This document shows, piece by piece, positions 1 to 64,000 of a stretch of DNA of 64,000 nt. This stretch comes from Corynebacterium sp. zg-331. GTDB taxonomy: Bacteria > Actinomycetota > Actinomycetes > Mycobacteriales > Mycobacteriaceae. The position numbers and the translations under genes were made by a program. Positions within the stretch are counted from its first letter, which is position 1. The number at the start of each line of letters is the position of its first letter. Location of the stretch: positions 1 to 64,000 of the forward strand of contig NZ_JACMYD010000001.1 in the NCBI RefSeq assembly GCF_014267345.1, given 5' to 3'. The notes under the pieces are model-generated. The model did no database searches and was not told the origin of the DNA. It saw only the letters and a program-made list of their open reading frames with translations.

Positions 1-133
1 CAATCACAAGACGAGCTGCCTCCCTCCGGAACTCCGGAGTGTAGCTCTTTCTTTGTTGCCCACTCACAATGAACATCTTCTCCTACGGGCACAGGATCCG
101 TACTAATCGGGTGTCCACTAAACGAGGGCAACC
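1..133 (-). mobile_element. IS3-family element, left end and start of orfA (continues outside window)
   Basis: Read on the minus strand, an ATG at 76 preceded by an AGGAGAAG ribosome site opens a frame whose residues (QQRKSYTPEFRREAA) are typical of the N-terminus of IS3-family OrfA, the helix-turn-helix transposase subunit. The frame runs off the window. Upstream of the ATG lies the putative terminal repeat containing GGACACCCGATTAGTACGG. A near copy of about 77 bp occurs at 21092-21168, which fixes the element end near 132-133. The native DUF485 reading frame stops matching exactly there. Only 25 codons of the transposase are visible. Confidence 0.8.
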
Positions 134-410
134 TCACATAGGCCCAGGTGATGAGAAAGGTGCTGATAAATTGCAGGAGGCCCAGTACGATCCCGAGGTT
201 GATGTTTCCCGCCACGGGGATGGCGTAGAGCCCCGGTGTGTACATCGCCATGACGATGTAGAGCGCAAACCACACCAGGCCGGCGACGGTGACGGGGAAG
301 GTAAAGGAGCGGATCGCTGAGCGTAGCTCCCGGAACTCCGGGCTTTGCTGAGCTCGGCGGAACTCCTTGCTCGTGGGTGTGTGGGGCGCGACCCCGGAGG
401 TGGTGATCAT
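132..410 (-). pseudogene. DUF485 membrane protein (YjcH-like), truncated by IS insertion
   Basis: The ATG at 410 opens a frame of about 93 native codons with two membrane segments. It has the DUF485 features: a charged start (SPEFRELRSAIRSF), a first helix VTVAGLVWFALYIVMAM, then the GNINLGIVLGLLQF motif. DUF485 proteins usually accompany acetate/pyruvate-type sodium:solute symporters such as ActP or MctC and end with a short polar tail after the second helix. Here the frame enters IS3 terminal sequence just after AYVR, so the tail is lost and an IS-encoded tail runs off the window. No symporter gene is visible. Family and truncation are read from sequence; loss of function is inferred. Confidence 0.7.
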
Positions 411-1165
411 GCGTAGCCTGCCTATCCATAGTCCGTGAGACAATGAGGTGACTCACTATCCGGCAAGGATTGTTGGATAGCATACAAAAAGGTTGCGTTC
501 TGTGAGGCAAAAATGGGTGGCAATGTTTCCGCGCCCAGACGGTGGGGCGGGGGAGGCGCTTTTAGTAGCGCAAATGGCGGGAATCTGGGGGTGATCGGCG
601 GGGGTATGTGCCCCCTTGCTGCGCACCTAGCAGCTCAAGATTGTGGCCCGTCAGGTGGTCTTTTGGCCATTGCGGAGGATGGAGCGCCGGTAGGTGCGGG
701 CGGATGGCGTCAGCACCGCCACCACCGTGAAGGGGTGCTCACGGTTCATGTACTCGCGCATGCGGGTGTTCCCGGTTTATGAGAGTGTCTCCACGCCTGA
801 TGGTGGGATGCCGGGCTGTGGTGTCTGATGTTTAGATGCTGGGCCTCGATCTACATGCTGTGTGCACCGCCGACGCTGCAGCTGTGAGCTGGCGGTTTTG
901 CGGTACGGGCCACACCTGGTCATGGCTCAGATTGTGGAACACTGCGATCGTCGTATTATTCTCAACCTGCGCCGCGCAGGTTACGGGTTCGTTGTTCATC
1001 AAGATCATTTACGGTGGGGTGTTCCCTTTATACCACTGCCGACGAGCGTAGAAGTGTTAAATTGTGGGCACTGGTTAGCCTTGCAAACAGGCTTGTGTAA
1101 TGTGCTTTATGTCACACGGTCGGCTAGAATTATGTGCGTATGTGAATGTTTTATGCAGGAGGTTG
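411..1165. other. intergenic region without supported gene
   Basis: Only short, unconvincing open frames are present. I see no recognisable domain and no good ribosome site until AGGAGG at about 1157-1162, just before the GIY-YIG gene. Confidence 0.5.
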
Positions 1166-1187
1166 ATGGTGGCGACACCGAAAAACA

Positions 1188-2072
1188 GTGAAGTTGTACT
1201 TGATGGATGGCTCCCCTTTTGGGCGGATTAAGTCTTCGTTGGGCAACTGGATCGGGCAGGTCTACCTGATTCCGCGCACAGATCTTGCCAAGAGTAAGGA
1301 CCGTTCCGAGTTTAAACAAACCGGCGTTTACATCCTGCTTGGCACCGATGATAAGACCGGCGAGGACAAGGCCTATATCGGGCAGGCCAGGGAACGTAAG
1401 AACGGCAACGGAGTGCTCGGCCGCATTGTTGAGCATGTGGGTGAAGGGAAACTTGACTACTTCACGCACGCGATTATGATCGTCACTTCCGACGATTCAT
1501 TCGGTCCAACCGAAATCTCCTATCTGGAACACGCGTTCTGCGAGCAGGCTCGCAAGGCTGGCCGTGTGCGTACGATGAACAGTAACGATCCATCACCAGG
1601 TAACGTCACCGAGGAGAAGGAAGCTGACCTTAACGAGTTCATCGAGTTCGCTAAAATTGCTATCCGATCACTGGGCTACCGTCTGTTCGACCCGGCCGAT
1701 GAGGCCAAAACTACCACCGACACGACGTCCTCGGGAACCGACCATGTCGAGCCGCTGCTGTATCTGGACTACAAGGGAGCGTTAGGGGAAGGACGTCAAA
1801 CGGCTGACGGGTTTGTGGTGCTTGCCGGTTCTAAGCTTCACGAAGAGATGGTCCCCTCCGTGCCTGACTCGGCAAAGAAAAACAGGGAGAAGTATAACAA
1901 GCGCATCGGCCCTGACTTCAACCTGCTGGAAGATACATTGTTTGGCTCCCCATCGGCGGCTTCTGCTTTCCTCACTGGTGCTTCCACGAACGGCAAGACG
2001 TATTGGAAGAACGATCAAGGTGTCACACTAGGTGATCTCGAACGTAACGAACTTGGGATCACCGATTACTAA
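1188..2072 (+). CDS. GIY-YIG nuclease family protein with C-terminal DUF4357-like region (probable N-terminal frameshift)
   Basis: The protein carries a GIY-YIG endonuclease module near residues 45-110 (GVYILLG, then AYIGQA) and a C-terminal segment (FLTGASTNGKTYW) resembling DUF4357. Such proteins are found in accessory regions and are suspected of DNA cleavage or defence; the substrate is unknown. The GTG start at 1188 has no Shine-Dalgarno site. A strong AGGAGG followed by ATG at 1166 is out of frame by one base, and that frame stops after 21 codons. Removing one A from the A5 run at 1181-1185 would join the ATG to the main frame and give an N-terminus MVATPKTVKLYLMDG, as expected for the family. 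The gene may be broken, phase-variable or carry a sequencing error. Confidence 0.75.
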   Translation: MKLYLMDGSPFGRIKSSLGNWIGQVYLIPRTDLAKSKDRSEFKQTGVYILLGTDDKTGEDKAYIGQARERKNGNGVLGRIVEHVGEGKLDYFTHAIMIVTSDDSFGPTEISYLEHAFCEQARKAGRVRTMNSNDPSPGNVTEEKEADLNEFIEFAKIAIRSLGYRLFDPADEAKTTTDTTSSGTDHVEPLLYLDYKGALGEGRQTADGFVVLAGSKLHEEMVPSVPDSAKKNREKYNKRIGPDFNLLEDTLFGSPSAASAFLTGASTNGKTYWKNDQGVTLGDLERNELGITDY

Positions 2073-2091
2073 GCCTGACAAACGGCGAAAA

Positions 2092-2126
2092 GCCCCGCTA
2101 CCACCCATGTCGAATAGCGGCGGGGC
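2092..2126 (-). terminator. hairpin terminator, minus strand
   Basis: GCCCCGC (2092-2098) pairs with GCGGGGC (2120-2126). On the minus strand the stem is followed by TTTT, so it would end the membrane-protein transcript coming from the right. It lies between convergent genes. Confidence 0.45.
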
Positions 2127-2262
2127 CAGGGGCGCCGGTAGTGCGCTGGGTTATCGGATGCTGAGCTTGCTGGTTTACGAGCTCCTGGATGGCGGGGTAA
2201 TTGCGGCGGAGTGGGCCTGGTTCCTGCCCCGGTGCTGGGCGTGGAGGGTATTCGGCATAGCC

Positions 2263-2766
2263 TTACTCCTTTGTCCGGGCGGGGTAGAAGGCGGGGCTAT
2301 AGCCCACGGTGGGGAAGGCGGTGATCGCGTAGCCGGTCAGGCAGGTGATGAGCCCCAGGGAATACATCCAGCGGTCGAGGTCGGCGAGGGTCTTGATGCT
2401 CAGGGCGATCAGCGCAATCGCTAGGATCGGAAAAATCGCGCAGGCCAGGCCGTAGGCCAGGGCCCACCAGGTGTTGAGCATCTGGTTTTTATACTCGTCG
2501 AGCACGGCGGCGGTGTCCTTGTAGTCGATGGTGGCGCGTAGCGCCAACCAGGAGACACAAGAAATAGTGGTGAGGGGGAGCCAGAAGAAGCACCCCACGG
2601 CGGTGACGAGGCCCAGGGCGAGAGTGCCGAAGTAGACCCCGATGAGCAGGCGCTGGCGCTGCGGGGAGCGCCACGATGGTAGGGAGGCGATTCGGTGTTC
2701 GTGTTTGGCGCGCTAGCGCTTCGCCTGGCGGTCGTCGTAGCCCAGGATGAGGTCGGTGAAGTTCAT
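2263..2766 (-). pseudogene. membrane protein gene interrupted by an in-frame amber codon
   Basis: An ATG at 2766 starts the frame MNFTDLILGYDDRQAKR, which meets TAG at 2715-2713 and then continues open, in the same frame, to 2263. The readable part has four hydrophobic stretches, beginning LLIGVYFGTLALGLVTAV. The longest uninterrupted piece starts at a GTG at 2598, inside the first membrane helix, so that is unlikely to be the true start. The gene lies downstream of the HTH-regulator/membrane-protein pair, in the same direction, and may have been its third member. I do not recognise the family. Confidence 0.5.
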
Positions 2767-2789
2767 GGGGTTCCTTATGGTTGGGTCGC

Positions 2790-3308
2790 TTAATGGGCGT
2801 CGAGTAGCGTCTCGTCGCGGTTCATGCCGGTGGCGATGTCCTTGAGTACGGCGGTGGCGGCAGGCAACGCGATGATTCCGGCGGCCATACCCACCGCGCG
2901 CACCCAGGTGGCGGTCTCCTCCGGGGAGGGCTCCAGGGTGGTAATGAAGGTCGGCATGATGAGCAGCGCCGTCATCACGGCCAGCAGGCCGTCCCGGAGC
3001 AGGTTCATGGCGCGGGTCTTGGTGCGCAGAACGCGCTCTTGTTCGTATTCGTCGAGGTCATCGAGGCGGGTATTGGATTGCCTTCCGGTGGCTCGCTCGA
3101 GGGCGTGCACGCAGCCGATATAACCGCTCAAGCCGATGGCCCAGAGAATCATGGAGGGTATGAGAGAGATAAAGAGAAGAGGAACGGCCGTGACGGCCAG
3201 GCCCAGGCTGACCCGTGCGCTGAGGAGGTAGCGGCGTTGGGCGATCATGCTGGCCGGGGGTGAATCGGGATGAGGTGTGGCGGGATGGAGCATGGCGGGG
3301 AACCTCAT
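2790..3308 (-). CDS. membrane protein partner of HTH regulator, unknown function
   Basis: 172 residues with an N-terminal polar segment and two pairs of hydrophobic helices (around residues 30-65 and 105-155), separated by a charged linker with DDLDEYEQER. Its ATG overlaps the regulator stop codon (ATGA), so the two are translationally coupled. Small XRE-regulator plus multi-pass membrane-protein pairs are common in Actinobacteria and Firmicutes, but their role is poorly known. I assign no function. An internal Met at residue 21 could also be the start. Confidence 0.6.
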   Translation of the reverse strand: MRFPAMLHPATPHPDSPPASMIAQRRYLLSARVSLGLAVTAVPLLFISLIPSMILWAIGLSGYIGCVHALERATGRQSNTRLDDLDEYEQERVLRTKTRAMNLLRDGLLAVMTALLIMPTFITTLEPSPEETATWVRAVGMAAGIIALPAATAVLKDIATGMNRDETLLDAH

Positions 3309-3562
3309 TTCTGATATATCGCGGTGGACATGGGGGCGAACTCGCTGCGGCTGAACACGGCCTCCACGGGGAGGCCAAAGACCTCGCAGATGCGAAAGGC
3401 GAGGTCGAGGCTGGGGGAGTGGTCCCCGCGCTCGAGGGCGCCGATGGTCTGGGGATTGACGTCGATGAGTTCCGCGAGCTGGGCGCGCGACATGTCCCGT
3501 TCCGCGCGCAGAACCCGGATCCTATTGAAGATCGGGTCCTTCGGCTTTTTCTTTGGGGACAT
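3305..3562 (-). CDS. XRE-family HTH transcriptional regulator
   Basis: 85 residues, almost entirely one Cro/CI-type helix-turn-helix: the first helix begins at RIRVLRAERDMS, the turn region reads QLAELIDVNPQTIGALERGD, and a C-terminal extension holds VFGLPVEAVFSR. This short YozG-like type binds DNA as a dimer and usually regulates its own operon. It is coupled to the downstream membrane protein by a 4-nt overlap. An AT-rich stretch upstream (3563-3610, with TTATGTTTATACAACA on the minus strand) is the likely promoter/operator region. Confidence 0.8.
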   Translation of the reverse strand: MSPKKKPKDPIFNRIRVLRAERDMSRAQLAELIDVNPQTIGALERGDHSPSLDLAFRICEVFGLPVEAVFSRSEFAPMSTAIYQK

Positions 3563-3684
3563 GACTCAAAATGTTGTATAAACATAACAACTTGTCAAGA
3601 TTTTCCTTCCTTTGCAGGTAATCGATAGGTGGAGGGGCACGCAGAGGTTAGTAAAAACCACCCGATTCGTGGCACTGTAAAACC

Positions 3685-4452
3685 ATGAAGCTGACCATCC
3701 TTGGTAGTTCAGGAAGCCTCGGTGCCCCCGGCAACCCCGCCTCGGGATACTTCATCGAGGCCCCCGACATGCCGGGGGTGATCATGGATCTCGGCCCTGG
3801 CACCCTGGCCAACCTTCAGACCCTGGCCAACCCCTCGGAGGCGCACGTCATCTTTTCCCACCTCCACGCCGATCACTGCCTGGACTTTCCCTCCCTGCTG
3901 GTGTGGCGCCGTTACCACCCCGCCCTGGCAGCCAAGCGCCGCCACCACCTCATGGGCCCCGGCTACGCCCCGCTGCACCTGGGTCGCCTCTTCTCCGACG
4001 ACCAACCCAACGGCGTGGACGACCTCTCCGATACCTTCGCCTTTCGTCCCTGGCGCGATCGCCAGGCGGAGACCATCGACAGCCTCAGCGTCACCCCCTT
4101 CGAGGTGGTGCATCCCGTGGAGGCCTACGCCCTGCGGGTGATCGGGCCCGGCGGGGCGTCGATAGCTTTCTCCGGGGATACCGCCTGGACCCGCAACCTC
4201 ATCGACGCCGCCCGGGACGTCGATCTCTTCCTCTGCGAGGCGAACTGGGGCACCAGCACCGATAACAAGGCCCCCGCCATGCACCTCAGCGGCGGGGAGG
4301 CCGGACGCGCCGCTCGCTTGGCCGAGGCCAAGCGCCTGGTGATCGTGCACGTGCCGCCGTGGCTCGACCCCGAGGAGGCCGTGGTTGCGGCGCGGAAGGA
4401 GTTCGACGGCCCCGTGGAGTTTGGCCGACCGGGCAGCGTGTACGAGGTCTAG
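3685..4452 (+). CDS. MBL-fold metal-dependent hydrolase
   Basis: 255 residues with the metallo-beta-lactamase fold. The metal motif is HLHADHCLD near residues 59-67, later ligands are HPVEAY and FSGDTAW, and a conserved His lies near IVHVPPW. The N-terminus LTILGSSGS is typical of the RNase Z/phosphodiesterase-like branch. It lies 22 nt upstream of rph, so it probably shares the RNA-processing operon; this arrangement recurs in corynebacteria. Substrate is not known. Its role in RNA or cyclic-nucleotide metabolism is inference only. Confidence 0.85.
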
Positions 4453-4474
4453 CCTTGCGGGTACCCTCGCAGGC

Positions 4475-5209
4475 ATGAGTTCTCAGGATTTCCGCCGCGC
4501 CGACGGCCGCGCCCTCAACGAGATGCGCCCCGTGCGCCTCACCCGCCGCTTTACCACCAACCCCGCGGGCAGCGTGCTCGTGGAGTTCGGCAACACCAAG
4601 GTGCTGTGCACGGCCACCGCCGAGGAGGGCGTGCCCCGCTTCAAGCGCGACTCCGGCGAGGGCTGGCTGACCGCCGAGTACGCTATGCTGCCCGCCGCTC
4701 CCTCCGAGCGGATGCCGCGCGAATCCATGAAGGGCAAGGTCAAGGGGCGCACCCATGAGATCTCCCGGCTCATCGGGCGCTCCCTGCGTGCCGCCGTGGA
4801 CCTGCGCGAGCTGGGCGAGAACACCATCCAGATCGACTGCGACGTGCTCCAGGCCGACGGCGGCACCCGTACCGCTGCGATCACCGGCGCCTACGTGGCG
4901 CTGGCCGACGCCGTGGCCGCCCTCCGTGAGCGCGGCGCCGTCACCGGCTCCCCGCTGCGCGAGGCCGTGGCCGCCGTCTCCGTGGGCATCGTCGACGGAC
5001 GCGTGAGCCTCGACCTGCCCTACGAGGAGGACTCCCGCGCCGAGGTGGACATGAACGTGGTGATGACCGGCTCCGGGCGTTTCGTGGAGATCCAGGGCAC
5101 CGGCGAGGACGGCACCTTCGACTGCGCCCAGCTCGGGGAGCTGCTCGACGCCGCCGCCGCGGGCTGCGCCCAGCTCATCGAGGCGCAGCGCGCCGCCCTG
5201 GAGGCGTGA
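4475..5209 (+). CDS. rph: ribonuclease PH
   Basis: 244 residues. RNase PH trims tRNA 3' ends phosphorolytically in the cytoplasm as a hexamer of dimers. Visible signatures include the start [13 protein letters not shown], the phosphate-site segment [15 protein letters not shown], and [20 protein letters not shown] near the C-terminus. Length matches the family. The ATG at 4475 gives the conserved [12 protein letters not shown] start; longer upstream reading is not conserved. Its stop overlaps the start of the rdgB homologue (GTGA), a common actinobacterial pairing. Confidence 0.95.
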
Positions 5210-5823
5210 GCGCCGTGAAGCTGCTGGTAGCCTCCAACAACGCCAAGAAGCTGCGCGAGCTGCGCCGCATCCTCGACGCCGCGGGCGTGGCCGGGGTGGA
5301 ACTGGTCTCCCTCTCCGAGGTGGACGCCTACCCCGAGCCGGTGGAGGACGGCCGCACCTTTGCCGACAACGCCCTCCTCAAGGCGCGCGCCGGGGTGGCC
5401 CACACCGGGCTGCCCACCGTGGCGGACGACTCCGGCCTGGCCGTGGAAGAGATGAACGGCATGCCCGGCGTGCTCTCCGCGCGGTGGTCCGGCGGGCACG
5501 GCGACGACGAGGCCAACAACCGACTGCTGCTGGCCCAGATGGGTGACGTCCCGGACGAGCGGCGCGCGGCGGCCTTCGTCTCCGTGTGTGCGCTGGTCCT
5601 TCCCGGCGGCGAGGAGATCGTCTCCGAGGGGCGCTGGGAGGGCCGCCTGCTGCGCGAGCCGGTGGGGGAGAACGGCTTTGGCTACGACCCCCTCTTCGCC
5701 CCCCTCGACGGGGATGGCCGCTCCTCTGCGCAGCTCAGCCCCGAGGAAAAAGACGCCAGCTCCCACCGCGCACGGGCGCTGGCGGGGCTGGTTGAGCGCA
5801 TAGCGGCGCTGGCGGAGGGCTAG
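5206..5823 (+). CDS. rdgB: non-canonical purine NTP pyrophosphatase (RdgB/HAM1)
   Basis: 205 residues. The enzyme hydrolyses dITP, XTP and related damaged nucleotides to monophosphates. Signatures seen are the N-terminal [18 protein letters not shown] with the SNN/K nucleotide-binding motif, [20 protein letters not shown] with the catalytic Asp, and FGYDPLF. It starts with GTG overlapping rph by 4 nt, so it is translationally coupled. Confidence 0.93.
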
Positions 5824-6194
5824 GCGGGCCGGGGGCCGTCGAGCTGGAAGCGCTCGACGGTCTCCGTGCGGCGCTTCTTCTCCACGTAAAAGGAGAGGAA
5901 GGGCACCACGCCGCACAGCGCGGTGACGATCCAGGTCTTGGGCTCCCACCGGGCCTTGAGGCCCAGGTTGAAGGCGGAGAGCACGAAAGCGATGTACACC
6001 CAGCCGTGGAAGATGGCCACGTACTTGGCCCCGGCTGGCACCTCCACGGGGGTGAGGTACTTCAGGATCATGACCGTGCAGAGTGCCAGCAGGAATACGC
6101 CCGTGACCCAGGCGGCCACGGAGAAAAAGGTCAGCGCCTTGCGCACACGGTGCTGGCGCTCGGGATGAATCTTCGGTTGAGAGGGCTGGGTCAT
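5820..6194 (-). CDS. DUF3817 integral membrane protein
   Basis: 124 residues with three membrane segments. The central FHGWVYIAFVLSAF and the C-terminal PFLSFYVEKK are typical of DUF3817 proteins, short membrane proteins common in Actinobacteria and of unknown role. The stop converges on, and overlaps by 4 nt, the end of rdgB. The gene follows the membrane protein at 6206-6640 by 11 nt in the same direction, so the two are probably co-transcribed. Confidence 0.85.
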   Translation of the reverse strand: MTQPSQPKIHPERQHRVRKALTFFSVAAWVTGVFLLALCTVMILKYLTPVEVPAGAKYVAIFHGWVYIAFVLSAFNLGLKARWEPKTWIVTALCGVVPFLSFYVEKKRRTETVERFQLDGPRPA

Positions 6195-6205
6195 GCTTGC
6201 TTCCT

Positions 6206-6640
6206 TTATCTGTTGTGGTGATCCTGCACGGGCACGCCATCGAGGGCATTGCCGCCGCGCCGGGGTTTGTGCCGCTCATTGAACTCCGCGACGTCGATGC
6301 TGGGGCGTTGCGGTAGGAAGCCCTCATCGATGGCGGTGGTTACCTCCCCGAAGCGCTCCACGTCGCGCTGATAGAGAAAATCGGGATCGTCGGCGGCGTT
6401 CTCTGCGTCGATCCGCTCGTTCTCATACTCCATAAACTTGCGGTAGGCGTGCACGAAGAAGGCCCCGAACACGGGCCACTGCAGGGCGTAGCCGAGGTTC
6501 TGGAAGGTACCGGAGCCGGAGCGGAAGCGCATCCACTGCCACCAGGCCAGCGCCAGGGTGGCCGTCACGGCGAGAGCGAGGAAGACGACGTGGGAGGCGC
6601 GCACCCTCTTGCGCGCGCGGGTCTGCTTCTGCGCACTCAT
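6206..6640 (-). CDS. conserved corynebacterial membrane protein
   Basis: 144 residues. A basic N-terminus (SAQKQTRARKRVR) is followed by two hydrophobic segments, around residues 18-35 and 50-65, and then an acidic cytoplasmic tail. The sequence ALQWPVFGAFFVHAYRKFME is the most distinctive part. It precedes the DUF3817 gene and lies divergent from tRNA-Leu. The ATG at 6640 is preferred because upstream sequence is tRNA-proximal and unconserved in character. Function unknown. Confidence 0.7.
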   Translation of the reverse strand: MSAQKQTRARKRVRASHVVFLALAVTATLALAWWQWMRFRSGSGTFQNLGYALQWPVFGAFFVHAYRKFMEYENERIDAENAADDPDFLYQRDVERFGEVTTAIDEGFLPQRPSIDVAEFNERHKPRRGGNALDGVPVQDHHNR

Positions 6641-6723
6641 GGCCTCCAGGGTACCGTGCCTGTCGAGGCGATCCCAGTGGGCACGGCGTGACCCGATGGT
6701 GCGTGCTATAGTTCCCCTTGCGC

Positions 6724-6805
<82 letters not shown>

Positions 6806-7129
6806 CTCTCACTCTAGGGGTTCGTGTTTTCTGTTGCGTGGATTTGTCCATGGCGCACCACACCAGATACGCGATGGGGGTGAGCAGCACCCGGATCGCG
6901 GTTTCCGTACTGGGGTGTCGCTCCCGGAAGGGGAAGGAGAGGGCCACGATGGTCAGGGAGAAGAATGAGCACGTCGGTGATTCCCGTAGTGGTCGTTGCT
7001 GTCTCCTAGAATTTTTCCTCGTGCGCCGATCGAGGAGCACCCGGCGGAGGCATTGATACGCGGGTGCTCCTCTCTTTGGTCTAGGTGAGTTCTCCTTCTG
7101 GGCCAGGCAGCAGGGGCTTATCTGAACCG
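6806..7129. other. intergenic region with strong hairpin
   Basis: No supported gene. GAGGAGCACCCG (7032-7043) and CGGGTGCTCCTC (7061-7072) form a 12-bp stem with a 17-nt loop, a likely terminator of uncertain strand. A minus-strand frame around 6850-6970 encodes a hydrophobic stretch resembling a membrane-protein remnant, but it has no proper start. Confidence 0.5.
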
Positions 7130-7588
7130 TTAGCCCAGATCCCGGATGAACCGCGCCACGTGCCCGGTGGCCTTGACGTTGTACTTGGCCGCGCCGATGG
7201 TGCCGTCCGGCTCGATGAGGAAGGTGGAACGGATCACGCCTTCTACCACGCGCCCGTAGTTCTTCTTCTCCCCAAAGGCACCGTAGGCCTTCATCACGGT
7301 CTTGTCGGGGTCGGAGAGCAGGGGGAAGGTCAGCTCGTGGTCGCGGCGGAACTCCGCGAGCTTGTCCGGGGCGTCGGGGGAGATACCCACCACGGCGATG
7401 TTCATGTCGTTGAGCTGCTCCAGGCTATCGCGGAAGTCGCAGGCCTCCTTGGTGCAGCCGGGGGTATTGGCGCGCGGGTAGAAGTACACGATCACGCTCC
7501 GCCCGGCGTAGTCCTTGAGCGATACGGTGTTCCCGTGGGCGTCGATAAGCGAAAACTCGGGGGCGGTGTCTCCTGTGTTCAGTGTCAT
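7130..7588 (-). CDS. bcp: thiol peroxidase of the Bcp/PrxQ family
   Basis: 152 residues, the usual Bcp length. It reduces peroxides with electrons from thioredoxin or mycoredoxin. The peroxidatic Cys is residue 45 in PRANTPGCTKEAC, with the PrxQ-type resolving Cys at 50; FLIEPDGTI is the conserved late strand. It is divergent from the DsbA-family gene, with 43 nt between starts. It probably works in peroxide defence in the cytoplasm. Confidence 0.93.
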   Translation of the reverse strand: MTLNTGDTAPEFSLIDAHGNTVSLKDYAGRSVIVYFYPRANTPGCTKEACDFRDSLEQLNDMNIAVVGISPDAPDKLAEFRRDHELTFPLLSDPDKTVMKAYGAFGEKKNYGRVVEGVIRSTFLIEPDGTIGAAKYNVKATGHVARFIRDLG

Positions 7589-7631
7589 GGCACCACCATA
7601 GCGGTCCGGGGCCTTCGGTATCCTGCGTGGT

Positions 7632-8378
7632 GTGAAGACTCGATTCGATACCTACGTCAATCCGCACTGCCCGTGGTACCGAACCGCGCCGTTTTATATC
7701 GTGCTGGCCGTGCTGGCATTGTTCCTGGTGGTGGTGCTCATCGCGCAGGTTACCGGCGGGGATGGCGAGGAACAGACGGCCGCGGCGAGCGCCACCCAGG
7801 GCTCCGATTCCGACGCCGCGCTCAAGGCGCTCATCGAGCGCCGCGAGGCCGACGACCCGCGCGCCCTCGGCGACGTGAACGCCCCGGTGGTGATGGTGGA
7901 GTGGACGGATCTGCGCTGCCCGTTTTGCGGTTTCTTCTCCCGGGAGATCCTGCCCACGTTAAAGAAGGAATACGTGGATACCGGCAAGGTGCGCATCGAG
8001 TTCCGCGACGTGGTGTACTTCGGGGATCGTTCCGCCGCGGCCTCGGCGGCCGCCAGGGCGGCCGCCGAGCAGGACAGATATGTGGAATACCTGCAGGCCG
8101 TCTACGCTCGTGCCCCGGAGAGCGGGCACCCGGAGTTGCCGGACGAGGAGCTGGTGGAGATCGCCAAGGAGGTCGGCGTGCCGGACATGGGGCGGTTTAC
8201 AACCGATATGAAGGACCCCCAGCTGCGCGCCGCGGCCGAGGAGGAAACGAACCAGGCCCGCCAGTGGGGCGTGCAGGGCGTGCCCTTCTTTGCGGTGGGC
8301 TCCGAGGTACTCGCTGGGGCGCAACCGCTGGAGAACTTCCGGAGCTTCCTAGACAAGGCGATTAAGGAGGCCCGCTAA
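7632..8378 (+). CDS. membrane-anchored DsbA-family thiol-disulfide oxidoreductase
   Basis: 248 residues. One N-terminal membrane anchor (about residues 20-42) is followed by a periplasm-facing thioredoxin domain with the active site CPFC and a cis-Pro loop GVQGVPFF. This is the DsbA/BdbD type that catalyses disulfide exchange in exported proteins. GTG start at 7632. The gene lies 3 nt before the ccdA-like gene, so the pair looks like an oxidoreductase with its membrane electron donor. Confidence 0.88.
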   Translation: MKTRFDTYVNPHCPWYRTAPFYIVLAVLALFLVVVLIAQVTGGDGEEQTAAASATQGSDSDAALKALIERREADDPRALGDVNAPVVMVEWTDLRCPFCGFFSREILPTLKKEYVDTGKVRIEFRDVVYFGDRSAAASAAARAAAEQDRYVEYLQAVYARAPESGHPELPDEELVEIAKEVGVPDMGRFTTDMKDPQLRAAAEEETNQARQWGVQGVPFFAVGSEVLAGAQPLENFRSFLDKAIKEAR

Positions 8379-8381
8379 CCC

Positions 8382-9215
8382 GTGGAATTAAGCCTGCTGG
8401 GAGCCCTCCTGGGCGGCGTGCTTACCCTGCTCAGTCCGTGCTCGGCGATGCTGCTGCCCGCCTTCTTTTCCTATGCGTTTTCCCGCCCCGCCGCGCTGTT
8501 GACCAGCACCGGTGTGTTTTACGTGGGCCTGATTACCACCCTGCTGCCCATGGGGGTGCTGGCCGGTTCCGTGGGGGCGTTGGTCAGCGAGCACCGAGAG
8601 GTGCTGGTGATGGGGGGCTCCCTCGTGGTGATCGCTCTGGGCATCATCATGCTGCTGGGCGTGGAGATCCCGCTGCCCGGCGGTGCCGGGGTGGCCGGGG
8701 GCAGTTCCCTGGCCGCCGTGTACGTGCTGGGCACCATTTACGGCCTGGCCGGGGTGTGCGCCGGTCCATTGCTGGGCATGGTGCTGACGATGGCGGCGGT
8801 CAGCGGCAATGCCGCCCTCGGCGGGCTGACCATGCTGGTCTTTGCCCTGGGCATGACCGTGCCGCTCGTCCTGCTCAGCGTGCTGTGGTCTCGGCTGCCC
8901 ATCGTGCAGTCCCTCGTGCGCCCGCGCGGGGTGCGGGTGGGCCGATGGACGAACTCGTGGAACAACATCGTGGGCGGGCTGGTGACCATCGCGGTGGGCG
9001 CGCTGCTGTGGGCCACCGGCGGGACGGCCGACCTGAGCGGCGTGGTGGGAGTGAGCCAGCAGGCGCGGCTGGAGAGTTGGGTGATCCGAACCACCGCGAA
9101 TGTTCCCGGCGGGGCACTCCTGCTCGGGGTGGTGGTGCTGTGCGGTCTCGGCTGGTGCGCGGCGCGCCGATGGCGCAAGCGGCCTGCGGGGACGCCCGGT
9201 AACAGGCTAGAATGA
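8382..9215 (+). CDS. CcdA/DsbD-like membrane protein
   Basis: 277 residues with about six to seven membrane segments. The N-terminal helix contains LSPCSAMLLPAFFSYAF and a second helix contains YGLAGVCAGPLLGM; these two cysteines are the conserved redox pair of the CcdA/DsbD transmembrane family, which carries electrons across the membrane to exported thioredoxin-fold proteins. GTG start, 3 nt after the DsbA-family gene. The partner and electron direction are inferred. Confidence 0.88.
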   Translation: MELSLLGALLGGVLTLLSPCSAMLLPAFFSYAFSRPAALLTSTGVFYVGLITTLLPMGVLAGSVGALVSEHREVLVMGGSLVVIALGIIMLLGVEIPLPGGAGVAGGSSLAAVYVLGTIYGLAGVCAGPLLGMVLTMAAVSGNAALGGLTMLVFALGMTVPLVLLSVLWSRLPIVQSLVRPRGVRVGRWTNSWNNIVGGLVTIAVGALLWATGGTADLSGVVGVSQQARLESWVIRTTANVPGGALLLGVVVLCGLGWCAARRWRKRPAGTPGNRLE

Positions 9216-9277
9216 CGCCCAGGGAGAAACCACCCACCGCTGTTCGGACGGCGCGGTGTGTTTCCGCCGCCTGATAA

Positions 9278-9307
9278 GCACTCGCGGGATCAAGACCCCG
9301 CGAGTGC
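9278..9307 (+). terminator. hairpin downstream of ccdA-like gene
   Basis: GCACTCGCGGG (9278-9288) pairs perfectly with CCCGCGAGTGC (9297-9307), an 11-bp GC-rich stem. No T-run follows, so it may be a terminator, an RNA-stabilising element or an attenuator. Confidence 0.5.
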
Positions 9308-9371
9308 GTGGGCGTGTGCGGCCCCGGCCGCAGGAGAAGCAATTGACTCACAATCCGTTGGGAGAATAAAC

Positions 9372-9650
9372 GTGGCACGCAGTATTGAGGACATTCAGCG
9401 GGATATTGAGCGCACCCGTTACCAGCTGGCCAGCACCCTGGATCAGCTCGCGGATCGCAGCAAGCCGCAGAACCTCGTGAACGATGCCAAGCGCGAGGCC
9501 ACGACCAAGCTCCAGGATCCGCAGACCCAGAAGATCCTGGCGGCCGTGGGGGCGGTCTTTGCCGCCGCCGTTGTGCTGACGATGGCACGCAATCGGAAGA
9601 AGAACAAGGACATCAAGGAGTTACAGCGGCTGCTGGCCGGGCGTAATTAA
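9372..9650 (+). CDS. DUF3618 domain membrane protein
   Basis: 92 residues. The N-terminal SIEDIQRDIERTRYQLASTLDQLADR is the DUF3618 heptad-rich motif (residues 4-30, shown by key residues IERTR and LDQLADR). One membrane helix (about 56-74) and a basic tail follow. The GTG start at 9372 has a GGGAGA site upstream. DUF3618 proteins are short actinobacterial envelope proteins of unknown function, usually near bcp in corynebacteria. Confidence 0.85.
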   Translation: MARSIEDIQRDIERTRYQLASTLDQLADRSKPQNLVNDAKREATTKLQDPQTQKILAAVGAVFAAAVVLTMARNRKKNKDIKELQRLLAGRN

Positions 9651-9727
9651 CTCGCGGGGGTATTGGTCAGGAGCGCAGGGGTGCGAGGGGATGACGGCCG
9701 CGCCCCGGTGTGGCAGCATAGGCGAGC

Positions 9728-10555
9728 ATGACGAGCCACCACGGCGGTGAGGACCGCGAACCGGCCACGCGGAGCTTTCCCGCGCAGAGTACGCAGGGAG
9801 ACTACGCGGAGTTTCCGCGCGTGGCCGCCAAGGCCGGACCCGAGGCGGTGGGCCCCGCGTTTGAGTCTCGCCGCCCGCGTTTCGAGAGCAGCAACTCCAG
9901 CATGATTGCGGCCCTGGCCGCGATGTTCTTCGTGCTCGTGCTGGTGGGGGCGGGCACCTGGATCTTCCTCTTTTCTTCGGGCGATCGGGGGCGGGAACCC
10001 GCGGTCGCCGCCCCGATGACCGCCGAGGAAACCGGCCAGCAGTCCACGGTGCGGACCACCTCGGCGGCGCGGACCACCGCGGCCCGGCCCTTGCGCACTG
10101 TGGAATCCCGGCGGGTCGCCGCTCCGAGCAGCGCGCCGAGGCGGCCTGCGTCGAGCGCCGTTTCCTCCGCCCGGCCGCGTGCCACCTCCGCTGCGGTGGA
10201 ACCCACCACCCCGCGCGCCTCGCTGACGAGTACCCCGCCCACTTCCCTCGACCCGCCGGCGTCATCCCAGGCGCCGGCTATTCCGGCGGAGGCCACCCCG
10301 GTCAATGCGGCGGCCCGCGCCCCTCGAACCGAAGGACGATACCAGCGGGTATGGGCCTCCGGGGCCACCAGCGAGGATTTTGCCCAGGTGGTGCACCGGC
10401 AGTGGCTCAGCGAGTATCAACAGACCGGTCGGCTCACCGCCACCGTGCGGGCCTACAGCCCCACCACGGGTAAAACCTACACGATGAACTGCCGCGATGC
10501 AGGGGAGTACGTGCACTGCACCGGCGGCAACAACGCGAATGTGTACATCGGATGA
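9728..10555 (+). CDS. single-pass membrane protein with Ser/Thr/Ala-rich linker
   Basis: 275 residues: a cytoplasmic N-terminus of about 55 residues, one membrane helix (about 58-80, ALAAMFFVLVLVGAGTWIF), a low-complexity extracytoplasmic linker rich in Ala, Ser, Thr and Pro (about 90-190), and a folded C-terminal domain with two cysteines (TMNCRDAGEYVHCTGG). Its stop overlaps the next gene's ATG by 4 nt, so it is coupled to the serine-hydrolase-like lipoprotein. Architecture suggests a cell-wall-spanning tether. Function unknown. Confidence 0.75.
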   Translation: MTSHHGGEDREPATRSFPAQSTQGDYAEFPRVAAKAGPEAVGPAFESRRPRFESSNSSMIAALAAMFFVLVLVGAGTWIFLFSSGDRGREPAVAAPMTAEETGQQSTVRTTSAARTTAARPLRTVESRRVAAPSSAPRRPASSAVSSARPRATSAAVEPTTPRASLTSTPPTSLDPPASSQAPAIPAEATPVNAAARAPRTEGRYQRVWASGATSEDFAQVVHRQWLSEYQQTGRLTATVRAYSPTTGKTYTMNCRDAGEYVHCTGGNNANVYIG

Positions 10556-11370
10556 TCCGCCAGCATCGTCGCACGGCCGCACTGGTGGTATTTCTGGGGG
10601 CCGCGTTCCTCTCGGCCTGCACTATCGGTGAGATGGAACGCCCCGGTGCCGGGAACGCCACGGAGGAAACCGCGGTGGTTACCGAAAGACCCGGCCCCGG
10701 AACTCCCGTCGCCCGCGAACGCATCGTCGTCCCGCCGGGTACCTCAGTGGCTGTGGCGGATACCTCGGGCGTGACCACTTACGGGGAGGCGGACGAGGGG
10801 CCCGCCTGGTCCACCAGCAAGGTGCCGCTTGCCCTGGCGGCACTGTGTGCCAACCCGGGTGTGATCGATGACGTGGAGAAAGCACTGACGGCTTCAGATA
10901 ACGAGGCCGCCGCGCGCCTGTGGCAATCCCTGGGTGCCCCGCAGGAGGCGGGGGCGGCGGTAGAAGCGATCCTGCGCGAGGCGGGAGACGATCACACCCG
11001 GGTGGAAACGCGCAGGGTGCGACCAGAGTTTTCCAGCTTTGGTCAAACCAGATGGGCGCTTCCGGATCAAGCGGCCTTCGCGGTGGTGCTGCCCACCCTC
11101 GATGGCGCGCAGCCGGTATTAGAGGCGATGGGGCGGGTCATCCCGGAGCAGTCTTACGGACTGGGCACCATCGAGGCAATGAGGTTCAAGGGCGGCTGGG
11201 GGCCGGATGAGTGGGGGCGCTACACGGTGCGCCAGTTCGGACTGATCGAGACTCCCTGCGGGATCAAGGGAGTGGCCGTGGCGGCGCAACCTCCCGACGG
11301 CACCTACGAGGGCGGGCAGCGGCTCCTCACCGAGGTGGCGCAGGAATTAGCGCCCGCGCTGCGGTGCTAG
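10552..11370 (+). CDS. lipoprotein with beta-lactamase/serine-hydrolase fold
   Basis: 272 residues with a lipobox FLSAC (Cys about residue 23). Three motifs of the serine beta-lactamase/PBP fold appear in order with family-like spacing: STSK (SxxK), SDN within TASDNEAA, and KGGWG in place of KTG. That suggests an active-site serine acyl enzyme or a non-catalytic relative acting outside the membrane. The N-terminal region (residues 25-85) is a linker. It is coupled to the upstream membrane protein. Substrate, and whether it affects beta-lactams, are unknown. Confidence 0.7.
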   Translation: MIRQHRRTAALVVFLGAAFLSACTIGEMERPGAGNATEETAVVTERPGPGTPVARERIVVPPGTSVAVADTSGVTTYGEADEGPAWSTSKVPLALAALCANPGVIDDVEKALTASDNEAAARLWQSLGAPQEAGAAVEAILREAGDDHTRVETRRVRPEFSSFGQTRWALPDQAAFAVVLPTLDGAQPVLEAMGRVIPEQSYGLGTIEAMRFKGGWGPDEWGRYTVRQFGLIETPCGIKGVAVAAQPPDGTYEGGQRLLTEVAQELAPALRC

Positions 11371-11948
11371 CAGCAGTTTTTCACCGGGGTATTGATCACG
11401 GTTGCCCCAGCCTGCTGGATCTCATCGAGGGCCGCTTGGCCTCGGTTGGGATCGACGGGGGAGCAGTAGTAGGAGAGTACGCGGACGTCAAAGCCCTCCC
11501 GGAGGCCGTCCAGGGCCGTGGCCCGCACGCAGTAATCGGTGGCGATGCCCACCACGTCGATGGCCGTGATGCTGCGCTCGCGCAGCCACTCGGCCAGGGA
11601 GACTCCCTCGGAAAATCCCTCGAAGCCGGAGTAGGCGACGCTGTAGTTTCCCTTGAGGAAGAAGGCCTCGATGTGGTGCAGGGGGATCGAGGGGTGAAGG
11701 GCGGCACCGGGGGTACCCGCCCGGCAGTGCGGGGGCCAGGTGTCGAGGAAGTCCGGGGAGTCGGAGAAATGGCTGCCGGGATCGATGTGCCAGTCCTGGG
11801 TAGCCACCACGTGTGCATAATCGCGCATTCCCTCCTCGCATTCGAGGAGGGTGCGGATGGTATCGGCCGCGAGGTCGCCGTCGGCGGTGGCCAGCGGGCC
11901 GAGGGTACAGAAATCGTTTTGAACGTCTACAACTACCAAGGCCTTCAC
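11367..11948 (-). CDS. pncA: nicotinamidase / isochorismatase-family hydrolase
   Basis: 193 residues. The N-terminal VVVDVQNDFC carries the catalytic Asp, a metal-site segment TQDWHIDPGSHF follows, a Lys is present in FFLKGNYS, and the nucleophile Cys lies in GIATDYCVRATALD. This layout is that of PncA nicotinamidase, which deamidates nicotinamide for NAD salvage, rather than of EntB-type isochorismatase. It converges on the upstream lipoprotein with a 4-nt overlap. Confidence 0.88.
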   Translation of the reverse strand: MKALVVVDVQNDFCTLGPLATADGDLAADTIRTLLECEEGMRDYAHVVATQDWHIDPGSHFSDSPDFLDTWPPHCRAGTPGAALHPSIPLHHIEAFFLKGNYSVAYSGFEGFSEGVSLAEWLRERSITAIDVVGIATDYCVRATALDGLREGFDVRVLSYYCSPVDPNRGQAALDEIQQAGATVINTPVKNCC

Positions 11949-12011
11949 GGATAAGTATTATGGCACATGTTGGTCAAAAAATCTTGTCCGGCACCGGCTA
12001 TGGGGTACTAA

Positions 12012-12041
12012 AAGCCCGGTGGGCCTCCTGGCCTACCGGGC
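12012..12041 (-). terminator. Rho-independent terminator of tRNA-Lys
   Basis: On the minus strand AGCCCGGT pairs with ACCGGGCT and is followed by a short T-run (TTTTAG), directly downstream of the tRNA-Lys gene. Confidence 0.7.
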
Positions 12042-12048
12042 TGCGCTG

Positions 12049-12121
12049 TGCGCCATCAGGGACTCGAACCCCGAACCCACTGATTAAGAGTCAGTTGCTC
12101 TACCAATTGAGCTAATGGCGC
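12049..12121 (-). tRNA. tRNA-Lys (CUU)
   Basis: Acceptor arms GCGCCAT/ATGGCGC; the D-arm, the anticodon loop CTCTTAA (anticodon CTT) and the T-arm GGGTTCGAGTCC are all present on the minus strand. Confidence 0.95.
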
Positions 12122-12434
12122 TTTTGTGTCTCGCCAGGCGCTCCCTGGCGACGTCCGTTTACTTTACTGCCTGTCGGCGATACCGCAAAATCGCCTGTTC
12201 ATCGCGTTTTTTGATGCCGCTCGTGCGGGGATGAAACGAAATGAGGATCCGTGACGATGAGGAATCTGAGCGCGGCCGTCGTGGTGGCGTCTCTCCCCCT
12301 CGCCCGATGACGATCCCCTTGGTCTCACTTTGGTAAAGGTTTTCGAACAAGGTGCTGTGCGGCTCGGGCGTGGCCACGGCGGGGAACTAGGGTATGACGA
12401 GAATTATTTGGTGATGGCTCAACGGGAGGTGGAC
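12122..12434. other. intergenic region, tRNA-Lys to lppS
   Basis: No supported gene. It should hold divergent promoters for tRNA-Lys and the L,D-transpeptidase gene. No clear operator was recognised. Confidence 0.4.
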
Positions 12435-13604
12435 GTGCGGGTGCGTTCGAGGCTTCGAGTGGTAGCGGCGGCGCTCATGGTGGCGACCCTGGGCGGGGGG
12501 CTATCCGCGTGCACTATGGGCCAGAGCGCCGAGGGGTCGGATCAGGCGCAGACGGAGGAAAAGCACGAGCCTCCGGAGATCTCCGTTGCCGACGAGGCTG
12601 AGGACGTGGATCCCACCGAACCGGTGACGGTGACCTCCGCGGACGTGGGTCTCGAGGAGGTTACCATGACCAACGAGGAGGGGCGCGAGGTGGAGGCCAG
12701 CCTGTCCGCCGACGGTACGACCTGGACCACCGACGAGGTGCTGGGCTACTCGCGCACCTACACCGTGGAGGCGCGGGATAAAAACGGGGAGACCGCCACC
12801 GCGGTTTTTTCTACCGTGGCCCCCGAGGGAACGGCATCGGTCACGCTTGCGCCCTACGGAGTGGGCGAGGTAGGCGTGGGCCAGCCCCTGGCCTTTCGAT
12901 TCTCCCAATCCATCGAGGATCGAGCGGCGGCCCAGCGGGCCTTGGAGGTGACCACTCAGCCCAAGGTCGAGGGCGCCTTTTACTGGGTGAATAACCAGGA
13001 GGTGCGGTGGCGGCCGGAAAACTTTTGGGAGCCGGGCACAAAGATCAAGGCTAAAGCCAATATCTACGGCAAAGACTTAGGCGGCGGCATCTACGGGGCC
13101 GAGGACAACGAGATCGAGGTGACCATCGGCGATGAAGTGATCGCCGAGGTGGATGACAACACCAAGACCATGACGGTGTACCGCAACGGGGAGGAACTGC
13201 GTTCCATTCCCGTCTCCCTCGGCTCCGACCGCTGGCCCACCCCCAACGGAACCTACATCATCGGGGACGCGCACGACTCCCTGGTGATGGACTCCGAGAC
13301 CTTTGGCCTCTCCCGCGAGAACGGCGGCTATAAGACCACCGTGAAGTTTGCCACGCAGATGTCCTACTCCGGCATCTACGTCCACGCCGCCCCCTGGTCC
13401 GTGTGGGCCCAGGGCAACACGAACACCTCCCACGGCTGCATCAACGTCACCGACGAGGCCGCCGAGTGGTTCCAGAACACCGTTAAGCACGGCGATATCG
13501 TCAAGGTCAGTAACACCATCGGCGGGGAGCTGAACGGGCTTGACGGCCTGGGAGACTGGAACATCCCCTGGGAGGAATGGAAGGCCGGTAACGCCGAGGG
13601 CTAA
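12435..13604 (+). CDS. lppS: L,D-transpeptidase lipoprotein (LppS-like)
   Basis: About 389 residues. A lipobox LSAC follows a hydrophobic signal. Two Ig-like domains (about residues 40-250) precede a YkuD catalytic domain with the signature SHGCINV and the upstream [11 protein letters not shown] loop. Mycobacterial LdtMt-type enzymes with this layout make 3-3 cross-links in peptidoglycan at the outer face of the membrane. GTG at 12435 is chosen because a GGGAGG site lies 5 nt upstream; ATG at 12414 is an alternative. The name follows the corynebacterial homologue in this context. Confidence 0.88.
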
Positions 13605-13612
13605 AGGCGTGC

Positions 13613-14788
13613 TTAGCGCCCGGCCACGCCGTATTCCTTGGCGCTGATCCACGCGGCGGACTCGGCGTCCTCGCTCGCGTAAATGCGCAACTCGTTCTCG
13701 CGCGTGGTGTCGAAGATGTAGCCGTCAAAGAGCACCCGCTTGCCCCGGCCCACTTCCGCGACGGTGCTGACGCGATCCAGCTGGCCCTCCACCGCCTGGG
13801 CCTGGACCGGATCGGTGGTAATCACCCGAACCTGATTGGCGTGATACTCGGCGTCCTGGTTAAAGATTGCCACCCCGGATACCGGATCGGTAGTACCGGG
13901 AATCCAGTCCGCCTTCTCCGGGTCGGCGGCCTGGCACAATGGAACCTCCTCGATGACGCAGGACACCTGGAGTGAGCGATCGACGTCGAAGAGTACCGCG
14001 TCGCGCGAGGCACCCTGCACGGACATGATCTCCTGGTCGTATCCGTGGCGGTGCACGCTGCCCACGTTGTAGAGGCGCGGGGCGATGGGCGCGGTGACGC
14101 CGCTGAGATCCAGCCGAGAGTCCGGGTGGACCAGGGCGTCCTCGGGATTCTCCGAGGTGATCTGCATCTTGCCGTCCTGGTACCGCACCCGGGCCGTGGA
14201 TTCGCCCTCCGCGTCGCGCCGGGTGGTGGTGACCTCCAGCTCCGAATCCGAGCGTCGGGTCACCCCCACCACCGCGCCGACCTGGGCCGGCATGGGGGCG
14301 GTGATGAGTTCGTCCTCGTGGAAAAACACGATGGTGGCAAACGTGTGGTCTGCGTCCGGATTCTCCAGGTCTCCCTCCGCGCCGGGGAAGGTCACCCAGC
14401 TGAGCTCCGCGCAGGGATCGAAGTGGTTGTCGGCCACCTGTCCCAGGTAGCCCCAGGCCTCGGACTGGAGGCCTGGGCTGGGGGAGCCCTCCGGGAAGAT
14501 CGGAACGATGGGAACGCCCAGGATCGGGCGCAGGGCGGTATCGCTGAGCAGGATCGCCCGGCAGTCCTTCTTTGGTTCCTTCTTCGGGGCGCTTGTGGTT
14601 GTGGTAGCGCTGGCGGTGCTCGTGCTGCTTGTCGCGTTGGTCTTGGCGGAGTGTGCTGAGGATGTGGGCGCGGCGGGGGTGGTGGTCTCGGTGTCTTCCT
14701 GGGGGCTGTCGCAGGCGCTGAGTCCCAGCGCGGCGACGCACGCGGTGCTCGCCAGGATCGCGGCGGGGGAGAAGGGGCGTAGTCTCAT
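13613..14788 (-). CDS. secreted lipoprotein, LppP/LprE-like
   Basis: 391 residues with a signal sequence and lipobox LSAC (Cys about residue 26), then a Ser/Thr/Ala linker to about residue 70. The folded part starts at DCRAILLSDTALRPIL, and cysteines lie near DPCAELSW, SCVIEEV and PLCQAAD. The first portion resembles LppP/LprE lipoproteins of Mycobacteriales. It converges on the L,D-transpeptidase gene with 8 nt between stops. Function unknown. Confidence 0.7.
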   Translation of the reverse strand: MRLRPFSPAAILASTACVAALGLSACDSPQEDTETTTPAAPTSSAHSAKTNATSSTSTASATTTTSAPKKEPKKDCRAILLSDTALRPILGVPIVPIFPEGSPSPGLQSEAWGYLGQVADNHFDPCAELSWVTFPGAEGDLENPDADHTFATIVFFHEDELITAPMPAQVGAVVGVTRRSDSELEVTTTRRDAEGESTARVRYQDGKMQITSENPEDALVHPDSRLDLSGVTAPIAPRLYNVGSVHRHGYDQEIMSVQGASRDAVLFDVDRSLQVSCVIEEVPLCQAADPEKADWIPGTTDPVSGVAIFNQDAEYHANQVRVITTDPVQAQAVEGQLDRVSTVAEVGRGKRVLFDGYIFDTTRENELRIYASEDAESAAWISAKEYGVAGR

Positions 14789-14862
14789 AGCCCATAAGAT
14801 TAGGCGGCGCGGGTGAGCCGAGGAAGGGTGGGGCCAGGGGGTTTCGCATTGCGGTATCGGTA

Positions 14863-14896
14863 AAGGGCCTTAACTCCATAAGAAGTTAAGGCCCTT
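14863..14896 (-). terminator. terminator of tRNA-His
   Basis: AAGGGCCTTAACT (14863-14875) pairs perfectly with AGTTAAGGCCCTT (14884-14896), immediately downstream of the minus-strand tRNA-His. Confidence 0.7.
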
Positions 14897-14899
14897 GGG

Positions 14900-14973
14900 G
14901 GTGGCTGACGGGGCTCGAACCCGCGACACCCAGGATCACAACCTGGTGCTCTACCAGCTGAACTACAGCCACC
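14900..14973 (-). tRNA. tRNA-His (GUG)
   Basis: Acceptor GTGGCTG/CAGCCAC with an extra G-1 pairing to C73, as is specific to tRNA-His. The anticodon loop TTGTGAT gives GTG. It follows orn directly, as in other corynebacteria. Confidence 0.95.
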
Positions 14974-15021
14974 ATCGCCGCCGTAAAGCAGCGAGAACAA
15001 CCATAGCCTACCGAGTCGTTT

Positions 15022-15651
15022 TTACAAAAATCGCTGGTAGGCCTCGGTGGCCTGGGCCTGCGCCGCGGCAGCTTCCTCGGAGGTGGGGCCGGGCTCGGGG
15101 GTAAAAACGCTGCGTCGGTAGTAATCCAGTTCTCGCACGGACTCCACGATGTCCGCCAAGGCGCGGTGGGACATCCCCTTGTCCGGCTGATGGTAGTAGG
15201 CGCGGGGGAACCAGCGTTTGCTGAGTTCTTTGATGGTGGAGACGTCCACCATGCGGTAGTGGAGGGCGGCGTCGAGGCGGGGCATGTACTCGCGGATGAA
15301 GGCGCGGTCGGTGGCGATCGAGTTGCCGGCCAGCGGCGCGGGGTGGTCGGGGTGGCAGTGCTCGGCGATGAGCGCGAGCACGGCGTCCTCGGCCTCTTGC
15401 AGGCTCACGGAGGAGGAGCGGATTTCTTCGAGGAGCCCGTTGTCGCGGTGCATGGCGGTCACGTAGTCGTCCATCTGCGCCAGTTCCTCCTCGGTGGCGC
15501 GCACCACCAGATCCACGCCCTCACCCAGGATGGTGAGGTGGGCGTCGGTGACCAACGCGGCCACCTCCACGATCACGTGGCGGTGGACGTCCAGGCCGGT
15601 CATTTCCAGGTCGATCCAGACGAGGCGGTCGTCTTTGGCTGGCTGAGTCAT
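15022..15651 (-). CDS. orn: oligoribonuclease
   Basis: 209 residues. This DEDDh 3'-5' exonuclease degrades 2-5-nt RNAs, including pGpG. Motifs: [10 protein letters not shown] (ExoI, with the two acidic ligands), [10 protein letters not shown] (ExoII) and [11 protein letters not shown] (ExoIII, His and Asp). A C-terminal Ala/Glu-rich extension of about 20 residues is longer than in E. coli but common in Actinobacteria. Confidence 0.95.
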
Positions 15652-15700
15652 GCCTCCCAGGATAGGACGCTCGTTCGGGCCCCCATCGGCTGCCCATAGA

Positions 15701-15719
15701 TAAGGAAAGGGTAACTTGG
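15701..15719 (+). promoter_or_regulatory. candidate DtxR iron box upstream of entA-like gene
   Basis: TAAGGAAAGGGTAACTTGG matches the DtxR consensus TTAGGTTAGSCTAACCTAA at about 12 of 19 positions, 6 nt before the ATG of a siderophore-type gene. The match is partial; regulation by iron is inference. Confidence 0.4.
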
Positions 15720-15725
15720 GTAATC

Positions 15726-16535
15726 ATGTCTTCGGATCTCATTATCGTGACAGGCGCCGCCGGCGGGATCGGCGCGGCCATCGCCCAGCAGTGCGCCCGA
15801 CGCCCCGGCGTGGCGCTGGTGCTGACGGACCGCGAGGAAGCCCCGCTGCGTCGCGTGGCGCAGGAGGTGGCCTCGGCGGCCGCCCAGGGGGTGCGGGTGG
15901 ACGCGCGGCCCTGCGATCTGTCCTCGGAGGAGGAAGTCACGGCCCTGGTCGAGGAGGCCGTGGTCCAGCACGGGGGCCTGCGTTATCTTCTTCATGCTGC
16001 GGGGGTGTTCGTGGATCGCCCCGTGGTGGATACGAGCGCGGCGGAGTTCTCCCGGATGATGAACGTCAATGCTCACGGCACCTTCTACCTACTGCGCGCC
16101 GCGGCCCGCGCGATGACCGTGGGCTCGTGCCTGCCGCAGGACGCACCCGACCGGGGCATCGTGGTGGTGGCGTCGAATGCGGCGGGCGTACCCAGGATGG
16201 GGATGGGGGCGTACGCGGCGTCGAAGGCGGCGGCCTCGGCGCTCACGCGCTGCCTGGGGCTCGAGCTTGCGACGCACGCCATCAGGTGCAACGTGGTGTG
16301 TCCCGGTTCGACGGATACGGCCATGCAGCGGGATTTTTGGGGCAGCGATCCCGAGGCGGGGCGGCGTCGCTCCCTGGAGGGCGACCTGGGCGCGCACCGC
16401 CTGGGTATTCCGCTGGGGAGGATCGCCACGCCGGAGGACGTGGCGCGCACGGTGGACTTCCTGGCCTCCGAGGGGGCCAGGCACGTGACCCTCCAGGAAC
16501 TCTACGTGGACGGGGGTGCCACCCTTCATGCCTGA
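15726..16535 (+). CDS. entA: 2,3-dihydro-2,3-dihydroxybenzoate dehydrogenase (EntA/DhbA-like SDR)
   Basis: 269 residues. A classical SDR with TGAAGGIG cofactor motif and YAASK catalytic motif. Several features match the EntA branch specifically: VVASNAAGVPRMGM around the catalytic Ser, RCNVVCPGSTDTAMQRDFW, LGIPLGRIA and the end VDGGATLHA. EntA oxidises 2,3-dihydro-DHB to 2,3-dihydroxybenzoate, a catechol siderophore precursor. The next gene encodes the first enzyme of the same pathway and overlaps by 8 nt. The EntB isochorismatase step and the NRPS are not in this window. Confidence 0.85.
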   Translation: MSSDLIIVTGAAGGIGAAIAQQCARRPGVALVLTDREEAPLRRVAQEVASAAAQGVRVDARPCDLSSEEEVTALVEEAVVQHGGLRYLLHAAGVFVDRPVVDTSAAEFSRMMNVNAHGTFYLLRAAARAMTVGSCLPQDAPDRGIVVVASNAAGVPRMGMGAYAASKAAASALTRCLGLELATHAIRCNVVCPGSTDTAMQRDFWGSDPEAGRRRSLEGDLGAHRLGIPLGRIATPEDVARTVDFLASEGARHVTLQELYVDGGATLHA

Positions 16536-17649
16536 TGCGGGGGCGGCCGAGGCCCTGGACAGGGGCGATCTCTTCTTCTGGCACGAGGGGCGGGTGCGCT
16601 ACGTTCCCGCGCGGGCGCTGCGGCCCGATACCGGCGAGGCTTGGGAGCCGGGAGCGATCTTGGCCGGGGCGATTCCCTTCGACGAATCCGGCGGTACGGC
16701 CCCGGCGCTGTGGCGCGCCCCGCGGTGGCAGGAATTACCCGTCCGCAGGCCCGCCCCGGGTGACGTGCTGCCCGAGGTGCGCGATCTGCACCCGGCGGCA
16801 CCCACGGGCGACTACCTGGCGGCGGTGCGCCGCGCCGTGTCCCGCCTGCGCGCGCCGGATACCGACCTGCACAAGGTGGTGCTGGCCCGTGCGGTCACCG
16901 CCCGCCTGGCCGACGAGCCGGTCTGGGGCGATCTGATCGATCACCTGATCCGGCGCAATCCGGCCGCCACGGTCTTTTCCATCCCGGTGCCCGCCGAGGA
17001 TGTGGGGCGGCAGGTGTTCTTCGGGGCCAGCCCCGAGCTGCTCTTGCGCAAACAAGGAGCCAACGTGGTGAGTCATCCGCTGGCCGGTTCCGTGCCCCGC
17101 AGCCCGGATCCCGAGGAGGATCGCCGCCGCGCGCAAGGCCTGTTAGCCTCGGCCAAGGATGCCCACGAGCACGCCTTCGTGGTGCGCATGATCGCGCAGG
17201 CGCTCGGGCCGGTGTGCGCGCAGCTAGACGTGCCGGAGCGCCCGAGCCTGCTGGCCACGGACACGATGTGGCACCTGGGCACGCGCATGAGCGGCCGGCT
17301 CGCCCCGGAACACGAGCGCTGCGATGCCCTCGCGCTGGCCCGTCTGCTGCATCCCACCCCGGCGGTAGCGGGCTGGCCCACGGATCGGGCGCTGCGGGTC
17401 ATCGCGGAGATGGAGCCCGCCGATCGGGGCCTCTACGCCGGCGCCGTGGGCTGGGTTGATGCCAAGGGCGATGGGCAGTGGAACGTGTCTATCCGCTGCG
17501 CCCTGCTGCGCGGACTGCAGCTGACCGCCTGGGGTGGGGCCGGGATCGTGGCGGACTCAGAGGCGGAAGCAGAGCTGCGAGAGACCGCCGCCAAGCTGCG
17601 CACGATCGTTACCGGGTTGGGCGTCGACGCGCAACCCGCAGAGGGATAG
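16528..17649 (+). CDS. entC: isochorismate synthase (EntC/DhbC-like)
   Basis: About 373 residues of the chorismate-binding fold. Seen motifs: HKVVLAR with the catalytic Lys, FFGASPELLL, PLAGSVPRS, KDAHEHAFVV, LHPTPAVAGWP and ADRGLYAGAVGW. The LHPTPAVAG/RGLYAG pattern is that of isochorismate rather than anthranilate synthases. It converts chorismate to isochorismate. ATG at 16528 overlaps the entA stop. MenF (menaquinone) is an alternative, but the entA neighbour favours siderophore or DHB synthesis. Confidence 0.85.
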   Translation: MPDAGAAEALDRGDLFFWHEGRVRYVPARALRPDTGEAWEPGAILAGAIPFDESGGTAPALWRAPRWQELPVRRPAPGDVLPEVRDLHPAAPTGDYLAAVRRAVSRLRAPDTDLHKVVLARAVTARLADEPVWGDLIDHLIRRNPAATVFSIPVPAEDVGRQVFFGASPELLLRKQGANVVSHPLAGSVPRSPDPEEDRRRAQGLLASAKDAHEHAFVVRMIAQALGPVCAQLDVPERPSLLATDTMWHLGTRMSGRLAPEHERCDALALARLLHPTPAVAGWPTDRALRVIAEMEPADRGLYAGAVGWVDAKGDGQWNVSIRCALLRGLQLTAWGGAGIVADSEAEAELRETAAKLRTIVTGLGVDAQPAEG

Positions 17650-17664
17650 GTAAGCCTTGCTCTA
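17646..17664 (+). promoter_or_regulatory. candidate DtxR box upstream of decayed permease
   Basis: ATAGGTAAGCCTTGCTCTA matches the DtxR consensus at about 12-13 of 19 positions and sits between entC and the FecCD remnant, where an iron-regulated transporter promoter would be expected. Confidence 0.4.
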
Positions 17665-17740
17665 TCTTTGTGGGCTCGCGTAGTTTGTGGGACTCACCCG
17701 CACTTTCGTAGAGGACGTGCCGGAACAAAGGACATCACTC

Positions 17741-18176
17741 ATGGCGCTTTCCCTGCGTCGCCTCGGGGCGGGACTGATGGTCTCCGCCCCGCCCTCCCGG
17801 GTCTTGCTTGATCCGCTCACCGTGATCCTGGTGGGCGTGAGCGCGGCGCTCCAGGCCGTCACCACGGCCCTGGCGCTATCCTCGCGCGGCGTGTTCGATG
17901 GCATTCGGTAGCGGACGGTGGGATCCACGATGGGGCGCGGCGGTGAGGACATCGCCGTGGCCTGGGCGGGCCTGCTGATCGGCAGCCTGCTCGCCGCGCT
18001 GCTGGCCCGCCCGATGGATCTGCTCTTTCTGGGCCGGGAGGCGGCCACCGCCCTGGGCGCCTCCCGGGGCGGATTCGGCTGGGGATCGTGGCGGTGGTGG
18101 CGATCCTGGCGGGTACCGCCACCGCGGCCGTGGGGCCGGTGATCGTGCCGCACAGGGTGGTGGATGAGTCCTCGTA
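17741..18176 (+). pseudogene. FecCD-type iron-siderophore ABC permease, decayed
   Basis: The region reads as the C-terminal part of a FecCD permease: a helix LTVILVGVSAALQAVTTAL, then TAG at 17909-17911 where Trp is expected (GIR-stop-RTVGS), a segment GEDIAVAWAGLL, LLARPMDLLFLGREAATALGA (key residues RPMDLL and ALG), and after a frame change near 18080 GIVAVVAILAGTATAA with a truncated GPVIVPH. The first half of the usual 330-residue protein and the end are missing. It was presumably the uptake system of the adjacent entA/entC locus. Confidence 0.75.
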
Positions 18177-18237
18177 GTCCCTGGGGGTCGATCGAGGTGG
18201 GGGAGGATTCTCTCACGATCATGAAGAGCGGGCTATA

Positions 18238-19038
18238 TTAGCCTATCTTGGCGTAAAAACGTCCGATGATCGGGGAAATCAGCGCCGTGGGCGTGATCGC
18301 GGACAGGGTATTCATGGCCTTGGACAGTGGCCCGGGCACCACGCGGCGCTTGTTCTTTGCCAACGCCTCCAGGGTTTCGCGCGCGCAAGACTCATAAGTA
18401 GTCCACAGGAAGTCCGGCACCACCTTGTCCACGATGCTGGCCTCGGCGGGGTTGATATGTGCCTCGCGCACCGGCCCGGGGGCCAACAGGGTGCAATGCA
18501 CGCCGGTACCCTTCAGCTCGTAATGCAGGGCCTCCGTAAAAGCATTCACCCCGGCCTTGGTGAACACGTAGGTGGCATTATTAGGAATGGGAATGTTCCC
18601 GGCGGCCGAACCTACGTTGCACAGGGCTCCCTCGCCACGTTCCACCATTGGGTCCAAGACCGCGCGGCTCAAACGAAACACGGCCGCGGCGTTGAGCCGA
18701 AACTGATTGGTCTCATAACCCCAATCCTGCTTTATAAAGGGGCCAAAAGAAGCGATGCCAGCGGAATTAATGGCAATGTGCACGTGCCGATTAGCCAGGT
18801 GCTCGATGAGGCGAGTGACCTCGTCCTCCTCGGCGAGGTCACAGGCGAAGACCTCCACCTTAATTTTGTGTTGCGCCTGGAGTTCCTCCGCCAGGGCAGC
18901 GAGCACCGACTCGCGCCGGGCCACCAGCAACAGGTTGTGGCCCCCGGCGGCGAGTTCGCGGGCCAGGGCCGCACCGATGCCTTGGCTCGCGCCGGTAATT
19001 AGGGCGTAAGAGGATGGAGAAGGGGAGGGTAATGTCAT
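18238..19038 (-). CDS. SDR-family NAD(P)-dependent oxidoreductase
   Basis: 266 residues. Cofactor motif TGASQGIG, catalytic NVGSAAG Ser and YVFTK (Tyr, Lys). A DltE/YqjQ-like classical SDR with a C-terminal hydrophobic tail (TALISPIIGRFYAK) that may associate with membrane. ATG at 19038 is preceded by AAGGA. It reads away from the CRISPR leader. Substrate unknown. Confidence 0.85.
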   Translation of the reverse strand: MTLPSPSPSSYALITGASQGIGAALARELAAGGHNLLLVARRESVLAALAEELQAQHKIKVEVFACDLAEEDEVTRLIEHLANRHVHIAINSAGIASFGPFIKQDWGYETNQFRLNAAAVFRLSRAVLDPMVERGEGALCNVGSAAGNIPIPNNATYVFTKAGVNAFTEALHYELKGTGVHCTLLAPGPVREAHINPAEASIVDKVVPDFLWTTYESCARETLEALAKNKRRVVPGPLSKAMNTLSAITPTALISPIIGRFYAKIG

Positions 19039-19205
19039 AAGCGGATCCTTAAGGTGGGGGCTAAGCGACGTCCTGCCCATCGTACAAGCGCGGTAGCCCT
19101 GGGCTACGGCGGCAGGTGGGGCTGGGTATAGCGGGGGGAGGGGCCCTCGGAGAGAAGTTATAGCTAAAATGAGTACGAGGCTCGCATCGCTGCTGGTCAG
19201 CAAGT
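19039..19205 (+). promoter_or_regulatory. putative CRISPR leader
   Basis: The 167 nt between the divergent SDR gene and the first repeat end in an AT-richer stretch (GAAGTTATAGCTAAAATGAG, about 19153-19172) that could hold a leader promoter. Repeats read GTGTTCCCC to GATGAGCC, the same orientation as E. coli type I-E crRNA, which places the leader on this side. Confidence 0.5.
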
Positions 19206-20819
19206 GTGTTCCCCGCGCTAGCGGGGATGAGCCGAGAGGGCCAGAACGGTTCGAGCCGGTGGAGCTGTGTTCCCCGCGCTAGCGGGGATGAGCCCATGGT
19301 GCGTACTGCAGTGGGTACGGGTATGCGGTGTTCCCCGCGCTAGCGGGGATGAGCCGGCTCGACAGGCCATCAACCGCAGACCCAATCAGTGTTCCCCGCG
19401 CTAGCGGGGATGAGCCGGGGCTCTAGGATCGCCGCACCCATCGACGCCAGTGTTCCCCGCGCTAGCGGGGATGAGCCTCTCTGTGTGGGTTGTGTGAGAG
19501 CTGAATAGTGGTGTTCCCCGCGCTAGCGGGGATGAGCCGAATTTCCCAGGATTGCCCCGGACGAGGCTGTAGTGTTCCCCGCGCTAGCGGGGATGAGCCG
19601 TTCTCCTCCCCCATGCAGATCGGATAACCCCGGTGTTCCCCGCGCTAGCGGGGATGAGCCGTTGTGCCGAGTTCCTGGGCGTAGGGCAGCATTGTGTTCC
19701 CCGCGCTAGCGGGGATGAGCCCTCCGCGGGGCTACGCTCGGAGATTCAACGTGCGTGTTCCCCGCGCTAGCGGGGATGAGCCCAGCTTGTGGGGGCAGGT
19801 CACGGCGGCGTTCTCGTGTTCCCCGCGCTAGCGGGGATGAGCCCGATGTCCTCGCCCCAACACAGGTTTGGGAGTTGTGTTCCCCGCGCTAGCGGGGATG
19901 AGCCCTCTGCTGGATTCAAAAAGGCAACCAGGGATATGTGTTCCCCGCGCTAGCGGGGATGAGCCCCCCAAGAGGCAAACCGGGAGGGGGAAAGGGCGGT
20001 GTTCCCCGCGCTAGCGGGGATGAGCCCGCCGCCATGGCGGGTTCGGGGGCCGTATCGCGGTGTTCCCCGCGCTAGCGGGGATGAGCCCGCCACCTGGCGC
20101 GGGCCCGCCGGGGCAGCCGGGTGTTCCCCGCGCTAGCGGGGATGAGCCCCTTGACGGAGCGTTCCTTGAGACCGCGCTTTTGTGTTCCCCGCGCTAGCGG
20201 GGATGAGCCCCTTTCTGTGTTGGTGAACAAAAAACAAGCCCCGTGTTCCCCGCGCTAGCGGGGATGAGCCCTCCGAGGCCTTGTTGGATGCTTTCATGGT
20301 GGAGTGTTCCCCGCGCTAGCGGGGATGAGCCGAAATCCCGCGCTTACGTCATGGAACAGGCCCAGTGTTCCCCGCGCTAGCGGGGATGAGCCCAGCGCAT
20401 CGTAGCGGGTCCCCGGAATACGGTTGTGTTCCCCGCGCTAGCGGGGATGAGCCCCCCTCAACTTGCCGCAGCGACAACTCATCCCCGTGTTCCCCGCGCT
20501 AGCGGGGATGAGCCTCGACCCCGCCGAGGCCTTGCGGTCAAGGAAACGTGTTCCCCGCGCTAGCGGGGATGAGCCCCGCATGGTGGATCAGTGGCACGGT
20601 GACGGCTGGTGTTCCCCGCGCTAGCGGGGATGAGCCCGAGGCGTGGTAAAGCCACCAAGATCGGCGTGCGTGTTCCCCGCGCTAGCGGGGATGAGCCCCA
20701 TGAAAGCGGTAGCAAACAGCACCAGAATCGGTGTTCCCCGCGCTAGCGGGGATGAGCCTCGAACCCACCCCTCGGCCACCAGGCCCAGGCCGTGTTCCCC
20801 GCGCTAGCGGGGATGAGCC
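19206..20819 (+). CRISPR. type I-E-like CRISPR array, 27 repeats and 26 spacers
   Basis: A 28-nt repeat (GTGTTCCCCGCG, then CTAGCGGGGATGAGCC, palindromic core CCCCGC/GCGGGG) recurs at 19206 and every 61 nt to 20792, 27 times, with no mismatch seen in any copy. Intervals are uniformly 33 nt, or 32 nt if the variable 29th base is counted as repeat, as in E. coli type I-E. I saw no duplicated spacers. No cas gene lies in the window. Short frames across the array are translation artefacts. Confidence 0.97.
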
Positions 20820-20935
20820 GCGCTCAGTCTGCCAATTCAGATCAGCGAGTGGAGACGGAGCCGACCCAGAAGCAAGCACCACAAGCGGTGACACAAAGAT
20901 CCTCTACCCTAAGCCCCCCCCAGAAAGGAATCACC

Positions 20936-21088
20936 ATGCGCGCACGCCCAATAGCCCCCTACCTCGCCCTTACCACCGTGGGGCTCGCCGTCCTCGTCAC
21001 TAACCCCCGCAGCTGGACGCTTATCCCTTTGGGGATCGCCCTGGTCGCCACCGCTGCCTTTGATGCCTACCGGGCTACGCAACGATGA
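20936..21088 (+). CDS. small membrane protein, 50 residues
   Basis: ATG at 20936 follows AAAGGA at good spacing. The product has two hydrophobic segments (YLALTTVGLAVLVT and TLIPLGIALVATAAF) joined by a short NPRSW turn, and ends YRATQR. It lies between the end of the CRISPR array and an IS3 fragment. Not recognised; could be a host gene or cargo. Confidence 0.55.
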   Translation: MRARPIAPYLALTTVGLAVLVTNPRSWTLIPLGIALVATAAFDAYRATQR

Positions 21089-21091
21089 AGC

Positions 21092-21168
21092 TGCCCACTC
21101 ACAATGAACATCCTCTCCTACGGACACTGGATCCGTACTAATCGGGTGTCTACTAGTCGAGGGTAACC
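21092..21168 (-). mobile_element. IS3-family terminal fragment
   Basis: About 77 bp closely matching the element end at 57-133, including the first seven codons of orfA (ATG at 21111, MFIVSGQ) and the repeat with GACACCCGATTAGTACGG. The rest of orfA is absent, so this is a solo end. Confidence 0.8.
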
Positions 21169-21195
21169 CCAGTGGATCACGAGTTGGGCGATACG

Positions 21196-21223
21196 GTGTT
21201 CCCCGCGCTAGCGGGGATGAGCC
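21196..21223 (+). repeat. solitary CRISPR repeat
   Basis: An exact copy of the 28-nt CRISPR repeat, 376 nt beyond the last array repeat. It is preceded by 27 nt of possible spacer remnant that abuts the IS3 terminal fragment, and followed directly by a transposase fragment. Confidence 0.95.
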
Positions 21224-21225
21224 GG

Positions 21226-21381
21226 TTGATTAAGGATGAACGCCAGCGTTGTGAGTCTGAGGTGCAAGGAGAACCTGAGGCGAGGGAACTGGCTGCCGAG
21301 AACACCAGGCTGCGCAGGATGAGAACAGCTCACCGTGGATGCGTAGGGTCTGCTACCTGCGAACCCATCCAGAATCGCTAG
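21226..21381 (+). pseudogene. IS3-family orfA C-terminal fragment
   Basis: The frame after the solitary repeat reads KDERQRCESEV...EARELAAENTRLRRM, the leucine-zipper-like C-terminal part of IS3 OrfA, then runs into unrelated sequence to a stop at 21379-21381. No start or helix-turn-helix remains. Its orientation is opposite to that of the adjacent IS end, so the two fragments do not form a simple intact element. Confidence 0.65.
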
Positions 21382-21692
21382 CACACCGAAGATGAGGGAA
21401 GTTCAGGCGGGGCGGTCTTCCAGGTGGGAGGTTTATACTGCTCAGGGTACGAGATTCCTTCCATGATTGGTCTGTCAACTACGAAAGGATAATCCCGAGA
21501 CCCCAGCCGAACATGACAACCAGGGGCGACGCGGTGGGGGAAATAAGGCGCCAACCTGAAGATGGTTAATGTCTCAATTTCCAATCAATCTCACGTCATG
21601 CTATTTGAGGCTTGGCTAAGATTCCTGTCTGGAGATGAGAGGGGGAGTGGTGACAGGAAGAAATGAACAATACCAAACCCTATCGTGAATAC
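21382..21692. other. intergenic, no supported gene
   Basis: A minus-strand frame of 68 codons is open here but shows no domain, signal or convincing ribosome site. Confidence 0.4.
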
Positions 21693-21969
21693 TCACGCAA
21701 TATCATTAGGGAATGAGATGGTAATAAAGATTACCGCCGAAAAGAAAAATGCTGCCCGAATCGTATCTTTCCAGGAATTTTCTTGCCTCAGGGGAAATAT
21801 TAAGGCCGCGGAAAATGTAATAACAAAAAGTATTCCATACATCCAGGCATAAGGTGTCTCATGTGGGAAACCGCTCCAGCTATAATGCTCAATGCTGGCC
21901 GAAGCGCGGGTGGCCAATACTGCCCAGATTAACTCTGGCGTCCGATTGGGTAGACTCTATATTGCTCAT
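21693..21969 (-). pseudogene. small membrane protein, probable frameshift (immunity-like position)
   Basis: A strong AGGAGAGG site precedes ATG at 21969, but that frame stops after 26 codons (MSNIESTQSDARVN...). The adjacent frame, open from a TTG at 21917, encodes 74 residues with two membrane helices (WMYGILFVITFSAALIF and AAFFFSAVIFITISF). Joining MSNIESTQSDAR to ELIWAVLATRASAS with a one-base shift near 21935 would give about 90 residues with one start and a plausible extra N-terminal segment. It lies 19 nt downstream of the secreted-protein gene. Confidence 0.5.
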
Positions 21970-21988
21970 GATGAAATCCTCTCCTGCG

Positions 21989-22606
21989 TTATTCTTCTTC
22001 GACTTCAACCTTGAGGGGCGGGGAACCTGCATGACCGTAGAAGGTCAAACCACGTCCGCTGGCTACTGCGGTGGTGAGCTTGGCGGCAAGGTCAATGAAG
22101 AATCCGGTGCCGAGAACCACGATAGCACCCGTAATGGCCGTTCCGATTGGGCCGCCTTGAAGGGAATTCCACGCAATGAATGCGGCTTCCAGCGCTGCGG
22201 GACCTGCTTCTGCTGCTGTGACCAGGGTTGCGGCAGCACCGACGGTCAGGTCTTTGTGGGGGATGTGGCCGATCCTGTGGTCATACGGGCTGATGAAGCG
22301 TTGGTCGCTTTTCTTTTGATTAAGGGTCTCCTGGTTCAGGTTCATGATTCCATGAAGTTGTCGGAGTTCTTCATTGGAAAATCCATGCTCGGACTCGATC
22401 TCCTCATCGGTAAGATCGATAGTTAATTTTCCGTTTTCTTTGCCCCGGTAGTGCTCGCCAAGAGAGGTCACCTTTGTGATAAACTGCAGGTCCTCATCTG
22501 ATATGTTCTCTAAGGCCTTCATTGATTCTTCTACCCAGACGGTTTCTTTCACTGTCTCGCTGGTTTCTGCCTTGGCGATGTTGCTGGTGGGTGCCAATGT
22601 AATCAT
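21989..22606 (-). CDS. putative secreted protein with glycine-rich hydrophobic C-terminal half
   Basis: 205 residues from ATG at 22606. Residues 1-14 (MITLAPTSNIAKAE) look like the end of a Sec signal with an AKA cleavage site. Upstream codons continue in frame and would supply a basic start (KESQTIKTITTG). The residue 25-105 part is acidic and polar; the C-terminal half (about 120-195) is Ala/Gly-rich and hydrophobic, as in pore-forming bacteriocins. The best ribosome site (AAAGG) lies before ATG at 22649, which is followed at once by TAA; one surplus T would explain this. No family recognised. Confidence 0.5.
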   Translation of the reverse strand: MITLAPTSNIAKAETSETVKETVWVEESMKALENISDEDLQFITKVTSLGEHYRGKENGKLTIDLTDEEIESEHGFSNEELRQLHGIMNLNQETLNQKKSDQRFISPYDHRIGHIPHKDLTVGAAATLVTAAEAGPAALEAAFIAWNSLQGGPIGTAITGAIVVLGTGFFIDLAAKLTTAVASGRGLTFYGHAGSPPLKVEVEEE

Positions 22607-22739
22607 GGTGCCGGTTGTGATAGTCTTGATAGTTTGTGATTCTTTACATTTTTCAACCTTTCTTGGCTTCTGCTGGAAATTGAATTTTCTTACCGAGTTT
22701 TGTCTGGGTTATTCCTTTCTGTTGATTGATTTTCATGAT

Positions 22740-23625
22740 ACGTTGGCGTGTCTCAGGTTGCAGCAGGTGTGATTTATGCTCCCCTGTCTGGGTGTGTCCG
22801 AAGTGTGATTTTGCAGGTGAGGGCGTCGCTAGAAGTCTGAACCTTTATGTGTGTCAGGTTGCTCATGCCGTCGGTGCGAGCGGCGGGGTTGTTGCCTTGG
22901 GGCGAAGGGAGCCGGAGGTTGAAGACGAACCACGGGAGAGGAGCAGGCGGCGCGCTAACTATTAGGTGGAACACCGCCCCGGCGGCAGGCCGGAGAAGCA
23001 ACGTCTGCTGGCGAAAGCGGCCCGGGTGCAGGCTTGATGGGAAACGGGCTTGGTGTATTGCGGGTGAGGAGCATTGAGCGGCTATCGCGGTGGCCCTGTC
23101 TGGAAGGGTTGGGCGTGGCGCGGACTGCTGGGCAATCCGGGCGGCTTTCGCTAGCTCGCGGGCGCGTGACGTCTGGGCCTCGATGTCTTGGGAAATATGG
23201 ATGATGAACTCGCAGATGCTTCGGGATCGGCTACATCGACGGCTAACGGAGCGATGTCCTGGGCCATAGCGGGGATGTGATTGAGGTGCCGGCCCGGGGC
23301 AAAGCCCTCGACGTTCTTTGCTTGTGGCAATCCGCCACCCCATCCCTTCAGGTGTTGATGTGAAATTGCATTAAAATGCCCTGCTAGCGGCAAGAATAGG
23401 GGCGAAAACCCAGGCCCACATGCCTCCGCGTGGGCTGCCGACAGCCCCGCGCCGCATTAGATCCCGGCGGCTTCGGACTCTGCCCTACCCACTACCACCA
23501 GATGCGCCTGGGCACCATCGGCCATGACCATGCCCCCGTGTGCGTCCAGTATGTCGCCCGGGGCGGCTCGTAGAGGCCCCAAGCCCTGGGAGCTGTGCCC
23601 GTTAGTCGGGATACTGTGTAAAAAG
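22740..23625. other. accessory region without supported gene
   Basis: Several overlapping short frames, none with consistent domain, start or composition. A plus-strand frame near 22740-22965 has a CPKC pair, faintly like a replication-initiator zinc site, but too weak to call. The AT content falls towards 23 kb, marking the end of the island before tRNA-Arg. Confidence 0.4.
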
Positions 23626-23699
23626 CGCCCCCGGCAGGATTCGAACCCGCGACCAATGGGGTAGAAACCCACTGCTCTCATCCGCTGAGCTACGGAGGC
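23626..23699 (-). tRNA. tRNA-Arg (UCU)
   Basis: Acceptor GCCTCCG/CGGGGGC with one G-T pair; anticodon arm GTGGG-TTTCTAC-CCCAT gives TCT (AGA). T-arm GGGTTCGAATCC present. It flanks the accessory island, a typical integration position. Confidence 0.93.
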
Positions 23700-23808
23700 A
23701 TGACGGCCCCGATCGGAACCGGGAAACCGCGAGGAAGATTCTAGCGCATGGGGACGCGGTGGCAAGGCGTGCCCCCATGCGTGCCCTCGAAAGCGCATCA
23801 AGCGTTCT

Positions 23809-24816
23809 TTAGAAGTCCCAGTCCGATTCCGCCGTGGGCTCGGTGGCGCCGATGATGTAGCTGGAGCCGGAGCCGCTGAAGAAATCGTGGGTCTCGGAGG
23901 CGTCGGGGGTCAGTGCCGCAAGGATTTCCGGTTCCACGGCCTCGGCCTCGTCCTCGTAGGCGGGGGAGTAGCCGAGGTTCATCAGGGCCTTGTTGGCGTT
24001 GTAGTGCACGAAGGGCATCACGCCGTCGAAACCGGGGGTGGGGGCGAGGGCATAGAGCTCGGCGGAGTAGTCGCGCTCCAGGGCCAGCAGGTCGGCCACG
24101 AGTCGGTGGGTGAAGTCGTGCATTTCCTCGCGGCGCTGGGGGTGGGCGTCGAGCCCGCGTTGGTATTTGTATCCGGAGTAGTAGCCGTGCACCGCCTTGT
24201 CGCGCAGGATGAGGCGGATCATGTCTGCGGTGTTGAGCATGACGGCCCTGGTGGAGAACCATAGCGGCAGGTAGAACCCGGCGTAGAGGAGCAGGGAGGA
24301 GAGGATGGTGGCCGCGGCCTTGCGCTTGAGGGGGTCGGTGCCGTGGTAGTGGGAGAGCACGGCGGTGGCCCGGCGCTGAAGGAGGGGGTTGTCGATGGCC
24401 CAGGTGTAGGCCTCGGTGATCTCGCGGGTGGAGCAGAGGGTGGAAAAGACGGAGCTGTAGGAGCGGGCGTGCACGGATTGCATGAAGGCGATGTTGGTGT
24501 ACACGGCTTGTTCTTGCTCGGTGCGGGCGTCGGGGATCTGGGCGGGTTCGCCCACGGTGGCCTGCACGGTGTCAAGAAGCGTGAGGCCGGTAAACACGCG
24601 CACGGTGAGGGTGCGGTGCGCGGGGTCGAGGGCCTGCCAGGAGGGCAGGTCGTTGGAGAGGGGAACCTTTTCCGGCAGCCAGAAGTTGCTGGTGAGGCGG
24701 CGCCAGACCTCGGTGTCCTTGGGGTCTTGGAGGAGGTTCCAGTTGACGGGGCGGATGGGGCCGTCCTGCGGGCCGCGCCAAGCGCTGGGCAGGAGGGATC
24801 GTTCGATGTAGTGCAT
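23809..24816 (-). CDS. nrdF: ribonucleotide reductase radical subunit, class Ie-type NrdF (metal-ligand glutamates replaced)
   Basis: 335 residues, clearly NrdF: FWLPEK near residue 45, VFTGLTLLD (Asp82), YTNIAFMQSVHARSY (His116, Tyr120), VHGYY (His210), C-terminal FFSGSGSSYIIG and the DWDF end that docks NrdE. In class Ib NrdF the metals are held by Asp, four Glu-type ligands and two His. Here the ligand in FM(E)SVH is Gln113, the one in LL(E)S is Ser173 and the one in RD(E)SVH is Lys207. This Gln/Ser/Lys set is the signature of class Ie, which uses a metal-free DOPA radical formed with NrdI. Its ATG directly follows the nrdI stop. nrdE is not in the window. Confidence 0.9.
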   Translation of the reverse strand: MHYIERSLLPSAWRGPQDGPIRPVNWNLLQDPKDTEVWRRLTSNFWLPEKVPLSNDLPSWQALDPAHRTLTVRVFTGLTLLDTVQATVGEPAQIPDARTEQEQAVYTNIAFMQSVHARSYSSVFSTLCSTREITEAYTWAIDNPLLQRRATAVLSHYHGTDPLKRKAAATILSSLLLYAGFYLPLWFSTRAVMLNTADMIRLILRDKAVHGYYSGYKYQRGLDAHPQRREEMHDFTHRLVADLLALERDYSAELYALAPTPGFDGVMPFVHYNANKALMNLGYSPAYEDEAEAVEPEILAALTPDASETHDFFSGSGSSYIIGATEPTAESDWDF

Positions 24817-25224
24817 TTACAGGGTCCTTTCGATGAGGAGGCGGCGTACGCGCGCAACGTCGCGGGAGGTGCCCAGAAGCTCGAAGCGGTAGAGCTCGGG
24901 CACCTGGCACTTGCGGGAGATGAGAGGGCCGGCGCAGCAGTAGGCGCTGCCGAAGTTGGTGTTTCCGCTGGTGATGACGCCGCGCAAAAGGCCGCGGTGG
25001 GCGGGGTCGTTGAGGAAGTGGATGACCTGCTTGGGCACGGCGCGCGCAGGGTCGCCTCCGCCGTAGCTTGGTGTGATGAGGATGAAGGGTCGGGTGGGGT
25101 GGATGGGTTCGTCGCCGCGGCGCAGGGGGATGCGCGCGGCGGGGTGGGCGAGCTTGTCCACGAAGCGCCGGGTGTTTTCCGAGGCCGAGGAGAAGTAGAC
25201 GATGTCGGGCGGGTGAGTGTTCAT
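24817..25224 (-). CDS. nrdI: flavodoxin-like protein NrdI
   Basis: 135 residues. FMN-binding loops are recognisable: [11 protein letters not shown] (phosphate loop), TPSYGGGDP and [14 protein letters not shown]. NrdI supplies superoxide or another oxidant that activates NrdF; in class Ie it is required to hydroxylate the NrdF tyrosine to DOPA. Its TAA is immediately followed by the nrdF ATG, so the two are a tight operon. The AT-rich stretch 25225-25245 upstream probably holds the promoter; I do not see a clear NrdR box. Confidence 0.92.
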
Positions 25225-25306
25225 ATATCAGATAATAAAAGTTCAATCGGTTGAACTCCAACGGGCCGGTGAGGCGCCCGCACGACGGAGAAGTAGGGTG
25301 GAGCCC

Positions 25307-27382
25307 ATGACAGCCCTCGCCGCACCCGAACCCCAGCGCCGGAGCCAGGCGCGCCTCTCCTGGCCCCTCTACCTGCTTTTTTCCCTGGTCGCGGGCGGCG
25401 TGGGGGCGGCGATCTCCTGGGGCTTTTTGAGCGAATCCCTCGCGGCCCTGGGCATCCCCGATCCCGGCCGCCTCACCACCGCCGGGCTGCCCTTCTTCCG
25501 TGCGGTGGGCTGGATGATGGCCTCGCTCGGGGTGGGCTCCTTCCTGGCCTCCGCCTTCCTCATTGCCCCGCGCCCTGAGCCCATCCTCCAGGCCCGGCTG
25601 AGCGTGGATGGGCACATCGCCGCGCGCACGGGTTCCTGGAGCATCCTGTGCTTCGGCCTGGTGGCGTTGCTGATGATCCCGCTGACGCTTTCCGACGTCT
25701 CCGGCACCCCCTTTGCCCAGACCCTGCGCCCGGAGGCCTGGGGCCTGGCCATTAGTCAGGTATCCACGGCCCTGGCCTGGCTGTGGGTGGCCCTGATCTG
25801 CGCCGTGGTGGGCGGCCTGGGGTTGTGGTCCCACCGGTGGGCGAGCCAGCCGTGGCTGCTGGTGGGGGCCATCCTCACGGTGATCCCCCTGGGCATGGAG
25901 GGCCACTCCGCGGCCGGAGGCGATCACGACTACGGCACGAACTCCTACCTTTGGCACCTGATCTTCCTCGTGCTGTGGATGGGCGGACTCATGGCGCTGA
26001 TCGCCCACGGGCGTCGCCTGGGCCCGCACCTGGACGTCGCCGTGCACCGGTACTCCGCCCTCGCGCTGGTCGCCGTGATCTTCATGGCCGCCTCCGGTCT
26101 TATCAATGCCGCGATCCGTATCGAGTTCTCGGACTGGTTCACTACAACCTACGGCCGCATCATCGTGGCCAAGACCGCGGGCGTGATCGTGCTGGCGTTC
26201 TTCGGTTTCCTACACCGCCAGCTCACCATCCCGCAGCTGCGGCGTGACGCCACGCGCTCTTCGGCCTTCCTCCGCGTAGCCATCGCGGAGGTGTTGGTTA
26301 TGGCCGCGGTGACCGGCATCGCCATCACGATGGGGCGCACCCCACCGCCCCCGCCGCGCGATCCCAATCTCTCGCCCATGGCCATCGCCATCGGGTTCGA
26401 TCTTCACCAGCGCCCCACCTTCTGGAACGTCTGGGGCATGTGGCGCTTCGATCTCATGTTCGCCACCATCGCCATCCTGCTCGCCGCTGCCTACCTGTGG
26501 GGGGTCGTGCGCCTGCGCTGCGCGGGTGCCTCCTGGCCGTGGTCGCGCACCGCCTGGTTTCTGCTGGGGTGTCTGACCCTGGGCGCGATGATGAGCTCCG
26601 GCATGGGAATGAACATGATGGCGCTCTTTTCCATGCACATGCTGGTACACATGGGATTGTCCATGGTGGTGCCGGTGTTCCTGGTGCTTGGTGCTCCGCT
26701 CACGCTCGTCATGGAAACCGTGCCCCCCGCAGCCCCTGGGTGCCCCCCGGGGCTGCACGAATGGGCCTGGGCGCTGTGCCACAATCGCGTCATCGGGTTC
26801 ATCACCGCGCCGGGCGTGAACACCGTGCAGTTCATCGTGATCTTCTACCTGCTGTATCTCACTCCGCTCTACGACGTCCTCGTCTCCGAGCACGGCGGGC
26901 ACGTGGGGATGAACATGGTCTTTTTAATCTCCGGTTATCTCTACTTTTGGGACATGATTAGCCCCGACCCCGTGCCGCGTCGAGGCACCCCCGTGGCGCG
27001 TATCGGCTGGCTGATCTTTTCCATGCCGTTTCACCTCTATTTTGGCGTGTACCTCATGCAGCTCACGGACATCCTGGCCGGAGATTTCTATTCCTCGCTG
27101 GGCCTGCCCTGGGAGCCGGATCTGCTGGAGGATCAGCGCATCGGTGGCGGCATCGCCTGGGCCTCCGGGGCGTTTCCGCTGGTGATCGTGTTTAGTGCAC
27201 TCTTTCGCCAGTGGCGACGCGAGGAGGAAAAGAAAGCGAGTGATTATGACCGCCGCGCCGAGGCGGAAGGCGATGTGGATATGGAGAACTATAACGCCAT
27301 GCTGGCGCGCATGAACGCCGGCGATAGCCCGCAGAATGACGCTTACTACACCGAGGAATTCGGGGCGGGGAAGAAGCGTTAG
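25307..27382 (+). CDS. CopD/CtaG fusion membrane protein (copper handling, cytochrome c oxidase assembly)
   Basis: 691 residues with about 14-16 membrane helices. The N-terminal half is CopD-like (GHSAAGGDHDYGTNSYLWHLIF, key His residues; RYSALALVAV). The C-terminal half is caa3_CtaG-like (MALFSMHMLVHMGLSM, HEWAW, MNMVFLISGYLYFWDM). The Met- and His-rich helices suggest copper passage for cytochrome oxidase or copper tolerance. The fusion is common in Actinobacteria. A 50-residue charged tail follows. ATG at 25307 gives the sensible N-terminus. Confidence 0.88.
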   Translation: MTALAAPEPQRRSQARLSWPLYLLFSLVAGGVGAAISWGFLSESLAALGIPDPGRLTTAGLPFFRAVGWMMASLGVGSFLASAFLIAPRPEPILQARLSVDGHIAARTGSWSILCFGLVALLMIPLTLSDVSGTPFAQTLRPEAWGLAISQVSTALAWLWVALICAVVGGLGLWSHRWASQPWLLVGAILTVIPLGMEGHSAAGGDHDYGTNSYLWHLIFLVLWMGGLMALIAHGRRLGPHLDVAVHRYSALALVAVIFMAASGLINAAIRIEFSDWFTTTYGRIIVAKTAGVIVLAFFGFLHRQLTIPQLRRDATRSSAFLRVAIAEVLVMAAVTGIAITMGRTPPPPPRDPNLSPMAIAIGFDLHQRPTFWNVWGMWRFDLMFATIAILLAAAYLWGVVRLRCAGASWPWSRTAWFLLGCLTLGAMMSSGMGMNMMALFSMHMLVHMGLSMVVPVFLVLGAPLTLVMETVPPAAPGCPPGLHEWAWALCHNRVIGFITAPGVNTVQFIVIFYLLYLTPLYDVLVSEHGGHVGMNMVFLISGYLYFWDMISPDPVPRRGTPVARIGWLIFSMPFHLYFGVYLMQLTDILAGDFYSSLGLPWEPDLLEDQRIGGGIAWASGAFPLVIVFSALFRQWRREEEKKASDYDRRAEAEGDVDMENYNAMLARMNAGDSPQNDAYYTEEFGAGKKR

Positions 27383-27981
27383 GCGGCGTCGGGGGAACGT
27401 GGCAGCACCCCGGCTAGCGGCAGCGCGATGGTGTCTACCATCTCCTCAATGGTCCCCAGCGGCACGGGCTGCGCCTGCGTGATGAGCATCTCGCGCAGGA
27501 CGGAGGGGGCGGCGGTACGGGTCATGTGCGTGGTGGCGGTTAGGTCGATCTCCCCGCGTCGATCCGCCCGTTGGTAGATCTCATCGATGACCTCGAAGCG
27601 ATCTTCCGGCAACATGCTCATCAGGGGATTCAAGCCGCTGGGATCCTCCGTGCGGAGCCCCGAAAGGTGCAGGCGCACCAGGGTAATCATGTTCGGATAC
27701 GTATCGTTGATCTCCGCGAGCAGGGCGATAAGGTCCCCGCGCAGAGAGCCGGTATCGGGCAGGTGCAGGCGATTGGTCTCGAAGAAGTAACGAACGGCGT
27801 CGCGGGCGAGCTCTTCCTTGTCCGCCCAGCGGCGATAGAGCACGGCGCGGCTGGTATGCGCGCGTGTGGCCACGGCATCCATCGTCATGCCGGTGTATCC
27901 CGAGGCCTCAAGCTCCGCCCAGGCGGCGTTGAGCAGGGCGGATTGGAGGGTTTTCCCGTATCGTCTCACGGCCATACCCAT
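27379..27981 (-). CDS. TetR-family transcriptional regulator
   Basis: About 200 residues. N-terminal helix-turn-helix: TLQSALLNAAWAELEASGYTG, then VATRAHTSRAVLYRRWADKEEL (YRRW/KEEL typical of TetR). The C-terminal domain is of TetR_C type. ATG at 27981 or 27975 are both plausible. It converges on the copD/ctaG gene with a 4-nt overlap, so it may or may not regulate it. Ligand unknown. Confidence 0.85.
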   Translation of the reverse strand: MGMAVRRYGKTLQSALLNAAWAELEASGYTGMTMDAVATRAHTSRAVLYRRWADKEELARDAVRYFFETNRLHLPDTGSLRGDLIALLAEINDTYPNMITLVRLHLSGLRTEDPSGLNPLMSMLPEDRFEVIDEIYQRADRRGEIDLTATTHMTRTAAPSVLREMLITQAQPVPLGTIEEMVDTIALPLAGVLPRSPDAA

Positions 27982-28154
27982 TGAACATACCCCACAGCAA
28001 GTGTTGGGTACCACACTGTGGAAGGAGGGGAGTTATCCACAACGCAGCGGTGTGGTGCTGGTGGGGACGGATGCACCTGGGGCATGCTCGGCAGTACTAC
28101 GAGACCGACGACGGCTCTTGAGGGGGCCGACGCTACCAGGGGGAGGATCATCGC

Positions 28155-28703
28155 ATGGCCAATACGCCGATTACCATCACGGGAAACCTCACGCAGAATC
28201 CCAGGCTCAAACGCACCGAAAGTGGGGCGCTGGTGTGCCGGATCCGATTGGGGGCGGATCGTCGTGTTCCGGCCGCCGACGGCACGGGGTGGACCAGCCT
28301 GGATAGCCTGTTCATCGACGTGGAGATGTGGGGCGACCTGGCCTATAACACCCGTTGCTCGGTGGCCAAGGGGATGCCGGTGATCGTCAGCGGTCACTTG
28401 GTGACCACCGAGTGGTGCGACGCGACCACGGGGGAGAAACGCTCCCGGATCCTGCTGCGGGCTCGGCACGTGGGGGTGGACCTCGCCAAGTACCAGGTGC
28501 GGTGGCGCAAGTGCCGCGTGGTCGCCCAGCAGACCGATAACGGCGCCCTGGCGCCCGATGCGATCGACCCGGCCTACCTGGACGAGGACAAAAACCCGGG
28601 GACCGGTATCGAGGCGACCGAAGAGGGCTTCGACCAGGCTCCGCCCGCGGAGATCCTGCGGCGCGAGCCGGAGGACGAGGAGGATCACCCGATGGCAGCG
28701 TAG
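28155..28703 (+). CDS. single-stranded DNA-binding protein paralogue
   Basis: 182 residues. An OB-fold SSB domain spans about residues 3-110 (ITITGNLTQNPRLK, FIDVEMWGDLAYN, KGMPVIVSGHL, RSRILLRARHVG). The C-terminus is acidic (EDEEDHP) but lacks the DDDIPF protein-docking tip of housekeeping SSB, ending MAA instead. It sits upstream of ettA, as in other corynebacteria. It is probably an accessory SSB used in competence, repair or special conditions. Confidence 0.82.
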   Translation: MANTPITITGNLTQNPRLKRTESGALVCRIRLGADRRVPAADGTGWTSLDSLFIDVEMWGDLAYNTRCSVAKGMPVIVSGHLVTTEWCDATTGEKRSRILLRARHVGVDLAKYQVRWRKCRVVAQQTDNGALAPDAIDPAYLDEDKNPGTGIEATEEGFDQAPPAEILRREPEDEEDHPMAA

Positions 28704-28759
28704 GTAGGGTAGCCTCTCAGGTGACTTCAAAGAAGGTACCTAACGACCAAAGGGGAATC

Positions 28760-30430
28760 ATGAGCGAATTCATCTACACGATGAAAAACGTGCGCAAGGC
28801 CATCGGCGACAAGGTGATCTTGGACAACGTCACCATGGCCTTCTACCCGGGGGCCAAGATCGGCGTGGTGGGGCCAAACGGTGCCGGCAAATCCTCGATT
28901 CTCAAGATCATGGCGGGGCTAGATCAGCCCTCCAACGGCGAGGCCTTCCTCGATCCGGGGGCCACGGTGGGCATCCTTCTCCAGGAACCACCCCTCAACG
29001 AGGATAAGACCGTCCGGGAAAACGTGGAGGAGGGCCTGGGCGAGATCTTTGAGATCAAGAAGCGCTACGAGGCCATCGCCGAGGAGATGGCCACCAACTA
29101 CACCGACGAGCTCATGGAGGAGATGACCACCCTCCAGGACAAGATCGACGCCGCCGACGCCTGGGAGATGGACTCCAAGATCGAACAGGCGATGGAGGCC
29201 CTGCGCTGCCCGCCTGGCGACGAGCCCGTGACCCACCTCTCCGGGGGTGAGCGCCGCCGCGTGGCGCTGGCCAAGCTCCTGCTCTCCGAGCCTGATCTGC
29301 TGCTACTCGATGAGCCCACCAACCACCTGGACGCGGAAAGCGTGCAGTGGCTGGAAAAGCATCTCCAGGATTACAAGGGCGCCGTGCTGGCCGTGACCCA
29401 CGACCGCTACTTCCTCGATCACGTGGCCGGATGGATCTGCGAGGTCGATCGCGGCAAGCTCTACCCCTACGAGGGCAATTACTCCACCTACCTGGACACG
29501 AAGGCCCAGCGCTTGGAGGTGGCCGGCAAGAAGGATGCCAAGCTGCGCAAGCGCCTCAAGGATGAGCTGGAGTGGGTGCGTTCCGGGGCCAAGGCCCGCC
29601 AGGCCAAGAACAGGGCCCGCCTGGAACGCTACGAGGAGATGGCCGCCGAGGCCGAGAAGTACAAGAAGCTGGACTTTGAGGAGATCCAGATCCCCACCCC
29701 GCCCCGCCTGGGCAACAAGGTGGTGGAAGTCAGCGGCCTGGTCAAGGGCTTTGACGGCCGCACCCTCATCAAGGACCTCTCCTTCACGCTGCCGCGCAAC
29801 GGCATCGTGGGCGTGATCGGCCCCAATGGCGTGGGCAAGACCACCCTCTTTAAGACCATCGTGGGCCTGGAATCCCCCGACGAGGGCGCGGTGGACGTGG
29901 GTGAGACGGTGCAGCTGAGCTACGTGGATCAAAACCGCGAGAATATTGACCCCGAGCAGACCGTGTGGCAGGTGGTCTCCGACGGCCTGGACTATATTCA
30001 GGTGGGACAAAACGAGATGCCCTCGCGCGCCTACCTTTCCGCCTTTGGCTTCAAGGGACCCGATCAGCAGAAGCCCTCCAAGGTGCTCTCCGGCGGTGAG
30101 CGCAACCGCCTCAACCTCGCCCTGACCCTCAAGCAGGGCGGTAATCTCATCCTTCTCGACGAGCCGACGAACGACCTCGACGTGGAGACCCTGGGTTCCC
30201 TGGAAAACGCGCTGACCAAGTTCCCCGGCTGCGCGGTGGTGATCTCCCACGATCGCTGGTTCCTGGATCGCACCTGTACCCACATCCTCGCCTGGGAGGG
30301 CAACGTGGCCGAGGGACAATGGTTCTGGTTTGAGGGTAACTTTGAGGACTACGAGAAGAACAAGGTCCAGCGCCTGGGCGCGGACGCCGCGCGCCCCTCG
30401 CGCGTGACGCATCGTAAGCTCAGCCGCTAA
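28760..30430 (+). CDS. ettA: energy-dependent translational throttle A (ABC-F)
   Basis: 556 residues with two ABC ATPase domains. Walker A GPNGAGKSS and GPNGVGKTT, ABC signatures LSGGERRRVAL and LSGGERNRLNL, Walker B LLLLDEPTNHLD and LILLDEPTNDLD. The EttA-type PtIM linker and arm lie between (residues about 240-320). EttA binds the ribosomal E site and gates elongation by ATP level. ATG at 28760 has AAAGGGGA upstream. Confidence 0.93.
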   Translation: MSEFIYTMKNVRKAIGDKVILDNVTMAFYPGAKIGVVGPNGAGKSSILKIMAGLDQPSNGEAFLDPGATVGILLQEPPLNEDKTVRENVEEGLGEIFEIKKRYEAIAEEMATNYTDELMEEMTTLQDKIDAADAWEMDSKIEQAMEALRCPPGDEPVTHLSGGERRRVALAKLLLSEPDLLLLDEPTNHLDAESVQWLEKHLQDYKGAVLAVTHDRYFLDHVAGWICEVDRGKLYPYEGNYSTYLDTKAQRLEVAGKKDAKLRKRLKDELEWVRSGAKARQAKNRARLERYEEMAAEAEKYKKLDFEEIQIPTPPRLGNKVVEVSGLVKGFDGRTLIKDLSFTLPRNGIVGVIGPNGVGKTTLFKTIVGLESPDEGAVDVGETVQLSYVDQNRENIDPEQTVWQVVSDGLDYIQVGQNEMPSRAYLSAFGFKGPDQQKPSKVLSGGERNRLNLALTLKQGGNLILLDEPTNDLDVETLGSLENALTKFPGCAVVISHDRWFLDRTCTHILAWEGNVAEGQWFWFEGNFEDYEKNKVQRLGADAARPSRVTHRKLSR

Positions 30431-30467
30431 GGCAACACGAGCAAGCTAGAAAGAGGATGCCATCGAG

Positions 30468-30899
30468 ATGAGCGCAGAGCAGACGCAGCAGCCGGGCGCG
30501 GTACACCGGGCCTACGTGGAACTGCGGTGGTCCGATTTTGATCGCTTCGGGCATATGAATAACGCCCAATACGTCGAGATCGTGCAGGAGTCTCGGGTGC
30601 GGTTCAGCCTGGATAACTTCGTGGCCCGAGGACTGCCCATGCCGATGTTCGTGGTGCGCCACCTGGAGGCGGATTACCGCATCCCCATCGTGCCGAGCCC
30701 GTCGAAGAAGGTACTGGTGGAAAGCACGGTCACCAAGGTGGGGCGCTCTTCCTTTACCACCCTTCAAGAGATCAAGGACGATGAGGGGCGCACCGCGTGT
30801 GCGATCCACTGCGTGCAGGTGGCCCTGGATAAAGAGACTCTGCAACCCAGGGAGATCACCCCGGAGGAAGTAGAAATCCTCACCATGCGGACGGCGTAA
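30468..30899 (+). CDS. acyl-CoA thioesterase, hotdog fold (YbgC/4HBT-like)
   Basis: 143 residues. The catalytic motif DFDRFGHMNNAQYV is that of 4-hydroxybenzoyl-CoA-type thioesterases, with Asp and the GHMNN loop; a hotdog helix follows. It hydrolyses an acyl-CoA, probably short or medium chain. It sits 37 nt after ettA and 4 nt before the next gene, so is likely co-transcribed with both. Confidence 0.85.
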   Translation: MSAEQTQQPGAVHRAYVELRWSDFDRFGHMNNAQYVEIVQESRVRFSLDNFVARGLPMPMFVVRHLEADYRIPIVPSPSKKVLVESTVTKVGRSSFTTLQEIKDDEGRTACAIHCVQVALDKETLQPREITPEEVEILTMRTA

Positions 30900-30903
30900 C
30901 GGC

Positions 30904-31548
30904 GTGGCGGTCATGAGAGAAACGCTCCGTATTCGCGCAGGTGCTCCGGGCCTAGAGTCCCTGCTGGCTCGGGCTGTGGGGCTCGACGCCTCGGCCCTGG
31001 CCCGGTTGCGCTCCACGCCCGATGGCCACCACGTGGACGTCTTTGTCACCACTCCCTTCGAGGTCGTGGCCGCCCGCCGGGTGGAGGGACAGGCTTCCCG
31101 CGAGGGGGCCGTGGTCGGCGCCCACGACCTCTACGGCGCCGTCGCGGCGCGCAGCAGCGCCCGGGACATCGGGGTGGCCCGCGACCCGAGCTGGCCGGGC
31201 GCCCTGCCCCCGGCGGAGGGCTTCCGACTCCTCGACGAGGTGCCGGTTTCCGTGGTGCGCGGCCTAGCGGATCAGGGCCAGGCCCTGGCCCGGCAGTTTT
31301 CCGGACCGCTGGGCCCCCCGGCGAGCCTGCTCAATCAGCCCGTGCTGGAGGTCAGCGGGGAGGAGGGCAGCAGCGTGGCGGTGCCCATGCGCATGATCTT
31401 TACCTGCACGGCCCTGGGCCTGATCCCGGGGTTCGCCACCCCCGTCGAGGTGCCGCGCCACCTGCGGGTCTCGGCCCTGGGCCGGTGGGTACGGGTGGAC
31501 GCGCCCTTCGGCACGGTGTATCACTCCACGCGGCTCTCGCTGTTCTGA
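30904..31548 (+). CDS. conserved hypothetical protein
   Basis: 214 residues, soluble, Ala/Val/Arg-rich, no signal or membrane helix. The stretch TTPFEVVAARRVEG near residue 50 and VPMRMIFTCTALGLIPGFA near residue 155 look structured. Its place between a thioesterase and glbO is typical of corynebacteria and mycobacteria, but I recognise no domain. Composition matches neighbours. Confidence 0.7.
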   Translation: MAVMRETLRIRAGAPGLESLLARAVGLDASALARLRSTPDGHHVDVFVTTPFEVVAARRVEGQASREGAVVGAHDLYGAVAARSSARDIGVARDPSWPGALPPAEGFRLLDEVPVSVVRGLADQGQALARQFSGPLGPPASLLNQPVLEVSGEEGSSVAVPMRMIFTCTALGLIPGFATPVEVPRHLRVSALGRWVRVDAPFGTVYHSTRLSLF

Positions 31549-31561
31549 GGCGGAGCCCGGT

Positions 31562-31951
31562 TTAGCCGGGCCGGTTGATCAGCATGTGCGCCACCCGCGT
31601 CATGTGCTCCCAGAGAGCGTGGCGGTAGGCGGGCGGGAGCTCCTGTTCCTCGATCTCGTCGAGCGAGGCCTCCATGAGGTCGAGCCAGCGCTGCGCGGTG
31701 GCCGCGTCGATGGGAAAGGGCATATGCCGCATCCGTAGCCGGGGGTGTCCCCGTTGCTGCTGGTAGTCCGCCGGCCCGCCCCAATACTGGGCAAGGAATA
31801 TGCGCAGCCGGGCCTCGGCCCCCTCCCAATCGTCCTGGGGGTACATGGGGCCGAGGAGGTCGTCGGTGCGTACGCGGCGATAAAAACCGGCGACGAGGCG
31901 CGTAAAAACCTCGCCGCCGAGGGCGTCATACAGGCTGCGGGGAGGAGTCAC
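31562..31951 (-). CDS. glbO: group II truncated haemoglobin (GlbO-like)
   Basis: 129 residues. Features of trHbO: SLYDALGGEVFTRLVAGFY at the start, LGPMYP, then AQYWGGPADYQQQRGHPRLRMRH (distal and proximal region, His in RMRHMPF) and WLDLM. The group II Trp in the W-D/E pattern is present. It binds haem and probably handles O2/NO or peroxide. GTG at 31951 is the most likely start, although the purine-rich site is very close. Confidence 0.88.
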   Translation of the reverse strand: MTPPRSLYDALGGEVFTRLVAGFYRRVRTDDLLGPMYPQDDWEGAEARLRIFLAQYWGGPADYQQQRGHPRLRMRHMPFPIDAATAQRWLDLMEASLDEIEEQELPPAYRHALWEHMTRVAHMLINRPG

Positions 31952-31970
31952 ACCCTCCCATTCTAGGGGG

Positions 31971-32999
31971 TCAAGACTCCTGCTCCTGGGCGGGGCGGGA
32001 GATGCCGATGCCGTGGGGGTAGGGCACGGTGATGTCATTGTTCCGCATGGCATCGAGAATGTGACCCTGTACCAGGCGCTGCACGTCCCATTGCATGCCG
32101 GGCATGGTCTTGATGGCGATGCGGTAGGAGAGATGATCGACCTCGAAGTCGGACACGCCCTTCATCTCCGGCTCGTCGAGCACCCATTGGCTCGTGGTGG
32201 GGTCGGCGCAGGCCTCCTCGGTGGCCTTGTGAATGACCTCCCAGGCCTTGGTGGAGTCGTTGGACAGCCCCACCGGCACCTGGATGCGGGCGATGGCGTA
32301 CTCGTCGGAGAAGTTCCCCACGCGCAGGATCTCGCCGTTGCGCACGTACCACAGGGTGCCGTCGATGTCCCGGATGGTGGTCAGGCGCAGGGAGATATCC
32401 TCCACGTCCCCGATAATGCCCTCCCCGACATCGATGGTATCGCCCACCCCGTACTGATCCTCCAGGAGCATGAAGATGCCGGAGAGGAAGTCCTTGACCA
32501 GCGATTGCGCGCCGAAGCCAAGGGCCACGCCGATCACACCGGCCGAGGCGATCAGCGGGGCGATGTTCACGCCCAGGGTGTCCAGGATGGACAGCACGGC
32601 AAAGACCCACACCACGATGGCCACGGCGGATTTGCCCACCTGTGCCAGGGTCTTCACCCGGGACTGACGGCGTTTTTCCTGCACCTTATTCAGGGCGGCC
32701 ACCCGCGCGGGTAGCTCCTCGGACTCGGCGGCGCGGCCCTTGCGAGCCAGACGACCCAGCGGGGCGGCGCTGCTCAGGTTGTGCTGGGCGAACTTGTCGA
32801 TGAGCCGGCGCAGCGCCCAGTGCGCGACCACCGCCACCAGCAGGGTAATGCCGATGGAGATGGGGCGGTCGATGAGCCAGGTGCGGGCCAGCTCGCTGTC
32901 CCACCAGTTGCTCACGGTCTCCACCGTCTGCTGGGCGGTCTCCGCGCCGGGGAGGGGTTCTTTGGTTGCGGTTGCGGAACGTAGTACTTCGTTGAGCAT
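31971..32999 (-). CDS. MscS-family mechanosensitive channel
   Basis: 342 residues. A first membrane helix (about 45-65), a charged linker, then TM2/TM3 with the MscS pore signature SAGVIGVALGFGAQSLVKDF and the beta domain start DQYGVGDTIDVG. C-terminal domain about 210-330. It releases solutes on hypo-osmotic shock, and related corynebacterial channels also export glutamate. It is shorter at both ends than the C. glutamicum NCgl1221-type channel. Confidence 0.88.
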   Translation of the reverse strand: MLNEVLRSATATKEPLPGAETAQQTVETVSNWWDSELARTWLIDRPISIGITLLVAVVAHWALRRLIDKFAQHNLSSAAPLGRLARKGRAAESEELPARVAALNKVQEKRRQSRVKTLAQVGKSAVAIVVWVFAVLSILDTLGVNIAPLIASAGVIGVALGFGAQSLVKDFLSGIFMLLEDQYGVGDTIDVGEGIIGDVEDISLRLTTIRDIDGTLWYVRNGEILRVGNFSDEYAIARIQVPVGLSNDSTKAWEVIHKATEEACADPTTSQWVLDEPEMKGVSDFEVDHLSYRIAIKTMPGMQWDVQRLVQGHILDAMRNNDITVPYPHGIGISRPAQEQES

Positions 33000-33109
33000 A
33001 GGGTTTCCAGCCTAGCGATCTGTGCGCGGCCGCGCCGGGAAAATAAAGTATGCGCGATCTGAACCGCTTGGTCTACTATGTGGTGCTACGACCGTAGGAG
33101 GGATCAGCC

Positions 33110-34324
33110 ATGAGCATTCACACCAGCCGCGCCGACGCCGGCACCGCCGCCCGCCGCGCGCAGGGGGCCGCCGAGCAGGAAGCACGGGGCTTTGCCACCA
33201 CCGCCATTCACGGAGGCTATCGGCCTGATACCCACACCGGGGCGATCAACGTGCCCATCTACGCCTCCACCACCTTCGCCCAGGATGACGTGGCCACCCT
33301 GCGCGGCGGCTACGAGTACTCGAGGGTAGGCAACCCCACGGTCACCGTCCTGGAAAACGTCGTGGCCGCGCTCGAAGGGGGCTCCTTCGGGCGAGCCTTC
33401 TCCTCCGGGATGGCCGCCACCGATACCGTGCTGCGCGCCCTGATGCGCCCCGGCGACCACCTGATCCTGGGCAACGACGCCTACGGCGGCACCTTTCGGC
33501 TCATCGACACCTCCCTGAAGGACTGGGGCATCGCGCACACCGTGGTAGACACCACCGATCCCGCCCGGGTGCGCGCCGCCCTGCGGGACAACACCCGCGT
33601 GGTGTGGGTGGAAAGCCCCACCAACCCGCTGCTGGGCATCACCGACATCGCCGCCGTGGCCCAGGCCATCGCCGCCCACCCCGCGCGCCTGGTGGTGGAC
33701 AACACCTTCGCTAGTCCCTACCTCCAGCGGCCCCTGGAACTAGGTGCGGATGCGGTGGTGCACTCCACCACCAAGTACCTCGGCGGTCACTCCGACGTGG
33801 TGGGCGGCGTGGCGGTCACCAATGACGCCGACCTCGACGCTGAGCTGCTCTTCCTCCAGGGGGGAGTGGGAGCGGTGCCCAGCGCCTTCGATGCCTACCT
33901 GACCTATCGGGGCATCAAGACCCTGCCGCTGCGCATGGAAAGGCACTGCTCCAATGCGCTCGCGGTGGCACAGCTGTTTCAGGCAAGCCCCAAGGTATCC
34001 CGGGTGCTCTTCCCCGGGCTGCCCGACCACCCCGGTTACGAGGTCGCCCAGAGGCAGATGCGTGGGCCGGGAGGCATGGTCTCCGTGCGCTTTGCCGGGG
34101 GCCGGGAGGCGGCGCTGGCGTTCTGCCGGGCTACCCGCCTGATCTGTCTGGCGGAATCCCTGGGCGGGGTGGAGTCCCTGCTGGAGCACCCGGCCACCAT
34201 GACGCACCAGTCCGCCGCCGGTTCTCAGCTGGAGGTACCGGACGACCTGGTGCGCCTCTCCATCGGCATCGAGGACGAGGCCGACCTGCTTGCCGACGTG
34301 GAGCGGGCGCTGGGGGAGGTGTAG
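33110..34324 (+). CDS. metB: cystathionine gamma-synthase
   Basis: 404 residues. PLP-dependent Cys/Met-metabolism family: YEYSRVGNPT, SSGMAATDTVL, VDNTFASPYLQRPLELGAD and the PLP Lys in HSTTKYLGGHSD. The C-terminal ESLGGVESLLEHPATMTH is typical of gamma-synthases. It condenses O-acyl-homoserine with cysteine in methionine synthesis. The N-terminus is about 20 residues longer than usual. Start ATG 33110; cystathionine gamma-lyase is an alternative reading. Confidence 0.9.
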   Translation: MSIHTSRADAGTAARRAQGAAEQEARGFATTAIHGGYRPDTHTGAINVPIYASTTFAQDDVATLRGGYEYSRVGNPTVTVLENVVAALEGGSFGRAFSSGMAATDTVLRALMRPGDHLILGNDAYGGTFRLIDTSLKDWGIAHTVVDTTDPARVRAALRDNTRVVWVESPTNPLLGITDIAAVAQAIAAHPARLVVDNTFASPYLQRPLELGADAVVHSTTKYLGGHSDVVGGVAVTNDADLDAELLFLQGGVGAVPSAFDAYLTYRGIKTLPLRMERHCSNALAVAQLFQASPKVSRVLFPGLPDHPGYEVAQRQMRGPGGMVSVRFAGGREAALAFCRATRLICLAESLGGVESLLEHPATMTHQSAAGSQLEVPDDLVRLSIGIEDEADLLADVERALGEV

Positions 34325-34337
34325 GGGATTTGTGCTT

Positions 34338-34844
34338 ATGAGCGGTAATAAATGGTGTGAGGAGGACACCGGCGATATGGGCATCACCGGGAGTCGAGAT
34401 AGGGAGCGACCTGAGTACGTTGTTCGGGGCGCCCGAGGGCGGGGCAAGGAGGTGCTCGGAGCGGAGATGAGCTCCGAGGAGATTGAGGTGATGAAGCGGT
34501 TGGATCGCGCCCTGCGCGAACGACGGCCGCTGAGCACCGTGGCTATGCCCAGCGAGGTGAGCGCCGCGATGGCTGCCGAGCTGCTTGGAACAACGCTATC
34601 CACAGTGATGGGGTACGTGAGCGAGGGACGCATTGGGGTTGTGGCAAGCGGCGGACAGCACGGACTCTGCGCCGTCGACGTGTTAGGCATCCGGGAGGAA
34701 GCCGGTAAGGAGGCCGAGAGCGCGGTATTGGCGCCCATAGGCCTGGGGTTGGATGTAGAGGTGGCGGGGGGAGACTTTGGCTTCACTCCGTATTTTCCAG
34801 AGGTCCCGTCACATCCTGGGCAGTCCCCGGAGTGCGAAGATTGA
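34338..34844 (+). CDS. excisionase/antitoxin-like DNA-binding protein
   Basis: About 168 residues from ATG at 34338; a second candidate ATG at 34377 lies 12 nt after GGAGG. The middle (about 60-115) resembles the excisionase-type winged helix (MAAELLGTTLSTVMGYVSEGRIGVV), as in some antitoxins paired with PIN toxins. No toxin gene follows. The C-terminal tail is low-complexity. Identification is tentative. Confidence 0.45.
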   Translation: MSGNKWCEEDTGDMGITGSRDRERPEYVVRGARGRGKEVLGAEMSSEEIEVMKRLDRALRERRPLSTVAMPSEVSAAMAAELLGTTLSTVMGYVSEGRIGVVASGGQHGLCAVDVLGIREEAGKEAESAVLAPIGLGLDVEVAGGDFGFTPYFPEVPSHPGQSPECED

Positions 34845-34927
34845 TCACTAATCTCGCTGACGTCAATGCTGCTGGATTGTGCTGGTGCTCAAGGCGCGAT
34901 TGCCCAGGACCCGTGTCACCGGCTGGC

Positions 34928-35860
34928 TTACACCAGCGCTGCCACGATGTCGTCGATGAGTCGCGCCGCAACCCTGGCGGTGCGCCCGTCCACGTCGAAG
35001 CGGGGGTTGAGTTCCGCCACGTCCACCAGGCGCAGCTTCCCGGAGGCCGCCGCTGCCCGCACCATCGCCCGGTAGGCGGCCAGGGAGACCCCCACGGCGG
35101 CGGGGGCGCTCACGCCGGGGGCCACGGCAGCAGGAAGCCCGTCGAGGTCGATGCTTAAGTGCAGGTGATCGGCGGTGTCGGCGGCCTCGGTAACGAGCGC
35201 CGCCGCGTCCTGAGGGCCGAGGGCGGCCAGCTCGTCGTCGGTGCGCACCTGCACCCCGAGTTCGCGGGCGGTATCGAAGAGCACGCGGGTGTTATTCGGC
35301 CGAGAAATCCCCAGCACGCTGTAGCGGAAGTCCTCGCCCACGTGCTCCGCGATCTGGAGGAAGGGCGTGCCGGAGGTGGGCCATTCGGCGCGGCGCAGGT
35401 CGAAGTGGGCATCCAGGTTCACGATCTGCACGCCCTGCGGGTGGGTGCGGCGCAGCCCCCGGTGGGTGGCCCAGGCCGTCTCGTGCCCGCCGCCCAGGGC
35501 GATCACGGTGTGCCCGCCCTGGGTCAGTGCCGCCACAACCTCGCTCACGCGCTCCTGCGCGGATTCTAAGTCGGTACCGGCGGTGACCACGTCGCCCGCG
35601 TCGTAGCGGGGCAGGTCGTCGTGGACAGCCAGGCTGCCCAGGGCCGCGCGCAGGGCCCTGGGTGCCTCGGCGGCGCCCTGCCGCCCGCCGTTGCGCCGCA
35701 CGCCCTCGTCCGAACGGAAGCCCAGCAGCGCCACACCGGGGGTGGCGTCCGCGGAGTCGAGCGGCTGCACCACCGAGTGCCAGCGGGCGTGTTCGGGGCC
35801 GGGGCCGTCGTTGCGGCCCGTCCAGGCGGCGGGGGCGATGTCGATACCGGGCAGGGTCAT
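34928..35860 (-). CDS. hutG: formimidoylglutamase (HutG)
   Basis: 310 residues. Arginase/agmatinase-family metal motifs: GGGHETAWA, NLDAHFDLR and SIDLDGLP. HutG hydrolyses formiminoglutamate to glutamate and formamide, the last step of histidine degradation. Its start follows the permease stop by 10 nt with a GAGGAGG site, so the two form an operon. Association with hutU/hutI across the intergenic region supports HutG over agmatinase. Confidence 0.88.
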   Translation of the reverse strand: MTLPGIDIAPAAWTGRNDGPGPEHARWHSVVQPLDSADATPGVALLGFRSDEGVRRNGGRQGAAEAPRALRAALGSLAVHDDLPRYDAGDVVTAGTDLESAQERVSEVVAALTQGGHTVIALGGGHETAWATHRGLRRTHPQGVQIVNLDAHFDLRRAEWPTSGTPFLQIAEHVGEDFRYSVLGISRPNNTRVLFDTARELGVQVRTDDELAALGPQDAAALVTEAADTADHLHLSIDLDGLPAAVAPGVSAPAAVGVSLAAYRAMVRAAAASGKLRLVDVAELNPRFDVDGRTARVAARLIDDIVAALV

Positions 35861-35870
35861 GGTTCCTCCT

Positions 35871-37349
35871 CTAAGCGACGTCGGCGATCTGCCGGTGGCG
35901 GCCCGTGGCATAGTACAGGGCGGTCATCACAGCGAGGAAGCCCACGCCCACGCCCAGGGCCAGCCAGTATTCCGATTGCCACACCATGATGCCAAAGGCG
36001 AAGAGGATAAAGCCGACGGCGAAGTACTGGCCCCAGGGCCAGAAGGGGACGGGAAAGGCGAGGTTGTGCTCCTCGGCGGGGTCGAGGCGACGCCGCGAGG
36101 CCACGTGGGCCAGCAGGATCATCAGCCAGACGTAGATGGTGGCGAAGGTCGCCAGGGCCGCGACGATGGTAAAGATCCGCTCCGGGAGCACCGCATTGAG
36201 CACCACGCCCACGGTGAGCACCGCCACCAGCGCCAGGGTGGTGACGATGGGCACGCCCCGGCGGTTCGCGCGCCCCAGGGCCGAGGGGGCCAGCCTGGCG
36301 CGCGCCATGCCGGTGATCACGCGGCCCGCGCCGAAGAGATCGGAATTAATGGCCGAAAGCGCGGCGGTAATCACCACCGCGTTGAGCAGCGCGGCGGCCC
36401 AATTGACCCCCAGGGTGGAGAAGATCTGTACGAAGGGCGACTCCTCGCCGTCGATCGCCGTCCAGGGATTGAGCACCAGAATCACCAGGATTGCCAGCAC
36501 ATAAAAGAGCAAAATGCGCACCGGTACCGTGTTCACGGCCTTAGGGATTGTCCTTTCCGGCTCCTCGGCCTCTGCGCCTGCCACGCCGATGATCTCCGTG
36601 CCGCCGAAGGCAAAGAGCACCAGGATAAAGGCTGAGATCATGCCGCCAATACCGTGCGGGAAAAAGCCGCCGTCCGCCCACAGGTGGGAAATGCTGCTGG
36701 TCTCCGGGCTCGACCCCAGGCCAAAGGCCAGGATCGCCGCGCCGCCCAGGATCATGGCGATCACCGCGCTCACCTTGATGAGGGTAAAAGCAAACTCCAG
36801 CTCCCCGAACAACCGCACGCTGGCTAGGTTCGCGGCACCCACTACACACAAGGTGACGGCCACCCACACCCACTGCGGGGTATCCGGGAACCAGAGCCGC
36901 ATGTAGATGGCGATGGCCGTGAGATCCGCCAGGCATACGATCAACATCTCAAAGGCGTACATCCAGCCGGTGATATAGCCCGCCCATGGCCCCAGATAGC
37001 GGCGGGTGTACTCCGCAAACGAACCCGTGATGGGGCTGGCCACCGCCATCTCGCCCAGGGCGCGCAGCATGAAATACACCACCGCTCCCGCGATGAGGTA
37101 CACCAACAGCACCGAGGGACCGGCGGCCTGGATGGCACCGGCGGAGCCGTAGAATAGGCCCGTGCCGATGGCCGAGCCCAGGGCGATGAAGTGGATGTGG
37201 CGGGCGCGCAGGCCCTTGGGGGGCGCGGCCTTGGCGGTCGAGGCGCCGAGGGTGGTGTCGACGCCGTGGGCGCCGTTATCCTGAGCGCTCGCGGCGCGGG
37301 CGGCGGAGCCGCGTGGCGGGTTCTGCGGAGACTGCGCGGGCTGCGGCAC
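35871..37349 (-). CDS. APC-family amino-acid permease, probable histidine (HutT-like) transporter
   Basis: 492 residues with 12 predicted membrane helices. The N-terminal IALGSAIGTGLFYGSAGAIQ is the conserved first-helix GxG motif, followed by GEMAVASPITGSFAEYTRRYLG (key residues EMA, SFAEY) of the AAT branch. It is co-transcribed with hutG, so histidine or an aromatic amino acid is the likely substrate. Nearest types are ProY/LysP/AroP-like. Confidence 0.85.
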   Translation of the reverse strand: MPQPAQSPQNPPRGSAARAASAQDNGAHGVDTTLGASTAKAAPPKGLRARHIHFIALGSAIGTGLFYGSAGAIQAAGPSVLLVYLIAGAVVYFMLRALGEMAVASPITGSFAEYTRRYLGPWAGYITGWMYAFEMLIVCLADLTAIAIYMRLWFPDTPQWVWVAVTLCVVGAANLASVRLFGELEFAFTLIKVSAVIAMILGGAAILAFGLGSSPETSSISHLWADGGFFPHGIGGMISAFILVLFAFGGTEIIGVAGAEAEEPERTIPKAVNTVPVRILLFYVLAILVILVLNPWTAIDGEESPFVQIFSTLGVNWAAALLNAVVITAALSAINSDLFGAGRVITGMARARLAPSALGRANRRGVPIVTTLALVAVLTVGVVLNAVLPERIFTIVAALATFATIYVWLMILLAHVASRRRLDPAEEHNLAFPVPFWPWGQYFAVGFILFAFGIMVWQSEYWLALGVGVGFLAVMTALYYATGRHRQIADVA

Positions 37350-38334
37350 GGTGATCCTCCCTGCGTTGGGGTCTTAAGGTTCGCGGGGTGCAACCGGCGC
37401 ACGGCGCCGTATGGTGCGCACCACGGAATCTTTCTTAATGTGATAGTAGAGGGTGGGGTAGGGGAGGGTAGTGGATGGGGTGGGTAACGGGTGAGGGCAA
37501 GATAATCTTGCAAGAAAATGAGATGCCAATGAAGTTTTATTGAATGTTGGGTATTGATTTAATTTCCGGGTTTCGGTATCTGAGTGATGCTGGAAGGTTT
37601 ATTTTTTCGCAGGGAATGCTTCAGAAGTATTATCTACTCCCCGGGGGTGTGGGATAATCTTGAAGAGGATGAATTGAGAGAAATATCCTATAGGTATGGA
37701 TGGGATGGCGGCCCGGTATCTGATCTATGTATCTCCCGGAGGGTATAGATAGGGGCTGGCGCCTGGAGTAATGGGTATCGGTTAAGTGCTGGCAGTGTTA
37801 TAAAGCTTCAAATGCTAGTGATTACATTAAAAAAGTTATCGCTCAGCTAGTATATAAAAATTCTTCCAAGGAGATTTGTAATCTATATGGGGCGTTGTGT
37901 TGCGGCGAAGAAATTTCAACTTTGGAATGGGCTAAGCGGGATTTTCCGGCAGGGGAGTGATTGTGTCAGGGAAGGGTGGGTGGTTATTTTGTTCTTTTGT
38001 AAAACGTATGGATCGGAGGATCTATTTTCCCTAAGTCTGCATGTAGTGGTTTTCCTGAGGGGGTCGGACGGGGATAATTCTACACATAGCAGATAGGGGT
38101 GTTTGTATTGATGGGCCAGAAATTGGGGTATTGGCAAGAAATTTTAAGAGGAAAGTTCTTTGTCGCAATGAGGGGAAGGGAGTAATATTATGCTGTCTAT
38201 CGCGGATGCTTGCCAAAGTGGTAAAATTATTACCCAATGTAATATGTGGGGCGCCGTACATTCATAACTACATGATTATCTCATAGCGATTGTATTATTT
38301 TGCACTAATTGTGTAGTGAATTATCATATTTTAT
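37350..38334. other. long AT-rich intergenic region between the divergent hut arms
   Basis: 985 nt, clearly lower in GC than its surroundings from about 37440 on (for example 37500-37880 and 38100-38334). No frame shows a domain; the best (37887-38096, 69 codons) lacks support. It must contain divergent promoters for the permease-hutG operon and hutR. It may be a decayed gene or acquired DNA. Confidence 0.5.
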
Positions 38335-39084
38335 ATGACCCACGTGCCTGCCGCCCGCAACACGCTGCGCATCCTCACGCTGCTTTCTTCCATTGACGTC
38401 CCTATCTCCGCCGCCCGCATTCGCGCGGAGCTGGATCTGCCGCGCTCTACCACCTATCACCTGCTTACGGAGATGGAGCGGGCCGGTTACGTGGTGCGCA
38501 TCCCGGAGACCCGCACCTGGGGTCTGGGCCTGGTGGCCTATTCGATGGCCAATGCCTACGTCACGCAGCAGCCCTTGGTGCGCCTGGCGCGTCGCCCGCT
38601 GCAATCCTTAGCGGAGTCGGTGGGCGGCTCGGCGCACCTGTCTCGTCTGGCGGGCTCGGAGGTTGTGTACCTGCTGGAGGTGCGTGGCCCCCGGGCGGTG
38701 TCCCTGGTCACGCAGGAGGGGGTGCGCCTGGTGGCGCTGGGCACGGCCTCGGGGCGGGTGATGTTGGCGCACTTGCCGGAGTCGGAGGCGAAGGCCGCCT
38801 ACGCGCCGCATGGGGCCGGCACCTCGTGGGGGCGCGTGCGCCGCGATCTGAGTCTTATCCGCGAGCGCGGTTGGACGGAGGAGGTCGAGGAGGTGAGCCG
38901 CGGTCAGCACAGCCTGGCGGTGGCGGTGCTGGATCACGTGGGCCGCCCGGCGGCGGCCCTGGCGGTGACCTTCCCGGTGGGAACCCTGGCCGAGCAAGAC
39001 CGAAGGCGCATTATCGGCCGCCTGAAAGGGCAGGCGAACAAGGTGGCTAGTCACCTCTATGGGATCGTGCTAGATTCACCATAA
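38335..39084 (+). CDS. hutR: IclR-family regulator, probable HutR
   Basis: 249 residues. N-terminal winged helix (ARNTLRILTLLSSIDVPIS, LPRSTTYHLLTEMERAGYVV) followed by the IclR effector domain (SAHLSRLAGSEVVYLLEV, ASGRVMLAHL, SLAVAVLDHVG). In C. resistens an IclR-type HutR controls the hut genes, and this gene lies between the two arms of a hut cluster. The ATG is preceded by AT-rich DNA with no clear ribosome site, so the transcript may be leaderless. Confidence 0.85.
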   Translation: MTHVPAARNTLRILTLLSSIDVPISAARIRAELDLPRSTTYHLLTEMERAGYVVRIPETRTWGLGLVAYSMANAYVTQQPLVRLARRPLQSLAESVGGSAHLSRLAGSEVVYLLEVRGPRAVSLVTQEGVRLVALGTASGRVMLAHLPESEAKAAYAPHGAGTSWGRVRRDLSLIRERGWTEEVEEVSRGQHSLAVAVLDHVGRPAAALAVTFPVGTLAEQDRRRIIGRLKGQANKVASHLYGIVLDSP

Positions 39085-39209
39085 ACTGCGCTTGGCTGTC
39101 GCGCAGACCACTTTCTGATGTATTCCTGCGGTTCCCGTGGGGCGTCGGTGCGGTCTGTCGCGCCTGTGCTCGCTCGGGGCCGCCGAGTCTATAAAGGAGC
39201 GGAAAAATC

Positions 39210-39392
39210 ATGCCGTCCATTGCGGCCAGCGCGCGCAAACTCGCACAAGGCCAAGCATCACCCCGCAACTCAACCCCCATCACCCTCCGCCCCGGCCTCC
39301 TTACTCCCGCCGAGGTGGTGGCCGTCGCCCGCTATGCCGCACCCGTAGAAATCGCCTCGGAGACCCGAGAGGCCGTGGGGGAGCTGAGCTAG
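39210..39392 (+). pseudogene. hutH: histidine ammonia-lyase N-terminal remnant (hutH stub)
   Basis: A 60-codon frame with a good AAAGGAG site. After a short lead it reads ITLRPGLLTPAEVVAVAR and APVEIASETREAV, the expected first 40 residues of HutH (beta strand, LT.AEV.AVAR, then the helix before the first conserved region). A TAG then ends the frame 2 nt before the transporter ATG. The remaining 460 or so residues, including the Ala-Ser-Gly MIO motif, are missing. The stub is still in operon position. Confidence 0.75.
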
Positions 39393-39394
39393 CC

Positions 39395-40702
39395 ATGACG
39401 ACCTCAACGAAGGCAACCCCCGGCCTGTGGCGGCTATTCGTCTATAGCGCCGTCGGCATCATCGTGTTTTTTCTTCCGGTGACGTTCCGGGGCAAGAGCA
39501 CCATCCTTTTGGATCACATGGTCACCCTCCTGCGCGAGCTGCTGGGCCCTGCGGTGGGTTGGGTGGTGGGCGCGCTGGTGCTCTACGGCACCGTGCGCGG
39601 GTTGCGCAGGACCTCGTGGCGCAACCCCACCCAGGCGGTCTTTGGCCTGCTCTCGGTGGCGGGCCTGGGTGTGGCAGCCATGATCCTCACCGGTACCCTG
39701 CCCGCGGTGCTGGCCCGTCCCGATCTAGTGCCCTTCCTGTGGGAGAAGATCGCCATTCCGGTGGCACTGATCATCCCCGTGGGCTCGGCCTTTCTGGCCC
39801 TGCTGGTGGGCTATGGCCTCATGGAGTTCGTGGGCGTGCTCATGCAGCCGGTCATGCGGCCACTGTGGCGCACCCCGGGCCGCTCGGCCATCGACGCCGT
39901 GACGAGCTTCGTGGGCAGCTACTCCCTGGGCATGTTGATTACCGACCGGGTGTACCGTCAGGGGCGCTATACCGCGCGGGAGGCGGCGATCATCGCCACC
40001 GGCTTCTCCACGGTCTCGGCGGCCTTCATGGTGGTGGTGGCCGGCACCCTGGGCCTGATGGACTACTGGGGCCAGTACTTTGCCGTGAGCCTGGTGGTGA
40101 CCTTTGCCGTTACGGCGATCACGGTGTGGATTCCGCCGCTGAGCGTCATCCCCGCCGAGCACTATCCGGGGGCCACCCCGGACCCGGAACCGAAAGTCAC
40201 CACCGGGCGCCTCGCGGCGGCCTGGGCGGCGGCCAGGGAGGCCCTGGGCCGGGCCCCGAGCCTGGGCCGGGCGGTGGGAGAGAACTTCCTTGACGGCCTG
40301 CGCATGAGCGCGGCGGTGGTGCCCTCGATCCTGTCGGTGGGCGTGCTGGGCCTGGTGTTGGCCACCTACACCCGCGTGTTTGACCTGCTGGGCTACCTCT
40401 TTTACCCGGTGGCCTGGCTGGTGCGCCTACCGGAGCCGCTGCTGGCGGGCAAGGCGGCGGCCCTGGGCATCGCGGAGATGCTGCTGCCTGCCACGGTAGT
40501 GGCGGAGGCCGATTCCCTGGTGCTGCGCTTTGTTATCGGCGTGGTCTCGGTGAGCACGGTGATCTTCTTCTCCGGGCTGGTGCCCTGCATCATGGCCACC
40601 TCCGTGCCGCTGCGGCTGTGGCAGCTGGTGGTGATCTGGTTCGAACGCGTGGCGCTGAGCATCCTGCTGGCCACGCCGCTGGCGTACCTGCTCGTCGGTT
40701 GA
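39395..40702 (+). CDS. YjiH-like nucleoside-recognition (Gate) membrane transporter
   Basis: 435 residues with about ten membrane helices. It has YjiH-family hallmarks: VFFLPVTFRGKSTI in the first helix, a Gate-domain region VTSFVGSYSLGMLITDRVYRQGRYTAREAAIIATGF (key residues SYSLG, YTAREA), and a second Gate half GIAEMLLPATVVAEADSLVLRF. Proteins of this type occur in hut clusters of Gram-positives. Between the hutH stub and hutU it is a good candidate for histidine or urocanate uptake; the substrate is inferred. Confidence 0.8.
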   Translation: MTTSTKATPGLWRLFVYSAVGIIVFFLPVTFRGKSTILLDHMVTLLRELLGPAVGWVVGALVLYGTVRGLRRTSWRNPTQAVFGLLSVAGLGVAAMILTGTLPAVLARPDLVPFLWEKIAIPVALIIPVGSAFLALLVGYGLMEFVGVLMQPVMRPLWRTPGRSAIDAVTSFVGSYSLGMLITDRVYRQGRYTAREAAIIATGFSTVSAAFMVVVAGTLGLMDYWGQYFAVSLVVTFAVTAITVWIPPLSVIPAEHYPGATPDPEPKVTTGRLAAAWAAAREALGRAPSLGRAVGENFLDGLRMSAAVVPSILSVGVLGLVLATYTRVFDLLGYLFYPVAWLVRLPEPLLAGKAAALGIAEMLLPATVVAEADSLVLRFVIGVVSVSTVIFFSGLVPCIMATSVPLRLWQLVVIWFERVALSILLATPLAYLLVG

Positions 40703-40890
40703 GTCTGGTATTTCAGACACCTTGCCCGCGCGCACCCTGGAACCTCGGGTGTGTTGCGCCTTACGATCGTGATCGTCATTCTTGAGCACCACAGTGCCGG
40801 CCCGACGTAGCGGGAATGACAGCCCCGGTCCCAAAGGCCGGATTCCCGCCGCAGTGGGCGTTGGCACGCGATGTTTTTGGAGGAAGATTC

Positions 40891-42579
<1,689 letters not shown>

Positions 42580-42584
42580 AACAT

Positions 42585-43763
42585 ATGGCCACGCTCTTTA
42601 CCGGAATCTCCGAGCTGCGCACCGTCTCCGAGGCGGGCACCCTGCGCGACGCCGCCCTGGTGGCTGAGGACGGCGCGGTGGCCTGGATCGGGCCCGCCGG
42701 TGACGCCCCTGCCTGCGACGACGCCGTGGACCTCGGCGGGCGTGCCGTGCTGCCCGGTTGGGTGGACTCGCACAGCCACATGATCTTCGACGGCGACCGC
42801 GCCGAGGAGTTCGAGGCCCGCATGGCGGGCCAGGACTACGCCGCCGGGGGCATCGCCGTGACCATGGAGGCCACCCGCAGTGCCGGGGAGTCACGCCTGC
42901 GCGCGCTGCTGCGCCGACGCCTGGCGGCCGCGCGCGCCGGGGGTACCACCTGCATGGAGACCAAGACCGGCTACGGCCTGGATGTCTCCTCCGAGGAGAT
43001 GGCGGCTCGGATTGCCGCCGAGGCGGTGGACGAGGTGACCTTCCTGGGGGCGCACGTGGTGCCCCCAGGCGCGGATGCCGAGGAATACGTGGAGCTGGTG
43101 TGCGGGGAGATGCTCGCCGCCGTGGCCCCGCACGCCGGGTGGATCGACGTGTTCTGCGAGCGCGGTGCCTTTAGCGAGGAGCAGTCCCGCCGCGTGTTGG
43201 AGGCGGGCCGGGCCGCGGGCCTGGGGCTGCGGGTGCACGGCAATCAGCTGGGCGAGGGGCCGGGCGTGCGCCTGGCCGTGAAGCTGGGGGCCGCCAGCGT
43301 GGATCACGTCAATTACGTCGATGACGAGGACGTCGCCGCCCTGGCCGCCTCGGAAACGGTGGCCACGGTGCTGCCCGCCTGCGACCTCTCCACCCGCCAA
43401 CCCCTGGCCCCCGCCCGCCGGCTGCTCGACGCCGGGGCGCACGTGGCCATCGCCTCCAACCTCAACCCCGGCACCTCCTATACCTCGGCCATGACGTTCT
43501 GCGTGGCCACGGCCGTGTTGCAGCAGCGCCTCTCGCTCGACGAGGCCATCGCCGCGGCCACCGCGGGGGGAGCGCGCGCGCTGCGCCGCCACGACGTGGG
43601 CGGTGGGCGCGACGCCCAGGGCCGCCCCGCCAAGGGCACCCTGACGGTGGGGGCGGCGGCCGATCTGCACGTGCTCGATGCCCCGCACGCGATCGACCTC
43701 GCCTACCGCCCTGGCATGCCGCTGACCTGGCGCACGTACGTGGCGGGCGAGCGGGTGGCCTAA
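42585..43763 (+). CDS. hutI: imidazolonepropionase
   Basis: 392 residues of the amidohydrolase fold. Metal ligands HSH in VDSHSHMIF; substrate and metal segments ETKTGYGLD, FLGAHVVPPG, RVHGNQLGEG and SVDHVNYVDDEDV; and a late motif IASNLNPGTSY. In many HutI proteins the last motif is (S/A)TD.NPG with a metal/catalytic Asp; here residue 292 is Asn. Some actinobacterial HutI may share this. ATG 5 nt after the hutU stop, with an AAGGAGG site. Confidence 0.92.
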   Translation: MATLFTGISELRTVSEAGTLRDAALVAEDGAVAWIGPAGDAPACDDAVDLGGRAVLPGWVDSHSHMIFDGDRAEEFEARMAGQDYAAGGIAVTMEATRSAGESRLRALLRRRLAAARAGGTTCMETKTGYGLDVSSEEMAARIAAEAVDEVTFLGAHVVPPGADAEEYVELVCGEMLAAVAPHAGWIDVFCERGAFSEEQSRRVLEAGRAAGLGLRVHGNQLGEGPGVRLAVKLGAASVDHVNYVDDEDVAALAASETVATVLPACDLSTRQPLAPARRLLDAGAHVAIASNLNPGTSYTSAMTFCVATAVLQQRLSLDEAIAAATAGGARALRRHDVGGGRDAQGRPAKGTLTVGAAADLHVLDAPHAIDLAYRPGMPLTWRTYVAGERVA

Positions 43764-43770
43764 CCTCGGC

Positions 43771-43807
43771 GTTGTGTGGCGGGTGGGAATCACTTCCGTC
43801 ACACAAC
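43771..43807. terminator. hairpin between hutI and the convergent FAD gene
   Basis: GTTGTGTG (43771-43778) pairs with CACACAAC (43800-43807) between convergent stops. Possible bidirectional terminator; T-runs are poor. Confidence 0.35.
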
Positions 43808-43818
43808 GATGGGAAAGA

Positions 43819-45558
43819 TCAGCTGCCCAGCGCCACCGCCAGCGCGTGCCGGGCGGCCCGGTCGGTCTCCTGGAGCATGAGCGGGTCGGAGCCGGGTATG
43901 GGGGAGATGGTGGTGTCCGGCATCTGGGCGTGGGTGGGAATGCCGATGAGGTGTACGCGCGGGTCGGGGGCGCCGTCGGGATTGATGAGCACCCTGGTGG
44001 TGGCGTCGGTCTCCGGGGAGCCGCTGCCCGCAAAGGAGCGCCAGCGCCCGTCGAGGCAGCGGGCCAGGGGGTCGGCGGAGGCGCGGACGTCGAATGCGTG
44101 CATCCAAGCGTCGACGAGCACCCGGCCCGAGCGGGACTCGGTGCTGGTGGCCGCGCGCAGGGTGAAGCGCTCGTCCGCCTCCACCCGCGCCCCGGCGCCC
44201 ATCATGGTGACTAGTCCGGCGTCGATGAGCGCGAGGAGCTGGCGGCTGCGAAACAGCGGCGGGCCGGACCCCACCATCTGGCCTAAGGCCATGAACCCGC
44301 GCAGCGCGGGCAGGGACTCCGGGGTGTAGCGGCCCTGGGCGCCCAGGAGGGACACCGGCTTGCGCGCCGCGCTGATCTCCCATAGGGCGGCCTTGGTGGC
44401 ATCGCGCTCCCCGGCAGCGGCCGCGCGAATATCCTCGCCCAGTCGCCCGGCGATGCGCTCGGTGACCTGCTCGGGGGTGCCGGTCATCCCGGATAGCGGG
44501 TGCAGCCAGGCCGCGGGGTCAAAGGCCGGGTCGGCGTCTCGGGCGTCGCGGACGATGTCGGGCCAGACCTCGCGGAAGTCGATCGGCGCGGTGCCGGGGG
44601 AGAGCCTGGCGATGGCCTCCTTGAGGTGACGCAGCCGCGGCGTGGGCGGCAGGGCGCGGTAATCGGACTTGGGCAGGAAAGGGTAGCCGCGGCGGGAACC
44701 CACCGCGATGCGCGGCTCGCGGCCCGAGGGGAGGTAGCGCAGCCCAGAGCGGGTGGGGGCCTCCTCGAAGCGGCCGCCGCGGCCCAGGGTAAGCAACGCC
44801 ATGACGTCGAAGAAGCCCATGCCCAGGCCGCGGGCGAGCACCTGCTCGCCGGGGCGGATGGCGTCGAGGTTCTGCTCCACGGGGTTGTCGGGGCGCACCC
44901 AGAGCAGGTCGTGCGCGGTGGCCGCGCGGTGCAGTCTCTTCTCCTCCGGCGTGCGGGCGGGCACCTGCCACCCCAGGGTCAGCACCGTGGCGTGGGCGGG
45001 CAGGCGGGTGCCGTCGGCCAGATCGATGAGGTCGAGGCCCGAGGACTCGGCCCGCCGCAGGCCGACGGCGCGGTGGCGGTGTTCGCGCACCGTCACGGCG
45101 GGCGGCAGGCGCCGCAGGGCCAGCTCGTAGCACCAGCGCAGGTAGGCGCCGTAGAGCGCCCGGCTGGGGTGGGACCAGGCCTCGGTGGCTCGGGCCTCGG
45201 CGAGGAAGGCGTCCCGGGTGGTGGCGTCGGCGGGGTGCTCCCACCAGGCGCGCGCCGCGGCCTCGGGCACGTCCGCCTCGCCGCGCAGGAGGCGTATCCA
45301 CTCGTAGAGGGTGGGGCCCTCGGTTACGGGGGCGCCCACCGAGGAGCCCGGTTCGGTAAAGAGGGTGACCTTGGCCGCCAGGGTGTTCATGCACAGGGTG
45401 CGGGTCTGCTCGGGGTCCCAGACGCGTCCCGAGCCCAGGGGGGCATCGTCGATGAGGTGGAGGGTCAGGGGTGAGGCGGGGCGGGCGGCGGCGATGCGCT
45501 CGACGACGGAGACGCCGCGCGGGCCCATCCCTATGACGGCGATGGCGGGGGTAGTCAT
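43819..45558 (-). CDS. FAD/NAD(P)-binding protein, FAD_NAD_binding_9-like
   Basis: 579 residues. N-terminal dinucleotide fold IAVIGMGPRGVSVVERIAAA. The spacing of GxGPRG and following segments (WDPEQTRTLCMNTLA, GLGMGFFDVMALLTLGRGG) is that of the FAD_NAD_binding_9 domain, seen in large stand-alone proteins often near amino-acid or siderophore genes. The reaction is unknown. It converges on hutI. Confidence 0.8.
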   Translation of the reverse strand: MTTPAIAVIGMGPRGVSVVERIAAARPASPLTLHLIDDAPLGSGRVWDPEQTRTLCMNTLAAKVTLFTEPGSSVGAPVTEGPTLYEWIRLLRGEADVPEAAARAWWEHPADATTRDAFLAEARATEAWSHPSRALYGAYLRWCYELALRRLPPAVTVREHRHRAVGLRRAESSGLDLIDLADGTRLPAHATVLTLGWQVPARTPEEKRLHRAATAHDLLWVRPDNPVEQNLDAIRPGEQVLARGLGMGFFDVMALLTLGRGGRFEEAPTRSGLRYLPSGREPRIAVGSRRGYPFLPKSDYRALPPTPRLRHLKEAIARLSPGTAPIDFREVWPDIVRDARDADPAFDPAAWLHPLSGMTGTPEQVTERIAGRLGEDIRAAAAGERDATKAALWEISAARKPVSLLGAQGRYTPESLPALRGFMALGQMVGSGPPLFRSRQLLALIDAGLVTMMGAGARVEADERFTLRAATSTESRSGRVLVDAWMHAFDVRASADPLARCLDGRWRSFAGSGSPETDATTRVLINPDGAPDPRVHLIGIPTHAQMPDTTISPIPGSDPLMLQETDRAARHALAVALGS

Positions 45559-45595
45559 GGCGCCATTGTGGCATAGGGCGATCGGCTGACCGTAA

Positions 45596-45611
45596 TAGAC
45601 CGATCTGTCTT
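45596..45611 (+). promoter_or_regulatory. TetR-type palindromic operator 1
   Basis: TAGACCGATCTGTCTT, an AGAC-N6-GTCT dyad characteristic of TetR-family operators, 38 nt upstream of the FAD-gene start. A weak DtxR-like sequence (core TAGCCTAA) lies at 45632-45650. Confidence 0.5.
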
Positions 45612-45672
45612 TATTGTCTTGTTACTGTTTGTGTGATTAGCCTAAAATGCAGGAAAATATCCTTTATCAGAA

Positions 45673-45688
45673 TAGACAGATCAGTCTA
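45673..45688 (+). promoter_or_regulatory. TetR-type palindromic operator 2
   Basis: TAGACAGATCAGTCTA, sharing the AGAC-N6-GTCT half-sites with operator 1 and placed 13 nt before the ATG of a vestigial reading frame. Confidence 0.5.
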
Positions 45689-45700
45689 TAAAGGTGTGGA

Positions 45701-45917
45701 ATGAAGAAAGCCGTGGGTGCGCCCCGCCGATAGCCTCACCCACGTGGAGGCCGGCGTGTAGAGAGGAATAGCACCTGCGCGCCCGAGGCCTGCGGGTCTA
45801 TTCCGTGCTCACCAACGGGGCGAACAACCCCTTATTGCTTCCACGTCCGCCACCCGCTGCTGGCGGACGTCCGGGCGAGCCGGAATTTCCGCGCCGCTTC
45901 CGATACAATACCCACGC
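45701..45917 (+). pseudogene. possible vestige of a TetR-type regulator gene
   Basis: ATG at 45701 gives MKKAVGAPRR and then TAG. This resembles the basic start of TetR proteins, and operator 2 lies just upstream. What follows to crtB has no continuing helix-turn-helix, so this is only a suggestion. Confidence 0.25.
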
Positions 45918-46775
45918 GTGACCACCAGCCGTCTTGCGCTCTTCGACGCACTCGCCACCCGGGCCAGTGCCCGGGTGCTGGCGGCCTATTCCTCCAGCTT
46001 TTCCCTGGCCACCCGGCTGCTGGGCGGCCGCGAGCGCGCCGATATTCGGGCCCTTTACGCGATGGTTCGCGTGGCCGACGAGATCGTGGACGGCGTGGGC
46101 GCGGAGGCCGGTATCGACGTCGCCGCCTGCCTCGATGCCTACGAGCGTGCGGCCCTGGCGGCCATGACGCACCGGTTTTCCCCCGACCCCGTGCTGCACG
46201 CCTTCGGACTCACCGCCCAACGATGCGGATTTGAGGAGGACTGGGTGCGGGCCTTCTTTGCCTCCATGCGCGCCGACCTCACCCCCGGCCCCATGAACCG
46301 GGTGGACTTCGAACGCTATGTCTACGGCTCCGCCGAGGTGATCGGCCTGATGTGCCTGAGCATTTTTCTGCGCGGGGTGTGCCCCGCGCCCACCGAGGGC
46401 CAGCGGGCCATCATGGGCGGCTCCGCCCGCAGGCTGGGGGCGGCGTTCCAGAAGGTGAACTTCTTGCGCGACCTTGGCGACGACGCTGCTCGACTGGAGC
46501 GCCGCTACTACCCGGTGACGTTGACCGAACGGGATAAGGCAACGATCGTGGCCGAGATCCGCGCCGACCTCGTGGCGGCGGAACCCGGCCTGGCGCTGCT
46601 GCCCCCCGCCGCACGCCGGGCGGTGACGGTGGCCCGGGACGTGTATGCGGAACTGCTAGACGTCCTTGATGAAACCCCCGCCGGGGAGATCGCGCGGCGG
46701 CGCGTGCGGGTGCCCGCCCGGCGCAAGTGGTGGTTGGTCGGGCGGGCAATGATCCTGCGCGTGGCCAGGCACTAA
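45918..46775 (+). CDS. crtB: phytoene/squalene synthase family protein (CrtB)
   Basis: 285 residues. Trans-isoprenyl diphosphate synthase fold: YSSSFSLATRLL at the start, first Asp-rich motif RVADEIVDG, GSAEVIGLM, and the second motif FQKVNFLRDLGDD with RRYYP. It joins two prenyl diphosphates head to head to give phytoene or a C30 analogue. GTG start. It converges with the MDR gene (4-nt overlap). Confidence 0.9.
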   Translation: MTTSRLALFDALATRASARVLAAYSSSFSLATRLLGGRERADIRALYAMVRVADEIVDGVGAEAGIDVAACLDAYERAALAAMTHRFSPDPVLHAFGLTAQRCGFEEDWVRAFFASMRADLTPGPMNRVDFERYVYGSAEVIGLMCLSIFLRGVCPAPTEGQRAIMGGSARRLGAAFQKVNFLRDLGDDAARLERRYYPVTLTERDKATIVAEIRADLVAAEPGLALLPPAARRAVTVARDVYAELLDVLDETPAGEIARRRVRVPARRKWWLVGRAMILRVARH

Positions 46776-47755
46776 ATCTTTACCACCATCTTGCCCTTGT
46801 TGCCCCCGCGCATCATGGACAGGAACGCCTCCACGGCGTTGTCCAGGCCCTCCACCACGGTCTCTTCGTACACCAGCTTGCCCTCGCGCAGCCAGGGCAT
46901 CACCTTGCCCAGGAACTCGGGAGCGATGTCCAGGTGATCGCCCAGGGTGAAACCCTCCATGCGCAGGGATTTCTTGATGATCTCGGTCATGGTGCGCGGC
47001 CCGGGGGCTGGCTCGTCGAGGTTGTACTGGCTGATCATGCCGCACTCCACGAGCCGCCCGAAGCGGTTCATTGCGCCGATGGCGGCCTCCAGGTGATCCC
47101 CGCCCACGTTGTCGAAGTAGACGTCGATGCCGTCGGGCAGCTGCTGGGCGATGGGGGCGGCTTTGTAGTCCAGGGCCACGTCGAAGCCGTAGCGCTCGGT
47201 GAGCAGGGTGGCCTTTTCCGGCCCACCTGCCGAGCCGATCACGGTGCCGGCACCTAGCAGGCGGGCGATCTGGCCTGCGGCGCTGCCCACGGCCCCGGCC
47301 GCCCCGGAGACAAAAACGGTCTCGCCGGGCTTGAGGTTGCCTATGCGGGTCAGCCCGGCGTAGGCCGTCATGCCGGTAATGCCCAAAATCCCCAGGTAGG
47401 CCGAGGGAGAGACGGCTTCGTCCACGGCGCGGAACTCCTCGGCCGGGCCCTGGGCCAGGTCGCGCCAGCCCTGCTGATGGGTGACCAGAGTTCCGGTAGG
47501 CAGCGCCTCGGCGCGCGACTCCACCACGCGGCCCACGGCGGATCCGGTCATGGGGGCGTCGAGGGCAAAGGGCGGGATGTAGCTGGGGGCGTCGCTCATG
47601 CGTCCGCGCATGTAGGGGTCCACGGATATGTATTCGTTGCGCACGCGCACCTCGCCCGCGCCGAGGTCGGGCAGCTCGGCGCGCACGGCGCGGAAGTTCT
47701 CTGGTTGGGGCCAGCCGGTGGGGCGGGAAGCGAGATGAATCTGGTTACTGTGCAT
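46772..47755 (-). CDS. MDR-family NADP-dependent oxidoreductase (CurA/LTB4DH-like)
   Basis: 327 residues. Zinc-independent medium-chain reductase: YISVDPYMRGRM near the start, GITGMTAYAGL, VFVSGAAGAVGSAAGQIA (cofactor loop), YFDNVGGDHLEAA and CGMISQYN. Family members reduce alpha,beta-unsaturated ketones. It lies between crtB and crtI on the opposite strand, divergent from crtI by 32 nt. Confidence 0.9.
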   Translation of the reverse strand: MHSNQIHLASRPTGWPQPENFRAVRAELPDLGAGEVRVRNEYISVDPYMRGRMSDAPSYIPPFALDAPMTGSAVGRVVESRAEALPTGTLVTHQQGWRDLAQGPAEEFRAVDEAVSPSAYLGILGITGMTAYAGLTRIGNLKPGETVFVSGAAGAVGSAAGQIARLLGAGTVIGSAGGPEKATLLTERYGFDVALDYKAAPIAQQLPDGIDVYFDNVGGDHLEAAIGAMNRFGRLVECGMISQYNLDEPAPGPRTMTEIIKKSLRMEGFTLGDHLDIAPEFLGKVMPWLREGKLVYEETVVEGLDNAVEAFLSMMRGGNKGKMVVKI

Positions 47756-47787
47756 GGGGCACGATCATAGGGCCCTACAATGAGGGC

Positions 47788-49266
47788 ATGGCAAGCGGGC
47801 ACATAGTGGTCATCGGCGCGGGCGTGGCGGGCCTGGCAGCGGCGGCGTTGCTGGGGCGCAAGGGATACCGGGTCACGCTGTGCGAGAAGAACGAGGAGAT
47901 CGGCGGGCGCGCTGGCTGCCTTGAGGAACGGGGCTTTCGCTTCGATACCGGGCCCAGCTGGTACCTCATGCCGGAGGCCTACGAGAGGTTCTTCGCGCAC
48001 TTTGGCACCACCCCGGAGCGCGAGTACGGCCTGACCCGCCTCGATCCCGCCTACCGGGTGTTTCAGGGGGAGCGCCGGGTCGAGGTGCGCACGGGCGACG
48101 CCGAGGAGCTGTTCGAGTCCATCGAACCCGGCTCCGGCGCGCGCTTGCGCGCTCACCTCGATAGCGCCTCCGAGGCCTACTGCATCGCCCTAGAGACCTT
48201 CCTCTACACCACCTTCGAGCACCCCGCGCGCCTGCTCACCCCGCAGGTGCGCGCCCGGCTTCCGCACCTGGCCAGCCTGCTGGCCCGCCCGCTGGCCGCC
48301 AGGACGTCCCAGGTGGCCAGCGACCCGCTGTTGCGCCATATCCTGGAATATCCGGCGATGTTTTTATCCTCCCGCCCGGAGCGCATTCCCGCGCTCTACC
48401 ACCTCATGAGCCACACGGATCTGCGCCAGGGGGTGTGGTACCCCACGGGTGGTTTCTTCGCCATCGTGGAGTCGATCGCCCGCCTGGCCGAGGAGTCCGG
48501 GGTACACCTGCGCCTGGGCTGCGAGGTGACCGGGATCGAGGTGCGCGGCGGGCGCGCCCGAGGGGTGCACACCGGCGGCGGCTTCGTGCCCGCCGACGCC
48601 GTGGTCAGCGCCGCAGATCTCCACCACACCGAGACCGCGTTGCTTCCCGCCGATTGTCGTACCTATCCGCCGCGGCGCTGGCGCCGCCGGGAGCCCGGCC
48701 CTTCGGTGGTGCTGGCCCTGTTGGGGGTGCGCGGGCGGCTACCCGGCCTATCGCACCACAACCTCTTATTTTCCCCGGATTGGCGGCCGGACTTCGACGC
48801 CGTGTTTAGCGGCACGGGCCCCTCGCGTTCCCTCTACGTGTGCAAGCCCTCGGTCACCGATCCCCACGTGGCCCCGGAGGGCTACGAGAATCTCTTTGTG
48901 CTCGTTCCCGCCCCGGCGCGGGCGGATCTGGGGCGCGGCAGCGCCTACGGGGAGGCCAACGGCGAGGTGGAGGCGATCGCCGATCGCGCCATCGAACAGG
49001 TGGCCCGGGCCGCGGGGGAGCGTGATCTGGCGAATCGGATCGTGGTGCGTCGCACGGTGGGGCCGGGGGATTTTGCGCGCCGGTATCACGCGTGGAGCGC
49101 CGGGGCGATCGGCCCCTCGCACACCCTGCGCCAGTCCGCTTTCCTGCGAGGATCGCAGGCCTCAAGGAAGGTCGCGGGCCTCTTCTATGCCGGGGCTACG
49201 ACCCTGCCCGGAGTGGGGGTGCCGATGTGCCTCATCTCCGCGGAGAATCTTCTTCACTGGCTCTAA
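47788..49266 (+). CDS. crtI: phytoene desaturase (CrtI)
   Basis: 492 residues. FAD motif VVIGAGVAGLAAAALLGRKGY, GPSWYLMPEAYERFF and the C-terminal FLRGSQASRKVAGLFYAGATTLPG/GVPMCLISAENL (carotenoid desaturase signature). It desaturates the product of CrtB to a coloured polyene. crtE and later enzymes are not in the window. Confidence 0.92.
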   Translation: MASGHIVVIGAGVAGLAAAALLGRKGYRVTLCEKNEEIGGRAGCLEERGFRFDTGPSWYLMPEAYERFFAHFGTTPEREYGLTRLDPAYRVFQGERRVEVRTGDAEELFESIEPGSGARLRAHLDSASEAYCIALETFLYTTFEHPARLLTPQVRARLPHLASLLARPLAARTSQVASDPLLRHILEYPAMFLSSRPERIPALYHLMSHTDLRQGVWYPTGGFFAIVESIARLAEESGVHLRLGCEVTGIEVRGGRARGVHTGGGFVPADAVVSAADLHHTETALLPADCRTYPPRRWRRREPGPSVVLALLGVRGRLPGLSHHNLLFSPDWRPDFDAVFSGTGPSRSLYVCKPSVTDPHVAPEGYENLFVLVPAPARADLGRGSAYGEANGEVEAIADRAIEQVARAAGERDLANRIVVRRTVGPGDFARRYHAWSAGAIGPSHTLRQSAFLRGSQASRKVAGLFYAGATTLPGVGVPMCLISAENLLHWL

Positions 49267-49291
49267 CCACCCCCATATGGGGGTGGTTTTC
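49267..49291 (+). terminator. Rho-independent terminator of crtI
   Basis: CCACCCCC-ATAT-GGGGGTGG perfect 8-bp stem (49267-49286) followed by TTTTC, directly after the crtI stop. Confidence 0.9.
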
Positions 49292-49482
49292 TTGTGCTTT
49301 GTGCAATAGATTCAACAACGGAAGAATGGGCGGGAATAAAAAGTTATATCGTGAAACTGAGATGAACGCGCCCTGACGTGGGCGGAGCGAAAAAAGCCTA
49401 TCAATAGCACCCGGACATGGTGCTCAGACGTCATATGCAAAATTGTTCATGTATTGGTAGCGTGATACGGGTGTCTGAACGG

Positions 49483-50214
49483 ATGCCGAGAAAGAGTCCT
49501 GCGTACGTCATCATCGCAGACGAAATGAGAACGTGGATCGAACGTGGTGACTACGCGCCGGGAGACAAGTTGCCCAACGAGCGGCAGCTTGTGGAGGAGT
49601 TCGGGGTAGCCCGCATGACGGTTCGTCATGCCTTGGACATCTTGCAGATGGAGGCACTGATCGACCGGCGTCGCGGCCGCACCGGCGGTACCTTCGTCAA
49701 GGGGGTGCCACCCACGGTGGAACTCACCCGCCTGGAGGGCCTGATGATCCAGCTGCGTCAGCGGGGCCTTTCGGTGTACTCCAAGGTGCTCAGCGCCACC
49801 ATGATGGAGGCCACGGTGCGGATCTCCCAGTCCCTTCATCTACCCCCGCATGCCCCGGTACTCAATATCGTGCGCCTGCGCTCGGTGGATACCACCCCGC
49901 TGCTCATCGAGAACAGCTACTACCCGGCCGACCTTGTGCCGGGGATGCTGGAGGAGGACCTCACTGGTTCCCTCTACGAGCTCATGCAGAAGCGCTGGGA
50001 TATGGCCCCCACCCGCAAGTGGGAAATCATCAGCCCCGGCATCCCCTCGCAGTCGGAACAGGCACACCTTAATATCCCGCGCAACGTCCCCATCATGCGC
50101 ATCCAGCGCGTGGCGCAGTCCAAGGACGGCAGCTACGTGGAGTATTCGGACGACGCCGTGCGCTCCGATATCGCCAAGATCAAGGTGGTCACGGAGGAGA
50201 ACCCCGACTCTTAA
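49483..50214 (+). CDS. GntR-family regulator with UTRA domain (HutC type)
   Basis: 243 residues from ATG at 49483. N-terminal GntR winged helix (YVIIADEMRTWIERGDYAPGDKLPNERQLVEEFGVARMTVRHALD, key residues GDKLPNERQL and RMTVRHAL), then a UTRA effector domain (PVLNIVRLRSVDTTPLLIENSYYP; PIMRIQRVA). GTG at 49471 and ATG at 49417 are alternatives. Regulators of this type sense sugars, urocanate or amino sugars. It stands alone, so its targets are unknown. Confidence 0.8.
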   Translation: MPRKSPAYVIIADEMRTWIERGDYAPGDKLPNERQLVEEFGVARMTVRHALDILQMEALIDRRRGRTGGTFVKGVPPTVELTRLEGLMIQLRQRGLSVYSKVLSATMMEATVRISQSLHLPPHAPVLNIVRLRSVDTTPLLIENSYYPADLVPGMLEEDLTGSLYELMQKRWDMAPTRKWEIISPGIPSQSEQAHLNIPRNVPIMRIQRVAQSKDGSYVEYSDDAVRSDIAKIKVVTEENPDS

Positions 50215-50332
50215 TTGTGGTGTTTAGGGAGGTTGGTTAGGTGTGTGTGGCGTGAGTGTATAAACGAAGGCTTCTTGTGATGGAATTGGAGTAATCTGAA
50301 AGCTAGTTCCACCGCAGGCAAGCCTTCTTGTG

Positions 50333-51160
50333 GCCCACACTACCCACTCCAACGCTGCTTTAATGCCACGAGCCCGGTTAAAGTTTGCTTAACTCATCAT
50401 CGACAACGGCTGGCCCATCGCTCGCGCCGCGAGATGCTACAACGTCTCTTACAGGACCGTACAGAAATGGTCACGACGCTACCAACATGAGGGTAAAGCC
50501 GGAATGGCAGACCGGTCATTACGACCCCATCACCAGCCAAACCGAACCCTCACCTGCATAGTCAAACGCATCGTGAGCCTTGAGGGTCCGACGAGGGTTA
50601 GGCCCTATTGACATTTCTGAATGGCTCAACATGGCTGCCGTTATCGTTTATGCTGTGTTGGTTTGCTGTAGGGTTAACCGGCTTAGCTACATCGACTGTG
50701 AAACCGGTGAGGTGATTCGCCTATACGCGCGAGATCGTCCTGGTGAACTGCTCCAATGGATGTTAAGAAACTCGGTAAGATTCCTGATGGTGGTGGATGG
50801 TGCTACGTCGGGCGTCAACAGGGGTGTAAAGACTGGGCGTGACCTCAGCGTGTACTGGAGCGCCGATTAACGTTTTATCGATAAGTCTTTGATGGGGACG
50901 TGTTATCTCCATACTGTGATCGATGATTGCTCCGGCGTGGCTTGTGTTGAAGTCTGTGATGACGAGGAAAAGGATACCGCTGTTGCTGTGTAATGCGGTG
51001 GCCTGGTTTTCTAGTGTGGGGTCACGGTAGGGCGAGTTTTCATTGGTAATAGTGGCTGCTATCGATCTCATGTATGGAGGGGTACCTGTGCCGATCTTGA
51101 TATCGTCCATAAATGTACTCGCCCTTACTGTCCGCAGACTAACGGGAAGGTTGGGTGTTT
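50333..51160 (+). pseudogene. IS481-family transposase, multiply broken
   Basis: Pieces of one IS481 transposase lie in order in changing frames: MPRARLKFA, stop at 50390-50392, then DNGWPIARAARCYNVSYRTVQKW and MADRSLRPH; WLNMAAVIVYAVLV (shifted), RDRPGELLQ, MDVKKLGKIPDGGG (shifted), CYLHTVIDDCSGVACVEV (catalytic domain), CYRSHVW and finally RPYCPQTNGKV. At least three frame changes and two internal stops make it inactive. Confidence 0.85.
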
Positions 51161-51330
51161 CTATTGCGCTTTGGTTGGGGGTGGGCTTTTAAGAAGTTTT
51201 ATTTTTCAGGGGCCGCCTGTCTTGTTGTTTTGCTGGGGTGGGTTCATGCCTATAGTCATGGCAGATTTCATTCCGTGATTGGGGAGCTACCATCGATCAC
51301 CAGTTTGGATAATCTCCCCAAGCATCACAC
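51161..51330. other. intergenic region
   Basis: Between the IS481 remnant and the pepN stop; nothing recognised. Confidence 0.4.
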
Positions 51331-53910
<2,580 letters not shown>

Positions 53911-54126
53911 GGCTTCTGCCTTTCGTATCGCGGGTGATCCCGATGGGCGCGGAGGCACGGGGTGGGCGTGTGGTGCGCCGCGTGCGCATGGTCGTGGGGG
54001 AAACCCAAGAATGGGTTGAGTCCCATCGCTGTGCACCTACCACCGTAGTACGCTATATCGCCGTTTGTACCCGGGGGTGGTTATCGTGGAGGGGAACGCG
54101 ATACCGCACGAACGTGAGGAGCCTCC

Positions 54127-54741
54127 ATGCCCACCCCTGTGACCTTTTGGTTCGACGTCTCCTGCCCGTTTTGCTGGCAGACCTCCCGGTGGATCAAGGA
54201 GGTAGAACGAGTCCGCGACATCACGGTGGAGTGGGTGCCCATGTCCCTCTCCGTGCTCAACGAGGGGCGCGACCTTGATCCCGATTACCTGGAAAAGATG
54301 AAGGCCAACTGGGGCCCGGCCCGCGTGTTTGCCGCCGTGAAAACCCGGGAACCCGAGCGCATCGACGCCCTCTACACCGCGATGGGCACCATCATCCATC
54401 CCGGTGGCCAGGGCGCGAAGAAGGACTACGGCGCCTACAACGGCGTCATCGCCCAGGCGTTAGCGGAGGTCGGCCTGGACCCCGCCTACGCCGAGGCTGC
54501 CGATACTACCGAATGGGACGAGCGGCTCCGCGCCTACCACCAGGGCGCGATGGACGCCGTGGGCGACGAGGTGGGCACCCCCGTGGTGCGACTGGGCGAG
54601 ACTGCCTTCTTCGGCCCCGTGATCACGCGGGTGCCCCGGGGCGAAGAAGCCGGTGAGCTTTTCGACGCCGCCGTGACGCTCGCCGGGTACCCGCACTTCT
54701 TCGAGCTCAAGCGCACGCGGACGGAGAACCCGCAGGTGTAG
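54127..54741 (+). CDS. DsbA-like mycothiol-dependent oxidoreductase (Rv2466c type)
   Basis: 204 residues with a thioredoxin fold and inserted helical domain. Active site SCPFCWQTSRW, cis-Pro loop VGTPVVRLGE, and FFGPVITRVPRGEEAG near the end. M. tuberculosis Rv2466c, with CPWC, uses mycothiol/mycoredoxin and activates nitro-prodrugs. The CPFC here differs in one position. It is divergent from pepN, as in other corynebacteria. Confidence 0.88.
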   Translation: MPTPVTFWFDVSCPFCWQTSRWIKEVERVRDITVEWVPMSLSVLNEGRDLDPDYLEKMKANWGPARVFAAVKTREPERIDALYTAMGTIIHPGGQGAKKDYGAYNGVIAQALAEVGLDPAYAEAADTTEWDERLRAYHQGAMDAVGDEVGTPVVRLGETAFFGPVITRVPRGEEAGELFDAAVTLAGYPHFFELKRTRTENPQV

Positions 54742-54779
54742 GGCGCGCTGCGGGGGCTATGAGATGTCGCCAGCATTCG

Positions 54780-54977
54780 CGGAGCACGTCGCCGTGGCCC
54801 CACCCCCGAAGCGGTGTTCTCCACGAGCGTTTTTCCGTCTTTCACGATCTTGCAGGTGATAGTTCTCTCGTCGCCAATGCCGTTCGTGGCGGAGAGGTAT
54901 CCTCCGATAATGCCCTTCACGGTGACTTCATTTTTCCACCCTGCGGCCACGCCGTTTTCCTGCGTGCTGCCCTGCAC
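54780..54977 (-). pseudogene. MmpS-like secreted protein remnant
   Basis: The frame ENGVAAGWKNEVTVKG, YLSATNG, TITCKIVKDGKTLVENTASG reproduces the core of MmpS-like exported beta-sandwich proteins, including one half of the usual Cys pair. The signal peptide, first strands and end with the second Cys are missing or out of frame (after TASG the sense shifts). GTG at 54977 is only the start of the open part. Confidence 0.5.
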
Positions 54978-55058
54978 CCGGGGTGCGCGGTGGGTACGGC
55001 GCGTGTTCAGGCGGTGTGAGCGCGCTACCTCGGCAACTCCGGACTGAGGAAGGGTAAC

Positions 55059-55595
55059 TTATTTGCGAGGCCCTCGCGTTCCTTTGATGAAAGCCAGGAT
55101 CAACGGGGTTACCGCTCCGAGACTGAAAATAGAGGCCCCCACGGTAGACTCTGGTGAATCAAGCAGCAAGAGACTGGTGAACGCTAACGCGAGGCAAAAT
55201 ACCACCAGCAAGGCGGCAAAAATGAAGCTAGCCCACTCTAGCCATAGCCCTGCCTTGTACGATGCTCGTGTTACCTCACGATCAAGAACTTGATTCTCAT
55301 GGGCATCGTCAAGAATGGTTTGCCCGGAACCGGGGAAATTGTGCTCGTACTCAGCGAGCATCCCCGGGGGTGGAATAGGGGCTGTGTAGCCGACCTGTAC
55401 TACTTCCGATCCTGACTGGGGCCGTACTGGTGGAACGCCTGCCTGATCGAGTTGCCCACCGAAGTGTAGGCTCGCGCCGTCCGTGTCCGGTTGCGCTGGT
55501 GGGCCTCCTGGGTGATCTCGTTGATTCTGGAGGAAGTAGCCAGGTTCATCGTTCCGGCCCGCCGGAATGCTACCTGGATTGTGTTCATGGTTCAT
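55059..55595 (-). CDS. DUF2335-like membrane protein
   Basis: 178 residues. A Pro/Gln/Gly-rich N-terminus (about 1-75) precedes LAEYEHNFPGSGQTILDDAHENQ, the DUF2335 signature (Y-PGs...I-L). Two C-terminal helices (ASFIFAALLVVFCLALAFTSL and VGASIFSLGAVTPLILAF) follow. Such proteins are frequent in phage-derived or accessory regions. Function unknown. Confidence 0.7.
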   Translation of the reverse strand: MNHEHNPGSIPAGRNDEPGYFLQNQRDHPGGPPAQPDTDGASLHFGGQLDQAGVPPVRPQSGSEVVQVGYTAPIPPPGMLAEYEHNFPGSGQTILDDAHENQVLDREVTRASYKAGLWLEWASFIFAALLVVFCLALAFTSLLLLDSPESTVGASIFSLGAVTPLILAFIKGTRGPRK

Positions 55596-55622
55596 AACCT
55601 TACCTTCCGATGATGAAGGAAT

Positions 55623-56191
55623 CTAGATATAGAAATTCATACGGTGAGGTGCTTGGCCTCCCAGGTCTCTGCCCCACACGCTCACGAGGTGTTGGGTGAC
55701 GCCCAGTTCGGCGGCGATGATCCTGGGGTCGTGGCCGTAGGCTTCTTCTGCGGTGTAGTCTGTCTCGGAGTAGGCCTCGCCGACGGGGATGGTTTGGGTA
55801 GCGATGGGGTTGGGGTCGTAGACGGGTGGTTCGGCGCTGGGCGCGGTCTCCGGGGTGGGTGCGTCCTCGATGTCGGGGTCCTGGTTCATCGCGGGAATGG
55901 TGTCGTCTAGCGCGATGTTTGGCTGTGGGGTTTCGTCGGCGCCGGGGACTGCACTACCGGTCTTTGCGCGGCTTCCCCTTCGGGGGCATTCTCGTGAGGC
56001 TCGCGGTGTTCCGCGGCCGCAGGGCTTTCGGCGGCGTCCTCATCCTTCTCCTGCGCGCCGTTTGCGCCGTGATTATTCTTCGATGGGGTTCGGGCGGCAG
56101 TGGTTGTGGTGCTTTTCGTGCCGCAGGAGGCAAGCAGCAGCCCGCTGGCGGCGAGGACCACGACCCCCAGGGCTTTCTGGCGGATAACCAT
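55623..56191 (-). pseudogene. lipoprotein gene split by a frameshift
   Basis: ATG at 56191 starts a 94-codon lipoprotein (lipobox LLASC, acidic Ala/Glu-rich tail). Near 55965-55985 the sense moves to another frame, AKTGSAVPGADETPQ...IALDDTIPA, which continues into the frame of the 88-codon piece starting with ATG at 55889 (NQDPDIEDAPTPETAPSAE). Joined, they give about 189 residues with a uniform acidic linker and a C-terminal part (HDPRIIAAELGVTQHLV). Either a real frameshift or a sequence error. Confidence 0.5.
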
Positions 56192-56488
56192 AATGATCTC
56201 CCTTTATCTACGTTGTGATTTTTCTGTGAACTGTATCTCGTATGTGTGGGTGGAAATTACAGTCCGGGGGTGCTTGGAGGGAGGAAATGGGGAGAAAAGC
56301 GCAGGTCATCGCCGCAGTATCGGCGGTTTTGCGGCATTTTGATCTATCTGCCCTTCGGGGTGATATTCCTGCGGCGTCGCTGTGGGCAAGGAGGTATCGG
56401 GGTTTCCTCGGAGGCGCATGGCTCGGTGATGGAATTGTGCGGCTGTGGCCTCGTCGAGGTGGGAGGCACGCGGGGTAAGAAGGTAAAA
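56192..56488. other. intergenic region
   Basis: No supported gene; short frames on both strands lack features. Promoter of the minus-strand lipoprotein is expected at its left side. Confidence 0.4.
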
Positions 56489-56522
56489 GCGCGAGGCCCC
56501 GCATTTATGTGGGGCCTCGCGC
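56489..56522 (-). terminator. Rho-independent terminator of the secreted small protein gene
   Basis: GCGCGAGGCCCC pairs perfectly with GGGGCCTCGCGC across a 10-nt loop; on the minus strand TTTTACC follows, downstream of the 56558-56893 gene. Confidence 0.85.
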
Positions 56523-56557
56523 GTGCGCCGCAGCGCCGTGCTAATCCGTGGAGTTGA

Positions 56558-56893
56558 TTAGCAGTTGTCCTCGGCGGGGGCATCGCCGGTGGCCTGCCCG
56601 CCGCCGAACAGGCCGCTTAGGCCGCCGAGGGTGTCCACGATGCCCTTGGCGGTGTCCACGCCCTTCTGGGCGTTATCCAGGCGCTTGCCGGTCAGGTCGG
56701 CCTTCTCTAGATCGGTGGGCTTGGTGGCCTCCTTCTTGGCGTTTGCCTCCTTCTGCGCGGCGGCGGCCTCGGGGGAGAGGGTCCGGCCGGGGATGAAGGT
56801 GGGGCGCTCGTCGGCCATCGCGGGGACGAGGGTGGCGGAGGTGGCCACGGCCAGGGCGGCGGCGCTCACGGCGAACTTACGAGACAGCTTCAT
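56558..56893 (-). CDS. small secreted protein, unknown function
   Basis: 111 residues. A clear Sec signal peptide (MKLSRKFAVSAAALAVATSATLVPAMA as a whole; cleavage near AMA-DE) precedes a mature part with a Lys/Ala/Glu helix (about 40-75), a Gly-rich stretch LGGLSGLFGGGQ and a C-terminal Cys (EDNC). ATG at 56893 has GGAGACAT upstream. It has its own strong terminator, suggesting good expression. No family recognised. Confidence 0.75.
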   Translation of the reverse strand: MKLSRKFAVSAAALAVATSATLVPAMADERPTFIPGRTLSPEAAAAQKEANAKKEATKPTDLEKADLTGKRLDNAQKGVDTAKGIVDTLGGLSGLFGGGQATGDAPAEDNC

Positions 56894-57207
56894 GGTTGAT
56901 GTCTCCTTTCGTCTGTTTTCTGACATGTCGCGTGGCGAGGTTTGATGTTGTGCATCGTTATTTCCGCACCACGGGAAGCCAGCATAACGGGAATGTGGCG
57001 CGATGGGTAATGAAAATGGTTACGGTAAGGTAAATTTTTTGTTTCACTTTGGCAACGCGCCCCGCATGGTGCTGTGACCAGCAAGGTTGTCTCGTTTGGT
57101 GCGTAAAGAAAGGGGCCGGTCGACTCTCGGGAAAAATTTAAGGTCTGACTACTTTCCTGTTTTATGTTCCATATTTTTCCGTCGCTCGGAGTGGGAACCC
57201 GCCTGCT
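56894..57207. other. intergenic region, AT-richer
   Basis: No gene supported. The promoter of the secreted-protein gene should lie at 56900-57050. Confidence 0.4.
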
Positions 57208-57416
57208 AGGGGAAGCGCTGAACGGAATAGGTGCCGCCCTCGCCGTGGGAAACGCCCACGCCCAGGTGGGTGGCCTCTTCGTCGAGGGGCGCGTCCCGTT
57301 TCGGGGCGGTAGGCCATGCTCCTCGCGCGCCTGGTTGCTCAGCTCGTAGATCTCCTGGGCGGTGGTCCGGCTACCTGTGCCGCAGCGCTGTGCTGCTCGT
57401 GATTAGTGGTGGTCAT
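57208..57416 (-). pseudogene. CAP-domain (SCP-like) protein, internally deleted
   Basis: ATG at 57416 begins TTTNHEQHSAAA. One frame over, the sequence continues SRTTAQEIYELSNQAREEHGLPP, the first helix of a CAP domain (LxLxNQAR...HGLPP). After another change it reads DEEATHLGVGVSHGEGGTYSVQRFP and stops, the last CAP strands (ATHxGVGV...YxVQ.F). The roughly 80-100 residues in between are absent. Confidence 0.6.
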
Positions 57417-57516
57417 CGATGGGTTTTCCTTTTGCCCCTGAAGGGAACATGGGTATGTATCAGATTCTAAGTATGGCGACCCCGCGGGAGCGTCTATCTT
57501 CGATAGAATCGCTGTT

Positions 57517-57981
57517 ATGCGCGTATATCTAGGGGCGGACCATGCCGGATTTGAACTCAAGAATGCTATCGCGGAGCACCTGCGGGGCGCCGGGCACGAG
57601 GTGATCGACTGCGGCGCCCACGATTACGATCCCGAGGATGACTACCCGGCCTTTTGTATCGAGGCCGCGCAGCGGACGGTCAACGACCCGGGTTCTCTGG
57701 GCATCGTGCTGGGCGGTTCCGGCAACGGCGAACAGATCGCGGCGAACAAGGTCGCGGGTGCGCGCTGCGCCCTGGCGTGGTCGCAGGAGACGGCCCGCCT
57801 GGCCCGCGAGCACAACAACGCGCAGCTCATCGGCATCGGTGGACGTATGCACTCCACGCAGGAAGCGCTCGCGATCGTGGATGCCTTTCTGGACCAGGAG
57901 TGGTCGCAGGCGCAGCGCCACCAGCGCCGCATCGACATCCTGGCCGATTACGAGCGCACCGGGATCGCCCCCACTGCCTAG
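57517..57981 (+). CDS. rpiB: ribose-5-phosphate isomerase B
   Basis: 154 residues. RpiB/LacAB fold: YLGADHAGFELKN at the start, DYPAFCIEAA, and the phosphate/active-site loop GIVLGGSGNGEQIAANKVAGARCAL (key residues GSGNGE). It interconverts ribose- and ribulose-5-phosphate. The typical catalytic Cys position of E. coli RpiB is replaced by Ser/Gly context, as in mycobacteria, where Glu serves as base. Confidence 0.93.
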   Translation: MRVYLGADHAGFELKNAIAEHLRGAGHEVIDCGAHDYDPEDDYPAFCIEAAQRTVNDPGSLGIVLGGSGNGEQIAANKVAGARCALAWSQETARLAREHNNAQLIGIGGRMHSTQEALAIVDAFLDQEWSQAQRHQRRIDILADYERTGIAPTA

Positions 57982-58058
57982 TCGCCGCGCCCGGGGTGGG
58001 GGCGATGCACGGCGTTTGGTATCGCACACCTGGTGCGATACACTGCCAATCGCGCCAG

Positions 58059-58130
58059 GGGAACGTCGTATAGTGGCTAATACCTCAGCCTTCCAAGCTG
58101 AAGACGCGGGTTCGATTCCCGTCGTTCCCT
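58059..58130 (+). tRNA. tRNA-Gly (UCC)
   Basis: Acceptor GGGAACG/CGTTCCC, anticodon loop CTTCCAA giving TCC, T-arm GGGTTCGATTCCC. Confidence 0.95.
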
Positions 58131-58137
58131 CCGGGAT

Positions 58138-58168
58138 AAGGCCTCGTCGCTCGTGCGACGGGGCCTTT
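58138..58168 (+). terminator. terminator after tRNA-Gly
   Basis: AAGGCCTCGTCGC and GCGACGGGGCCTTT form a long stem with a TCGT loop, ending in TTT, right after the tRNA. Confidence 0.75.
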
Positions 58169-58223
58169 AACCTACCCCGGTGTGTAGGGGATGGCGGCGA
58201 TGCCGGTAAAGTGGCGGTCTGTA

Positions 58224-58297
58224 CGGGGCGTGGCGCAGCTTGGTAGCGCACCTGCTTTGGGAGCAGGGGGTCGCAGGTTCAAATCCTGTCGCCCCGA
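58224..58297 (+). tRNA. tRNA-Pro (UGG)
   Basis: Acceptor CGGGGCG/CGCCCCG, anticodon arm CCTGC-TTTGGGA-GCAGG giving TGG, T-arm AGGTTCAAATCCT. Confidence 0.95.
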
Positions 58298-58333
58298 CGT
58301 ACACATCTATCACCGAATCCAGGAGAGTGACTC

Positions 58334-59677
58334 GTGAAGAGTTCCGTCGAGAAGCTGAGCGACACCCGTGTCAAGCTCACTGTGAACGTTCCTTTCGATG
58401 AGCTGAAGGGCGAGCTCGACCAGGCGTATGCCGCCATTGCGCAGCAGGTTGCCATTCCCGGTTTCCGCAAGGGTAAGGCTCCTCGGCAGCTTATCGACGC
58501 CCGCTTTGGTCGCGGCCCGATCTTGGAGCAGGTGGTCAATGACATGCTGCCCTCCCGTTACGAGGCGGCCTTGAGCGAGAACGAGCTCAACCCGCTGGGT
58601 CAGCCGGACGTGGACGTCACCGAGATCAAGGACAAGGAGTACGTGGAGTTCACCGCCGAGGTGGACGTGCGCCCCGAGTTCGAGGTGCCGGACTTTTCCG
58701 CCATCGAGGTCACCGTCCCCGCCCTCAAGGTGGATGACGAGGCCGTGGACGAGGCCATCGACCAGCTGCGCGGTCGTTTCGCGGAGCTGAAGGACACCAA
58801 GCGCAAGCTCAAGACCGGCGATTACGCGATCATCGACCTCAAGGCCACCATCGACGGCGAGGTTGTGGACGAGGCGACCACCGAGGGACTGTCCTACGAG
58901 ATCGGCCAGGGCGACCTCATCGACGGCCTGGACACCGCGCTGCGTGGCATGAAGACCGGGGAGGATAACGAGTTCACGGCCACGATCCGCAGCGGGGAGC
59001 GCAAGGACGAGGAGGCCACCATCGCCGTCCACGTCCAGCAGACCAAGGAGCGTAAGCTGCCCGAGCTCGACGAGGAGTTCGTGCAGATGGCCTCCGAGTT
59101 CGACACCGTGGAGGAGCTGCGCGAGTCCACCAAGAGCCAGGTGGAGGAGTCGAAGAAGGCCGAGCAGGCCACCGCCATCCGCGACGCCGTGCTGGAGAAG
59201 GCCCTGGCGGACGCCGACTTCCCGCTGCCCGAGGGCGTGGTCAGCGAGCAGGTACACAACCAGCTCCACCAGCTGCTGGGGCAGCTCGCCCACGACGAGG
59301 CGGCGCTGAACTCCGCCCTGGAGCAGCAGGGTACTAACCGCGAGGAGTTTGATAAGGAGCAGCGCGCCAGCGCCGAGGAGGCCGTGCGCACGCAGCTCTT
59401 CCTCGATGCCCTGGCCGAGCAGGAGGCCCCGGAGGTCTCCCAGCAGGAACTCACGGATCACATCATGTTCACGGCGCAGGCCTACGGCATGGATCCCAAC
59501 CAGTTCGTGCAGCAGCTTTCCCAGTCAGGGCAGATCGCGAACCTGTTCTCCGATGTGCGTCGCGGTAAGGCCCTGGCCGCCGCCATCTGTCGCACCACGG
59601 TCAAGGACGACGAGGGTAACGCCGTGGATCCCACGGATTACTTCGGCGAGGAGGACGAGGCCGAGGATAAGGAGTAA
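58334..59677 (+). CDS. tig: trigger factor
   Basis: 447 residues. Ribosome-binding tail with [16 protein letters not shown] near residue 40 (the GFRxGKxP signature), a central FKBP-like PPIase domain (about 150-240, [14 protein letters not shown]), and the helical C-terminal arms, ending in an acidic tail. It chaperones nascent chains. GTG at 58334 with AGGAGA upstream. Confidence 0.95.
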
Positions 59678-59698
59678 TCCTTATCTTCGTCCCTCGTC

Positions 59699-59726
59699 GA
59701 GGCCCGGCTCCGCGGAGCCGGGCCTC
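59699..59726 (+). terminator. terminator of tig
   Basis: GAGGCCCGGCTCC and GGAGCCGGGCCTC form a 13-bp perfect stem with a two-base centre, followed by TTCCTATGTTTTTT. Confidence 0.85.
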
Positions 59727-59853
59727 TTCCTATGTTTTTTCGATGCCCTCGCGAGGCTTCAACGCTGTGAGCGAACAGCGCGCTTTTTGCTCGGAGGCGC
59801 GGGTAGCCTGTGGAAGGTATCGAACGATGACAAAGAATCAAGGAGACGAAACC

Positions 59854-60453
59854 ATGAACGTACCTAGCACGCTGGCAGCGGAGGCCCCGGGCCTCAACCT
59901 GAGCGATTCCGTGTACGAGCGCCTACTGCGCGAGCGCATCATCTTCCTGGGCAGTCAGGTGGACGATGAGATCGCCAATAAGCTGTGCGCCCAGATCCTG
60001 TTGCTCTCCGCGGAGGATCCCACCCGGGACATCTCCCTTTACATCAACTCCCCGGGCGGCTCCGTGACGGCGGGCATGGCCATTTACGACACGATGAAAT
60101 ATTCCCCCTGCGACGTGGCCACCTACGGCATGGGCCTGGCGGCATCGATGGGGCAGTTCCTGCTCACCGCGGGCACCCCCGGCAAGCGCTTCGCCCTGCC
60201 GCACGCCCGGATTATGATGCACCAGCCCTCGGCGGGCGTGGGTGGCACGGCGGCGGACATCGCGATCCAGGCCGAGCAGTTTGCGGCCACCAAGAAGGAG
60301 ATGGCCCAGCTCATCGCGGAGCACTCCGGGCAGACCTTCGAGCAGATCACCAAGGACTCCGACCGCGACCGCTGGTTTACCGCCGCGCAGGCTAAGGAGT
60401 ACGGGCTGGTGGATCACGTGATCACCACGGCCCAGGGGTCGGTCAGCAACTAG
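59854..60453 (+). CDS. clpP1: ATP-dependent Clp protease proteolytic subunit 1
   Basis: 199 residues. Catalytic Ser in [13 protein letters not shown], His in [14 protein letters not shown] and Asp in [13 protein letters not shown] at 59854 is preferred for the AAGGAGA site. In Actinobacteria ClpP1 and ClpP2 form one mixed tetradecamer with ClpC1/ClpX; the clpP2 gene follows by 44 nt. Confidence 0.95.
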
Positions 60454-60497
60454 CAGGCGAGCACCCGAAGAATACTGACACAAGAGGAGACGATCCC

Positions 60498-61124
60498 ATG
60501 AATAACGCTTTCCAGATGCCCTCGGCCCGCTACGTGCTGCCCTCCTTCATCGAACAGTCCGCCTACGGCACCAAGGAGACCAACCCCTACGCCAAGCTCT
60601 TCGAGGAGCGCATCATCTTCCTGGGCACCCAGGTGGACGATACCTCGGCCAACGACATCATGGCGCAGCTCCTGGTGCTGGAGGGTCTTGACCCAGACCG
60701 GGACATCACCATGTACATCAACTCCCCGGGTGGCTCGTTTACCGCGCTCATGGCCATCTACGACACGATGCAGTACGTGCGCCCGGACGTGCAGACCGTG
60801 TGCCTGGGCCAGGCGGCCTCGGCGGCGGCGGTGCTCCTGGCCGCGGGCGCCAAAGGCAAGCGCGCGGTGCTACCCAACTCCCGGGTGCTTATTCACCAGC
60901 CGGCCACCCAGGGCACCCAGGGGCAGGTCTCCGACCTGGAGATTCAGGCCGCCGAGATCGAGCGCATGCGCACCCTGATGGAAAAGACGCTGGCTGCCCA
61001 CACCGGGCGCACCGCCGAGCAGATCCGCATCGACACGGATCGAGACAAGATCCTCACCGCGGAGGAGGCGGTGGAGTATGGCATCGCGGATCAGGTGTTC
61101 CAGTACCGCAAGCTCAACGACTAG
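60498..61124 (+). CDS. clpP2: ATP-dependent Clp protease proteolytic subunit 2
   Basis: 208 residues. Catalytic Ser in [15 protein letters not shown], His in [12 protein letters not shown], Asp in [17 protein letters not shown] site before ATG. Partner of ClpP1 in the essential actinobacterial Clp protease. Confidence 0.95.
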
Positions 61125-61127
61125 GCG

Positions 61128-62498
61128 CTACTCGTCCGAGTCGTCTGCACAGTCCCGGAGCAACCGCCGCAGGATCTTGCCGGTGGCGGCCCGGGGGATG
61201 GACTCCACCACGGTGACCCGGCGCACTTTTTTATAGGGGGCCACCCGCCGCGCCACCCACTCCCGGACGTCGTCGGGCTCGGCGGTGCCCACCACGAAGG
61301 CGTGGGGCACCTCCTCGCCGCGGAGGGTGCCGCGCGTCACCGCCACGTCGCGCACCCCGGGGCAGGCGGCGATCACCTCCTCTAGCTCCGCGGGGCTGAC
61401 CTGATAGCCCCGGTACTTGATGAGTTCCTTGGAGCGCCCGGTCACGCGCAGGGCGCCGTCGGGGCCGGCGGCGACCAGGTCGCCCGTGGGCAGCCAGCCC
61501 TCCACCAGGGGGCCGGGCGCGTCGAGATAGCCGGAGCAGAGCTGCGGGCCGCGCACCCAGAGTTCGCCGTCCACGATCTTGGTCTCCGTGCCGTCCACCG
61601 GGCGGCCGATCCCCAGGGGGTCGCCCCGGCGCATCATGTGGGTCACGGGGGAGGCCTCCGTCATACCGTAGCCCTGGATGATCTCCACGCCCAGGCGTCG
61701 GCCCACGCGGCGGGCGAGGTCGGGGCGCAGGTCCGCCGCCCCGGAGAGCATGACGCGGGTGTGCCGGAAGTCCTCGGCCGAGTAGTCCTCGGAGTCCAGG
61801 GCGGCCACGATGGGCGGGGCCACGTAGCTCCACCCGATTCGGTGCTCCGCGTGCAGGCGGGCGAAGGCGCGGGGCTCAAAGCGCGGCATGAGCACCACGT
61901 GGTTGCCGTTGGCCAGGGAGCTGTGCAGCAGCACGTTTAGGCCGTAGATGTGGCTCAGCGGCAGGGGCGCGAGCACGCTCCAGCGCGGGTCGAGGTCGTT
62001 GCTGCGCAGGGCTGTCACCGTCTGGCGGATGTTCGCGCTCAGCGCGCGATGGCTGAGCATCACAGGCTTGGGCTCCGCCGTGGTGCCGGAGGAGAGCGCG
62101 AGCACCGCGGCAGCCTCCGGGTCCGCGGTGGGGGAGGGGGTGAGGGGGCGGCTGGCACCCGCGTGGAGACTGCGGGCCGTGGGGACGTCGAGGAGCAGAC
62201 GCGCCCCGGTGCGCCGCATGGCGCGGCGCGTCTCCTCCTCGGTGAGCAGCGGATTGAGCGGAACCACGGTGGCCCCCGCACCGAGGATGCCGTGCAAGGC
62301 GGTGGCGAACTCGACGCAGTTGGGGGTCTGCAGCGCCACTGCCTCGCCGGGGCGCACACCGCGCTCGCGCAAGGCCAGGGCGCTGGCCTCGATGAGGGCG
62401 CGCAGCTCGCGGAAGGTGACGCCGCCGCGGGGATCGCTCAGCGCCGGGCGATCCGGGGCGCCGGCGGACAGGATCGCCTGGGTAATCGGGGAAGGCAC
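61128..62498 (-). CDS. AMP-binding acyl-CoA synthetase/ligase
   Basis: 456 residues, somewhat short for the class. P-loop-like motif LALSSGTTAEPKPVMLSH, YGMTEASPVTH, WLPTGDLVAAG and the C-terminal catalytic Lys region IPRAATGKILRR. 4-coumarate-/FadD-like; activates an unknown carboxylic acid via an adenylate. The gene begins 4 nt after the pdxT stop, an unusual partner for the PLP genes. Confidence 0.85.
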   Translation of the reverse strand: MPSPITQAILSAGAPDRPALSDPRGGVTFRELRALIEASALALRERGVRPGEAVALQTPNCVEFATALHGILGAGATVVPLNPLLTEEETRRAMRRTGARLLLDVPTARSLHAGASRPLTPSPTADPEAAAVLALSSGTTAEPKPVMLSHRALSANIRQTVTALRSNDLDPRWSVLAPLPLSHIYGLNVLLHSSLANGNHVVLMPRFEPRAFARLHAEHRIGWSYVAPPIVAALDSEDYSAEDFRHTRVMLSGAADLRPDLARRVGRRLGVEIIQGYGMTEASPVTHMMRRGDPLGIGRPVDGTETKIVDGELWVRGPQLCSGYLDAPGPLVEGWLPTGDLVAAGPDGALRVTGRSKELIKYRGYQVSPAELEEVIAACPGVRDVAVTRGTLRGEEVPHAFVVGTAEPDDVREWVARRVAPYKKVRRVTVVESIPRAATGKILRRLLRDCADDSDE

Positions 62499-62502
62499 TC
62501 CT

Positions 62503-63039
62503 CTATTGTGCGGCAGACTCCAGGAGAAGACGATGCAGGGTGGTATCCCCGGTGAGCTCCGGGTGGAAGGAACAGCCCAGTCGGTTACCCTGGCGCACCC
62601 CCACGATGGCCCCCTCGTGCCACGCGCAGGCCACGGCGGTGGCCCCCGCCGAGGTGATCTTGGGGCCGCGGATGAAGGCGGCCTCGATGGGGGTGCCCTC
62701 CCAGTTCACGCGGGTCTGCACGGAGCACACCTGCGGGCCGAAGGCGTTGCGCTCCACGGAGGCGTCCAGTAGCCCCCAGCGGCTGAGCAGGATCAGTCCG
62801 GCGCAGGTGCCCAGCACCGGGGCGCCAGCTTCGATGGCGCTCACGAGGGGCTCGCGCACCCGGAAGATGCCCGCCAGCCGGTCGATCGGGCCGGATTCCC
62901 CGCCGGGCAGCACGAAGGCGTCCAGCCCGGGGACGTCCTCCGGGCGGCGCACCAGCCGTACCCGCGCGCCCAGATCGGTGAGCATCTCGGCGTGCTCGGA
63001 CACCCCGCCCTGAAGGGCGAGAACACCCACGGCAACCAT
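62503..63039 (-). CDS. pdxT: pyridoxal 5'-phosphate synthase glutaminase subunit
   Basis: 178 residues. Class I-like glutaminase: VLALQGGVSEH, LPGGESGPIDRL (usually GGEST; Thr replaced here), nucleophile Cys in GTCAGLILL, and the His-Glu of SFHPEL. It supplies ammonia to PdxS. It follows pdxS by 3 nt, so the two are an operon. Confidence 0.9.
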   Translation of the reverse strand: MVAVGVLALQGGVSEHAEMLTDLGARVRLVRRPEDVPGLDAFVLPGGESGPIDRLAGIFRVREPLVSAIEAGAPVLGTCAGLILLSRWGLLDASVERNAFGPQVCSVQTRVNWEGTPIEAAFIRGPKITSAGATAVACAWHEGAIVGVRQGNRLGCSFHPELTGDTTLHRLLLESAAQ

Positions 63040-63042
63040 GAG

Positions 63043-63942
63043 TTACCAGCCTCGCTCCGCCAGGCGGTGCGGCGCGGGGAGATCGTTGACGTTGATGCCC
63101 ACCATGGCCTCGCCCAGGCCGCGGGAGACCTCCGCGATCACGGCGGGGTCGTCGTAGGCGGCGGTGGCCTTGACGATGGCGGCGGCGCGGGCAGCGGGGT
63201 CGCCGGACTTGAAGATGCCCGAGCCCACGAACACGCCGTCCGCGCCGAGCTGCATCATCATGGCGGCGTCGGCGGGGGTGGCCACCCCGCCCGCGGTGAA
63301 CATCACCACGGGGAGCTTGCCGGTGCGGGCCACCTCGGCCACCAGGTCGTAGGGGGCGGCGAGCTCCTTGGCGGCCGCGTAGAGCTCCTCCTCGCGCAGG
63401 TGGCGCAGGGCGGCGAGCTCCTCGGTGATGGTGCGGATGTGGCGGGTGGCCTCGGAGACGTCGCCGGTTCCGGCCTCGCCCTTGGAACGGATCATGGCCG
63501 CGCCCTCGGCGATGCGGCGCAGCGCCTCGCCCAGGTTGGTGGCGCCGCAGACGAAGGGAACGGTGAAGGGCTGCTTGTTGATGTGGTGGGTGTAATCGGC
63601 GGGGGAGAGAACCTCGGACTCGTCGATGAAGTCAACCTTGAGGGACTCGAGCACCTGGGCCTCCACGAAGTGCCCGATGCGGGCCTTGGCCATCACGGGG
63701 ATGCTTACGGCGTCGATGATGCCTTCGATGAGGTCGGGGTCGGACATGCGGGCCACGCCGCCTTCGGCACGGATGTCGGCGGGCACGCGCTCCAGGGCCA
63801 TGACGGCTACGGCGCCGGCCTCCTCGGCGATCTTTGCCTGCTCGGGGGTGACCACGTCCATGATGACGCCGCCTTTGAGCATGTCGGCCAGGCCGCGCTT
63901 GACCAGGGGGGAACCAGTGGTGGATTCAGTCATGCGGGCCAT
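63043..63942 (-). CDS. pdxS: pyridoxal 5'-phosphate synthase lyase subunit
   Basis: 299 residues, (beta/alpha)8 synthase. [38 protein letters not shown] (key residues [13 protein letters not shown]) and [10 protein letters not shown]; catalytic lysines lie in MAKARIGH and [12 protein letters not shown]. It makes PLP from ribose-5-phosphate, glyceraldehyde-3-phosphate and ammonia. Start may be ATG at 63942 or 63933. A MocR-type PdxR is often divergent, beyond the window edge. Confidence 0.93.
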
Positions 63943-64000
63943 TATCGTCCGCCGCTATGGTCCAATGCTAGTGCCAATTCTGGGATATTTTTTTATACCA

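Follow-up and report, generated by a model that had tools for sequence, protein, structure and literature searches.

A class Ie (QSK) nrdI-nrdF pair in Corynebacterium sp. zg-331 and a putative MntR-type box before it

What kind of radical subunit is encoded by an nrdF gene that has lost three of its metal ligands, and when would a cell use it? The question is raised by a locus of Corynebacterium sp. zg-331 in the window analyzed here, the whole stretch of 64,000 nucleotides at positions 1 to 64,000 of contig NZ_JACMYD010000001.1. In this window, nrdF (23809–24816, minus strand, 335 aa, PF00268) and nrdI, coding for a flavodoxin-like activase (24817–25224, minus strand, 135 aa; PF07972; TIGR00333 at 148 bits), abut with 0 bases between them. 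A sequence-only reading of this DNA had identified nrdF, had placed nrdI directly upstream with its stop touching the nrdF start, and had seen no nrdE at the locus; the PF00268 match, the abutting frames and the position of the genome's sole nrdE elsewhere agreed with it. The NCBIfam model that fits the protein best bears the name “class 1b” (533 bits, cut-off 486), so that routine naming conceals class Ie. We give a probability of about 0.85 to the view that nrdI-nrdF encodes a class Ie R2 of the QSK type with its flavoprotein activase, an MntR-controlled, Mn-independent spare beside the class Ib R2. A plasmid search returned 549 records, all below 60% identity. Elsewhere in the window, a CRISPR-like array was observed at 19206–20820 (27 near-identical repeats of ~28 bases, spaced 61 apart), with an isolated repeat copy ~400 bases past it (about 21196–21223).

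Residue set and companion genes of the window NrdF

The seven residues that define the site in the window NrdF were D82, Q113, H116, Y120, S173, K207 and H210. Thus, three ligand glutamates were replaced by Gln113, Ser173 and Lys207, and Asp82, His116, His210 and Tyr120 were kept, as had been claimed from the letters; BLASTP against the genome's own class Ib NrdF confirmed these columns, aligning FMQSVH with FMESVH, ILSSLL with LLESFL, and RDKAVH with RDEAVH. The earlier reading had named glutamates at shifted positions as a finding that would refute it, and in the alignment Q, S and K faced the ligand glutamates. A shifted alignment was also rejected on the wider sets, in which the columns were consistent for 84 QSK loci (among the matches listed) and 31 class Ib loci of the genus, as well as for the best 80 of 591 named loci. 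The genus set came from a search of 201 Corynebacterium genomes, from which 84 places were kept among the matches listed, spread over 83 genomes with that of the window among them; these were places with at least 62% identity, and weaker places and the fragmentary G075 were left out. All 84 genus QSK loci (among the matches listed) read D Q H Y S K H, and all 31 class Ib loci of the genus that were read, including the own class Ib NrdF, had D E H Y E E H. Similarly, among the best 80 of 591 named loci, the same three substitutions occurred in 42 Actinomycetota loci, and D E H Y E E H in 38 class Ib loci.

The window NrdF was 61–93% identical to the other genus QSK loci (among the matches listed) and 57% identical to its own class Ib counterpart, its closeness to the QSK group being judged by identity and PDB matches and not by a joint tree. 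Its nearest named QSK loci, within the best 80 of 591, were those of C. halotolerans (73%) and Corynebacterium sp. ACRQK (72%), which supports the genus that the sequence-only reading had given. By sequence, the nearest solved chains were 8RAG and 8RAH (449 bits, next 404.6). An AlphaFold2 model (mean pLDDT 81, C-terminal tail below 50) had 8RAG as its first Foldseek match, with 64% identity over the match, which confirmed the fold and nothing more. The available descriptions of these two structures assign them to the QSK class Ie R2 of Bifidobacterium (Gardnerella) vaginale, without (8RAG) and with (8RAH) the Tyr150 modification. The exact residue set, these nearest structures and the adjacent nrdI support the assignment of the window NrdF to class Ie, QSK type, and the proposal of the sequence-only reading is upheld at the level of predicted class.

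The novelty which that reading implied was too high. PMC11846895, cited here from excerpts like the other papers below, already describes QSK nrdIF loci, many of which are from Corynebacterium, with 104 such loci in Actinomycetota; these are, like the window locus, pairs without nrdE, and the window locus belongs to this published class. In the same excerpts, the B. vaginale QSK R2 is metal-free and DOPA-forming and contains only trace Mn and Fe. It shares with the window protein Q/S/K, the retained D/H/H/Y and an nrdI in the operon. The two differ in that B. vaginale has nrdHIEF in one operon as its sole class I RNR, whereas nrdI-nrdF stands alone in the window. Class Ib NrdF proteins such as M. 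tuberculosis NrdF2 and C. ammoniagenes R2F have the fold, the NrdI partner and the R1 tail in common with the window NrdF but, unlike it, keep all metal ligands.

The genome (2.16 Mb, 24 contigs, 99.99% complete) contained two nrdF, two nrdI and one nrdE. The other nrdF (C4:13209–14156, locus L001) has the residues D E H Y E E H and is class Ib; in its vicinity on C4 are nrdE and the second nrdI. The proposed search for nrdE and a second nrdF found one of each, and the expectation of a second radical subunit alongside a normal Mn NrdF was confirmed in gene content. A ferritin-like ORF, recognized by eye, lies divergently beside the class Ib nrdF (L001 2531–3025, plus strand). The R1-docking tails of the two R2s were nearly alike in the BLASTP alignment. 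With a single nrdE in the genome, both R2s probably use one common R1, which is the simplest reading; an R1 common to the QSK and Mn R2s is proposed for nrdIF genomes in the excerpts of PMC11846895. Besides, all 83 QSK genomes (among the matches listed) also had a class Ib nrdF (80/80 in one search, to which the genus search added G063, G064 and the genome of the window), and the 31 class Ib loci from QSK genomes whose residues were read had the full ligand set. A DISAGREEMENT is to be recorded here: the 40 Corynebacterium species with QSK as sole RNR, given in the excerpts of PMC11846895, are at odds with 83 of 83 QSK genomes having class Ib nrdF. Differing genome sets or definitions may lie behind it.

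A palindrome before nrdI and its recurrence

The gap between nrdI and its divergent neighbour holds a perfect palindrome, GTTCAA-N4-TTGAAC (GTTCAATCGGTTGAAC, 25241–25256), 16 bases upstream of the start codon of nrdI, which we regard as a putative MntR-type box. The neighbour encodes a CopD/CtaG-like membrane protein (25307–27382, plus strand), shares this intergenic region and might come under the control of the box too. A TATTAT found by eye between the box and nrdI (25232–25237, minus strand) is a possible −10 element; a scan for consensus promoters and terminators reported no promoter beside the box. The MntR motif of C. glutamicum, which we take to be TGTTCAATGCGTTGAACA, agrees with the window box in 14 of 18 letters. 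It was reportedly described by Baumgart and Frunzke in 2015, a study cited in PMC11933003, and this 18-mer was not found in the literature searched. By our estimate (2%), it is not very unusual for a gap of ~82 bases to contain an inverted repeat of the 6-4-6 form by chance; the case rests on the recurrence of these exact letters.

Within the 2.16 Mb genome, the sole perfect box was the one before nrdI. Two sites had one mismatch: the first begins 40 bp ahead of mntH, whose product scored 439 bits with NCBIfam MntH (cut-off 430), and the other (L101 about 1666–1681; C20:124665) lies about 80 bp before a gene for an EmrB-like MFS transporter. Matches with two mismatches occurred four more times in the window, so that a box with two mismatches carries little weight by itself. 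The earlier claim of use under metal starvation gains support from the putative MntR-type box before both nrdI and the genome's own mntH, which points to Mn as the metal.

We found that the box recurs across the genus. In the 400 bases before nrdI at 53 nrdIF loci, it was present with 0, 1 and 2 mismatches in 13, 9 and 9 loci, respectively, i.e., at ≤1 mismatch in 22/53 and at ≤2 mismatches in 31/53, versus 0.02 and 0.74 loci expected from shuffles (averaged over 50 shuffles of the 53 stretches, 0.02 loci had a one-mismatch box and 0.72 a two-mismatch box). At nrdIEF loci a perfect box was seen in 1 of 30, the other 29 having at least three mismatches. L040, a short stretch without nrdI, was left out of the 53 and 30; the longer stretch (L369) is an nrdIEF locus. 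None of 20 class Ib nrdF upstream stretches had the box at ≤2 mismatches, the best having three. Among 30 nrdE loci (mostly 4.6 kb), one had a perfect box, five had two mismatches and the others three or four; the sole perfect box belonged to L145, a QSK nrdIEF operon.

A scan of 30 genomes, 24 of which were picked for carrying QSK, gave 28 perfect boxes versus four for a reversed control pattern. They preceded QSK nrdI (11), mntR-like genes (5), mntH (4), sodA (3) and FMN reductase genes (2), and three were left out of the gene assignment. Thus, of the 17 boxes not before nrdI, 12 preceded mntH, mntR or sodA and two an FMN reductase gene. Four of the five mntR-like boxes face a divergent gene for a metal-ABC binding protein and two of the three sodA boxes a divergent ldh; these mntR, binding-protein, sodA and ldh assignments were made by family search for L116 and L105 and from the translation for the others. 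Also, the box (≤1 mismatch) preceded mntH in nine of the 14 genomes with an mntH match, out of 31 searched; in the other five, mntH had no box at this threshold. The putative identity of the box as an MntR operator is based on its likeness to the C. glutamicum motif given above and on which genes follow its other copies, and its position suggests that nrdI-nrdF is switched on when Mn runs short.

MntR-like regulators and an FMN reductase gene beside QSK loci

An MntR-like protein was found in all 60 QSK genomes searched. That of the window genome (C24:28230–28907) scored 152.6 bits, below the NCBIfam MntR cut-off of 350. It has Asp/Glu in the columns where the genome's own DtxR has Met/Cys, the sulphur ligands in question presumably being Met10 and Cys102. 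The excerpts of PMC9936198 state that DtxR with its two sulphur ligands made acidic favours Mn over Fe. Judged by these residues, the genome has an MntR-like protein with predicted Mn-type (acidic) ligands.

The 84 QSK loci (among the matches listed) fell into two ARRANGEMENTS, 32 with the box only and 46 with an adjacent MntR-like gene only; six had neither and none had both, when the box was counted at ≤2 mismatches and longer stretches were used. Put differently, 46 of the 52 loci without a box (among the matches listed) had an adjacent MntR-like gene. Of these 46 regulators, two on the opposite strand, 37 have their start at most 1.2 kb from nrdI, six at ~1.7 kb and three at 2.7–3.4 kb. 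The column of DtxR Met10 holds Asn in 37 and Asp in nine, and that of Cys102 Glu in 40 and Asp in six, so the ligands of the adjacent regulators are not DtxR-like. Examples of such genes were observed in L370, L401 and L191 (2473–3189). Box and adjacent regulator excluded each other at a Fisher p of 1.8e-17, a test that ignores the kinship of the loci; both labels were clustered on the tree, and a relatedness-corrected test was not significant. On a quick tree the box changed nine times and the regulator 10 times, four of each being forced by starred branches. Over four independent starred pairs, the regulator was opposite in 2.8 on average and showed no difference in 1.2 (median p 0.25).

Another neighbour was an FMN reductase gene, defined as coding for a PF03358 protein like P0003, which lay on the same strand ≤400 bp downstream of nrdF in 46 of the 84 QSK loci (among the matches listed). 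Within the best 80 of 591 named loci, it was near nrdF in 17 of 42 QSK loci, of which 12 belong to genera other than Corynebacterium (Actinomyces, Actinotignum, Leucobacter, Gulosibacter, Micrococcus, Brevibacterium and Mycetocola; in Micrococcus about 1.6 kb beyond nrdF and cut by the contig end), and in none of 38 class Ib loci. Similarly, it was absent from 30 class Ib nrdF flanks of 1.5 kb. For example, Actinomyces sp. L191 has MntR-like gene, nrdI, nrdF and reductase (4944–5546) in this order, tightly spaced. G043 and G068 carry the reductase away from the locus and with a perfect box of its own, which a close relative, G173, does not have. The window genome had no reductase match at E 1e-20, as was the case for 15 others of 30 genomes. 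In Actinotignum (L192 3115–3756 and 3938–5002; L199), the FMN reductase gene was observed immediately before the QSK nrdF, and no nrdI was detected by tblastn within 9 kb in L192 or L199. By its position next to QSK nrdF, the FMN reductase is a candidate NrdI reductase. According to the excerpts of PMC11846895, replenishing the NrdI reductant may have limited the in vitro assay. The gene behind many QSK nrdF would then be a candidate source of NrdI reductant, the possible limit of the published assay.

Proposed function and alternatives

In the working that we propose, Mn-loaded MntR would sit on the palindrome at 25241–25256 and block nrdI-nrdF while Mn is plentiful. When Mn falls, MntR would be released, and mntH and nrdI-nrdF would come on together. 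NrdI would supply the oxidant that converts Tyr120 to DOPA, and the DOPA radical would drive the R1 encoded by the genome's only nrdE; this chemistry is drawn from published QSK work on another species. The nearest regulatory parallel is nrdI-nrdF2 (DIP1923-1924) of C. diphtheriae, listed in the excerpts of PMC13001254 (citing Peng 2021) as MntR-regulated with mntABCD, sodA and piuB; there, MntR binding and Mn-dependent repression are reported for the C. diphtheriae nrdI only. The likeness drawn here concerns the gene pair and MntR regulation, and the term “class ie” occurs 0 times in that excerpted text. The class Ie system of S. pyogenes, which lies beside a class Ib system and is reported to be repressed by Mn and Fe (PMC8463856, citing Do et al.), differs from the window locus in being of the VPK type, in an operon with its own R1, and in another phylum with another regulator. 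The excerpts of PMC11846895 make no mention of MntR, starvation, limitation, a regulator, NADPH or FMN reductase. Those of PMC9936198 contain class Ie, MntR and nrdF together, the class Ie passages concerning Mycoplasma and S. pyogenes. No paper linking MntR to class Ie in Corynebacterium came up in our search, a weak negative as most subscription journals lay outside it.

Other readings were weighed against this proposal. It is unlikely, but the least so among them, that the protein is a class Ie R2 whose box serves another regulator or the CopD/CtaG-like gene, nrdI-nrdF answering a different signal, for example oxidative stress or iron. The box does lie between two divergent genes, its motif is named by likeness to the one given above for C. 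glutamicum, and a one-mismatch site also precedes the MFS transporter gene. However, 32 of 84 QSK loci (among the matches listed) have the box before nrdI, it recurs before mntH, mntR and sodA in the genus, an MntR-like gene is usually adjacent where the box is missing (46/52, among the matches listed), and C. diphtheriae nrdI-nrdF2 is reported as MntR-regulated in the excerpts of PMC13001254. A metal site of unusual kind, in which Lys207 and the remaining ligands hold one metal, has in its favour that Asp82, His116 and His210 are retained; we consider it very improbable, since the QSK protein of B. vaginale, which has all seven residues in common with the window NrdF, contained no more than traces of Mn and Fe (excerpts of PMC11846895). 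Still less credible is a decaying copy of class Ib nrdF, without function after the loss of its metal ligands, even with a functional-looking class Ib nrdF elsewhere in the genome. We rejected this reading because the frame is open, the same substitutions are conserved in 84 of 84 genus loci (among the matches listed) and in 42 named Actinomycetota loci (best 80 of 591), nrdI and the R1 tail are retained, and a QSK relative is active in vitro according to the excerpts of PMC11846895.

With the MntR-controlled spare R2 as the preferred reading of the window locus, a broader one can be put forward tentatively, at somewhat less than even odds: QSK may be an MntR-run Mn-starvation module, controlled through the box or through its own MntR-like gene, the two being swapped repeatedly, with about half of the genus loci having an FMN reductase that recharges NrdI. 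It would cover Corynebacterium and some other Actinomycetota, the window locus being the box form without the reductase. According to the excerpts of a 2021 review (PMC8463856), when cells use class Ie enzymes is not understood. Of the 84 genus QSK loci (among the matches listed), 78 had either an MntR-type box or an MntR-like gene next to them, which leads to a testable answer, namely that class Ie replaces the Mn enzyme when Mn is scarce, with a common R1. Two features deserve to be followed further, namely the link to an Mn sensor across the genus and the neighbouring reductase gene; if the broader reading is true, the FMN reductase would supply the missing electron source for DOPA-radical formation.
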